NCBI GenBank assembly: GCA_001584585.1
Contig: LSYV01000052.1
Coordinates: 168,247-232,246, forward strand
From: Gonium pectorale
Taxonomy: Eukaryota > Chlorophyta > Chlorophyceae > Chlamydomonadales > Volvocaceae
Reading direction: 5' to 3'
DNA: 64,000 bases
Shown here: positions 1 through 64,000 of the stretch, in pieces
Layout: each line of letters begins with the position of its first letter
Numbering within the stretch: the stretch's first letter is position 1
Translations under genes and position numbers: made by a program
Notes under the pieces: model-generated
Told to the model about the DNA's origin: nothing
Databases searched by the model: none
What the model saw: only the letters and a program-made list of their open reading frames with translations

Positions 1-1
1 C

Positions 2-3000
2 AGCTCCGACACGCTGTGTGCCATCTCGGGAACCGCCCGCCCCGCAGCCGGCGCAGTCGGCCCCAACAGTGGCCTCACCAAGTCCACGTTGCCGCCGCCG
101 CCGGCGTCGGCGGCGGAGTGGAAACCGGTGGCGACGGTCCCTTACGCAGGCACCGCCGGCGACGCTGACGCTGGCGCTGGCGCCGTCGTCCCCATCACAG
201 TGAAGGCTCTGGCCGCTGTCGTCGCTGCCGCCTCAACGGCGGCGGCGGTCAAGGTGGACGGCGGCGGCGCGAGCGCTGCTGCCGCTCCGGCCATCGCTGC
301 AGGCCCTGCGGTGGCCGCCAGCAGTGTCGAGGCAGCCCAGAGGGCCGCGGCAGCGGAGCGCGAGGATGAGAAGAGTGAAGAGTTGATTGTCGGCGGCAGC
401 GACGCAGCAACGCCGATGATGCCGCCAATCCATGCAAACGACAGCGCTCGGGTGCTCCCGTTTGCGGCTGACGCTACGTTCCCAGTGGGGCCGTCCCTGG
501 TCGCTGCCGTAACTACAGCCGCTAGCGACGAAGACAAAGCCGGCGACTGCGGCACGGCTTGCGCATTGGTAGAAGCCGCCGGCGTTGTCCCTGCGGCCAC
601 TGCGGTGCGCGCCCCGGGTGGCGGCAGAATGGGCGGAGGGCTCTCCGTTGCCCTGGCTGCTGCGGCAGCGGCGGCGGCAGTGGATACGCCCCAGGCAGTA
701 AGCGCGTCTGTCGACAACGCTGCCGCCGCCGCTCACGCCACCTCCGGACACATGGCGGCGGAGCCGACGCTCTCGCTCTCCTGGGCGCCGAGCCCCCCAC
801 TCCCGCTGCCGCCGCCGCTGCCGCGGCCGTCGGCGTCGCCATTGGTGCAGGCGCCGCCCCAGGAGCTTACAGCCATAGCTGAGGTGCCGCCGCTGCCGTT
901 GCCGCTGCCGATGCCGCCGCCAGCGGCCGAGCTCCGCCAGGACACAGTCAGCCTCAACCTGATGGCTGCGGCCGCCAATGTCAACGCCGCCGACACAGAA
1001 GCAGCTGCCGGCGCCGCTCCGCATGCACCATTCAGTGTGGCGCGGCCCACTGCTGGTCTGGCGGAGCAGCCGCCGCCGCCGATCCAGGGCGTGGACAGCG
1101 CGGAGACGGCCACCGCTGGTGCCGCCGGACTGGCAGACACCGCCGCCGCCACAGCCACCACCTCGGCGGCGGATATGAACGGCGCATTCGTCAACGCCCT
1201 GCCCGGGGTGGTGGCGACACTGACCCATGGGTCATTATCGCCAAGTGCACAGCAGCCCAGCGTCGCTGCCGCCGCGCAAGCCGCCGCCTCAGCGCCCCAC
1301 GGCAGCACGACCGCCGCCGCTGCGCCGCCGCTGCTGGTGATGGCAACGTCCGAGCCCACTCGGCTGCCGTACACCGCCGCCGCAGCCGCGCACAGCCCTT
1401 TCCGGTACACTAACGCAGCGTCGTACGCTTACGGGCCCAGTCCGTTGCCGTACGCGGCCTCCACACCCAGCCCGCTGCCGTACGGGCCCATCGCCGCCGC
1501 CGCTTGCGCTGTCCCGGTGCCCGACCTCGAGGGTCTGCTGTGCGCCGCCATTGCAACGGTCGCCGCGGTCGGCGCCGCCATCAACACCGTTGCAACGGAC
1601 AACAGTTCGGGTAATGACGGCGCCGTCGGCGACCAATTGGGTGCTCCGATCGCGATGGCCAGTCTGCCGGGAGCTGTCAATGCTCCTGTGCCGGAGGGTG
1701 CAGGGGGCGGCGGCCTGCCCCGCGGCACAGCGGGCACTTACTGCCCGTTGGGCAACCCGGCTGCACCAACTGCCGTCCCGAACGCCTTGCGCCAGCCAGA
1801 GCAGCTGGTCTGGCCGCTGGGCGTCCGTACGCCGTGGAACGCACAGTACGGCGGTGCCGGCGGCGCTACCGCCATCTCACCGGCGCTGGCGGCGGAGGGC
1901 GCGATTGCTACGAGTGCTGGTGCATTTACCGCACCGTACGACAGGCACGCACCGTACGACAGGCACGACCTGGATCAAGACTTGGCGTGTTTCGGGAGCC
2001 CGATGGGCGCCCCGGGGCTGTCCAACTTCATGGCCTGCGGCGCGCGGCTGCCGCACATGCGGGGCCCGCCATTGCCGCCGGGCGTCCGGTTGCTGTCCTC
2101 GACAGGTGGGGCCTTCACGTGGGTAGCGGCGGGTGGTGAGGGTGGGACGGGAAGCGATGGGCTGGCCTGGCGGCTGGTGGTAATGGGAGAGGAAGCGGAG
2201 TGGGTGACAGAACTATGAAGAGGAGTCTTGTGGATACCTTGGTGAGGTAGGCCTGCAAAATAGAAGGCTGCAAGTAGGCCTCCGGGCTGCGCACCTCCCG
2301 AAGCAGAGGAGGAGACGTAGCGGCTTAACAGACACCGTCATTGCGTCAGGGGAACAAAAGCGGTGCGACGAAGCCCCACTGCCGGGCCTTAGTTTTCTCA
2401 AGGCGTGACATCCGTGCCGGGTATGCGCACGTCTGGGTTGTTACATGGTAAAAGGGCCCGATCCCGCACCGAGAACCGCCGTGTGGCATCACGGTATTGC
2501 TCCGCAGGCACAGTCGCGGGCGGCGTCTCCCCAACGACCAGCGCCGTCGACGACGGGCTGCACGACACCACGGCGCCCGAGCTGCTCGTCATACCGGGGT
2601 GCGGCTCCCGTACGCTGCCGTACGATCAGTACGACCTGACCAACACCGTGCCGCCGTCGCCGCACTGCGGCGTGTCCTTCGGCTCCCATACTCTCAGCAC
2701 GCCCGTCGCCAAGCCCGCGGTCTTCACGAACGACCGAGCATGGAAGTGGCCGCTGCCGCCGGCGGCGGGAGCCGCAGCCACCGCCGCCGCCGACAACCCA
2801 CCAGGTGGCAGCCACGGCAGCCAAGGCGGCGGCCCCCAGCAACATCACCACCACCATCACATGATGGGTCGGCCGTCGTCCGGTGCCTTTGCGCACACCC
2901 TGCGCTGGCTCGGGTTGCACCTCCAAGGCAGCTCTGACAGCCGCCCGGAGCTCGGTGGTGGCGTGGCGAGCGGCGCCGAGCACACCGCGCACGGCGGGAG

Positions 3001-5899
3001 CGGAGTCGGCGCCGCCACGGGAGGAGGGCACGCCGGCAGCGGCGTGAGGGGCGTGTCGTCATCGAGCAGCTTCGCTCACACCCTGCGCTGGCTTGGCGTC
3101 CACAACGCCAGCGCTGGCGGCGCCGTCGACGGCGCCGCTGGCGGTAGCAGCGCCGCCGGCGCCATTCACGGCAGCGGTGGCGGCGCAGTCTGGCTTCCCA
3201 ATGGAATGAAGGTGGCAACCAGCTTTGAAGGCGCCTCATCGTCACGGCTCCGCCTCAGCGGCAGCTGCGGCGGCGCCTTGACAATGGGTGGCCACGCCGC
3301 CGCCACCGGCAGTGGCGGCACTGCCGGTGGCGGCGCAGCGACGGCCCAAACCTTAACCGCGGTCCTGCCTGGCGTCGAGTGTACCAATCCCATGTACGAC
3401 AACCGCTCGCCGTTCGCCGCGCTCGTGCACAACGCCGCCGCAGCCGCCGAAGCGGCCGGCGTAACGCCGCTGCAGAGCAACGCCGGCATATCGACCTACA
3501 GCAGCCTCCACCTGGGCATCTCAGGCGGCTGCGCTTTAAGCCCCGGCTACGAAGTTGGCGGCGGCAGCAGCGGTGGCGGCGGTGGTGCCGGAAGCAGCGT
3601 GCTCCTTGCCCCTGGCTCGCCCGCCGGCAGCTCGCCGACGGCGCTGGCGCGTCACGGCGGCATCGTACCGGCCCACAGCTGGCGATCGCTCTTCCACCGC
3701 CGCAGCGGCCCCCAGCACGACGGCTCACCAGCGCGCATGCAGCAGCAGCACCAGGCGCTGCGGGAGCACGGCGCCTCACCGAACAGCCAGCAGCACCAGC
3801 ACCAGCAGCCTCTCAGCAAGCCGCCGCCGCCGCAGCCAGGCGTGCAGGCACCCGGCCGGTACAGCCTGCGGCAGAGCCAACTGCAGCGGATGCTCCTGGC
3901 AGCGGAGCGGCAGCAGCAGCAGCAGCCCCACCAGCAGCATGGGCTGGCGCTGGCTTCGGGCTGTGTTCCGCCAGTGGAAGCGGCGTCGCCGGCGGTGGTC
4001 ACGCTTCGGGCGGCGTTGCTCACGATGGCGGCGGCGCCGGTGCCGCCTGCGCTGTCGCATCTGTCGTACACGCCGCCGGCGGCGCGCCGCATCAACAGCA
4101 CCGGCGGCCACGGCAGCGTGCGTGCCGGCTGGACGGACAGCCAGGTGGCGGCCGTGGCGCCGCCGCCGCCGCCGGGCATGGCGATGCGGTCTGTCGACGC
4201 CGCTGCCATGGTGGCGGCGACGCCTGCGCGAAACGCTACCGCCCCTGTCCCGAGCTGCATCATGTCTACGGCATCCTTCATCGCCGTAGATCCGGAAATG
4301 GACACGGCACCGTCAATCTCCGTGATGGCGACAGCGGCTGATGCTGCCGTCGCCGGCACCGCCGCCGCCACCGCGGATGCGGCAACGGCTGCGGCACGCG
4401 GCGACGGCGCGGAGGCCGACAGGTTATGCGAGCTGTCCGATGTGGGGGCAGCAGAAGGTCGTATTGTGCCGGCGCTGGCGTCGCCGGGACGCAGCACCGC
4501 GGCAGCCTCCCACTTAGAGGTTTACGGCGGGATCCTGCCGCTGTCGTTGCCGCCGCCGCCGTCGCCGCCATCGCCTTTACAGGAGGAAGCGGTCCTGCTG
4601 CAGCCGCCACCGTCAGCCGTCGCTCCTAGTGCTGGCACGGCGGCGGCAGCGGTGGAGCCGTGCCCTGCGCTGCCGCCGCTAATGACACGCCGCGCGACCG
4701 AGGCCGCCCCGCTACATGCAACGGTGGTCGCCGCCACCAGCCAGCCGCCAGCCGCCGGCGGCGGAAGCCCGGTGCGCAGCCGCCCGGTGGCGGGCGGGCG
4801 GTCTGACTTCACCTCCGCCAACCTGTCTCGCCTGGGGTCGTCGAGGTCCGCCAATGCCCCCCATGAGGAGCCTCGCACTCCAGCAGGCTTCGCAGCTGTG
4901 GGCCGGAGCAGCAGCTCCCGAGGGCACCAGGGCGGCTCGGCTCCCGGCTGCTTCTCCTCGACCTTCAAGGGCGTCGTGTCCTCCCTCCGCCGCCGGCCGA
5001 CCTCCAGCCGCGCCGCCGGCAGCGACAGTATGTACGGCAGCGTACTCACTGAGTCAGAGTGCGGGCCGTACGGCAGGCGATCGAACACCGACCTCCAACG
5101 CCGCGGCTCGTCGTCGCAAGATGACGGGGCCAGGGAGGGCAGCATACGTGGCCGTACGGGAGGTTGTCGTACGACGTACGCCAGCTGCGTCAGTGTCGAC
5201 GCCATGGGCGGTAGCGCCGCTGGCGGCGCCTTCTGCGCCGGCAGCGACGACAGCATCTGCCTGCAAACTATGTCGCGAAACCGTTGCGGAAGCTCACTGC
5301 CCTACACAAAGGTCTCAGCCGGAAGCGGGCTGCTCGGTGCCAGCGGTGAGGGCTTCGCCGCAGCCGCGGCGGCGGCGCTGGCCGCCGCAGGGCAGGACGC
5401 TACCTGCGGCGGCGCCGCGTCCACGAGCAACGCTATCGCCGCCGCCGCCGCCGGGACCGTTGGCTCCTACAGCGGCTACATCGCCTTCTACTCTGCAGGT
5501 AGCGGCTACCTGCCGCCCCAAGTGGCGCCAACTATACCCGAGGCCGAGGAGGGGAGCGCCGCGATGCAAACGCCGCCGGACGTCTCCGGTGCTCTCGTCG
5601 CCCCGGTCGCCGCTGCCGCGTCGCTGACTCCGGAGCCTCCGTCAACGGATGCAGGCGCGGGCAAGGCCATCGGCAGCGCCTGGCCCGTCGTGGCGGTCGC
5701 CGGCCGCGCAGCCGGCGCCGCCACCACGGCCGCCAGCGCCGGCGGCTTGCTGGAGGGGAGCGCTCGGGACTCGACTCCCGAGTCGTCACTGCGCGACGAC
5801 AGCGGCAGCGCCGGCGGCAGCAGCCGCGGCGGCGCAAAGCGACGGCTGCGGGGCCTGCGGCAGCGGCTGCGGCTTCTGCTGGTGAGCCTGAGAGCGTAG
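2..5899 (+). CDS. Very large low-complexity protein, 3' part (5' end outside window)
   Basis: The reading frame is already open at base 2. I read exons 2-2135 and 2508-5899, at least 1841 residues. The intron 2136-2507 has a GTGAG donor and a CCGCAG acceptor and is phase 1 on both sides; both ORFs lie in the same frame. The protein is dominated by Ala, Gly, Ser, Pro, Gln and a His run. I see no folded domain. The only recurrent element is AHTLRWLG, present twice (about 2888-2920 and 3071-3103), plus short basic stretches such as RRRP near 5000. It ends in an Arg/Leu-rich segment (RRLRGLRQRLRLLLVSLRA). Volvocine kinases, cyclases and transcription factors often carry such tails, so the functional domain is probably upstream of the window. 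The function is unknown. That the frame is coding is fairly secure; its identity is open. Confidence 0.65.
1929..1967 (+). repeat. 18-bp tandem duplication in coding sequence
   Basis: The unit accgtacgacaggcacg is present twice in tandem inside the first exon and encodes a doubled APYDRH. It keeps the frame, which supports this being translated sequence. Confidence 0.7.
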
Positions 5900-8800
5900 A
5901 GACGCAGCGATCAATGCCGGTTCGCGGCATGGTCAGATTCATTATGTCACCTTCGTGCGGCGCGTGCGGACATTTTGCCTAGCGCGGCGTGTGAGCTTGA
6001 ATGAAACGTGAAAGAAAAAAGGGACAGAGACAAAAAAAGAATGACATGGGCATTGCGGCGGGGTACCTTGTTGACTGACGGGATGGCGTATGTGGATGAC
6101 TGGGCCGGCTGGATCCACTTGGTCGTGCTGAGGCGGAGAGGGCGCGTGTCACCCTGGGCTTCGCCTTGCTTCGAGTGCGTCCGGGAGCCGCCACCATACT
6201 GCGGGGTGTTGGAGTTTGCACCGTACATGCATTCCGGGCGGGCCTAACGCTGTCGTGTGCCGCGTCATGTGGGGATTACGATGAGCTGCGCTGTGAGCGA
6301 GGGCGGGTGGGAGGCCGTGTGGGTGGGCGGTTGAGAGGACGTTGACCGTTGGCCGTTGGCCGGTGGGATGGTGGGTGGCACCAGAAGAAACGATGATTGA
6401 GTGGGTTGGTCGGTGGCTTGCTGGCAAGGGGTGCGGTTGGTGGCTGTACTCCCGGCACTTGGGTCCGCACGGTCGGTTTTGTCAGCATTCCAGAAGCATT
6501 CAGTTTGGTTGTACTGGGCCGGGTCATTGCTGGACTGGTCTATGTGCGGTATGTGGATGGCATCGTGGCAGCAAAGCCGTGGCGGTGTTTCTTTCTGGAT
6601 CCGGCATTGGATTCGGATGTAGATACATCTGATGGCGTTATTTGCCCTGAGTCCGAAACCTGGCACCTGGAATCAGAACCTGTGGGCGCGTATCCCACTA
6701 CACTTGCACGCCAGCCGCGCGCACGCGGTTTCCGCTCCGTGACCCTGCAACGCATCACAACAAAATTATCCGTCGAGTCTCTCCGTTGATCGTGCTGTTA
6801 AGTGTCGGTTTGTGATAGTGGTGAAGGTTGGCTTTGTGCCTGTTGGTAGTTATGCATAGCGGGATTGCGGTTCTTGCATGCTGGAGATCGAGCAGGGGGG
6901 CGGCAGCTGGCTTGCTGCCTTCCCGCCACGTCCTTGTGGCGCACGCCTTGTTTTGTCTTTGAAGAAGCGATGCTCACATTGCATCTCGGCTTCGCCTTGT
7001 TTCCAGAATGTTATGCTTCAGCGGCTGCCGCTTGCCTGCCTTGGTCATCAGATGTCAGGCCCGCCGGGACACAATAAGTCCCCGCCGGAGCAAAGGCGTT
7101 TCCCGGTTCGATTGCTTGTCGTCATTTTTTATTTAGGACGATCTTGGCCCTGCCTGGCCCGTGCCAAGAGTCGCGTCCTGTCCCGCGTAGTTGCAGGGCG
7201 GCGCCCTGTTGGCGGGCGGGCATACGGGCGCGTGACGGCCGCCGCTGCTGCCAGCATATTGCCATGGCGGCGCAGCTGCTGCCCGCGTCCTGCGGACGTG
7301 CGCCTTGCCGCCCGCTAGAATGCGGTGAAACGTTGGGTGGAGCCGGCGGGTGGGTCCCCGAGCAACCCCCATGCCGGGGCCGCGCACGCTCCGCTACCGT
7401 TACCCGCACACATACACAATAGTGCTGCCAACAGCGCGCTTGTTGGGAGCCGTACGTGCCCATCCATTCCTAGCTGGTTCCTGGGACGGCTTGTCCTAAC
7501 CAGCCGCTTTAGTGTCCTGCATTCCTTTGCCGCATCCCAGGCTACTGCTTCCGCCTTGTCTTTCTGTGCCTGGCCTTGCGCCTCGTGGTTCGACTGGGGC
7601 CAGTTCGCGACGTGTGGAACGAAATACAGTTGTGTGCGCCTGCCTACGAGTGAGCTGCGCGGCGAGCTGCCTCGTGCTTTCGTCTTGTTTGCATTAGCTT
7701 GAGTAGCTTGAGTAGAGGGCCGATCGGCAATGCCGGCTCTAGCCATTGGACGTTTGCGATGCAAGGCATCTAGCTAGCTGTGTAGCAACGTGCATCGCCA
7801 TGGGGCCACTAACGGCGCGTTACCTCCGTGGGAGCTGCACCGTGCTCCAGAGCTGTTCTGGCGTTGAGTTGTCGGATTGTTGGCTGGGCGTCCCTGAACG
7901 CCATTGCCTGCACTGCTGTCGCAGTTTGTTTGCATCGGATCCCAGAGTTGTCAGGGTCTGTTAGATTGTATAACCTGCCGGCCTACATGTCGCCGATTGC
8001 AGCGTTGCGGCTGCATGTTGTGGACCGTTACGCGGTCACGTAAGTTGATGTGGCAGGCGCGCGCAGCCTGGGTTATGTCTGATTGCCCCGTTTGTTTTGT
8101 ACATGCAACAGGAGTCTTCCCCAGAATAGACGCCCTCTCGTTCCGTACGTATGTTGCGCTTTGTTGTGTGGCCTCCGGCCTCTGTTGCTTCCCCATAAAC
8201 GCCCCGCAATAATACCCCCGAGCTAGCGTGGAGGCGCCCTTTGTTTCCTGTTTCCTCGTGCGACTTGTACCACAGCGCCCTTGCTTGCTTCACGCTGCTG
8301 TCGTCTACGTGCGTTGAGAATGAACGCCAAACTGCCTTGTATGAATATGTACTGGTGCGTGCCGACTATGTCGCTCCGGCATGGCTCGTCCGCCAGCCTC
8401 TGCACCCCTACCCATGGGTGGCAGCGCACATTGTCGGCTGCTGTGGGTTGGGACGGCGGTTGGATAGCATGTATGTTGGTTACAATTTGATGGCCGGGTT
8501 GTTGGCTGGTGGCACGTTACGTTGGTTTTGCATCCCTATCTATGCGAGTACCTGCCTGTTTTCCTGTTCGGCTCCTGCTTGGAATATGGAACGAAGTATA
8601 TACACGAAGCGCCCTTGTCAGCAGTGTGCGACAGCGCCACTACTCAATAACCTCACTGAGAGCCGATCGGGCCCGCTCCCCGTACGTGCACCGCTGCGCC
8701 GGCTGTATGTGTCGTAGCTGGCCACACGTACGGCAGCGTACACAGAAACTGTGCCCCTCATGCATTTTTCCGGCCTGGCCACTCCGCCGTACACCGGCGT

Positions 8801-9184
8801 GTACTCGCGGCTCTCCCTCGCACTCTGACTAAATCTGGCATACATGCCGCGAAGACGCCGGTTAGAAGGACCGGAGGTAGGGTAAGTCAATGGCTCCAGA
8901 TAGGCTGCCCCGGCTACTGGTGTGCCGTGTGCCCCGTGTTATGAGAGCACTCCTCAGAACAGCAAGCGGGGACGCTCCCGGATGCATCGGGTAGGTGCGT
9001 GGCTAAGGAGGAGTGATAGAAGGGCTTGTTGCTGAACGCCTACGGAGGCACCCCTTGGCGGCGCAATGCGGGAACTACAAACGACTACAGATTACTGTAC
9101 AACGGTTGTGCCTGCCTCAGTACGCTAAGCCGCACCCTTAAGCCATTAGCAGCGTATGCTCAGCCACCAGCTAAATTGGTGTAA
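5900..9184 (+). other. Probable long 3'UTR of the left-edge gene
   Basis: This is 3.3 kb with no supportable ORF. The + strand is rich in T and G, which is typical of volvocine 3'UTRs. The first TGTAA after the stop codon that I found is at 9180-9184. I infer one long 3'UTR; an unrecognised non-coding gene or transposon remnant in here cannot be excluded. Confidence 0.45.
9180..9184 (+). terminator. TGTAA poly(A) signal, left-edge gene
   Basis: TGTAA is the standard volvocine polyadenylation pentamer. It sits where the T/G-rich sequence ends. Confidence 0.4.
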
Positions 9185-9314
9185 CAAGGGGCCAACGGAA
9201 CAGGTACCGACAACAGCATTGAGGGCATAGCCTTGCTATCTTCTCTCCCAGGCGTTCGTTACCTGAACGAATGGCCACAGGAAATCCACCGAGCTTTCTA
9301 TGGAGAAGCTGACA

Positions 9315-9341
9315 GCAGGGCCCTGCTCAAAAGGGCCCTGC
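9315..9341. repeat. Perfect 10-bp inverted repeat (hairpin)
   Basis: gcagggccct and agggccctgc are separated by 7 nt. Each arm contains the palindrome GGGCCC, so cruciform or dimer structures are possible. Function unknown. Confidence 0.7.
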
Positions 9342-10381
9342 CGCTCAATCACACGGGGCACCAGGCGTTCGTGTGAAACCACCAAAACGGCCAATCTTGC
9401 ATTCGGACGAGCCAACTCAGCCAAGATACCATGGCTGTGCGGCACCAAGAGTGCTTACGAGACGGCGGGCTACAGCGACATGTTCCGGATGGGACGGAGA
9501 GGAAGGGGTACGGGGGGGGGCTACAGCCCATTTTGCTTAGCTCGCCTGGCTATGACCGACCCGACATGCTTACTGGGGCGTTGCGCCTTCTGGTGTGTAT
9601 GGCCACGGAGGTGGGCTCCCTCAATGGAAGAGCGTGTCACTGTTCCGACCAGGTTATGGGATACGAGGCTCAACGGCTGCAGCTCCCGGTACCTCACACT
9701 GGCACGAAAAGCTACTACGAGTCGCAAAGAAGGAGAGAGCCGCCTTTGCGGACGTTCAAAGCCGAAGGCGCGGCGCTGCCAGTAGGGTGGGTCGATACAA
9801 GGCAAGGCAATGTGTTCGGGCAAGCGAGCAGCTGGGACGCCTGCCGCCGCACTGCCTGACCTGACCCGTATCCGGACCCGGACCCGGACCGCGCATACAC
9901 TGGCGCTGGTATGCGGTGTCTCGAGCTGCCACGCAAGCCCTGACTGCGAAGGATGAGCTAATTCCAAAGGATGGGTCCATTTCCTTCCATGCACTACAAA
10001 CTGCACAGTGTTGATCGTCTGCCACCCGCCGGCGCACAGCATCCGGTCCCTTGCAGCTACCCCCCACGAGCCTTCACCTGCATGTCGCCTTCTCGCCTAC
10101 CTGTTTCCCGCTGGCCGGGCTCCGAGAAGGGTCAAGGGCGCCACGGACGGCGGTACGAGTTGTGCACCAAGCGCGAGGACGCGTGCTGAGTGAACAAGCC
10201 ACCAGTCCTGGTGCACGGGCGGCGCTGCCGCCACCTGCCGAGCCCGCCGCTGCTGCAGAGATGTCACCAGAAGGTCAGCTGAGCGTATATACTCCGTCCG
10301 CCTCCATAGCCGACTAACTGTGGACCCATCCCATCGGTCCATGGGTGTCGACTGGCATTCACCATCGCAGCTCGCCCAAGT

Positions 10382-10413
10382 CATGCCTGTCATGGCCTCC
10401 TGTGACAGGCATG
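10382..10413. repeat. Perfect 11-bp inverted repeat (hairpin)
   Basis: catgcctgtca and tgacaggcatg are separated by 10 nt. It lies in non-coding sequence about 1.2 kb upstream of the ankyrin gene ATG. Confidence 0.7.
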
Positions 10414-11660
10414 CACATACCCTGACCTGCACACGCCAGCTTTTCAGCGCCCAGGCACGCAGGGAGCGTGTCAGCGCTACGCGCTTGTCAAGGACACAGC
10501 CAATCGCCGTTGCCTGTTCTGTGGCCTTCAGGTGCATTGCTCCTTCTCCTCGTGTGCGTGTCGTTGGTGTTTGGTCTCGGCTGCCGTGGTGCGCTGTACT
10601 TCAGTTGTCTTCGCCACGGGAGGGCGTCACAGAAGAAAAAAGCACCGAACGTTGGCACACCTTGAAGCCGCAGCAGAGACAGGCAGACTCCCCACAGATG
10701 GGCTGCAGGCCACACGAGCCGCTTGGCTCCCGACCCACCATAGCAGGTTGGTTAGACATCCGTTGTGTTAGCAGTGAGGCCCAGAACACGAAAGAAACGC
10801 GCACCGTGGCACACCGACTTCACGTCGTTGGGACACGTATGCAAGCATGTGCAGCCCAGGTGCGTCAGCTGGGCGCCAGTCAGCCCCCTCGGCCCCTCCA
10901 TCATGCGGCCTGTCCAGCAGCCTTGGCACGCAAGCGCAGCCCACACAGCCGTTTCGCCCCTCGTTGTCTCTATCAATCTCTATCCCCTCGCGGCAACAAG
11001 AGTGCCGCGCCGAGGCGGCGATTGCGGGGGAGGTGGGTGTCCGGTAGGGAGGACCCCCTCTCCCCTGGGACGCCCCGGGGGCTTCCTTGGAAGTTGCTTG
11101 CAGCCCGTCCCGCGCACCCGCCTCCTATGCCGAATCAGAGGCATGATCGATCCGGGCCTTAGGGGCTTAGAAGGGTCATACCCCACATGTGGAGTTGCGC
11201 CAACCCTTCTGCCTGGAGCCAATATGAAAAGAGATACGTACGAGCCCGGCGGTCGTTGGCACAGGTTGGCACGGGGTTCTCCCCTGGTCCTTACGCACAG
11301 TTCACCGGGTCGGCATCTCAGGACATGTATTAATGCTGAAATAATGCTCCTGTGCGCTGCCCCCACCTCTCAAGGCCGTGCGCGTTAAGGTCCATTCATG
11401 AGGACAGCGTCATGGGTGTTTGCCGTACGCGTGCGCGTACGCTGCGATTAAGCAAGTTGCTATTCAACTATCGCAAACAGAGCCCCGCAAGTTGGCGTCG
11501 GTCGCCACTGCCCGCCGGCTTAGCCGTTTTCGACGTTTCCAGAGTCAACGTCTCTGCGCAGTCGTCAAAGATCTGGCAAATCCAACCAGCTTATAATCTG
11601 TGGCCTTGGTCCAAACTGGACCTTTGCGTCGGGAAGGGTGGGCCGACTGAGGTGGTCATC

Positions 11661-13635
11661 ATGGCTTGCGTGTTTCCGCAGCTGCCGCCCGAGCTGGCGG
11701 AGAAGATCGTAGTCTGCCTTGACCCGAACGAGATGCCCAGCTTTCGCCTGGTCAACAAGGCCGCGGCGGAGCAGTTCCGAAGCCCGCAGCACACCACCTT
11801 CCGCCTCTCCCGGCCCGTCCCCCCGCACGCATTCGCGTCGCACTGGCTGGCCCCGGGCGCCACTCGAGGAATGAATTTGTGGCGCCGGCGTCACCTCCTG
11901 CGTGTCACAGCGGCCAGCGGCGTGGTGGCCAATTTGGAGGTGGCGGTGCAGGCGGCGGGCTGCATGCCGACGTACGAGGTCTTTGAGGCTGCTGCTGCTG
12001 CAGGAAAGCTAGACTCGTGCCAGTGGCTGCTGGATCAAAACTGTCCGAAAACCAGAGGGAAATCGGAAGGTAGCGGCCTGCTGGATGTTGCAGCGGAGAG
12101 GGGACACTGGCACGTGTGCGAGTGGCTGCGGGGACTCGGCATCGCCTGGAGCTCGGGCGGGGCCGGCGCTGCGGCCCGGGGCGGCCACGTGGGCCTGATG
12201 GAGTGGCTGCTGGCGCGGCGGCCGCAGCTGGATGTGCGCTTGAGTTCGCAAGAGGAGGCCAAGGACCTCTTTGCGGGTGTGGCACACGGCTGCGACCTGC
12301 CCACGCTGCAGCGCATGTGGGAGCGCTGGCGTGAACTCGACGACGGCATCAAGCGGGAGTCCCTGGCGGCGGCCGCCGGCAGTCCCACGCCCGACTGGGT
12401 CGACAAGGTGGAGTGGCTGGAGGCGCAGGGCTGCCGGCGCAGCGTCCTGGCAGGAGCTTGCGCCGCCCGCACCTCCGACGCCGCTGCCCGCCTGGCCTGG
12501 CTGCAGGAGCGCGGCTACCGCCTGGACGTGACCGCCCTCGAGGCCGCTGCAGGGACGGGGGGTGCAGCCGCGCTGCGGTACCTGCTGGCCGAGGCGGGCG
12601 TGTCGGTTTCAGGGCAGAAGCAGGAGAACATAATGTACACCGTCTGCGAGGGCGGCCGCCTGGAGGCGCTTCGGGAGCTGCACGCCGCCGGCTGGCCGCT
12701 GAACAACGCCCGGTGCGCCTTGTGCGCCGCGCGCCTCGGGCACTTACACGTGCTGGCCTGGCTGGAGGAGACGCTGGGCGCGGGGGCGCTGGGGATTGGG
12801 CGGGGCATCTTCACCGCCGCGGCGCGCTATTCGGGCAGCGTGGAGGTGCTCGCCTGGCTGGTGGACCGCGGCTGCGAGTGGGGGCCGTACGACATCAACG
12901 CGGCCGCCAAGTCGGGCTGCGAGGAGGCGGTGGAGTGGCTAGTGGCGCGAGCGGGTGCTGTGGAGGTGCGCGGGTGCGGGGTTTGGGGGTGGGCTTCGGG
13001 GGTTGGGGAGGGGGCTTCGGGCACGTGCGGATGCCGGGGGCAGGCGCAGGCGTGCAGGCGCTGGTCTGTGCGCATGTGATGGCGTGCAGTGGATGGGTGC
13101 ATCTCTACGCCCCTAAAATCCATCTTTTTTTAAGATTCGCTTTATACACAAGGCTCAAGGTTGCCAACCTGTGTTCAAGCTTTGGTTGCGTGGATTCAGC
13201 TGGGTTCGGCTGGACTTGAGGACGACCCAGTCAGGCCGCCACTTGCCCGTAAGTGCACAGCAGATCCCAACGCGGCAAGCGGGTGACGGAGCTACTCGTG
13301 ACCTGCCTGTGGCCCGGGGCCCCCTTCTTCTGCCCTGCAACCAGATCGCTGGGTCTCCATTCATGGACCCGTGCCGCAACGGCGACCTGGCCATGGCGCG
13401 GCTGCTGCGGCGGCTGGGCGTGCCGTGGGGCCCGGATGGGGAGGCCGTGTCGGACGCCGCGCGTGACGCGCCGCTGCCCATGCTGCGTTGGCTGCTGGAG
13501 GAGGGCTGCCCCGTGGGCGACTACGGGGCCGCCCGGGCGGCAGCCCAGGAGAGGAACAGCGGCCGGGCGGAGGCGCTGGAGCTGCTTTGGGCGCACTGGC
13601 AGGCGCAACAGGAGGCCGGAGCGGTCGTGGCCTAG
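11661..13635 (+). CDS. F-box-like / ankyrin-repeat protein
   Basis: Exons 11661-12965 and 13345-13635 give 531 residues. The intron 12966-13344 (GTGCG donor, AACCAG acceptor) is phase 0 on both sides. The N-terminus (QLPPELAEKIVVCLDP) reads as an F-box-like helix; this is why I chose the ATG at 11661 over in-frame starts further upstream. The rest is a run of about ten degenerate ankyrin units of the type AAARGGHVGLMEWLLARR, LGHLHVLAWLEE and SGSVEVLAWLVDRGCEWG, with frequent EWL/AWL cores. Such repeats normally make an alpha-solenoid that binds protein partners, with the F-box recruiting an SCF ubiquitin ligase. This type is a large lineage-expanded family in volvocine algae. The last unit runs across the intron, which supports the splice. 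The F-box assignment is the weaker part. Confidence 0.85.
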
Positions 13636-14116
13636 TAGAGTCGGCTCCGCCATCTGTGTTCGGCCCATCGACGAGCTCGGCCTTTGCTCGCTTGCACGTG
13701 CCTACACGCGGTGACCTGCAGTAACGTACGAGAGTGCACATACGGTATTCCGTGAGTGGGCGACCCATAGGGTATCGTAATGGGCAGGCGGGCGGGCGAA
13801 GCTCGAGGGACTGAGCGGCGGAGATGCGGCGGCAATGGTACGTGTTTGGTGCTTCTCGGCAAAAAGTATTTCGCTCCGCTTGTCAATTGGGGGAATAAGC
13901 AGAGTTCCGGGAGGCGTGTCAATGCAATTCTGGTCACTACGGTATTGGTTTGGTGCGCCTCAGGCGTGCGGGCTATGCGGGTGGCGGACCGCTGACACGC
14001 CCTGGCGTGGCTTGGCACAGGGCCCCGGGCCGCATCGGGAACGCTGCGTGTGGTGTGGCTAGGTCCGCTTGTTGCGCGTATGTTCACTTGCTTCAAGGTC
14101 TTTGCGCGTGCGGCTG

Positions 14117-14121
14117 TGTAA
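14117..14121 (+). terminator. TGTAA poly(A) signal, ankyrin gene
   Basis: First TGTAA I found after the stop at 13635, at the end of a T/G-rich stretch that fits a 3'UTR of about 480 nt. Confidence 0.5.
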
Positions 14122-16309
14122 TGATGTCCGCCGCGCGGTTCAATGCGCTTGCTGTGCGTTGTTACGCCGTCGCGATTTGCTCTTGGGCAGGTGAGAGCCC
14201 TGTTTGTGTGTTGTGTGGGAAGCTTTGTGTGTGCGTTTGCCTGGTCGCGCGACTCATACCGTACGGTGCTCTGTCCCGACTTTAGGATGTACAGGAAGTA
14301 CGAACGGTGCTGAGCTGTGGGATTTGAATGTCAAGATCCACTCGGTGTTGCCCGCCGTGATGCCGTACATGTCCCGTGAGGCTACCCTCCTCGCAAGCTC
14401 CCACCACCCACGCGAGGCAATCGCACGCTGGTAGTGACCATGGTAATAAGTGATCAAGAAAGGTCCAGAATGTGCGCTTGGCTGAACCGTGGAAGGCAAC
14501 CCGTCCAGTTAGGTCTGCTTGGTTCCTGGCTGGCCCTCACGCCACGGCGGGTCAGCGGCTGACGAAAGCGCAGGTTGTAGGCCTGCCGGGTCAATCCAGC
14601 CCAGGACCGCTGTGTGACACTCGCCAAAACACACGATTACGCCGAAGCCTTCCGCAGCTGACGCCAAGCCTTCCGCAGTCGCCATGCCGCGCGGCACGCG
14701 CACAGCTCACAGCTCCGGCGGGCTCGCGCTGGGGGCGCGCTTCGACCCCGTCGCATCGCATCTTCGCATGGCTCCGGCTCCCAGGAGGCACAACGGTCGG
14801 CTTCCACGCGCACTCGCCCGGTGCACCGATGCGACCGAGTGACCGCCTCGTCACGTCGACAGGCCGCACCGAGCTCTTTATGGGCTCAACCCACAACAAA
14901 AATTTGTGTCCTGGACCAAAAGGCGCCTTAGGACACAGCACCACTCGTACGCAACTGGCCGTGGAGCCAACGGTGTGGCAGCCAGCTGTCTAAACGCCCC
15001 GTGCTCGTGGTTGCCCAGTAAGGGCACATAATTATTCTTGACATGCATATCACGCCGCCGCAGGAGCCCTGCCCGCAGGTCACGGGCGTACTGCGGCGAA
15101 TCGTTTGACCACGTTCCTAAGTAGGCGGTGACCACACGAGCACACTCACAGCACGCTCGCTCACACATCCCCACAGGATGATGGCTCATCACTCCACAGC
15201 GACTCTCACAGGCACACGCACATGCGCTCACAGCACGCAAAGCCCCAATCGTTGCGACAAACATGCAGCGCGCTTTGCCGCAAAGCGCAGTAGCGGGATG
15301 TGCACACGTGGCACAGCCGTACGAGGCATGTAGCCGTACTGTGGCCGTACGAGGCCTGCAGCCGAGCACGGGCGCCCCTGCCAGCCTCTTTTCTCGCCTT
15401 GCACAGGGGCACCTGCCCGGCGGTTTCCCAGCTTCATCCGACTCTTAAGCGAGGAAACAAAACATCCAAGTCCTTGCCCAACATTCAACTCCCACCCAGT
15501 GTTCCAATCCGATTGCATTGTCTGCCTCTTTAATCTCTCTCTCTCTCCCCGCTTATGAACCGTGGGTCTCTTGCAATCCGAAGGGATGTATGTATGATCA
15601 AATCGGCGCGCGGGGCCGCGGCCCAACGGCATGCGCCGCGGGCCGCGTGGGGCGGTGGTGGGCTTTATGCTCAGGCCACCCCACGTAATGCTCTCCGCGC
15701 GGCCGCCAAGATTGCTGCGAGCTGCCCAGTTCAAGACGGCAAAGTTCACGCAACAACCGAAGGGTGCCATGCAACTCATCTCCTCAAACCCCAATCCCAC
15801 GCCTCGCCAACTGGCTGCGATCCGCAGGCGAACAGCGCCCTGTACACCGCGTGTAGGCCGGGCCGGGCACGGCCAGCTGGGGACGCACGCGCCGGTCAGC
15901 CGCTCCAGGCCTCGCGGCCTGCCCCAGCCAGCGCGTGCCGGGGAGCGCACGCGCCGACGCCGCTTGCCGCCACCCGCCCATAAACCCAAACACGGGCGAT
16001 CGCATCTTCGCTCTCATACGAATGCTCGGCACCAGAAAAAATCCAAGCAACGCTTACGGTCGTGGTCGCAACAACTCCAGCTCAAAAGCGGGGCCTCGGG
16101 CCCCGCCAAGCACACACTCGCAGGTCGCAGCACGTACGTGCGCATATTGCTGCGGAGGATCCTCCTCCTCCTCCCCCTCCTCCTCGAGGCACGCTCCCAG
16201 CCAGCTCGCAGTACACGACTGCCCTAACTACCGCCAGCACGCGGAACGCCAACGGGCATGCGCGGGGGGAAGCGTCTCCGTTCCGCCGCACATGCCGCTC
16301 CGGTGCACT
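14122..16309. other. Intergenic region, no gene seen
   Basis: This lies between the 3' ends of the ankyrin gene (+) and the CDKL kinase gene (-). The + strand is rich in A and C, meaning the - strand is T/G-rich like a 3'UTR, but I found no TTACA (reverse TGTAA) in it. No ORF here has recognisable content. Confidence 0.35.
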
Positions 16310-16314
16310 TTACA
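16310..16314 (-). terminator. TGTAA poly(A) signal, CDKL kinase gene
   Basis: TTACA on the + strand, 478 nt beyond the kinase stop at 16792 and the first one found in that direction. Confidence 0.5.
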
Positions 16315-16791
16315 TGTTTTGGCAGCCCTGACATCTCTGCTCTCCCGTACAAACCCACCCATGGCAACGCTCGGCCGGTGCCCCGCACTCGTCAAGACTC
16401 CCCCGTTACCCCCGTTATCTCTTCAGCTGATACAGAGCCCTGTGGATGTGTGGTCAAGCCTTGTGTCTGTTGAATCGCGCGGTGCCGAATGCTCGTCTGC
16501 GTCACACCCAAAACCGCGTCCCGGCACACCCGGACTCCCGCAGGGCCTCCGGTGCCGCATAAACGCCCCACGGGCACACCACCGCCGCGCACCGCAGTCG
16601 CACACCACTGCGCATTACTGGCAGAGCATGTCCCAGACACGTTACCGGCAGGCCGCCACTCGCCGCAGCCCAGCCCTACCGCGCTCGCGCAGATCGGCAA
16701 CGGCTTCAGTTGCCGTCGCCGTCGCAGCACCGGGCGGGCCTGTCCGCCTGCCACCACCATAAGGGCCTCGTCCCCTCATGCACTCGCCCCG

Positions 16792-22002
<5,211 letters not shown>

Positions 22003-22055
22003 CGATTGCCGGCCGAGAATAGCGGCCGAAGAGGTCTCAGAGTCGCCTAACTAAT

Positions 22056-22060
22056 TTACA
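22056..22060 (-). terminator. TGTAA poly(A) signal, DUF971 gene
   Basis: TTACA on the + strand, about 820 nt past the DUF971 stop at 22877. It lies only 54 bp before the assigned kinase ATG (22002) on the same strand, so the two genes are packed very tightly. The interval 22061-22876 is read as 3'UTR; no other gene is seen in it. Confidence 0.5.
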
Positions 22061-22876
22061 CAAGAATTGGATGAACGCACTTGTGAGTTACTTTGGCCTC
22101 CATAATTCAATGCGCAGGCAAATTCAAGTCGCGCACCGTCATCCCCTGAATCGACCGGCATGGGCGACGCGCCAGCTCGGATTCGCCGTACCTGAGCCCG
22201 CCGAGCTGGACGTCGCTGAGACGCGCCGTCCAAATATTCTGTGTTGGCCTCTCACGGCGTACAGGTCCCGAAGACAACGAACCGCACTACGGCGTCTGCA
22301 CAGCCAAGTGCGGTGCAGTGCATGACAAACCAATGCACAGGAACCGACGGACCGCGGCGTACCCACCTGGTGCTGGCACCATACAATTTCGCAACCTGGT
22401 TCGGACTCTGTTTCGGGCCGAAACTGCGGAAGAACACAAGTACATAAGAGATTGTCGTGAGACGACCCGCCGGGTCTTGTTCGCGCCGGTAGTCCAAAGG
22501 CCGCCAACTGAACTGATACGAACCCTCCCGCACATCGCGCCCCGAGCAGTCAAAGCTTAGTCACTACAACACCAGACAGGCAGTTTTTGACTGGGCGCTC
22601 CGCAAGCGGACTGAGCGCCTCCGAGGGGCTGGCTGCGGGTGGGTTCGTGGAGCCCGCGGCCGAGCCCTCGCCTGAACCCGGCCCGACGGTTCATGTTACG
22701 ACAGCGCTGATGGACAGGTGGACTGGCCGCGAGCCCCACACCGGCAATTCCCATGTTGCCGCGCATCCTCCATACAGCAGCGCCGCCGGTCCCCAGGAGC
22801 CGTTGCTGCGCGCCGGATGTTGCAGCGGCGTATGCTTGCTCCATTGTACAGATTCCCATTCCCAGCCCCTTGGCGT

Positions 22877-24692
22877 TCACCCTCCGCCAACAACAGTGCG
22901 CCCGCCGTCGCCGCCTGCTCCCCCACGGACGCTGCCCCTACCGCCGGCGCCTCCACAACCTCCGCCGGACTCCTTCCCGTGCGCGCCGTCCGCCACCGCC
23001 AAGGAGCCACGCGGCGCCTGCTGCGCGGCTGCCGCTGACCCGGACCCCGTTCGGGCCGCCGCCCTGGAGGCTCCGCTGGCTGGCGGGTCGCGGCCGAGGC
23101 CCGCCTGCCTGAGGCGGCGCAAGTACTCGCGCATAGCGGGCCATCTTGCGAGGGAGGGAGGCAGGTAGTGTAGTGTAGAAGGAGGCAGGTCAAGAAGGAT
23201 AAGGGGAAGAGTCAAACATGTTGTGAAGAGAGCCACTTGGCTATCGGGGGGCGAGGGACAGAGCAGTCCCAAGCGCCCAGCCCCAACCGCCCAACCGCCG
23301 AACGCTCGTAACTGCCAACGGCCAACAGTCAAGGGCACACCTGCCGGGCCCGCCCAGGTGCGCCAGGTAGTCCCACGTGAAGATGCCGCTGCTGTGCAAG
23401 TCATCAAAGTGGATCCTGGGGCGCGCGGGAGCGAGGTTGAGAGGTCAGGGTACAGCCTCGCAAGCGCTCCCTGCATATGCCTTTGCGCCCGAATCCTTCG
23501 CCGTGCCGTTGAAGATAGTCCACGTGTGGCGGAGGCGCACACGAGTCCACAAAACCGTTCTCAGTCGCGTCCCAGAGGGAGCGCTTCCCCATGACTGCCA
23601 ACGCCCCAAGGACGCGGAGAGTGGGGCACGGAGGACGGGGAAGGGCTAGCATGTATTCATGTTGCCACGTGCTCGGGGGCGAAGCCCAAACCCGGCGGCC
23701 CTTGTGCTGGGCCCGCGCCAGCCTGTCCCAACCATTTCAAAGAGAGGCAAAAAAGAGGGAGAGGGGCCAGATGGATCCCGTGGAATAAGCTGCCTATTTC
23801 TGAGACCGAGGCTGCTCCTAAGCTCTCGTACGGCGACATCACACGCCGTAGAGGTGTGGTGTGGCTCCCCAGTGTTCCAGTGGGGGGCAGTATTTCACTT
23901 TTATCACACGTAGCGGCTACACCGCCGCGGCGGGGTGGCATGCGTACACTGGGATGCGTGTTGTCCGGGAATCCCACCCCTGTCGGCCATGTCAGTGCCT
24001 TGGATCTCGTCAACTTCATCATGGTTACGCACCTGATGGCATAGTTGCCCACGGCCTCCACGGACATGATGCCCACATGCCTGCGCCCCGACACCACCTG
24101 CACATCCGGCCCACGGCAAGGAAAGTCAACGCGGCAGACAGCGCTTATGCTTCAGGCCTTCAGGCCCAAACCCGTTTGAATACATCGGAGGGCAATTAGG
24201 GCACCAGAGGAGACGACGGGAACTCGAGGGAAGTATGGGAAGTGCCGTTCGGCCGCTCAGCGGACAACCTCTGGGGCATCCGTCCATGCCTCGGCCCCTG
24301 CCTAAAACCCTGCCCTCGCCCCCCACCCCCGCCGTTGCATAAACGGATTGATGAGTGTAAGCAGCGACCAACAGCGTCATTGTGCTCACCCGTTCGCGGC
24401 CAGTGCCCGCCATTACACGGCGCGTGTCCGCGCTGGGGCTGCACACGCGGAGGAGCTCCGCGGGAAGCGAGACCTTAGCTCCGCTGGCGTAGATCAGCTC
24501 CAGCCGCTTCTCCTTCTTCAGCAGCCTAATCGCATTTGGCGGGCCATCAGCTGTCGTCGGGGCAGAACGTGTCGAGAGGCTAAGGCTAAGTGCCTGGAAT
24601 ATTAAGCAGGGTCTTGATAGAAGCCTAGGCGCATCGGTAAGCGCGAGCGAGGGTCGTAGACTACGTGCGGCAGCGCCGATTAGTGACAGCAT
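22877..24692 (-). CDS. DUF971 (GBBH-like N-terminal domain) protein, probably organelle-targeted
   Basis: Exons 24692-24390, 24097-24033, 23415-23341 and 23144-22877 give 236 residues with matching phases 0, 2, 2. After an N-terminal Arg/Ser/Leu-rich, acid-poor presequence (MLSLIGAAARSLRPSLAL), the domain reads AIRLLKKEKRLELIYASG, LPAELLRVCSPSAD, VGIMSVEAVGNYAIR, IHFDDLHSSGIFTWDYL and MREYLRRLRQAGLGRDP. That is the full order of conserved blocks in the family, including the LPAELLR-SPSA block and the final helix. The family is a small beta-rich domain also found at the N-terminus of gamma-butyrobetaine hydroxylases; its stand-alone role is not well defined. The C-terminal 70 residues are a Gly/Ala-rich extension not typical of the family. 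An in-frame ATG at 24743 would add 17 residues; I prefer 24692 because it starts the presequence. Confidence 0.88.
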
Positions 24693-25027
24693 TTTCGGAG
24701 CACACTGGGTGAGAGACGCAATTACCTCCAATTTGGAATGCACGACAACCAGAAAGCATGACAGTGGATCCTGAACGTACCCGCTCCGATACCAGAGCCG
24801 AGACCCCTCGCGCCCCCAGAGGCCATCCGTAGGAGTCGAATCACGTTACGGTGTTGAGTCTTGTTGCTTCAACTTCTGGCGCTGAAACCCCCACTGTTCT
24901 CCCTCGCCAGTTCGCGCCTGCACATCTCCCGCCCGCTCAAGTCACACATGGGCAAGGCCGACCTGCGCTGACCCGACTCGGCCGTGACTCCTGCGGCCAT
25001 ACGGCACAAAACCAATAGCACGGCAGC
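24693..25027. promoter_or_regulatory. Divergent promoter between DUF971 and EGF-like membrane protein genes
   Basis: This 335-bp gap separates two start codons pointing apart. No coding sequence and in particular no signal-peptide exon was found. It must contain both promoters and both 5'UTRs, unless the right-hand gene has an exon elsewhere. Confidence 0.45.
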
Positions 25028-28000
25028 ATGCAACTGGCGCTCGCACCGATTGGAAACATTACCCTGCCGCCCATCGACTGGAGCCAGTTCGCCAGCCCCC
25101 CTCCCATAGACGACGGCCTGAACGTGAGCCGCAGCTTCGGAGGCAACTGCACCATCCAGCCGCCCCCGGACTGCAACGGACACGGCCACCTAGGCGGCAA
25201 GTGCTTCTGTGTCTGTGACAAGGGCTACGCCTCCGACTACAGCGTGAGTGGAAGTTTGACCTGCCCACCGATGGACCCTCCTCTTAGACGATTAAGCCCA
25301 CCGTTCTCCTGCTGCCTCATCCTGACGCCGTGCCGCGCCCGATCCCCACAGAACCTCCTCGCACCGCGCTGGTGCGTTCCCGCAACCTACCTCCCTTCCG
25401 CCGCCAACCGCACCGTCGACCTGGCCGTTGCGGCGTCAGAATACAGTAACGAGAACAAAGGTACGTGCCGTACGGCGTCGCAACTTGAGCGTGTTGGGGC
25501 ACTCGATACAATGAGTCCAAACAATGCCTTGCGGCACCGTTCGTACTTTTTTAATTGCACCTCCCTACAAGTAACATACGCAAGCCGGGTATGTCACNNN
25601 NNNNNNNNNNNNNNNNNCGCCCAGCCTGCCACCCCCGAACCGCCGATTGGCGTAATACAGACCACAGAAAACAAATGTCCCTTATGCCTGGCACCCACCT
25701 GCGTTCCCGAAACTCCACCTGTTCAAGGCCGTGCGACGCAACACGGCCGAGCCCACCCCTTTCTCCCTCCTTCCATGTAACCTTTACCATAGAAAACAAA
25801 AACACCCTACCCGTTGCCGGCCCCTTCAACCCGCAACCGGCAGGCTTCCTGTACTGGGCGGGTGGCACCATGGGCACCACCATCCTGACGGTCGTGCCGG
25901 GGGTGATCCTGATCCTCACGCTCTGCGTCTGCTGCATATGCTACAGGTGCGTGCACCGTACCGATCGTAATGCACGTGCGCGACGCGGTATGCAGGAACG
26001 GGAATACAACACACGGCGCCGCACGCTCTTCCCGGAGGAACACATGCGTAGTATGCTGCGCCCTGACCTCGGGTCCGCCGTGCGCTTCCCGCCCTGCCTG
26101 GCCCCAGTGTTCTGCCTCCCGTACCTGGCAGCGGTCGCATTGCATCTTTCAGACTTCCTTTCTTCCCTCCGGGCCCGGGGCCCCATCTCCTGAACCACCT
26201 GCACCACGTTCTCTTTGCAACGTCGGCAGGCGTTGGAAGCGGCAGCGGGAGATGTTTCGCGGCTTCGGGGCCGGCTCCGGCTCCGGCTCCGCCAAGGATC
26301 GCGCGGCGCACTACCATTACCATGGCGGGGGATACGGCGGCGGTGGCGGCGGCGGAGGCCCGGGCGGGGGCGGAAAGCGTTCGACCGGAGTTTTCTTCAA
26401 GGTGCGGCATCGAGAAGGTGGGGGGCGCATTGCCTCCTAGCTAGCCGCGTTTCCGCAGCCCAAGCGCGTGTGCACCTCTCTGCCGGCCTTCGTTGCCGCC
26501 CAAAATTGCGTCACGCGGAGAAGGTGCTCCCGGCGGTGTAGCACTCAACCACAACACCAAGTCGCCATATGCACATGGTCACCGCTACACCGCATGAAGG
26601 CTGTCGCTGCGGCTAGTGCTCGTAATTCCAACCTCCCCTCCCCACTATCCCACATCGCACTCGTCGCTCCCCGCCACCATTTTCCTTGCTCGCCCAGACC
26701 TGGTGGGAGCGCAAGCGCAGCCTAGGCTCGCCGTACGGCGGCCAGTCCCCTCGTGGCACGGCCGCTGCCGCCGCCACCGCTGCCGCTGCCGTCACGGTGC
26801 CGATGGCGCCCGGCGTATCCGGCAACGCCGCCATGGCGGCGACGCTGCGGCAGCAGCAGAAGCTCACGGAGGCGCAGGCGGCACAGAGGTAGGAGGGGAG
26901 GGCGAGGGATGCAGGAAGTTAGATTAGGTGAGGGGTAGCGTTTCTATGGGTGTGCAACAGCGGAGGACGTTGGGCAGGAGGGATAGGTTGTGAGTGATAA
27001 GGTTGTGAGGCGCCAAGCCGAGCAAGCCGTGTCACAGCATGTACTATTGTACGACAGAGAGAGCGTGTCGTCGTTGGTCATGTGCCATCGGCATGGGTCC
27101 AGGATCAGCTGTGTCGATTCCCGTGGTGGCGCTCCTCCTGCTGTACACCACGGCTGCTTTGGTAGACCGAGAGGCCAAGGTTGTTGGCACCAGGGCTCCA
27201 CAACAAGCCCGCTGGTCCTTCCCCCTGTGCAGCGGCGGCGGCGTCTACGGTGGCGGCGGCGGCGGCGCGGGGCGTGCCGAACGCTCCTTCCTGAACCCCT
27301 TGGCTTTTGAGGACGAACGTTACACCCACGCCCACGTGGCGAAGCAGCTCCCGCCGCCGCCATCCGCCAGGCGCACACCGTCCTATGGGGAGCAGCACTA
27401 CGGAACCAGCGGCAGCGGTGGCGGTGCTGGTCGCGGCGGGGGCGCGCCGCCGCCGCCGCCCAGCCCGTACGGCATCCCTCCGGGCGGCCTCCGGGAGCAG
27501 CATTACCAGAGGCAGATACAGATGCAGTACGGCGGATACGACGATCCGCACGATTCGTACGACGATCCCCGGTACAATCCCATGCGGTACGACAGGTATG
27601 GGAGAGGAGAGGAGTGGACCCCGGACTACGACAACTGGCATCACCGCCGCGGGGGTGGCGGCGGCAATGGCGGAGGTGGCCGGTGGGCCGCAGACGGCGC
27701 GCTCCCACCGCCGCCGCCACAGCCGCCGCGCGGCCGTTCACCGTCGCACGACTACCGACGTGGCCATGCACAGGCCCCGCCGTACTATGGTCCGGATGCG
27801 GTACGGGATAACCATGTACATGGATACAGCTCTGCGCCTGCTTCCCCCGCGGCGGCGTACCGAGGCGGCGGAAGAGGATCCGAAGCCGTGGGTCGATCAC
27901 CGTCACGCGTCGCCCGGCCCAGTAGCCTTGGCGGCGGCGCTGGTGATGCCGCCCGCTACCGACATGGGCTGCCGCCGCCGACACCAGGGCCTCCGCCGCC

Positions 28001-28100
28001 GTCGCCACCGGGCCCAGTGCCGGCGGGGCCACGGCCTCCGCCGCCGCCGCCCGGGCCGCCGCCGCCGCCACCGGGGCCGCCGCCCCGGATGAGGCCATAA
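25028..28100 (+). CDS. Single-pass membrane protein with EGF-like ectodomain and Gly/Pro/Tyr-rich tail
   Basis: Exons 25028-25243, 25352-25460, 25793-25946, 26230-26401, 26698-26888 and 27233-28100 give 569 residues; all phases agree. Residues 49-90 hold a Cys-rich EGF-like pattern (DCNGHGHLGGKCFCVCDKGY then RWC). Residues about 137-159 form one hydrophobic helix (TILTVVPGVILILTLCVCCI) followed by RRRWKRQRE, a positive stop-transfer segment, so the EGF part should be outside and the C-terminus in the cytosol. The tail has a Gly run, an Ala run, a QQQKL helix, a Tyr/Asp-rich part (YDDPHDSYDDPRYNPMRY) and a polyproline end. The function is unknown; adhesion or signalling is only a guess. No signal peptide is visible, and the base before the ATG could be a splice acceptor (GGCAG), so the 5' end may be incomplete. 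Intron 3 contains the assembly gap. Confidence 0.72.
25598..25617. other. Assembly gap (20 N)
   Basis: Twenty N inside the intron between exons 2 and 3 of the EGF-like gene. The true size is unknown, and an additional small exon could be hidden here. ACAG|AAAACAAATG at about 25670 resembles the acceptor ATAG|AAAACAAAAA used at 25793. Confidence 0.95.
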
Positions 28101-28342
28101 GCGGCTGGCAAGGGGGTGATGATTGGGCGCCCAGGTGGCGGCCATTGGTGCTTATATACGGCTGCAGTGCAGATCCCGGCCAAGCAGCTTCTCTGGGACC
28201 GACGGATGCGGTTGACCAAAGACATTACCGTGGACCCCACGGTAAGGTCTGGCGCCATGAGCACCATGACGCAGCATCAGACTCACAAGTATGCGCGGCA
28301 GGGACATGTGTATGCTGTATGGTGCGTTGTGTTGAAAAGGAA

Positions 28343-28363
28343 AACGCATACGACGAGCGTAAG
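28343..28363. repeat. Copy A of a 21-bp dispersed word
   Basis: Identical to 44639-44659. Both copies lie just downstream of + strand genes. Confidence 0.6.
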
Positions 28364-30345
28364 TGCGTTGTGTGTTGTGTGTGGTATGGGCGCATGCAGA
28401 GGTGGATAAGGGGGCGGCCAGTTGGCTGACGACGGGGACGGTGGTGGCATCAAAAGGTGGCCGCTCCCAGCTGCGGTCATGTGGTTGGCGCCGCCGGCGG
28501 TGTGGCCGCTGCCTCCGCGGCATGCGCCGCGCCGCCCTTCAACTCGGCACCCTGCCGGGCCCCGCCCAGCCTTCGGAGCTGACATGCTTGCGCGGCGAGG
28601 TACAGCGGAATGCGGAAACCTGCAGAGCATGGGGGAGCCCCCCTCCAGGGACATATGCACACTGGCAAGGCTGCTGCTGGCGTGGGATTTTGGTCTTGTT
28701 GCGTGGGTTTCTGTTTTATCTCTCGGACGCGCTCTAGCCAGCTGTGGTAGATGCGCGCGCTATGCGGGCGCTATGGCGCGACGACTGGGATGCTGCCAGT
28801 CGCCTCGGCGCTCGATGTGCCGGGGCGGTGTTGCACTGCTGGGGGGAGGGAGGGCTGAGTGGGCATTGCAAAGGGGCTTCCTCGGATCACAGGTCCCATT
28901 CCAGCCTTCCTTCGTGGCAGACCTGTCTTGCCATGAGCATGTACGCTTTGTGGCTCGGTTGCGGAACGATTGGCGGATAGTAGTGGTACCGCAGCACGCA
29001 AGTCCCAAGCATATCCTGATAAATTGTATGGCTGCGTGCTGGATTGCAAGACCAGCATGCGTTGGCAGATTGTGGGCGTTGGACATCTCCATGTTAGCAT
29101 ATAGAACCGCAGACATCGTTTGGTTGGAATGGGTGGGGTCCTTAGACCGCCAAATATTGCGGAAGGTCCCGAAGGACACGACCGACGGGGAAGGAATAAG
29201 TTTTCAACCAGCAATAGTCGCGACTCGGTTAGACCTCACAGTCTGCGACATTGCCCCAAGCGCAAAGATACACATGCAGTGTCAGTTTAGATCCCAGCCT
29301 AAGGCCTGGGTTCGACCCACGGCCGCCAGCGCGATGGTGGGTCATTATTCAGCTGTCAGCAATCACATGATCTCGCAGCCGCGATGGCGTGGTCTCTGGA
29401 CCAGCATACACATATGCAGTACCCACTTAGCTGGTACTGTTTTCTTTGCCAGGGTCTGGGTCGTTGTGGAATCCTGGAATCCTACCGGTAGATCTGATTT
29501 GCCCAGGCATGCCCAGGGCCCTCCTGGACGCCGCCACGCGTTTCCAAGGCGCTTCCCAGGACGCTGGGCGCTTCCGATAGTAGCTGGTTAACGTTTTTTC
29601 GAAGAATCCCCCTTCTTGTGGACACGATTTACGAATAATGAGAGGGCAAGCTTGACCCGGACTTGAGAAATACCGAGGTTCTGATAGGCCACGTATCGTC
29701 GTCAGCCACACGAATTCCAGGGTCCGTAGACAACCCAAAACGTACGGGGTCCGATCCCATCTGTCGCCAACCAAGGACGGACGCGGCAACATCTCACAAG
29801 GCCCCTACTTGGATGTGCGCCCAGGTGCTCAGCTCCGATTAATTAATATTCGGTTTCGTGATGAAGTATCAGGTGCTTATGTGTGTGATGATTCGGTTTT
29901 CGTTTTGCACCACTTGCAGGTTGCAGCACCCCTCGAAACGTTTACGAAAACGGCACGGTCCTGTGGGGGCGAAATCGTCCCCAGCCAAACGAATTTCGTG
30001 GCCTCCGGAGGAAAGGGAAACGTGCGGCCTGACGAATCCCCAAAATGGAAGATAACCAGGCTGCTAGCTACAGGACGCCCGCCACCCGGTTCGGCTCTTC
30101 GGCAGCGTCCGGTTACTTTGGCCGGGGAGGGGGGGTGTCAAGGCTGCGGCTGCTGCAGGGGCGCCGCTGGGCTTGCTGTCGGGAAGTACCAGGTTCCTTG
30201 ATGTAGTACCGCCGCGCCTGGGTATGTGCGGGTTCCGGAGCTTGTACGGCACGAGGTATGCCTGCTGGATGTGCCTCGCCCTTCCTCTCCCTCCCTCGCG
30301 TGCGATGGAACCGTTAGGCTCCCTCATTATGGTTACCATGCAACG

Positions 30346-30350
30346 TTACA
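30346..30350 (-). terminator. TGTAA poly(A) signal, 819-residue protein gene
   Basis: TTACA on the + strand, the first one below the stop at 31494 (3'UTR about 1.15 kb). It lies inside the inferred 3'UTR of the convergent EGF-like gene. Confidence 0.35.
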
Positions 30351-30797
30351 CTGGTCGTGGCGCCCTAGATGTGAGGCGTTCAGCCGGATCAACTGTGTCG
30401 TTGCACGTACTATCGCACGACATTGATGGGTGGTGGTGCACGCTGTGCGAGCTGTGCGGTGCTGTCGACTCTGCCACTGGCCTATCGGCACCAAGCGGTT
30501 TCCAGGCCGGCGGCGTGCGGCCATGCCGCCCTTTGTGGCTCCATACGTTTCCACGGGCCCTAAGGAGAATGGCAGCCCTATACAAGAGGCTAGTCGCAAC
30601 CGGCGGCGCATGCGAGCGGCGAAGGCGTGTAGAGGCCACGGCGCTCGTGGACCCTAACACAGCGCCGTCTGCTGTGCGTATGGAATGCCGCCCCCGGCAT
30701 TCCGGCTGCCAGTGCATGTCGGCTTTGTTTGCAGCCGCCCGAACCGCTGCCTCGGAGCGTCGGAGGATCCGGTTCAAGGCAGCTGAAGGCCAGGCTG

Positions 30798-30802
30798 TGT
30801 AA
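30798..30802 (+). terminator. TGTAA poly(A) signal, EGF-like gene
   Basis: Only TGTAA found downstream of the EGF-like gene stop at 28100. Confidence 0.35.
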
Positions 30803-31493
30803 TGCCGGTGTATCGAGGCCGCCACTCCCCACGTGTCCCCGCGCCGCCCTGCATCAGGAGGCACCGGCTGATCGTGGGGGTTGCGGCGCCCCGCACCGGC
30901 GGGCGTCTCGGCGCGTGCCGGGTCGCGGGATGCCCACCTTGGGGCGCTGGTGGAAACGCAGACGGCAAGGCTGTTGCCGAACGACAGTCAGTCCGAGGCC
31001 CCGCGGCCCGTTTGCGTGGCACGGTTCGCCCCTTTTGCAACACGTGGCCGGACCGTATCCGTGCTCGTATCTGTACGACAGCCGCGCCGTACAGCAAGCG
31101 TAGTGTACGCAACCAGTTACTCCCTGGCCCCTGCGTCACTCCCCGCCGTGCCGCCAACTGTGAACAGTACAGCGAACCAACCCTGTCTGTCGCCCACGCG
31201 CGGCGTTCCGCTGGGACCGCCTGGGCACGCTTCCTAGCAGTGGGGCCGTGGGACCACCGGCCTCGCTACGCAAGCCTGCGGCCGCGCCCGGAGCGCCAGT
31301 GGAGAACGCCGCTTCCTGTCAATGCCAAGGATCCTCCACCACAACGCTGCCCGGCTAACACCCGACACTCTACGAGCAGGCACGCCGTGGCGCCAGCGGC
31401 CCCCCGACCCATGCAGCGTGACATGCCTGTCTGCAACATGTCGTTCCGCCAGGAAGACAAAACAATCCCCCACTGCCATCAGCGTTGCAGCCC

Positions 31494-34400
31494 TCATCGC
31501 TGCGGCTGCCGCTGCCGCAGGTTGGGCCGCTCCCCCCGCCACCAGGACCCCACACTGCGCGCCACGCTGCCGGCCTCAGCGGCTGCCGCGCCTCGCTGCT
31601 GTGCCACGGGGCCTGGGGGCCTGCTGCTGGCGCCGCCGCCGGCGGCACCAGCGGCGGCGGCAGTGCCGGTGGCGATGGCACCGCCGCCGCCGTGGATGCC
31701 CCCGATCACGCCGCCGCCCGCAACAGCGGTGGCGGCGGTGGCGACGCCTCCGCCGCCGGACACCTCGCCGCCCCGCCACGACCGCCAGACCACCAGGCCG
31801 TACAGCAGCTGGAAGATCGCCAGCAGGATCCGGCCGTACAATGCTGTACACCAGTGGATCGGCCAGTAGATCCAGCCGAGCCAGCCGCGGCTGGCCCACG
31901 GGTCACTCTCCCCGGTGGCCGCCTCGTTCTCCAGCCACTCCAGGTGCAGCGTCCTCGAGACCCACCTGACAAGGGCGGGCGATCGAGCGATGGAGGGCTT
32001 CAACCAACCGAGGACTCAGGGGATACAGGATTGATTGTGATTGCTTGTCCTCAACAGATGCCAAGAGGGCGCGCGAACAAGAGCCACAGAGCTGGGTCGC
32101 TTGTCCGCCGAGAGAGAGAGGACACACGCACAGAGGGCAAACGCGAGCAGAGGGGCCGCTCAGCGAAGGGGAGCAAACGGGCACGGCGACAGCAAGGGAC
32201 GCAGCGGCACACGCGCTGACGCTGGGCAGGGTGGTATGCTCTGCAGGCAATACGCGTCAACACCGTCCCCACACAGATGCGAACGCGCCGTGGCACGCAC
32301 CGCCCCCGCAGCGGATGCGGCCCTAAAACTTCTATGCTCGCATCGAGGGATCGAAGTGTCGTCCCCACACGCCGCGGAGACGGCAACGCATGCCTACCTG
32401 ACGAGCCACCGCAGGGACCGGCCGCCCGGGAAGAGCGCGTCCAGGGCCGCGAACGCCGCTCGCCGAACCTCCGGCGGCGCGTAGCGCGGCCCGCCGCCCG
32501 AGGTCAGCGAGTACAGCTCATTCTGGGGCGTTGCGGGGGGGGACCCACACAGGCGGGCGCGGCGGGGTGTGCAAGACGCGAATCAGTCCCAAGTCCGATT
32601 GACGGGTGGGGCTGGGTTTCTAGGCGGCCCGGGCCGCGATCGCAGTACCGGTAGTGAGGTAGGAGAGCGGGGCGCGAGGGCACTTGAGGTGCGGTGCGCC
32701 ACCGCCCTCCACCGCTATGGCATGCCGCACCTGCCCTGCCGATACCTCATGGCCGCGCGGGTGGGGCTCGCGGCATGGTGGTGCCAGGGGCGCCGGGGGC
32801 TACAGCTAACTACCTGAGAGGTAGGCCGCTGCGACCGCGTCATTTGCGTGGCGGGGGCTTGCGCGGTTGAGCCGCCAGCTCTCCCCCACCAAGGTGGCCC
32901 GGGCCGTGATCGCAGTAGTCAAGGGAAAGCCCGAGGGGAGAGCACGTGCGGGGCGGCTATCTCCATGCCAGCCGCAACTGCCAGGACCTGACAGCCGGCG
33001 TGGTGGGGCTCGCGCGGTGGAGCCGCCAGCGGCCCCGACGGCCCCGCCACGCCACGCGGAGCACCTCAGACCACCGGCGGCGTGCCATTCCGACCAGGTC
33101 CGGGCCCGCGCAATTCAAATGCGGCCTCATTGGAGGCTTTTGCCGACAGGGCACCTCGGCCTGCGCCCAAGCGCACCTGAAGGCGCAGCTTGGTGATGGT
33201 CGGCAGCCCCGCCAGCGGCGGCGCAGGCGCAGGCGGCGGCTGCGCCCACGGCGTGCGCTGCGCGGGGCCCCGCGCGCCGTCGACGTCGCCCGCGGCTCCG
33301 CCTGCTGCCCCAGCCGCCGGCGGTTGCTTCTCCGCCTCCGCCTCCACGCGCGCCGCTGCCGCCGCCAGAGGCAGCGGCATCGGCGGCCGTGCCAGAGCGC
33401 GGAGCGCCCGCATGTACTTGAGCAGCCCCACCTGGAGGGCAGCGTTGCACCAGCAGTGTCTCCAAACCTCCAAAACAAGAACGGCTTGCCGCAAGCGGTC
33501 ATGCACCAGGCATCTCCGACCCCGACTTCGGGGGCCTGCGTGCAGCCCAGCAGGGTGCTCTCCCACAGGAGAGTTCAAGCAATTGGAAAGTGGTGTCTCG
33601 TGGGGAGCCTTGTGTTAAAATTAAAGGATGCATTTGACGGAGCCTTGTGTGTATCCTGTGTGTCATTCCAGGGCCCTGCTCCTTGGCCGTGCAACGCAGT
33701 AGTGTACGATGCTAAATGCGACTTCGGACTCCCGCTTAGTCAACCAGACAAGCAGTGAACACACCTCACTCTGTATGCGACCTAGAACGTCAGTCACTTC
33801 CACCACCAGAAAGTCCAGACCAGCCAGCGACGCCGCGGACGGCCCCGCAGCCGACGCCGCCGCTCCCGCCGCCCCCCGCGGCGGCGGCGGCTGCCCCGGC
33901 ATCGGCATCGGTGGCGGGAAATGGTGAGCCATAGCGTGCACGTGCTCGTCCATAGCGTAGTACGGCAGGAACGCCGCCGCCAGCGCCAGCAGCCAGGGCC
34001 GCGCCGCCGCCGGCACGGCATCAATATGCGCCACCGGCGGCAGCGCAGCCGCCGGCGCCGCCGTGGGTGACGGCGGCGGCAGCGCGGCGCCCAGCCCCGC
34101 CACCTCGAGCGCGAGGAAGGACCAGAGGGGCTGGAAGCGGGAGAGGCCCGAGTGGACGTCCCCCAGCAGCAGCTGCCGCGACCCGTGGGCTAGCACGTTA
34201 AGGTGTTTGACGCGCTGGTCAGAGTACGACGGCGCCGGCGAGGGCATGGGCGCCGGCGCGGGGGCCGCGGCGGCGGAGGCCGAGCCGCCGCCGACGTCGC
34301 GCGGTAGCAGCAGGAAGCTGCGGGCGGGGCCCAGCGACCGTGCGAATCGGAGGCGGGGAGGCGCGGTGGCGGCGGCGGTGAGCGGTGCAATATGTGAGGA

Positions 34401-36649
34401 GAGCGCGGACCGCAGCCGGGAAACGGCAGCACAGCGGGGGCCCACACCGGGAACCTCCGTCCGAACCTAGTAGGTCCGCAAGCTACAACACCACGCACCC
34501 GATCACCCAATCAACCACCTAAACCCATGGAAGAAGAAGACAAAAGCGCACGCCACGCGCCTCCCCGCTTTGCCCGGCTTACCGGTGCAGCAGCAGCGCG
34601 TATATGGGGGCCACCCAGGGCGTGTCCCACAGCAGCTGGCACAGGTGCAGCAGCGCGCGGGCAGAGTCGGCGGAGGAGCGGCTGGCGTAGTGCACGGCAA
34701 GGACCTGGCGGGGGGGGGGGTGCGGGCACGTGGCGGTGCGGGCACGTGGCGGGTGCGGGCACGTGGCGAGTGGGTGCGGGCAGGTGGCGGGGCGGGCGGG
34801 CGGGCCAGGGGGTGCCAGCAAAGCGCCGCAAGTCAACTTCAGTAACCTCTTCTGGAGGAAACTACACCCGCATCACAAGGGGAGCATCTCAACATTGCCG
34901 GCAACTTCATGTCCCATGCAGGCATGGCCCCGCGAAGGATGACACGATTTGTCACGCACAAAACCGGCGCACCTCGTAGTACAGCTTGCCCGCGTGCGCA
35001 CCCGAGGACGCCCCGCCGCCGCCACCGCTGCCGCCGCCGCCTGTGGCCGGGCCTGACCCCGTACCGCGCGGCCCACCACCAGACGCCCCTGCCCCTGCTG
35101 CGGCTGCGGTGGGGGCGGTGGCGGCGGCGGCTGCGGGGGCGAGCAATGCGGCCCGGGCCGCGGCGTCCAGAGCGCACGTGATGTCCGCAAACAGCTCCTC
35201 GCATACCTGGGCATGGGCGCCGTACAAGTGGACACAGGCCGGATACGGCGCTCAGCGTCGTACTCTGGGTACGGCGCAGGGCGCGACCGTGACGCGTGTC
35301 GCGAAGGATTGGGGCACAGGGTGGTGGGCACTAGCCGCGCGACGCCGTGCTGGCGAAGCTGACCCTCTGCAGTGGGGTACTGGCACCGGGCGCCACTGCG
35401 CGGCCCATCCCGCACATAAGGCCTGCCCAGTCCTGATCCCAGTCCTGATCCCAGTCCCAATCGCCGCGGCGCAGTCGCTGCTCCGCTCCCACAGCTCCCG
35501 CCCCGCCCATGCCCTCCTACGCCCCGCCCCGCCCCGCGTACCACGTGTCGATCCTCAGCGCTGCCGGCGCTGGCGGCGAGGCGGAGCTTCCGGATGACCT
35601 GCGGGCAGTCAAGGAGGGAGCGAGGGAAGGAGGCGCTGGGTGGTGCCCCCCGGGGACCGACGCACGTGCTCGGCTCCGTACGAGCCCCGAGTCCGGGCGC
35701 ACCCGACCCGATGTGGAGGGCGGGCGCGGGGCGCAAGGCGGCAGCAGGCACCAGGGCTCGGTACAAGGATGCTGAGGCGCGCCGTCTGGGTGTTGGTGGG
35801 ACAGGTGGCGACGACGGCGCTTTGCCGGCTGCCCCTGCAACGTGCAACCGTCCCCCGTCGCGCCTCGTTGCCCTCGGCCGGTGCGGCGCGCCGAGTCCGC
35901 ACTCGGATGTGCCACCTCGAGACACCCCAGCTGTTCCCCCGGCCTCACGCAGACCCAAGCGGCTGCTAGCACCACTCACGCCGCTGGCCCCGACGGGAAC
36001 GCCCCACCTCACGCGACACCATCTCCACCATCGAGTTGCCGGGCTCCAGCGAGTGGAGCGGCGCAGTGGTCGCGCCAGCGGCGGTCGCAGGGCGGTGGAC
36101 CCCGCCGTTGACGCCTCTCGCGCCTGCGCCAGCGACGCCACCGCCACCGCTGCTGCTGCTGGCGCTGCCATGGCTCCCGCCGCCCCTGGCGCCGCCGCGA
36201 GGGCTGGTTATGCCTGCAGCACCGCTCCCATCGCCGCCACCTTCCCCGTAGCAATGTCCCCCGTGGGACTCGGCTGGTTGGGTGGTGCCGTCGCGGGGCT
36301 CCGACCCAACCCAGGCTTCTGAAGCGTCGGCGGGTACAGGGGTGGCTGGCATCGCTTCGGTTAGGGCTGTAGGCGCTGCCGGCGCCATCTGTTCGCCGTA
36401 AGAAGTGTCGGGTTGGCGCATAAACGTTTGGGCTTCAGGAAGCGCAGGAGGACCCTCATGCGCACGGATCGGCTCCGCAGGTACGCTCCCCGTCAGTCGC
36501 TGCTCGCTGTTAGGACGTCGTGAGTCAGCGTCGAGCTCTCGGGGCACCTTCGCATCCGCGTGCGGCACCGAGGCTTGACCTTGGTCCGAGAGCGCGTCAG
36601 GTACCCCGGCGCCCAACGCGCTCCAGCTCAGGCCCGGGCTGCTCGCCAT
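31494..36649 (-). CDS. Unrecognised protein, 819 residues, with C-terminal membrane-type helices
   Basis: Eight exons: 36649-36008, 35598-35542, 35206-34973, 34704-34583, 34317-33765, 33431-33177, 32522-32398, 31965-31494. Every junction is in phase, and continuous sequence appears across junctions (for example MVEMVSRE|VIRKLRLAAS, KLYYE|VLAVHYASR, LRLQ|NELYSLTS, SLRWLVR|WVSRTLHLEWL). Residues 1-200 are disordered and Ser/Gly/Pro-rich. A helical body follows, with conserved-looking blocks HYASRSSADSARALLHLCQL, QRVKHLNVLAHGSRQLLL, GDVHSGLSRFQPLWSFLALE and VGLLKYMRALRALA, broken by Ala/Gly inserts. Near the C-terminus, GWIYWPIHWCTALYGRILLA and IFQLLYGLVVW look like one or two membrane helices, then a Gly/Ala tail. 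The well-formed blocks suggest a conserved green-lineage protein, but I do not recognise it. Its mRNA probably also carries the microprotein ORF just upstream. Confidence 0.72.
34721..34790. repeat. Degenerate tandem repeat tgcgggcacgtggcgg
   Basis: About four copies of a 15-18 bp unit in the intron between exons 3 and 4 of the 819-residue protein gene, next to a G10 run. Confidence 0.65.
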
Positions 36650-36662
36650 GCCGACTAGCTCC

Positions 36663-36794
36663 TCATGCGTACTTGTTCAGCGCGGGCTTAATGACCGCAA
36701 AGGTGTAGACCACCAGGGCCACGACCAGGCCGGCAAAGGCGATGGCGAGCCACTGCGGGTCGTCGACAGTCACGGCACCGGCAGTTGGGGCCAT
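36663..36794 (-). CDS. 43-residue single-pass membrane microprotein, upstream cistron
   Basis: ATG at 36794, TGA at 36665-36663. The sequence is a short polar start (MAPTAGAVTVDDPQ), one clean 20-residue hydrophobic helix (WLAIAFAGLVVALVVYTFAV) and a basic end (IKPALNKYA). A clean membrane helix bounded by Asp before and Lys after is unlikely in a chance ORF of this length in such DNA. The start context is good (G at -3, G at +4). The stop codon lies 13 nt before the ATG of the 819-residue protein on the same strand, and the frames differ by one. There is no room for a separate promoter, so either both are on one mRNA or the downstream start is wrong. Size and topology resemble small subunits of organellar membrane complexes; I do not recognise which, if any. 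Confidence 0.6.
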   Translation of the reverse strand: MAPTAGAVTVDDPQWLAIAFAGLVVALVVYTFAVIKPALNKYA

Positions 36795-37366
36795 CGCGTC
36801 CACCAGCTCTGTGTTTCTTTGGGAAGTCGGGGAGAACGACTACTCGCGCCTACTCGCAACTATGACTAGATCAGTATCCTGGAGGCAGCAAAAGGACGAG
36901 TTCGCTACTAGGAATTTACGTTCGAACTGCAAACAGACGTCCACCTTGACCTGGCGCCAACACGGCACGGTGTTTCGTACGCTGTGTCGATGCTTTGTCC
37001 ACACAAAAAATTATCATACTTACAAGTTTGTTGTCTTGCGGCTAGGCACCTAGGCACTAGTGCTTGTTCCCGCCCATCGCCCATCCCGTCGCTCACGCAC
37101 CTCGTGACAGCAGTTCATAGGCGCTAATGCGCTGCAGCGTTAATTACTCCTGGATAGGGTAGTTGTTCGCTACTGCGTAGCCCACCAGCAAGCATATTGC
37201 GGACTCTTCCGTGCCGGCTTCCCTCGAAACCCAAGTCATCGGCGATCCAACTGACAGGGCGTATTACTGCAGCGAAATTGAGCACAGGTGGAAGCGACGG
37301 TTCGTCGTTTTGACTCGAACCACACTCCTGCGACACCCAGCGCGCGCTGCAGCTCTCCCCTCCGCA
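36795..37366. promoter_or_regulatory. Divergent promoter between the microprotein/819-residue locus and the Hsp70-like gene
   Basis: 570 bp between opposite start codons. Less GC-rich than its surroundings (for example acaaaaaattatcatacttac near 37007). No coding sequence seen. I did not identify an unambiguous heat-shock element. Confidence 0.45.
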
Positions 37367-40300
37367 CACATGCAGCCGCAATCTCCCACACTGCAACACC
37401 GCGGTCACGAGCAGCTGCCTGCAGCTCGCCGTCCATCCCGCAGTACTGCGCCCTGGGGTGTCGGCCCTCCAGGAGCTGGCACCAGCGCCGCCAGACCGCC
37501 GCCGGCCGCTAGGCCGCTGGGCCCGGCGGCGGCGACTCTTACGTGCGCTGCCACTAGGACAGCGGCAGCGGCCGCAGCCGCAGCCGTCAGCTGTGGCACC
37601 GCCGCCGCCCGCCGCGACAGCTGCCATCACAGCTGCCGGGGCCATCGGGGCCGCTTCTCCCGGGGCGACTGCACCATCGCCGCCGCGGGGGAGCGTACCG
37701 GCGCAGCCGCCGCAGCGGCGAATGCTACCGGCCCTGGCCCTGGATACCACCGTGTAAGTTTTAGCGTGCGGGGGAAAAGAGAGCATACGGACCAGGGAAG
37801 AGGGAAGACGGAAGCGGCATCATTGGCCGTTGAGAGTGGGGCAACGCAGCTAGGCTGGCACAGGGCTCCGCAAGGAGGGTTATCCCCACGCCACGGTTTG
37901 GCGCACACCAGCCAAGCTCGGTCCGCGTCGGCGCTGCTGCATTTCGCCGCACCGCCACCATCACCTCATTGTTTATTCTCTAATTCTTCGTTGGACCCAC
38001 GAGCCCAGCGCCCAGCGCATCATACCACACCACATCCGCACCTGCACACCGCGCTTACGCCACGCCCCGGCCCTCCCTCGTCGGCTTTACCGCATCTGCC
38101 CCTGCTCCAGCCTACCCCGGCCCGGCCTCATTCCCCCTCCCCGCGCGCGCAGGCGGCCGTGGGCATCGACCTGGGGACCACCACCAGCGCCGTGGCGGTG
38201 GCGGGGCCCGACGGCAGGTGCGGCTGGGGGTGGTTGGCCAGGCGTCTGGCGCCTAGCGCCCAGCCTGCCATGCTTTCCGCGCCCAACAGGACAACAGTCG
38301 CAAGCCCAAGACAACGCCGCTCTTCTTTTCCAACCTCCCACTCTTTTTATCCAACACGCAGTACCCCCATGCACATCGGATTGGATGCGAGGCCGCTTGC
38401 TGCCCGGCTGGCAGCAGATCGCCGCGCACTGCGTGTGCCCGTGGATGCGCTTGCCTGCCGTGACGCCCTCGCGCGCTCCCTCGGCGCGCAAACCCCACTT
38501 GCGCGCTCTGGCGCGGGCCGTCCGTCGCGCTCCCCGACGCTGGACCTTCGGCGCAGTGTCTTTCCCTGCCCTTTTAACTGAATCCTATATGCCGTTGCTC
38601 GCCCAACTTCAGGCCGGTAGTCGTCGAGGACGAAGCGGGGCCGGCAGTGATCCCGTCCGTTGTGTTTGTACAACAGGTACGGCGGAAAGGACGTAACCGA
38701 GGCTCAAGAATGAATCGTCGAGCTGGGTATTTTATGTTCTGCCCTTCTTAGTACTTTCAGACGTCCCTTTCTTTCGGGCTGCCGACCGGATGTTGCCCCT
38801 TGGCACCTGCCTCCTGTTCTGCTCCTCCACCTTATGTACGTGCTCAGGGAGTGTCGGGCTCTTCTTAGGGATTGAGGAAGCTGCGGACGGAGATGGGTTG
38901 GGCGACTTCGGCGCACGCACGCACACACCTCTACTACTACGACCTTTGCTTCAACGATACTACCTAGTTGTACGCAACTCAGCCATCTACGTGGACGCCG
39001 GCATATACCTGGCGGCTGCCGGACGTTCGGATCGCCGACACCCTTTAGAGCCGGGCTTGGCTGTCGGACGGGACAAACGCTGCTGGGACAAACCTAGCTC
39101 ATGGTTATTCATACCCTTTCTCCTTCACCCCCCCGCCCCCTCCACCTCACAGGACGGCCGGGTGTTGGTGGGGGAGGCCGCTGCGGCCGCTGCCGAGTCG
39201 GACCCCGCCAACGCCTTCTACGGAGTCAAACGGCTCATGGGCCGGAGCTACAGGTGGGGCGGGCGTATGGCTGGCCCGTCGCGATGTGCAGGCCGGGGTG
39301 CAGGTCGCTGGGTCAACAGTTGGGTGGCTCCCCGGGGCGCAGTGATCAAAGGGCAGCTGAGGAAGCTCGGGACTATCTGGCGGTCGAGTATTGGAACGGC
39401 TGCAGATCGGAATGGGATTCGGCAGTTGGCTCGACGGGGCGCTGTGGGCCAGCCAGGAAAAGCGATGGATGCGATGGATGTGGGAATGGCCGCCTGAGCT
39501 CGATGCGTCAAACGGAAAAGAACGGGTGCCGATGGGAGCGGGCATCTGAGGCATCTGTTCGTGTGGATTGGATCAGTGCGTCGAGCGTGGCGCCTCATGG
39601 CGTCATCGGCCGGAAGCACAGGCACGGTTATCTGCCAGCTGCGGCACTGTGGCGCCGTTTAAGACCTGGGCGTCACTCCAGGGCACTGCAGGGCGGAGCT
39701 GCGGGCTGCTGGTGGGCCGCAACGAGCGATGTTTCGGGCCGAGCACTTGTGTGATTGATGCATGCTATGCGTGTTGGGTATGCGGAGTGTCGGGCGGCTT
39801 GCAGGCAGCCTGTCTGCAGGCAGCCTGTGTGCAGGCAGCCTGTGTGCAGGTGCGTCGGCCGGGTGGTGCAATGCCGGACTCGCGTCTGTCATACCCCGAT
39901 ACCGGTGTATCGCGGGGGAGCCACGCGCCATTGGACACGGCGCTCCTCTCGCCTCCCCCGCACGCAGCGAGGCGGTGGCGGAGGCGGAGGATGGCGAGGG
40001 CGCTGCATCGCCCTCCTCGTCGTCGTCGGCGGCGGCGGAGGGCCCCCTGCGCCGGCGGCTCGGCGGCCTGCGCAGCTTCGGCCTGGTGGAGGGCCCCACC
40101 GGCGGCGTGGAGCTGGCCTGCCCCGCCCTTGGCCGCAGCATGACCCCGCCCGAGGTGCGCCCCGGACCAGCGACACAACAGCCCCGCGGGCCCCTCCTTT
40201 CCGCTGCACTTTGTGCCAAGCGTCCCGCGCGTGCGTGGCGGCATTGTGTTGAGCCGCGCGCCAAGGGCTCCCCCCTGCCTGAGCCGATTCCACGCACCGT

Positions 40301-43300
40301 CCGCGCACCCGCACCCCCACCCCAGTCCCCTGCACGGGTGCAGCATGTCGGCCTGGAGACCGCGGTGGGGTCGCGCCGCCCGTCCAGGTCTGCGCCGGGG
40401 CCCGCTGCCGGCGCCCGTCGGACATGTTTTCCACCTCCTCGCCCACCGCCCTCCAGGTCAGCGCCCACATTGTGCGGCATCTGCTGGAACGCGCGACGGC
40501 CTTCTTGGAGCGGCGGGGCGCGGCGGCGGCGGCGGGCGGGGACGGCAGCGGCGGCAGCGTGCAGGTGCGGCTGGTTGAGTTGTTGGTTGGTCGCCGGAGG
40601 ACCGGTTGGCACGGGTTGCCGACTACTGTGGGAGCACATGGTTGGGACATGGTGCGGGCGAGGCAGTTGAGGCCACCCCCTCAATCAGTCAGGGCGGCGG
40701 TGGGCTGGCATCAGTCCTAGCATCAGTCCTGGCATCAGTCCTGGCATCAGTCCTGGCATCAGTCCTAGCATCAGTCCTAGCATCAGTCCACGCTTTGCCT
40801 TCCCCCTCGCCTCATCCTCCTGCACCGCACCGCTCAAACGTCGACACCGCGATGACCCCCCGGGGTACTCTGCACACACAGCACTCCTCCCATGCACAGC
40901 ACGACCTGAGCGCCGCCCTCAGCGCCCCTCCCCAGCTGCAACAGAGCGCAAGCAAGCGCTGTCAAAAGCCCGCGCACGCGCCCATGGCCCGTGCCACATT
41001 CCCTGTTCCCGAGCGCGGTTTGCGGCGCCGGCATGGGGGCATATGGGGGCGTATGCGGGCGTATGGGGGCACATGGGGCGTGTGGGGGCATAGGGGGCAT
41101 AGGGGGCATATAGGGCCGTATGGGGGGCATGGGGAGCCGAGCCCGCTGGCGCCGCGTGCGACGCAGGTGCTGGACGCAGTCGTCACGGTGCCCGCAAACT
41201 ACAGTCCCGCGCAGAAGGCGGCGGTGCTGGCGGCGGCCCGGACAGCGGGGCTGCAGCGCGTGTCGCTGCTGCAGGGTGGGTTGGCGGTGCGGCGTGGGAG
41301 AACCTCTTTGTGCGGGTGTGGGGGGAATGAGGGAGCGGGATAGGGGTCGCAACACCCGCGCCGAAGCGCCGTGAGGGTGCAGGACCTTGTGTGGGGCGAC
41401 CAGGATCTTGTGCGGTTATGCGGTGCGCAACTCCAGTGCGGTAACAGTGGAAAATGGATGCATGACATGGCCCTGCCGTACCCTGCCCGTACGCCTCTCC
41501 ATCGCGAGCAGAGCCCATCGCGGCCGCGCTCGCGTACGGCTTCGGCTCGCCGCAGGTGCCGTACGATGTGCTGCTTGTGTTTGACCTGGGCGGCGGCACG
41601 CTGGACCTGACCATCGTGGAGGCATTCGAGGGCATCATGGAGGTGCGGCGACTTGGGGGCTGTGGGAGCGGGACAGTTTGCTTTGACTTCCCTAACATAT
41701 TCTTGTACATGACGTGGGGTGGAATGCTGTATCTTTTCCATGGGTCAGCTGTCAGGCATTACTTGTTGCGCTGAAACGGGCTCGGGAGGCATATGAAAGG
41801 CTGATTGGCGTTTGGTGAACTGGCGCTGGGAGTGGGGATGGGGCGGCAAGGGCAAAGGACTGGAAAGGAAGGAGGGGACGGCGCAAGGCGACACTTTGCC
41901 ACGCGGAGGGGATTAGGGCACGCGAACGTTAGTGACGGTGGGTCGCTGCCGAGGGGCACGCCTGGGTGGGTTACGAGAACCGCGCGAGGTTAACCCCGAT
42001 CGGAGCGAAGTGGTGGGCTCAGGCTTTGATTACAGTCATATCGGTGCGCTCGGCAAGCCAGGTGACGTAAGGCCGGGCCTGCACTCCGGCTCGCCTGGCA
42101 CCGTGAGGCGCATCGCCCGCAGCCCCATTCGCCATTATCGCGGCTGCCACCACTATCAACCGACAACCCCGCGACCCACGGGTCGGCCGCTCCGTCACCC
42201 GGCCTCGCGTCGTGCCGCCAGGTGCTCGCCACGTCAGGGGACAACCGCCTCGGCGGCGACGACTTCACCGCCGCCCTCGCGGAATGGCTGGCGCAGCGGC
42301 TCGAAACGGCAGCGACAGCTGCAGGGAGCCGCAGCGGCTGTAGCTCGCGTCCGGCGGACGCGCAGGAGGGTCATACTGGTGCCGTGGCGGTAGCGGCGGA
42401 CGCCGCGCAGCGGGAGGAGAAGGCAGGTCTGGACCCACTGGCGCTTTTCCGCGCCTCGGAGGCCGCCAAACTGGCCCTGAGCCGGGCGGCGGGTGGCTCG
42501 GGCGTCGGAGCCGCCAGCGGTAATGGCAGCAGCAGCGGCAGCGGCACGACGGTGCGGGTGCGGCTGCCGGCAGGGAGGGCAACGGGAGCGTGCGGCGCGC
42601 CGTCACGGCAGGATCATCCGGAGGAGGGAGAGGAGGTGGAGCTGACGGAGGAGAAGTTCCGGCAGCTCGTTAGGTGCGGCCGACTGCGTGGCCTGTTTCC
42701 ACCGTCTGCCATTGCCATCCACCCCTTTTGCGCTTGGGGTTGCATCGCGGCAGTTTGTGCAAGTTCGCGCAGTGTTTCTATAGCCCGCGCCCTCCGCACG
42801 GCCCCCTCGTCCCCAGTGTCTGCGACGGTACACGGCACTGCGCCAGGGCGCCCCCACCCCGCACCTTCCGCCCCGCCCCCCCGACCCGACCCGACCCGAC
42901 CCGACCCGACCCGACCCGACCCGACCCGACCCGACCCGACCCGACCCGACCCGACCCGCCCCGCCCCGCCCCGCCCCGCCCCGCCCCGCCCCGCCCCGCC
43001 CCGCCCCGCCCTCCCTAAGCGGACCGGGACGGCATGCGCCTCGGGCTCCTCGCGTGAGAACGCCGTCAAAGCCACTTAATCCCCGCACTCCCTGACGTTC
43101 CGCCCCGCAATAAGCCCGCGTACCGCCCGTCCCCCGCGACCCTGCCAGGCCTCTGATGCAGAGGGTATGGTGGCCGTTGGAGCGGTTGGCGATCAGCACC
43201 CGAACGCAGCTCGGCGGCCGGCTACCGGCCGACCTGGACCCCCGGGCCACTTCCTCCACCGCCTCATCAGCCTCCACCTCCTCCCTGGATGCTTCGGAGG

Positions 43301-44280
43301 GCCCCGGCCGCCGAGATGGCGCTGCGGCCTGGGAGTTTGCCATCTTCCCGCCGACCCACGGGTCGCCAGAGGGCCCCGCCTCCAGGTCCGCGCCCAAGTA
43401 CGTCGCGCCGCCGCGGCGGCTGAGCGGGGTGGTGCTGGTGGGCGCCGCCACCCGCCTGCCGGTGATCCGCGATTACGTCACCGAGGTACGGGCGCGCAGC
43501 GTACGGGGCCGCGGCAGAGACGGTGTGTGCTGTGTGTACCACAACCGTGCAGGGAGTGTAGGTGTATGCGTGGGACGAAGTGCGGCGACTGCGCGGGCCC
43601 TGCGCTTCGGACATTATTGTGTGATTAGAATGCTACACGGGTCCGGCAGCGGGGATACACAAGCCAATAGGGAGCGCAACTGTACTCGTTGGTCTGAGCC
43701 GCGGCCGTGCGGACTGAAGCCTGTGCGCCCCCTCGGCGCTACGCTTGCCCCGCAGGTCACGGGGCTTCCCATCCGGCCCGGTGTGGACCCAGAGGTATGC
43801 CGCGGGCGGGTAGCGGCAAAGGGCCAGCCGGACGCTGATGCCGGCGGGCTGGGGCTGCCGATGGCGGAGACGGCGGGGACGCTGCCGGAGCCAGCACGGA
43901 CAGGCTGCAGAACTCCCGACGGTCACGCACGAAAACGCGTCCCTCTTGACTCTCACGCAGCCTCACGACATTTCCCTCACCGTTCAGCTCGCTCCGATGC
44001 GCCCCGTAACTCTTGTGCATAGACTACATTGCCTTCCGATAAATTTATCATGCATAAAAGAGGCCCCGGTCCTCCATTCCCCTTGCAGACCGCCGTTGCC
44101 CTGGGCGCGGCGCTTCACGCCGGCCTGATGGTTGGGGCGGTGTCCGGTGGCATCGAGATGAACGATGGCGGTTACGTGGAGGCACTGCACGGCCGCACGG
44201 CGGGCTTCCAGACGGCCGCGTCGGCGAGCTCCATGGCGTCGGGATCCGGGGAGGAGGACGGCCTGGTGTGGGAGCCGTGA
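37367..44280 (+). CDS. Hsp70-family protein consisting of the ATPase domain only (HSPA13/STCH-like)
   Basis: Exons 37367-37753, 38153-38217, 38613-38676, 39153-39253, 39968-40154, 40457-40564, 41167-41275, 41512-41642, 42222-42673, 43149-43485, 43756-43794, 44089-44280; 723 residues, all phases consistent. Seen in order: VGIDLGTTTSAVAVAGPDGR (phosphate 1), YGVKRLMGR (catalytic Lys), VTVPANYSPAQKAAVLAAAR, EPIAAALAYGFG, VFDLGGGTLDLTIVE (phosphate 2), GDNRLGGDDF, SGVVLVGAATRLP (adenosine motif) and VDPETAVALGAALHAG. The protein stops 55 residues later, so no substrate-binding domain or lid is encoded. This architecture is known from HSPA13/STCH, to which the LLVFDLGGGTLD and GDNRLGGDDF blocks also correspond. 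An acidic/Ser insert interrupts the domain at exon 5, and long inserts occur in exons 9 and 10. Exon 1 (Ala-rich) is the least certain part; no clear signal peptide is visible. Confidence 0.85.
39801..39850. repeat. 15-bp tandem repeat, 3.3 copies
   Basis: Unit gcaggcagcctgtgt in the intron before exon 5 of the Hsp70-like gene. Each unit contains CAG, so cryptic acceptors are possible. Confidence 0.8.
40707..40790. repeat. 12-bp tandem repeat, 7 copies
   Basis: Unit RGCATCAGTCCT, seven uninterrupted copies, in the intron between exons 6 and 7 of the Hsp70-like gene. Confidence 0.9.
41033..41136. repeat. G-rich degenerate tandem repeat (GGGGGCATA type)
   Basis: About ten irregular copies of a 9-10 bp unit with G4-G6 runs, just upstream of the acceptor of exon 7 in the Hsp70-like gene. 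The + strand could form G-quadruplexes in DNA or pre-mRNA. Confidence 0.75.
42881..43012. repeat. Compound pentanucleotide microsatellite (CCGAC)n-(CCGCC)n
   Basis: About 15 copies of ccgac pass directly into about 11 copies of ccgcc, in the intron between exons 9 and 10 of the Hsp70-like gene. It creates long repeat ORFs on the opposite strand that are not genes. Confidence 0.95.
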
Positions 44281-44346
44281 GCAGGGAGCAGGGCGCGAGG
44301 ACTTTGCGCGTAGGCGCAAAGCCGGTGGATTGGGTTGTGATAAGCA

Positions 44347-44351
44347 TGTAA
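44347..44351 (+). terminator. TGTAA poly(A) signal, Hsp70-like gene
   Basis: TGTAA 67 nt after the stop codon, giving a short 3'UTR. Confidence 0.6.
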
Positions 44352-45258
44352 CGGCTTCCAGCCGAAGACCGTAGGCGTGGGTGCGAGCGCGAACGGGGCG
44401 TTGCTGATGAAGGCTTGCGCAGTGCGGGGGGGGGGGGGAGTGAGGCCCGGCGGACTGGCCGGGAAGCGGCTGGGGTTTGGGTGGCAAACGTCTGCTTGGT
44501 GCGCGGACGGGGACGCAGGTGTGTACGGGTCTATCAGGCTTCGGCCCTCAGCTGCTTTGCTGCGGGTGCGGGAATCTGACATCACGGGCTTTGCGGAAGA
44601 GCACGAGGGAGTTGCGTGGGTGTTTGTTGAAATGAACGAACGCATACGACGAGCGTAAGCGCGAAAGTGATGTTGTTGTTGTAGGACCCAGTTCCAGAGG
44701 TAGTCGAAGGGGTGGTGTCCCTGCATGTTATTTGGAGGCGACCACCACCGTAGCCCCCGATGCGGACCAGAATTCTCTCTGTGGTGACCCTATGCAATGC
44801 CGTGCTGGGATGCGCCTAGTGGGGTGTGGTGGGTGGGTGGATGAGTGCAGCATTTGCGGCAGCGGCGGCGTAGGCTGACACTGCAAGGCGCCGCCGGGCG
44901 GAGCTCAGGCCCGGCTGGCGGGATGAGCAAGACTGCAGGTTCACGGTTGCGCCCGCCGACCGCTTCCTTCTGCCTTCCTCCAGCATCCATCCGTCACCCC
45001 ACTGGCACCGTGGCACACCTAACTCGCGCGGTGCTGCTCGTGCCTCCTCAGCAGTAATGCAACGGCGGCGTAGCGCATGCGCGGCAGGACACGTACACGC
45101 CGTGATGCGCACGTGCCTGCAGCATGCGTCCCCGTGCGTATCGATGGCAACGCACAAGCGTTGCATCATATGCCCCAAAGGCTGCTTACAGCCTCAAGAC
45201 AACCAGCAGCGGGCGATACGCTCTGACACTGGCGCATAAGAGCCTGCTGAGATCCGTC
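44352..45258. other. Intergenic region between convergent Hsp70-like and GIY-YIG genes
   Basis: No gene seen. It contains a G13 run near 44427 and a 21-bp word (44639-44659) that also occurs at 28343-28363. A second TTACA is at 45186-45190. Confidence 0.4.
44639..44659. repeat. Copy B of a 21-bp dispersed word
   Basis: Identical to 28343-28363 (core cgcatacgacgagcgtaag); the flanks share gttgaaa upstream. Probably a fragment of a dispersed element. Confidence 0.6.
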
Positions 45259-45263
45259 TTACA
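45259..45263 (-). terminator. TGTAA poly(A) signal, GIY-YIG gene
   Basis: TTACA on the + strand, the first one below the stop at 45716 (3'UTR about 450 nt). Confidence 0.45.
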
Positions 45264-45715
45264 CAGCGTTGTGCCTTTCCGCGGGATGCACGCCCACGAC
45301 AGAAGAGCGGTCCACAGTCCACGCGCATCCTACCGCCAGGCAACGTCAGGCAACCGCCCCTCGCGCCCAACACCATGCCGCAAAAGCGCATTGCACGAAT
45401 GCGCCGCTGTGGGCTGGTCGCCGTCAGCGTCCGCAGCCTCGTGCCCGCCGTCCACGTCCACCTGTCTCCCTTGGGCCGAGAATCCCACGCAAGGCCAACC
45501 GTGTAGCACCTAGCTAGTCTCGCGCACGGGAGGGCCCATCTGCTAATCACCATCGGCCGCCATGCCTTGTACCCGCCCACCGTCCTGGTATCACCGCGCC
45601 TTCGGGTGTGTGTATTTTCGTAGAGACGGATCGCTCTCCTCCTTTGCAGCTTTTAAGGTACACGTATGCGCCGTGCGGCTGAGGTGTCCCCAAGCTCCGC
45701 TCTGTGGCCCAAGGG

Positions 45716-47483
45716 TCAGTTACCGGCGGACCCGGCGGCGGCATGCGCCTCCAGGAACTCCACCACCGCCAGCTCATCCGCCGACAGGCACGCAAGCTGA
45801 GCCTGCCCGTGGGCTGCCTGGAGCGCAGCGCCGCACGGCTCGCCACCCGCACCTCCGTCCCCATGTGGATGCCGCTGCTGGGGCGGTGGCAGATGAGGTG
45901 CAGGCGCAGATGGCGGGCTGAGCAGGACGGCCCGCAGCGTGGGCCCCGCCAGATGTCGGTACTGCGGATGCAACCACACCCATACCCCAGACGTTAACTC
46001 CACCTGACCGGACTCCGTTTTCTGAGCCCCTCCCGTTGATGTCAACACCGATTTATGCCCCATCTCGTCCTCTCCCTCCGCCTGACCGATCTTCCGCGCC
46101 GCCGCAGAAGCGCCGGGAGGCGCAGCTGCAGCCGCAAGGCGGGCGCCAGCGCTGCGCCGCCCCGCGCGCGGCGGTCCTGGTAGGGTGGCACTCGCCCAGC
46201 GACCCAGTACGGTGCCGTCGTCGCTGCTGACAGTGCCCCTAGCGGAACGGGAGGCTCCGGCGCCACTGGCCTCAGCAGCCTTGGCTGATGGCCTCACGCG
46301 ATGGGATGAGAGGACGAGCTCTAGGGACGCCACCCGGCCCTCGGGTCCGGAGAAGCGTGCCGGGCGCGGCCTGAATGGGTCAAGTAGTGAGGAAGCAGTC
46401 GGAATGCAAAAAGCACTGGGCAACACTTCACAAGAACTGAGCTGTAACGTAAAGGTGTCACATAGTGCCCAGCCAAGCACTCAGCTGCATGCCGGCGGGC
46501 AGATGTGGGGGCGGTGCGCGTGCTACGCGGGCTGGGGCGTGCAGGATGTGCGGGGGACCACCCGGGAGACCTGCCCGGTCATGCACGATCGCGCCTTCTC
46601 CGGGCTATGAGCCAGGCGTCCTCACGAAGGGCGACACACAGGCGATGCAACATCTGACACACAGGCCTCTCCACATGTAACCTTTCCACAGAAAAAAAGG
46701 CCTTCTGCCCTCCGTCGGTTTGCTGAGCTTGCTTGCCTCTTGCGGGTGGGATAGCGCAGCCGAAGCTCAAATGAAGCGGCGCCGGCCTTGCCAGCTTTGC
46801 CGGTCCAGCCCTCCGTACTGCTCCGAGCGCCGTCATCACCACCGCCATCAATGCTGTGCCCTTGCCTCTTGCCCGAGATCAGCCCACTGCCCCGGTCGCT
46901 GGACTCTGCCCAGACGGGTGAATGAATCACAGCCAGGTATGCCCAGTCCGTGGCTGTGCGCGTGGATTTTGCGCCACCCGCCACCAGGCCACGATGTTGG
47001 CGAAGGCGCCTGGGGGTTTGGCAAACGGTAGCGAAACGAGATGGATTAAGGGGATTACAAGAAGCATGCGCCGCGGGCGAGGTAAAACGTGTGGGCGGGG
47101 CAGGTGTCATTCCTAATGGGTGAGAATCGGGCGGATCGGGTCGAGCGAGACGGCTTTGGGTAATTTCAGACCCAGAGACCCAGCCAGCGCATTGACAGCT
47201 TCCACAGGTGCAGCTGGCATGAAGCGGCGGGGCCACGGGGCAATGGACGAATGCGAGGCAGCGGGCCATACCCGGCCCGTCCGTGACCCGAACCCGTCAT
47301 CCGGCTGCTTCCTCACCGTCCCAAGTCATTTGTTATGCCGTTGTAGGTTCGTTGCGTGGATTCAGACACGAGTATGTAGTTGTAGTACTGGCAGGCGGGC
47401 GCGGTCGCTGGGTTGGCGACCGCGCCAGTGCGGACAGCGCGAAGGGGCCACGAGGCCGGCGACACAGCTGGGCCGGGCGCCAT
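45716..47483 (-). CDS. Stand-alone GIY-YIG nuclease
   Basis: Exons 47483-47317, 47009-46737, 46370-46298 and 45961-45716 give 252 residues; phases 2, 2, 0 agree. The domain reads YYNYILVSESTQRTYNGITN (GIY and YIG Tyr residues), DLGRRLRQHRG (catalytic Arg), AGGAKSTRTATDWAYLAVIH, then a 45-residue low-complexity insert, and AASFELRLRYPTRKRPRPAR with the metal-binding Glu and FSGPEGRVASLELVL. These are the complete catalytic residues of the family, which cuts one or both DNA strands at branched or specific sites; SLX1 is the eukaryotic example. I see no Cys-rich RING/PHD region after it, unlike SLX1. Intron 2 has a GCAAGC donor. The N-terminus is uncertain: the frame stays open upstream with another ATG at 47615, and a pyrimidine-rich CAG just before YYNYI could be an acceptor. 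The last exon is also less sure. Confidence 0.78.
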
Positions 47484-48130
47484 GGCGAGCGGTGGATCAT
47501 GACCATTGAGGCAGCTGGCTGCACCGGCATTGTACGTGGGTGCAGGAGTGCTGGGGGCTGGTGCATGCGGGGCGGCCCGTGCCAGACCGGGTGAATACCC
47601 GTCCACATGCCCCATACCACGCCAAGTCGGTGACCTCCGAGCTCCACGGTGCCCTAGCCCGCGAAACACAAGCATTAGGCCCTTCTGAACGTTTTGTAAA
47701 TACCGTTTGCAAATGGCGGCCTGGGCAGGTTTGGGAGGCAGCTACGTACACACGTACTACATCCCGAAACAGCTCGCCACAGGGCTACGGGCTATGCTTC
47801 ATGGTAGAAGGATTGGGCGCTACCGAGGGACAACGGAGTCCGTTTTGTGTTCTCTGTTTGTCGCCCGTTTTGTGCCACGATTAGAGAAACAGCGAGCGAT
47901 TGTGCTTTACCTTTACATACATATAAGAGAAACATCAACCGGACAGACCTGTCGCGCGTCCGTTCAAACTCGATCTTCTCCTTCTTTGCGTTCCCTGAGA
48001 GGGCAGATGCCAGAGTGGCATCGTGCAGACGCAGCATCTTTCATGAAAGCAGCTGAGGCGCCCTAGCCCTGCGGAGCGGAGGCCGGAGGAGGCTAGGTCA
48101 ACGCCGCGCCCAGGCGCGTGACCCGTGAAG
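47484..48130. promoter_or_regulatory. Divergent promoter between GIY-YIG and FUSED kinase genes
   Basis: About 650 bp between opposite start codons. The right half is less GC-rich. A minus-strand ORF from 48037 (MLRLHDATLASALSG) has coding-like composition but cannot be joined in phase to the nuclease exons, so I leave it uncalled. Confidence 0.4.
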
Positions 48131-51100
48131 ATGCTAGACAACTACCATGTTATTGAGCTCATCGGCGAGGGCTCGTTCGGCAAGGTAGGACTGCAGAGCC
48201 TGGGAAAAGCTCGCAAAGCACATGGCCCTGTTCCTGCTCTCTATCTCGACGGAGCAAGCCTGCGCTGCGCTGCATGTTTATGCAACGTGCGGGCAGGGCT
48301 GGGGGCCTGTCCGCGGTGGTCCAAGAGCTGGTGCCGCTCCTGTCCCACCGCATGCACGCATCGCAGGTCTACAAGGGCCGCCGGAAATGCACGGGGCAGA
48401 TCACGGCCATGAAATTCATTCTGAAGCAGGTGGGTGGTTGTTACAGGGCCACGGCTGGGGCTGGCGGAGGACGGCACGCAGCGGGGCCCGACGGGTGTTG
48501 CCCGAGGACCGTGGCGTGGACACGGAACATTGGACTGGTAGCAGCCCTCTGCCGGCCACATAGTACGGGGGCTGCACTGCAGCTGGATAGGGGCCACCGG
48601 GGTAGGGATCACAGGGGTAGGGGCCACATGGCACTTGACCACGAGGTGTGGGCGTCGGCGGCAGGCGTGTATGAACCCTCAAGTCCAGCAAGAGCGGGCG
48701 CCCGTGTTGAGGATGCCCACGGCGTGCGCAGTACCACTGGTTGCACCTAGTGTGCCGTGTCCAAGTGGAGAAACGCCTCTGATGGCCAGCATTAACCCAT
48801 AGTGCAGCTAGTGGCGCCGTGGCATGCCTGTGCGGCCTTTGCGGCCAGGGCCAGCGGCCTGCAAGGACATTAGCGAATGGACATGGTCTGGTTGGGGGTC
48901 AGTGGTGGCCAGTGGCGACTCTCAACATATGCCCTGTCGAACCGGCTTGTTCCCGCTGCGGCAACTTGCGACTCTACCACCTGGTGACCCGGACTGAGGC
49001 ACCGTGTGTGGCGCCACCTGCGTTTGAAGTGTGCTTGAGTGCACTGTCTGTGCTTGAGTGCACTGTCTGTGCTTGAGTGCACTGTCCGCATCTTCGCAAC
49101 ACAGGGCAAGTCTGAGAAGGACATCAAGAACCTGCGGCAGGAGATCGAGATCTTGCGCCAGCTGAGGCATGAGAACATCATCCAGATGCTTGACGCCTTT
49201 GAGACGAAGACCGAGTTCTGTGTCGTGACGGGCAAGTTGGGATGCGCCCCAAGGGCTGTGCCGCCTGATGGGACAGCACTGCATACCGCTATCGTGTTGT
49301 TGAAACGGCTCTTGGTGCTGCTGCGCTGCTGAATTGGTCGTCTGCTGTCGTTTTCCCCTTCTGGCTCCGCCCGCGCGCAGAGTACGGCCAGGGCGAGCTG
49401 TTCGAAATCCTGGAGGATGACCAGAGCCTTCCTGAGGAGGTGGTGCGCAGCATCGCAAAGCAGCTGGTGTGTCCTGCATGCGCGCATAGCAGACAGCAAG
49501 GGGATGTTGAGTGGTTCCAAACTGGCTGAACGGAAAAGGGTTTGCAGCAGCCGCAAGGTGGCGGCGCATTGCAATGGACGGAGGCTCTGCTGCTGTATGC
49601 CAGTGCGCGAGGGATGAGGCAGGGACTGTCATCTGTTTTGACCAAGCGCTCCACGTTGCGTCCTCATCCCGCGTACCGCCTCCCGCAGGTCCGCGCTTTG
49701 CACTACCTGCACTCGAACCGCATCATCCACCGCGACATGAAGCCGCAGAACATCCTCATCGGTTCCAATGGTGTCGTCAAGGTCCGCATCGTGCCTGCAC
49801 ATTATGGGATTTCACGGTTCTAGCATGTGCGAGTGTTGCTACACCCGGACGCACGTATCGAGCAGCGGACGGGCGCGCACCGCACACGCTTGCCTGGCAT
49901 GGACATGCCCAGGACACACGTTTCCAACCAGATGTGTACACAGTCGTGCTCTGCCCACACCTGACGTGCGCATTCTTCTGGCTCGCAGCTCTGCGACTTC
50001 GGGTTTGCGCGCGCTATGAGCAGCAATACCATGGTGCTCACGTCCATTAAGGGCACGCCGCTGTACATGGCCCCGGAGCTGGTGCAAGAGCAGCCTTACA
50101 ACCACACGGTATGGGTTGCGCAGTAGGGGACTAGGCTTCGGTCCCAGCGGTTCTGGGTAGGCCTGACTTTTATACGAGCAGGGGCGCGGCGTGGAGACAC
50201 GATGCGAAAGCATATGTAAGCACGGGTCAGGAGGGTACACATGAGGAATTTGCGCGCCTTTCTCGAGCACGCTGCTGCGTACTATTGCGCACTGCTAATG
50301 GCACTGCTAATGGTCTTTCAACGCGGCGCAGGTGGACCTATGGTCTTTGGGCGTCATCCTGTTCGAGCTGTACGTCGGGCAGCCGCCCTTCTATACCAAC
50401 TCTATCTACAGGTGCGCGATACAGCGCGAGTTCGGGAGCTCGAAGGGTCGCCGTGGAGGCGCCGCGTCCGTCTCGGGAGCCGTTCATGTGTCGGGGGCGT
50501 CATGCCATTCGGAAAGTGACCGACGCAGCATCCCGTGGCGTGTACCCGTAGAACCCAATGCGTTTGCGCATGCCTTTGGGGTCAGGGTCTACTGGACTCA
50601 GCGCCCACACGATCGCCCGCGGCCTTCAATGCGTCTTTATTCTCCCCTTCACCATTCACTTGCAGCCTTATCCACCATATCGTGAAGGATCCGGTGAAGT
50701 TCCCCACCAACATCTCCCCAGAATTCAAATCCTTCCTTAAGGTGCGTTCTGTAGCATCACGGTCCCTGCGCGGCGCCTGCCGTTGCTGGATGCGCCCTGG
50801 AAGCAAGCCTAGCGTGCTCGCCTGCATCGTACCGTATTGATTTTATAGGGGAAGCCCTAGCGTTTATCACGCGTGAATTATTTTGCGAACCGTTGCGAGC
50901 ATGGCCTGTTCGAGGCCAACGCCCCCTCGTACCAGACATGGCCGCAGGGCTGGGTGCCCAACTCTCTCGTATGCGAACCGTTATGTCACTCGCAGGGGTT
51001 GCTGAACAAGAAGCCCGCGGACCGGCTGGGATGGCCGCAGCTGCTGGATCACCCCTTCGTACGGGAGACGGACACGGAGCGGTTGGCCAGGGAGCGCATG

Positions 51101-54100
51101 CTGGCGGACGCGGTGGAGGTAGCAGAGGGCAGCAGGGCGTGGAAGGTGCGGAGGGCGTGGTTGCAAAAGGCTGGAAGCGCTGCCTGCATCTGTGCGGAAT
51201 TCCAATACAGGCTGGAGTGAGCAAGTGTCTCATGTCGCGACCCCAGCATGGGGATCTTGGGACTTCCCCGGAAGAAAGCATGTTGCTGAGCACGTCTTAT
51301 TTGGAGGCACTTCGGGGACGTCGTCCCGCTGGTGGCATTCTGGAAGGACCATACTTGAATTCCTGCTGAAGCTTAGTCTCATGTCGTAGGGTGAGGGCGG
51401 AGCCGTTGCTGGCGCGGTGCTGGCTTTGGCGACTGGCGGCGTCGGTGCCCGCGAGGGTGGCGCGCCTGTGCCGGCCACACCGCCGGCTCGCCAAGCTGAG
51501 ACGCCTCAACTCAACCGCGGACGGGACCCTGCCACTGTCAACCGAAGGCTACCTGCGCTGGGCCCGCAGGGCGGAGCAGGTGGGCTGGGCTGTGCCATGT
51601 TCTGAGGATCCGCCCACTTGAGGTCGCATCGCACAGTGGCGCCGCTGGGGGCGACTGGCAACTCACTTGTCCGTCGCCATAGAACTCACCCTTTCCGTCA
51701 TAGCTATATGGCTTGAAGGGCTTGTATCTGGTATCTAAAATTTGCTCCAAAGCCGAACGACTGCAACTCACCCGTACGGTGTCTCGCAGGTACTGCGCCG
51801 CAACCGGGTCTCAACCGTGGTGGCGCTGCCAGCCCCGTTACGCCTCCTCCCGCGAACGGCACGGCGGCCAGCCGGCAAGCGCCGAGCAGTGCTCCCGGTG
51901 CCGCGCGCGGCTCCATTACGCCGACCGCTACTGCAGGGGCTGCTCAGCGGCCGGCGCCGGGGCTCGTGCGCACGCCACCACCGGCAAACGCGCAGCAGCC
52001 GGCGGCTGCAACGGCGCCGCAGATCGCTACGGCGGCTGTGGCGGGAGCCTCGCCAGCTGCCGCTGGACCTGGATCTGCACCAACAGCAGCAAACGTGAGC
52101 GTCTGGGAACTTGGCAGGAGCATTAGGTTTGGGTTGCGCGGTCGTGTAGCATCTCCAATCGGCGGTCGTTAGCGCGGGGGCGGTGCCGCAAGGGAGGTAA
52201 CGTGTTCTGGGGCTGAAGCCTATGCTGGACTGAAGCCCGTCGGCTTCCCGTAATCCTGAGATCACCGCGACTGAAGTTGATGCCCCGCGGCTGCTGTTGT
52301 CAGGCCGACGCCGTAGCCTCCTCTCTGGACCGCATGTCGCTTGGTGGGGAGGCGAGCACAACCCGGCTTACCGCGGACGCGGCTGCAGGTATGCCCTATC
52401 GGGAAGCGCATTGGCAAACCTATACGGTCCAATGAGCCGGCGGGCCTGTTGCAAAGCGATGTTGTGTGGGACTGTGACTGGCAGGTGCGCTCGGCTCCGG
52501 TCACTTGGCGGACCCTTTCATCGTCCTTCTCGATCGGTTTGCCGCTACTATCCCCATTGCCGTGGCCACTGCACTGTCTGCAGCACTGTGGTCGGATCCC
52601 TCAACGCTGCCATCTCTGCTGGCGTCCCTCCGCGACGCTGCCGCGACCTGCGCTGCCGGGCCCGCCTCGCCGCCGCCGCCCCTGGCGGGCGTGCAGCGTT
52701 CGCTGCGGCTGGCGTCGCAGCTCCTACAATATGGCGAGGGGCGGCCGCAGTGCCAGCCGCTACAGCGTGCCGTAGCAGACGTAGCGGCGGTGAGCATAGT
52801 TGGCAGGCTGGGCGTGTTGGACGGGCCGTGTTTGGCGCCAGGAGCGTACCTTTGTAGCGTAATTGCCCTGCGTGTGTTTCGCTGTACCAATACATACGAG
52901 CGGTTTCAGCAGGCTGGCAGCATGGTGGGCACCCGCGTGTACAGGGGTCTTTGGCCGTGCTGCACGCGTCCCTACAACGCGCACTGGTCACATATCATTG
53001 GGTGCGCTCGCCCTGGACCCCATGTGTCATCATTCCTCAGGCCGCCACCGCCGCCGGCCCTGGCCACACGGCCGTAGTGCTTGCGTGCGTCGAAGCGTTT
53101 CGTTCCGCCGAGGCGGCCATGGCCAGTGACAAGGCCGGCAGCGGATACACCGCGATATGCCTGGACGAGAGCACACGCACATACTCGGAGGTGCTTCAGG
53201 TGCGTCATGTTTGGATGGCAGTGGTTGGGACTGTGCGTAGAGTATTGACAGGAGTGTCGGGTTGCAGAGTTTAGACTAGCTCCGCATATTGCAGCCCGCA
53301 CATGGCGGTGCCTCCCGCAACTGCCATGAACGCGCATTACTTTTGGGGTCTTTACCACGCTGCGTGTTGTTGCTCTGCGACTCTGCCCCCGCCACTTCTG
53401 GACAGGGCGCGTCGGCACGAGGCGGCCCCGCAGGGAGCAGCAACCGGGGCGGGCCTGCTGGACGGCGGGAAGGCAACTGGCCGGCGGTAGCGGCCGCGTG
53501 CCACGCGCTGGCCGACACGCTAAACCGTGGACTGCAGGTGGGCTAGTTTGCGGCAGCCAATGCGATGTAGTATCCCCGGGCGATTAATGCCGTGCTTGTG
53601 GTGCTGTATACACAGCCTTGGGCTCACGGCTTTGTGAAGAAGAACTGGCTGCATCCCTGTCTCTTTGCCGGATCCGACCTGCGCTGCTGAAAGCGTGGTC
53701 TGTCACCGCCTCTTACAGGGGGGCTAACACACGGCGAATGCTAGGCGGAAGGCGTAGATGGCTCACTCACGTAGCCGGCTTGCCTGGTTGTTGCCATGTT
53801 CTGCTCTCCCCTGCAGGCCATTTCGGCATGTCTCCGCGGCCCGGCGCTGCGCCAGGCCGAGGAGCTGCTGCGCGGGGTGGCGGAACCAGGCCTTGCGGCG
53901 CAGCTGGTTGCAGCGGTCGAAGACGCGAGAGCGGACACTCGTGGCGCCGGTGCGGAGGCAGCAGCGCAGGTACGCTTGCTGGCAAAGGCTTGGGTCGGAA
54001 GATGCAGCGCAAAGCCCAGCACATCATGAGCTGGCATTTGCGGCCTCTCTAAAGCTGGGCTCAATGTAGATTCCTTGTCAGAAGCAGATGGACACGGTAC

Positions 54101-57100
54101 CCACCACTGTATGCCCCCATTTCAAGGCATTCCACTCCCCTTAGCATGTGTGCTTTTCTACCGGTTACGGTACCCTTCCGTCCTGTCCTTGGCTACCTCC
54201 CGGCGTAGGCCGCGCTACGCGCCCTGGCCGCCTGCGTGTACTGCCCGGCCACCCCCGCCACGGCGTCCACGCTCGCGACGCACTTTCCAATCGCCGCCGC
54301 ACTGGCATCTGCAAACCGCACCGTGGGTGGCCCCCTGGGCGGAGCCAACAGCACCGACAGGTGAGACGCGACGGCAGGTGGAAACGAGACACGCCTTGGG
54401 TACCTGTCGAGGGAAGGAAGCCTGCCCCTCGCCTTCGTGTGTCAGCTTTCGGTGCGGTCACACCTCCCTGTGTGCATTCCCGTATCGATATTGCTGTGCT
54501 GTTTCGCCTCGTGCAGATGCATGGATTCCGATGGCGCCCTTCCCTATGCCGTACGTCGTACAATTGGCGAGGCTCTGTCCGCCAGTCCCGCGGTCGTGGC
54601 CGCGCTCGTGGAATGGGCGCAGCAGCAGCCGGTTGGGTCAGTACCCGGCGGTCCCGGCGGAGCCGGCGGACCTGCCAAGGTGAGATTGTGCAGGAGCGGG
54701 TGCCGTGCTGCCATCATCGTCCTGCATGCGGTGCACGTGGCTCCTCGCGATGAAGCACCGTAACTGGGCCGAAGCCTTGCTCTATTGGTCTTGTTCATGC
54801 CCTCGACATGGCAGTTTCGCGCAGTGGAAACCCTCGAGCATGACCACGGTGTGTCAAAACGCTTTGCCCAGAGGGGGCTTGCACCTCGCCTCGCCTGCCC
54901 GCACCCGGCCCGTCGTATCAAACCAATGTCATCAACTCGGCTCCACAGGTCGACCTGTACTCGCTGCAGCTGCTGCTGCAGTGCGGCCGCGCCTGCCCAG
55001 CACTATGCCAGGCAGCGGTTCTGGCGGGCGCCCCCGAGGCGCTGCTATCCCTGCGAGATGGGTCGCACGCCGCTACCGCGCTGCTGGCGCTCACGGCACT
55101 ACTGGAGGGCTTGCACGCGCGCCGCAGCGGCGGCGGCAGCGGCGGCGGCGGCGCGGCGGTCGGCGGCGGCGTGTCGGCCCAGGGAGCGCTGGTGCCGGGG
55201 TCGGGCACGGACGACGCAATCCGGCGACTCGCAGGTAGGTTGGACTGCGTGCCAACCACCACCATTCATGCAAACTACCGCACTGTGCCGAGCTTTGCGT
55301 TGTCGCGCCCTCGCCCACGTGACGCTGTTGCCAAGCAAGGCGCCTGTGCCTGCGTCCCGGCCCCGCGCTTCACGATATGATCATCCCCCAGGCCTGCTTC
55401 AGCTGTCGAGCGGGGAGAGCCTTGCGCTGGGTTACGTGGCTGCTGGTGCGGTGGCGGCATACCTCCGCTTCTACGCGCAGCCGGCGGGGCCGTCCTCAGG
55501 CACAGAGCCACGGGTTGGCACGCCCGGCGGCGCCCGCCCGCTCCCGCCGCCGCCCGAGCTGCTCTCGCCTGCGCGTCTGGCAGGCCTCGTACGGCTCCTT
55601 CAGTACCACCCCGCGTCGGGCGGTAGCCCCGCGCTGGAGGGTATTGAGGGGGCGCCGGGCCGAACCGGCTTGTTCGACGGACCCGTGGGTCTCGCCGCGG
55701 CACTGCTTTCATACGGCCCAAGCAGCGACGCCGGAAGCGCCGCGCTGCAGGCGGGCGTTGGCAACGCGCTATCGCAGCTGATGGCGGCGGGCGGTGGCGC
55801 GGCCGGCCGCGGTGCACCTGGCGGCGGCGGTGCGGGAGGCCTGCTGGAGCTGTCGCCACGCGGCCTCGTGTCGTTGCTCGACGCGGCGTCCGCCGCAGCG
55901 GCGCCTGACGCTGAGGGCCCTGGCTTTCTGTCCACTCCGCCGCTCCTGGGCTTCCTAACGCTGCTGCTGAGCGAGCGGCATAGCGCCTCCCTGCTGGCCT
56001 GGCCCATTCATGCGGCGGGTGGGAAGGCGGGCTTCTCTGCGATGGCAGTGGCGGCGGTGGAGCTCATGGGGCGGCCGCTCACGCCCCTGCCTGGTGGGTC
56101 TGGTATTTGGGAGATGTTGTACCGGTCCACCTGGTCTACTGGCCGTTGGCAGGTGCCTCGTGGGTTTGCCTGTCCTGCCTGCCTTGTGGAACGTGTTTAG
56201 TGCGGTCGCTTCGCTACGCAAACTGTGGTTCGTCCGTATCCATCTTGCGGTTCCATCTTGTATGCTGCCCGTACAGGAGGTGAGGGCGTAGCCCCCAGCG
56301 CTTATCAGGACTTGCTGGCGGCTGAAAATACCATGACTTCGCTGGTGGGTTCTCGCTAATTCACGGCGGGCGGGCAGGCGGGCCCGGGTGCAATGGCGGG
56401 GGGGCACGCCGCGCTCGCACGCTAGGTTTGCAACTTCCTAAACAAGTTACTGTGGTTCACCACGCTTGCGGCGCAAGCAAGCACTGGTCCCGCGGGTCAC
56501 GTGATGCAAACGTGGCCCGGGTGCTCCAGTCTGACGCTATCTCATCCGCTCAGGCCACGTTCCTTCATTTCGTTCCACGTTTCAGGTCCGCTGCCTGGAC
56601 AGCCTGGAGCCCCCCGCCCTGGCGGCCCCCATGTCTCTGGCCAGCCGGCTGGTGCTGTCCAACACAGTTTTTGCGCAGCAGTACATGACGGCAGGTGGGT
56701 CGTCGGGCGGGCCGGGACAGTCGCGCTGTCGGCGGGGCAGGGCCCTTGGCGATGCGGGGCTGCTCCCTAGGCTAGGCGTCCTGTGTACCAAACTGCCCTC
56801 TCCCCGCAGGTGGTCTGTCTGCGCCGCTGCTGCCGCGCCTGTTGTCCGACGGCTGCCCGCCCGGTCTGCTGGTGGACGCTTTGCTGCTGGTCAGCCAGCT
56901 GGCCCGCCTCCACCGCGACGCATTTAATACCTACGAGCCGCTCGCGCGGGCCAACGTATACACCCAGATACGCAGGTGCGAGGGTCGCAGGGCCGGATGA
57001 AGACCGACCTTCGCGCTGCCGTCACTGTCGCCGGGGTCGAACCACTCCTGCGTCCGTAATAGTGGCTTGGCCTTGGCCGCTGGACGGGAGACTGTAGTGC

Positions 57101-58148
57101 GTCCGCGTCCGCGTCAGACATCCCAGGCTCCTCAGGCTCCTGCGTCCGCCGGGCCCTTTCCCCTCCCCCTTGTTCATCCCCCCCTCCCACTATACCCCGC
57201 AGGCTGCTGTCGCACCCGGACGCCGCCGTCCGCTCGCGCACGTGCAACCTGCTGGGCAACATGTGCCGCCACTCGGCCTACTTCTACGGCGCGCTCGAGC
57301 GGCACGGCCTGCTGCCGCCGCTCATCGACCGCTGCGCCGACCCGGACAAGGCCACGCGCAAGTTCGCGTGCTTCGCCATCGGCAACGCGGGTGGGCGCGG
57401 CGCGCGGGCGGATATAAGTGCACTGCACAGGACTGCAGGAGTCCATTGGATCGTTCTTTCCGGGAGCTTCACGACCGCCCTTCGCGCCGCTCAAGTAAAC
57501 GCGATGTCCCGTCTGTCCCGCGCACCCCGTCTGTGTTGGGCGCTCCTACTCCACATGCGGCCCTGATCCACACCCTGTACGCTTGACCCCCCCACCTGCT
57601 ACGCACCCTGTGAGCCCGTCCTCCCACGCGTATTCGACCCGCCAAACCCGCCGCGCCCCGCAGGCTTCCACAACGCCTCTCTCTACGGCGCACTGGAGCC
57701 CGCCATCCCTCCGCTGGTGGCCCTGCTGCGCGATGAGGAGGACAAGACGCGCGCCAACGCAGCGGGCGCGCTGGGCAACCTGGTCCGCAACTCCTCGGCG
57801 CTGTGCGGCGAGCTCATACGCGCGGGGGCGCTGCGTGCGCTCATGGACACCGCGGCCAGCGGCGAGCGCGAGCCGGCGCGGCCACAGACGGGGGCCGCGG
57901 CCGCCGCCGCCGGCGGCGCGGACGGCGGCGGCGGCAGCCCGGTCAAGATCGCGCTCTTCAGCCTGGGCAACATGTGCGCGCACCGGGAATGCCGCGAGAG
58001 CCTGCTGGCGTTGGGTGTGCACGACCTCCTGCGCCGCCTGTCCAGTAGCCCCGACGCCACGCAGCAGAAGTACCTGACGCGCATCCAGTCAAAGCTGTCG
58101 GGAGGGGGCGGCGCGGCAGGCGGCGGAGCGGGCGCGGGCGTGCGGTAG
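48131..58148 (+). CDS. FUSED / STK36 / TIO-type serine/threonine kinase
   Basis: 25 exons, 1498 residues, every phase consistent: 48131-48184, 48367-48429, 49105-49231, 49381-49466, 49689-49781, 49989-50108, 50332-50411, 50666-50741, 50996-51145, 51390-51579, 51790-52094, 52304-52388, 52485-52789, 53041-53199, 53406-53537, 53817-53969, 54209-54360, 54517-54679, 54949-55234, 55392-56093, 56277-56344, 56586-56694, 56810-56975, 57203-57390, 57664-58148. The kinase domain (1 to about 256) starts [20 protein letters not shown] and has K34, E52, HRDMKPQN (124-131), CDFGFARAM (143-151), [11 protein letters not shown] and [20 protein letters not shown]: complete, active-looking and characteristic of FUSED. 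After a Pro/Ala linker (about 290-480) the C-terminus is an armadillo/HEAT-like solenoid ([56 protein letters not shown]). FUSED acts in Hedgehog signalling and the ciliary central pair in animals, and in phragmoplast cytokinesis as TIO in plants. Intron 3 has a GCAAGT donor. Confidence 0.95.
49031..49087. repeat. 19-bp tandem repeat, 3 copies, beside a splice acceptor
   Basis: Unit gtgcttgagtgcactgtct three times in intron 2 of the FUSED gene, ending 17 nt before exon 3. Each unit contains the palindrome GTGCAC-like gagtgcactg core. Confidence 0.85.
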
Positions 58149-58760
58149 CGACGGGGGGCGTGCGACGGACGGGAGCGGGCGGCGAGCGGAGATGCGGGGC
58201 TGGCGGACGGGAGCGGGCGGCTTCTGGGCATGGGCGCGGTGACTGCGGTGAGGTGTCTCTAGGAGCGCGCGGTGTGGGGCTATCACGCTGCTGGGAGCGG
58301 GCTGACTGTTACCTCGGTATAGAAGTGAGAATGTGCTCTGTGTGGTTCTGCACGGGTAAGGTGGGAAGGCAGCTTTGAAAGCCCAGGTAATGATGAGGCA
58401 TGGCGACGCAATGGGGCGAGCTCTGCGCATCTGGTCTGTGTCTGTTTCAACACCATTTGAAGGGGGCAATGGCCAGAATGAGACCAGACTGTGCCATGCT
58501 TGTGCATAATAGTAGTGAGGCCGCGTGCGTCGTGGAGTGGGCAAGACGCGCACGTTCCACGGGCGTAGCCGCTATCCACGCGATTATCAAGAGTAGGAGA
58601 GCTCGATTTGAGGCCCGCGGTATGCACCATACTAGCACGGCCTCTTATAAGGTAGTAGGGCGCTGCTGCTTCTGCGGCCGTGGCTGCCGCAGCGGGCCAG
58701 CGGCAATGCCGCTTTCTGCAACGCCCCGCGTACGGTACGACTCCGTGCGTCACCACGACC

Positions 58761-58765
58761 TGTAA
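58761..58765 (+). terminator. TGTAA poly(A) signal, FUSED gene
   Basis: First TGTAA found after the stop at 58148, giving a 3'UTR of about 620 nt (58149-58780) without other features. Confidence 0.6.
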
Positions 58766-59333
58766 CGTACACTCCGCGAACGGCTGGCATTGGGCTGGCA
58801 CAGCCCAAACCATCCTGGTCCAGGTCATGGTTTCGCTTTCTTTCCATGTCCTGCAGTGCGCCACAAGCTGTTTGGCCAGCCAACCATGAATCGCAAGGCG
58901 GGAGATCAAATGCATTTGGCCCGTCGCAGCATGGGTGGGCGGTGACCCTTCCAGCCCAGCAAGCCTGAAAACGTGGATTTGTGGATAGCGCGGGTCAAGG
59001 GCTGTAACTGTAGGCACGGCTGGGCGCATCGGGGCGGCAGCCCACACCTGGTTCGTGCGACGCAGGGGCGGCTGGGGCGGGGGTGCACCGGCACCAGGGG
59101 TTACCGTACACGGGGGTTGTGAGCGTTACCGGTACTCCCGCAAGCCCACTGCCTGTCCCACGTCCCAAACTCCAGCTCCGGGCCGGACCCCGTACACCCG
59201 TGCCCCACTTTGTCCGCCACGCTCATCGCGCCCACGCGCTGCTGCTCACAGCTGCCTCCAGAACCGAATGATCGCAGCCCAGAGCGGTTCATACCGTACT
59301 GTCCGCCTCGAAGCCTTGCCAACGACGAGGCGT
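58766..59333. other. Intergenic region between convergent genes
   Basis: Lies between the poly(A) signals of the FUSED gene (+) and the right-edge gene (-). I see nothing in it. Confidence 0.5.
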
Positions 59334-59338
59334 TTACA
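59334..59338 (-). terminator. TGTAA poly(A) signal, right-edge gene
   Basis: TTACA on the + strand. The interval 59339-60908 is A/C-rich on + and so T/G-rich on the coding strand, as expected for a 1.57 kb 3'UTR. Confidence 0.5.
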
Positions 59339-60171
59339 TCTCTCTCCATCTACAGTTAAGGTACGACAACCAATGTTCTGTGCTTCTGTTGTTGTTACGA
59401 CGTAAGCACAGCGCCCTTCCATCAGCGTATGATACCTCGCAGAGGGCTCCCCGCCAGCGCTCGCTGTTGCGGGCTGCCAGCCATCCGATGCTGCGTATCC
59501 GGCCCACCTCCACGCTAGACCGCCCGCCCCGGAGGTCCCCCTGCCAACCCGTACCATGGGTCAGTCCCCCCAACGCCCCACCCCCCGAAAGCGATACTCC
59601 ACCCCGCAGGTATAAAAATCAAAACTGAAGCAGCTCGGTTGAGCAACGTTTCGCCAGCCCGCACACAACCAGCTCACATCCGCGCGCACGCATATACACA
59701 CACACATGCCTGCAGGCCCAGGCTCCCTCGCCCCGCCCAAGCTCCCACACACCGCGCTCAGTATGCTTCTTAGTATTTCTCCGCAAGACGGAAGGCCCAT
59801 CTTCGTCACAGTAGTGCAACATCAAGCTAGTGCCAGTCTGGCATATCCAACAACGTCCCGCGTGCCGAGCCCGCAGAGGTAGAGCGAAGTGACGTGATTC
59901 GCAAATGCGGCCAAAAAAACCACGGATGAACGACAACTCCCGCCGCTGGGCACAAAATTGACGCGGGGTTAACAAAAGCCATCAACAGTAAATACGACAC
60001 TCTGCCCGACTGCCCCGGATGCCGGTGCAAGCGGGCCTGGGTAAAACCCCCTCCAAAATTGGGAAGCCGGCCATATCTTCCAGTGGACAAAAGCGAGAGC
60101 GAACGCGGATGCGAACGTTGGGAGAGTGCCCACGGAGCCCTGCCTCCGAGACCCGCTCCCGTTACCCCCCA

Positions 60172-60209
60172 TTCGTGCCCCTTCGTGCCCCTTCGTGCCC
60201 CTTCGTGCC
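60172..60209. repeat. 10-bp tandem repeat ttcgtgcccc, about 3.5 copies
   Basis: In the inferred 3'UTR of the right-edge gene. Confidence 0.8.
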
Positions 60210-60908
60210 GAGCGCCACACATTCGCACGAATCGCACGAGCGCTCGCCGCGACTGCGCTAGGCCATGCTCACACCCGCGGCAACGAAACAACATCAACCG
60301 CCCGCCGCCCGCCTATTCCGCAGCCCAACGCCAATTTGCCGTACATTCTCGGTACGGCAGGATAGCCGTGCAACCGTTCGCAGTCACAACACTTATCGCG
60401 GGCCTGCGCGTCTATAGCCCTTATCTCCGCGAAAGCTCAGAGCCCTCCGATTGCCGCGTGGCAAAGAAGCAACCGCCGCGAGGGCATAACACGTACCCCG
60501 CCCAACATCCCACGCGTTCGCCGCCCCCAACACCCGTAACGCAGTGCACACCACCCAGCCGCCCCCCGTAGTCCGTACCGATGCCCGTCTGCCCATCTGC
60601 GCCTCGCCAAGAATTGTCAACCCCGCCTTTAGCCTGAAGCACGCAGCCGCATGCCCATGAATACTGTAGACACTAATCGCGCGAGCTCTCCGCCCTTAAA
60701 GCCGTGAGCGTTGGGGCCCCCGACTGCCGTACCGTACCCCCGAGCGGTCCCAATCAGCCCCGCACACAGCCACAACACTGCTTCCCGCGTCCATCGTCCG
60801 CCTCATCCCGCACGTGCCAAAGAGCGCCCGCTTGGAGTTCGGTAACCACACATGGAGCTAGGCAAGCGCTGCAGAACTTCCTCCACCCATAGACTCAGCC
60901 CCGCCTCC

Positions 60909-63900
60909 TCATCTGTCTCGTCCGGGGTCCCTTGGACTGAATGCCTTCTTTATCTTGCTGAAAAAGCGAAGCGACTTTTTGCCTAAGGACACCTTGCCCT
61001 TGAGCGTCGAAGCCGCGGCCGGGCCTTCCGCGCCGGCGGCGACGCCGTCTCCCTGCCTGGCCACCGCCGCATCCGCATCGCCGCCAACAGCGCCTGTTGA
61101 GTGGGCTGATGCGTCCGCTCTGTAAGGCAGGCTGACCACCGGCGCCGCGCCGCCACTGGCCCCACCATCCGTCGCCGCCGTTTCCGGCAGCCACGCCGCC
61201 ACCTCTGTTGTCACCTCAGGCGCCGCCGCCGCCGCCGCCACCAGCGGGCTGCCGCCGCTGCGGCCGCTGGCGCCGCCACTGTGCGCACCCGACGAGTCGT
61301 CGTCCATCGTGACCGCCGTCGAGGAGCCACCGCACTCGTCTACCGGAGCCAGCCGAGTGCCCGCCAACAGCGGATGGCTCGGCTGACGCGACGGCGCCTG
61401 GTGGGCGGCCCCCGCAAAGCCGTGGGCGTTGCCTGGGCCCTGCACGTGCGGGTGCGTGAGTGCGTGGCCGCTCAGGGCATGAGGGCCGGTGGCGCCGGGG
61501 CCTCCTGGGCCGTGGGCGCCGTGCGGAGGCGAGGTCGGGGACACCGGCCCAGAGGGGGACTGCAGATACGGCTCAATGCCGCCGCTCGGCCCTAGGTGCG
61601 CGCTCAAGTCCCCAGGAGCAGTCCCCACGGGTGCTGGCGGGCTGCCCGGCGGCGGCTTCGCCAGGGCGCCACCGCCACGGCTAGAGCCCTGGCGGGCGTC
61701 GACGGAACGGCGAGGGTGCTGCTGCGGCTGGGGCGACGTCGGCGACGTTGGCGTAGAGGGCGTCCGGGAATGCCCGGCGGCGGCCGCAAACCCGGCAGGC
61801 GGGCCGGGTAGCATCGGGCTCTCCAGGTTCGGCGGTGCCGTGTCGCTGGCGGTAGCGACGACGGCGGCGCTGGCAGCCGGCGCCGCCAGCGGATCCGTGG
61901 TCACCAGCTCGGAGGCGCGCGCCAGCATGCGCGCAATGTCCAGGCCGCCGCCGCCGCCGTTTGCGCCGTCGGTGCTGCCGGCGGCGACGGATGAGGCGAC
62001 CAAGTGGGACACTGGAGAGCCAAAGGGCCCCGGCCCCTGCAGGCCCGGCATCTGCTCTTGGACCGCGGCCAGGCGAGGCAACACCCCGCCGCCGACGTGC
62101 CTCAGCATGCGCTGCTGCTCGGGGCACACGTGTCCGGGCCTCATGCCGCTAGATAAACCGCCGGCACCGCCGGTCGCGGTGGGGCCGACCGGAGGTACCG
62201 TTGTTCGTTGCGGCGCGTACGCGTCTATGGAGTGGCGCCGAAACCACTGCTGTGAGGAGGCGCCGTCGACGGGGCCTTGCGGGCCGGCGGCGATGGCCGC
62301 CGCCGCCGCTTGTACGGGGCGGCCGCCTGCGCCGCCGCCGCCCGCCGCCGGCGCGGCGGGGCGTGAGCGCTGCCATGTGTAGGGGTGCGCGTAGGCGCTC
62401 ACTTCCATGCTGCCGCGGCGCAGCGGGCTGTTGATTGAGCCCGAGTTTTGGGGCGAGCCGCTTGGCCCCTGGTGGAGGTGCTGCTGCTGGTGCAGGTGGA
62501 GGTGGTGGTGGTTGAAACGCCCATCTGACCCATGGGTCGCTCCGCCTCCGCTGCCAATCCACTCGCGGGAGTGCTTTCGGCTGTACTCGTCCAGGTGCTC
62601 ATATCCGGGGAGGCCCGACAGGGGCGGCGAGATCGCGCCATCGATGGCCCCTTCGGTGTTGAGGACCGAGTGGAAAAGATGGCGGTCCTCACTGACCCGT
62701 GGGCCCATGCCCGGCGGGCGCGACACTTCTTCCACGCCGCCGCGCAGCGTCGGCATATGCTGCGACAGGCGCTCCTCCGACACCCGGCGCAGCTGGGTTC
62801 TCTCCTCCGAGCCGCCGCCGCTTACCGCCGCCAAAGTGCCGTACTGTCCGTTATGTGCGCCGTACTGAGAGCCGTACGGCGATGTCGAGTTCGAGCCCCG
62901 CGGCGACATGCCGGCCTGTCGGTGGGAAACGTCCATGCTTCGGCTCCGAAGGGGCACAGCGGACCCGGCGGCCGCGCCTGCAAAACGCGTGCCGGGGAGG
63001 GGTGCCGGGGAACCGCGACACGGATACCGTTGCGGCCCGCGACCCGCGCGGATCTCCGTGTGGGGTGACGGCACGCCGGACGCGCCGCCGCCGCCGCTGT
63101 CGTGGCCGCCGGTGTTGAGCGCCGCCGCCGCGCTGGCGCCGCCGCCGCTGAGGCTGGGGCTGCCGAGGTGCACTTGTGCCGAGTGGCTGTTGGCGGGCGT
63201 CAGCCCAGCCGGCGTCGGCGCGGCGTCGCTGGGCGGGTAGGCGGAGGTGCTGCGGCTCAGGGCCGGTGCCTGCAGGCCAAGGAGGCCGCTGCCGCTGCGG
63301 GGGCGGGGGCGAGACGTAGGGCGGGCGGTGCAGGGGGCGCGAGGGCGTGAGAAATGAGGTGACGGAGCGAAGCGGACGACGGGTGGCGCGCAGAGGCAGG
63401 CCGGGGGCAGATCCGAGGCCAGCGCATCCACCGGGCATCGGGAGTTGAAGGGAAAGGAGAATGAACAACGACGAGCTGGGCGCCAGCAGCGGAAGTCCAG
63501 GTTATCGGGAGCAAAGGGCGGGATGCTTGCAGTGTTCTCATCGCCCCGCGGCCGCCGTGGCGCACCCACCGTACTGCCGTCGGGTCGCAGCACCCCGACG
63601 GCTCCCCCCCGGGGGCGGGGCAGGGAGCGACGGCCGACACGGGTGCACCTGCAGCCGCTGTAGGCAGGCACACGCGCCAGGACCGCTCCAGTCTACAAGC
63701 GGCGCCCGTCGGCCACTCGCCGCCCCCACTCCACTCCACTCACCCGACACTGCCGTGGTCGTCGTAGTCGCCAGACGCGTACAGCACGTCCGTGGGTCGC
63801 GGCCTGAGGGGCGGCGCGCGTGAGCGCAGGGTGCGCAGACCCGGGGTAAGGACCATGACTGCGACCATGCCCATGACGGAAAACCACGCGCCAGCCGGGG

Positions 63901-64000
63901 GCGAGGGCACGGGTGCCCGACGCGTCCCGCTCCTCACCCCTCGCCCACACAGCCCCAACCCACTTGGGCGCACAGCCCCCGCTGCAACACAGCCCCCGCC
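60909..64000 (-). CDS. Membrane-anchored low-complexity protein, 3' part (5' end outside window)
   Basis: Exons read: up to about 63874-63744 (possibly continuing past the window edge) and 63294-60909. The join at GTGAGT (63743) and CCCCGCAG (63295) is phase 2 on both sides and gives YASGDYDDHGSV|GGSGLLGLQA. The upstream piece has one hydrophobic stretch (WFSVMGMVAVMVLTPGL) followed by RTLRSRAPPLRPRP, consistent with a membrane anchor and a cytosolic tail. The tail is about 790 residues rich in Ser, Gly, Pro, His and Ala with no domain I recognise, ending in a strongly basic segment (KKSLRFFSKIKKAFSPRDP) that could bind membrane or calmodulin. An ATG at 63874 is in frame, but I think it is internal to an exon of a larger gene. 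Function unknown. Confidence 0.62.

Follow-up and report, generated by a model that had tools for sequence, protein, structure and literature searches.

Can a single nuclear mRNA of Gonium pectorale encode two proteins? The question is raised by a locus on the minus strand of contig LSYV01000052.1, where a 43-codon reading frame (ORF1) closes shortly before the start codon of a much larger one (ORF2). All coordinates refer to the window, i.e., the whole stretch of 64,000 nucleotides that was analyzed. A preliminary description of this DNA had proposed that both frames are translated from one transcript.

The two reading frames and the ORF2 gene

ORF1 is located at 36663-36794 (minus strand) and is 132 nt long, including its TGA stop codon at 36665-36663. 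Its reading frame, codon score and hydropathy define a candidate single-pass membrane microprotein with one stretch of strong hydrophobicity (mean hydropathy over 19 residues, 2.62). Modelled alone with AlphaFold, without relatives, the 43-mer presents a helix at residues 13-42, and it has one match in the Gonium assembly searched (128.9 Mb, 352 contigs). A second AUG (36664-36666) overlaps the ORF1 stop in an ATGA motif and opens a 3-codon ORF that is closed before the ORF2 ATG. The inter-ORF spacer, deduced from the positions of the ORF1 stop and the ORF2 ATG, covers 13 nt (36650-36662). The arrangement originally described, with both ORFs on the same strand and in different frames, is found at 36794-36663 for the small ORF and from 36649 for the larger one.

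The gene model of ORF2 was assembled by hand from reading frames and GT-AG splice sites. Exon 1, which carries the shared start MASSPGLSW, was placed at 36008-36649 by the splice model and start scoring. It is followed on the minus strand by exons 2 (35542-35598), 3 (34973-35206), 4 (34583-34704), 5 (33765-34317), 6 (33177-33431), 7 (32398-32522) and 8 (31494-31965, with the stop codon ending at 31494), all seven giving the same protein in the published model GPECTOR_51g691. The eight exons add up to exactly 819 codons, the length reported earlier for the larger ORF, and position 36008, given in the preliminary description, proved to be the 3' limit of exon 1. Residues 205-700 of ORF2 are 100% identical to G. 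pectorale GPECTOR_51g691.

A protein search with ORF2 (7983 candidates scored) led to ten proteins: Gonium's own, two from Volvox africanus, one each from V. carteri, V. reticuliferus, Edaphochlamys, Chlamydomonas sp. UWO 241 and a pedinophyte, and two metagenome proteins. A composite query, consisting of the 43-mer and the conserved ORF2 blocks (7992 candidates scored), gave seven matches, six of which were shared with the ORF2 search (Gonium's own included), while the seventh, a Micractinium protein, is an additional relative. No C. reinhardtii orthologue was present among the listed matches of either search, which the selection of candidates may have limited. Concerning known domains, Pfam assigned no family to ORF2 or to seven of its relatives. 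The structure model of one relative (P0009) is helical with a mean pLDDT of 68.7, and it had no match among PDB structures at E <= 0.001. ORF2 itself harbors a hydrophobic stretch at the C-terminal only, weaker than that of ORF1 (hydropathy 1.85). The characterization of both products as membrane-type accordingly holds for ORF1 and only partly for ORF2.

ORF2 most likely begins at 36649, because this start resembles those of its orthologues and outranks every other ATG. Specifically, three orthologues (P0004, P0006 and P0008) begin with MANGPGL, the ORF2-like start being shared by V. africanus, V. carteri and Edaphochlamys. When the nine-residue start was scored against these three orthologues, the ATG at 36649 reached 36.3 and ranked first among the 1379 ATGs of the window, the next one scoring 18.7. 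In the models of two other relatives (P0005 and P0007) the N-terminus is shorter and does not include a start of the MANGPGL type.

Coding signal and relatives of ORF1

Carrier and kinase genes from this genome served to train the codon scores; out of 60 exon segments, six with an in-frame stop were left out and the remaining 54 pieces (5858 codons) were used. Kinase matches were also noted in two contigs (G000:C26 and C46) within open frames listed as 6242 and 33295 residues long, which could be due to masked stretches or foreign sequence. In the window, protein-kinase exon pieces lie on the plus strand at about 49689-50123 (G000:C52:217935-218030 and 218232-218357), with a kinase-like ORF at 50016. 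Pfam matched none of seven other long open frames of the window.

The 43-mer looks like coding sequence. Its codon score of 0.43 ranks first when all 151 window ORFs of 35-60 codons with an ATG start are compared, and against 111 left-out windows of real exons it falls at the 47th percentile. By synonymous choice alone, three of the 151 (ORF1 included) reach the score of ORF1, which stands at the 25th percentile of the real windows. Among 487 further ORFs of the same size range from 60 loci of the genome, two reach its codon score, none matches its hydrophobicity and none combines the codon score with a TM score of 1.6. When the amino acids were kept fixed and synonymous codons were randomized according to the base composition of the window, only 19 of 20000 versions scored as high, and the value of ORF1 (6.97) agrees with that expected of coding sequence (8.4, sd 4.3). 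Across the stop-free windows of 37390-36630, the top coding signal belongs to the ORF1 frame (0.51-0.90 at 36770-36730), all others being <= 0.19.

Exon 1 of ORF2, on the other hand, scored poorly (-0.07, -0.55, -0.32 and -0.49, against a 5th percentile of 0.04 for real windows), so the case for coding there is built on the shared start and not on codon use. It is probably a fast-evolving, disordered N-terminal region.

Relatives of the 43-mer were searched for in several ways. The protein search returned none, with no candidate sharing three words with it, and among the composite-query matches the 43-mer appeared only in Gonium's own protein. Viral contigs gave no confirmed match. All Pfam matches of the 43-mer were below the cut-off (e.g., Anthrone_oxy, 19 bits vs. 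27.3), and NCBIfam had no match for ORF1 or for two ORF2 relatives. PsbJ was the sole PDB sequence match, at a meaningless E-value of 0.97. Ost4, the small subunit of oligosaccharyltransferase, was considered as an identity but was absent among the Pfam matches up to E 10, subject to the HMMER filters. A genome search with Ost4 gave no match here and likewise none in 14 controls, and was uninformative. The two proteins had previously been called unrecognised; this stands for both in Pfam, and in NCBIfam for ORF1 and the two ORF2 relatives, but ORF2 is conserved across several green algae.

A probable single transcript and its alternatives

We consider a bicistronic nuclear locus, with one mRNA for both ORFs and leaky scanning, the best explanation, at a probability of roughly two in three. 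It is favored because ORF1 is coding-like, the ORF2 start is conserved and the two are 13 nt apart. Counting against it, no protein relative of the 43-mer was found, nor any 43-mer fused to ORF2 in other species, and the codon use of ORF2 exon 1 is poor. The single mRNA of the preliminary description retains these three supports, but it is challenged by the published model, in which an intron connects the two frames.

GPECTOR_51g691 (NCBI/UniRef) is a protein of 705 residues in which 41 residues of the 43-mer run directly into GGGSHG from ORF2 exon 1. If it were right, the first 41 codons of ORF1 would form the first exon of the large gene, and an intron at 36186-36672 (minus strand) would supply ORF2 with an N-terminal membrane anchor. 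The intron has GT-AG borders and keeps the frame, and the donor letters GTACGC recur at ORF2 intron 2. Moreover, the Gonium annotation, as described in PMC4844696, was produced by AUGUSTUS with RNA-seq intron hints, so junction reads for 36672-36186 could exist. However, the intron takes out the ORF2 start common to Volvox and Edaphochlamys, and the 43-mer is absent, as read by eye, from the nine other proteins of the ORF2 search and from that of Micractinium. Its acceptor has the lowest pyrimidine content of the eight (0.56, the seven others ranging from 0.61 to 0.83), and its donor is preceded by A, unlike the seven ORF2 intron donors, which follow a G. A predictor that allows one CDS per transcript would, in our view, be prone to such joins. 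The joining of the frames by this intron is unlikely and it is probably not the main splice form; the public annotation seems to have fused two reading frames by mistake.

A slightly less probable reading regards ORF1 as an ordinary regulatory uORF that merely lowers ORF2 translation and whose peptide is irrelevant. ORF1 lies entirely within the presumed 5' leader at a short spacing, the searches returned no protein relative of it, and bicistrons and uORFs are described as a continuum (PMC11892635). On the contrary, its codon choice is exon-like and it encodes a strong hydrophobic helix. It is quite improbable that the locus switches by splicing, so that unspliced transcripts would give a free microprotein and ORF2, and those spliced at 36672-36186 an anchored fusion.

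TGTAA acts as a 3'-end signal in volvocine algae. The window contains 34 such sites on both strands, with 34.2 expected by chance, and from ORF1 down to 30350 the minus strand has none for approximately 6.3 kb. The first one (30346-30350, minus strand, a motif match) is situated about 1.1 kb past the ORF2 stop and could be the 3'-end signal of a shared mRNA. At the density of the window, a TGTAA-free gap of 6.3 kb on one strand is expected about 1 time in 5, and it is therefore no proof of a shared mRNA; it tells against an independent ORF1 gene only insofar as such genes need TGTAA.

Upstream of ORF1, on the plus strand, lies a divergent HSP70/DnaK-like gene (about 38150-39255), whose exons, joined by eye, match DnaK with an E-value of 1e-12. 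With this gene so close, a long ORF1 leader would hardly fit, and the two loci may share a compact bidirectional promoter region.

Two separate transcripts are very improbable. In that reading the microprotein would have a short mRNA that ends on its own, and the ORF2 mRNA would start within or just past ORF1. The sequence is compatible with this and other poly(A) signals may serve, but the stretch past ORF1 is free of TGTAA and the 13-nt spacer is, as had been argued before, too short for a promoter, which would have to overlap coding sequence. Just as improbable is that the 43-mer is the last exon of a gene starting upstream, e.g., with a targeting peptide. In favor of this, its frame stays open for 15 codons 5' of the ATG, and frame 0 has stop-containing windows near 37170-37190 with scores as high as 0.39; against it, those 15 codons score -0.15, stop-free 20-codon windows 5' of the ATG are <= 0.10 (except 0.19 at 36810, which overlaps ORF1), the divergent HSP70-like gene occupies the other strand and GPECTOR_51g691 begins at the same ATG.

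Translation and comparison with known loci

Returning to the bicistronic mRNA, we infer that there is one transcript, that ORF2 is reached by leaky scanning and not by reinitiation, and that a stable microprotein acts in a membrane. The mRNA would have its 5' end upstream of 36794, a spliced ORF2 part and a 3' end perhaps near 30346. Scanning ribosomes would begin at the first AUG and produce the 43-residue single-pass membrane microprotein, while some would bypass both the ORF1 AUG and the second AUG and initiate ORF2 at 36649, giving a product of 819 residues that is probably helical. Leaky scanning is preferred because it has been experimentally shown for other green-algal bicistrons and because reinitiation declines with uORF length, both according to PMC11892635.

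The same report names a weak ORF1 context and AUG depletion as marks of leaky scanning in C. reinhardtii and Auxenochlorella (PMC11892635). At the Gonium locus these features are neutral. The minus-strand AUGs from 37050 to ORF2 are found at 37017, 36794 (ORF1), 36666 (3 codons) and 36649 (ORF2). ORF1 and ORF2 have similar starts, with G at -3 and G at +4, and the context of ORF1 is not clearly weaker; the second AUG has C at -3 and A at +4. From 37016 to the ORF2 ATG the only two AUGs are those at 36794 and 36666; this count of two compares with 2.7 expected for an assumed leader of 83 nt, the median given for C. reinhardtii bicistrons (PMC11892635).

Green algae are already known to have loci of this arrangement, and the Gonium one is probably a further case. 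In the green-algal bicistrons (Duenas 2025, PMC11892635; Gallaher 2021, via PMC11892635 and PMC8226300), as reported there, a short ORF1 likewise directly precedes a longer ORF2 on the same strand, the two are very closely spaced and ORF1 is mis-modelled by annotation. The short inter-ORF distance that the preliminary description had expected of such loci is borne out here, with 13 nt between frames of 43 and 819 codons. Nevertheless, with 132 nt against median lengths of 357 and 291 nt, the Gonium ORF1 is far shorter, and its 13-nt gap also stays below the median gaps of 183 and 40 nt (PMC11892635). The locus also differs in having neither a clearly weaker ORF1 context nor a clear depletion of AUGs, and while the described class is backed by transcripts (PMC11892635), the Gonium locus is known from its sequence.

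ORF1 resembles the class 3 uORFs described in Chlamydomonas (Cross 2015, PMC4751561) in that it opens and closes ahead of the main start codon, but it differs from that class in its coding-like codon use and hydrophobic helix. Drosophila Sloth1/Sloth2 are also described as small proteins from one bicistronic transcript, although in an unrelated organism and with both partners being small peptides (PMC9681215). A literature search on nuclear bicistronic loci in Gonium found no paper.

If splicing did switch the locus, alternative splicing would toggle it between a bicistron and a fused, membrane-anchored protein. Probably bicistronic, and unusual for the small size of its first cistron, the Gonium locus joins the list of algal loci of this kind and illustrates how gene models may hide a bicistron as a fusion, while offering a clean test case where uORFs and true cistrons meet.
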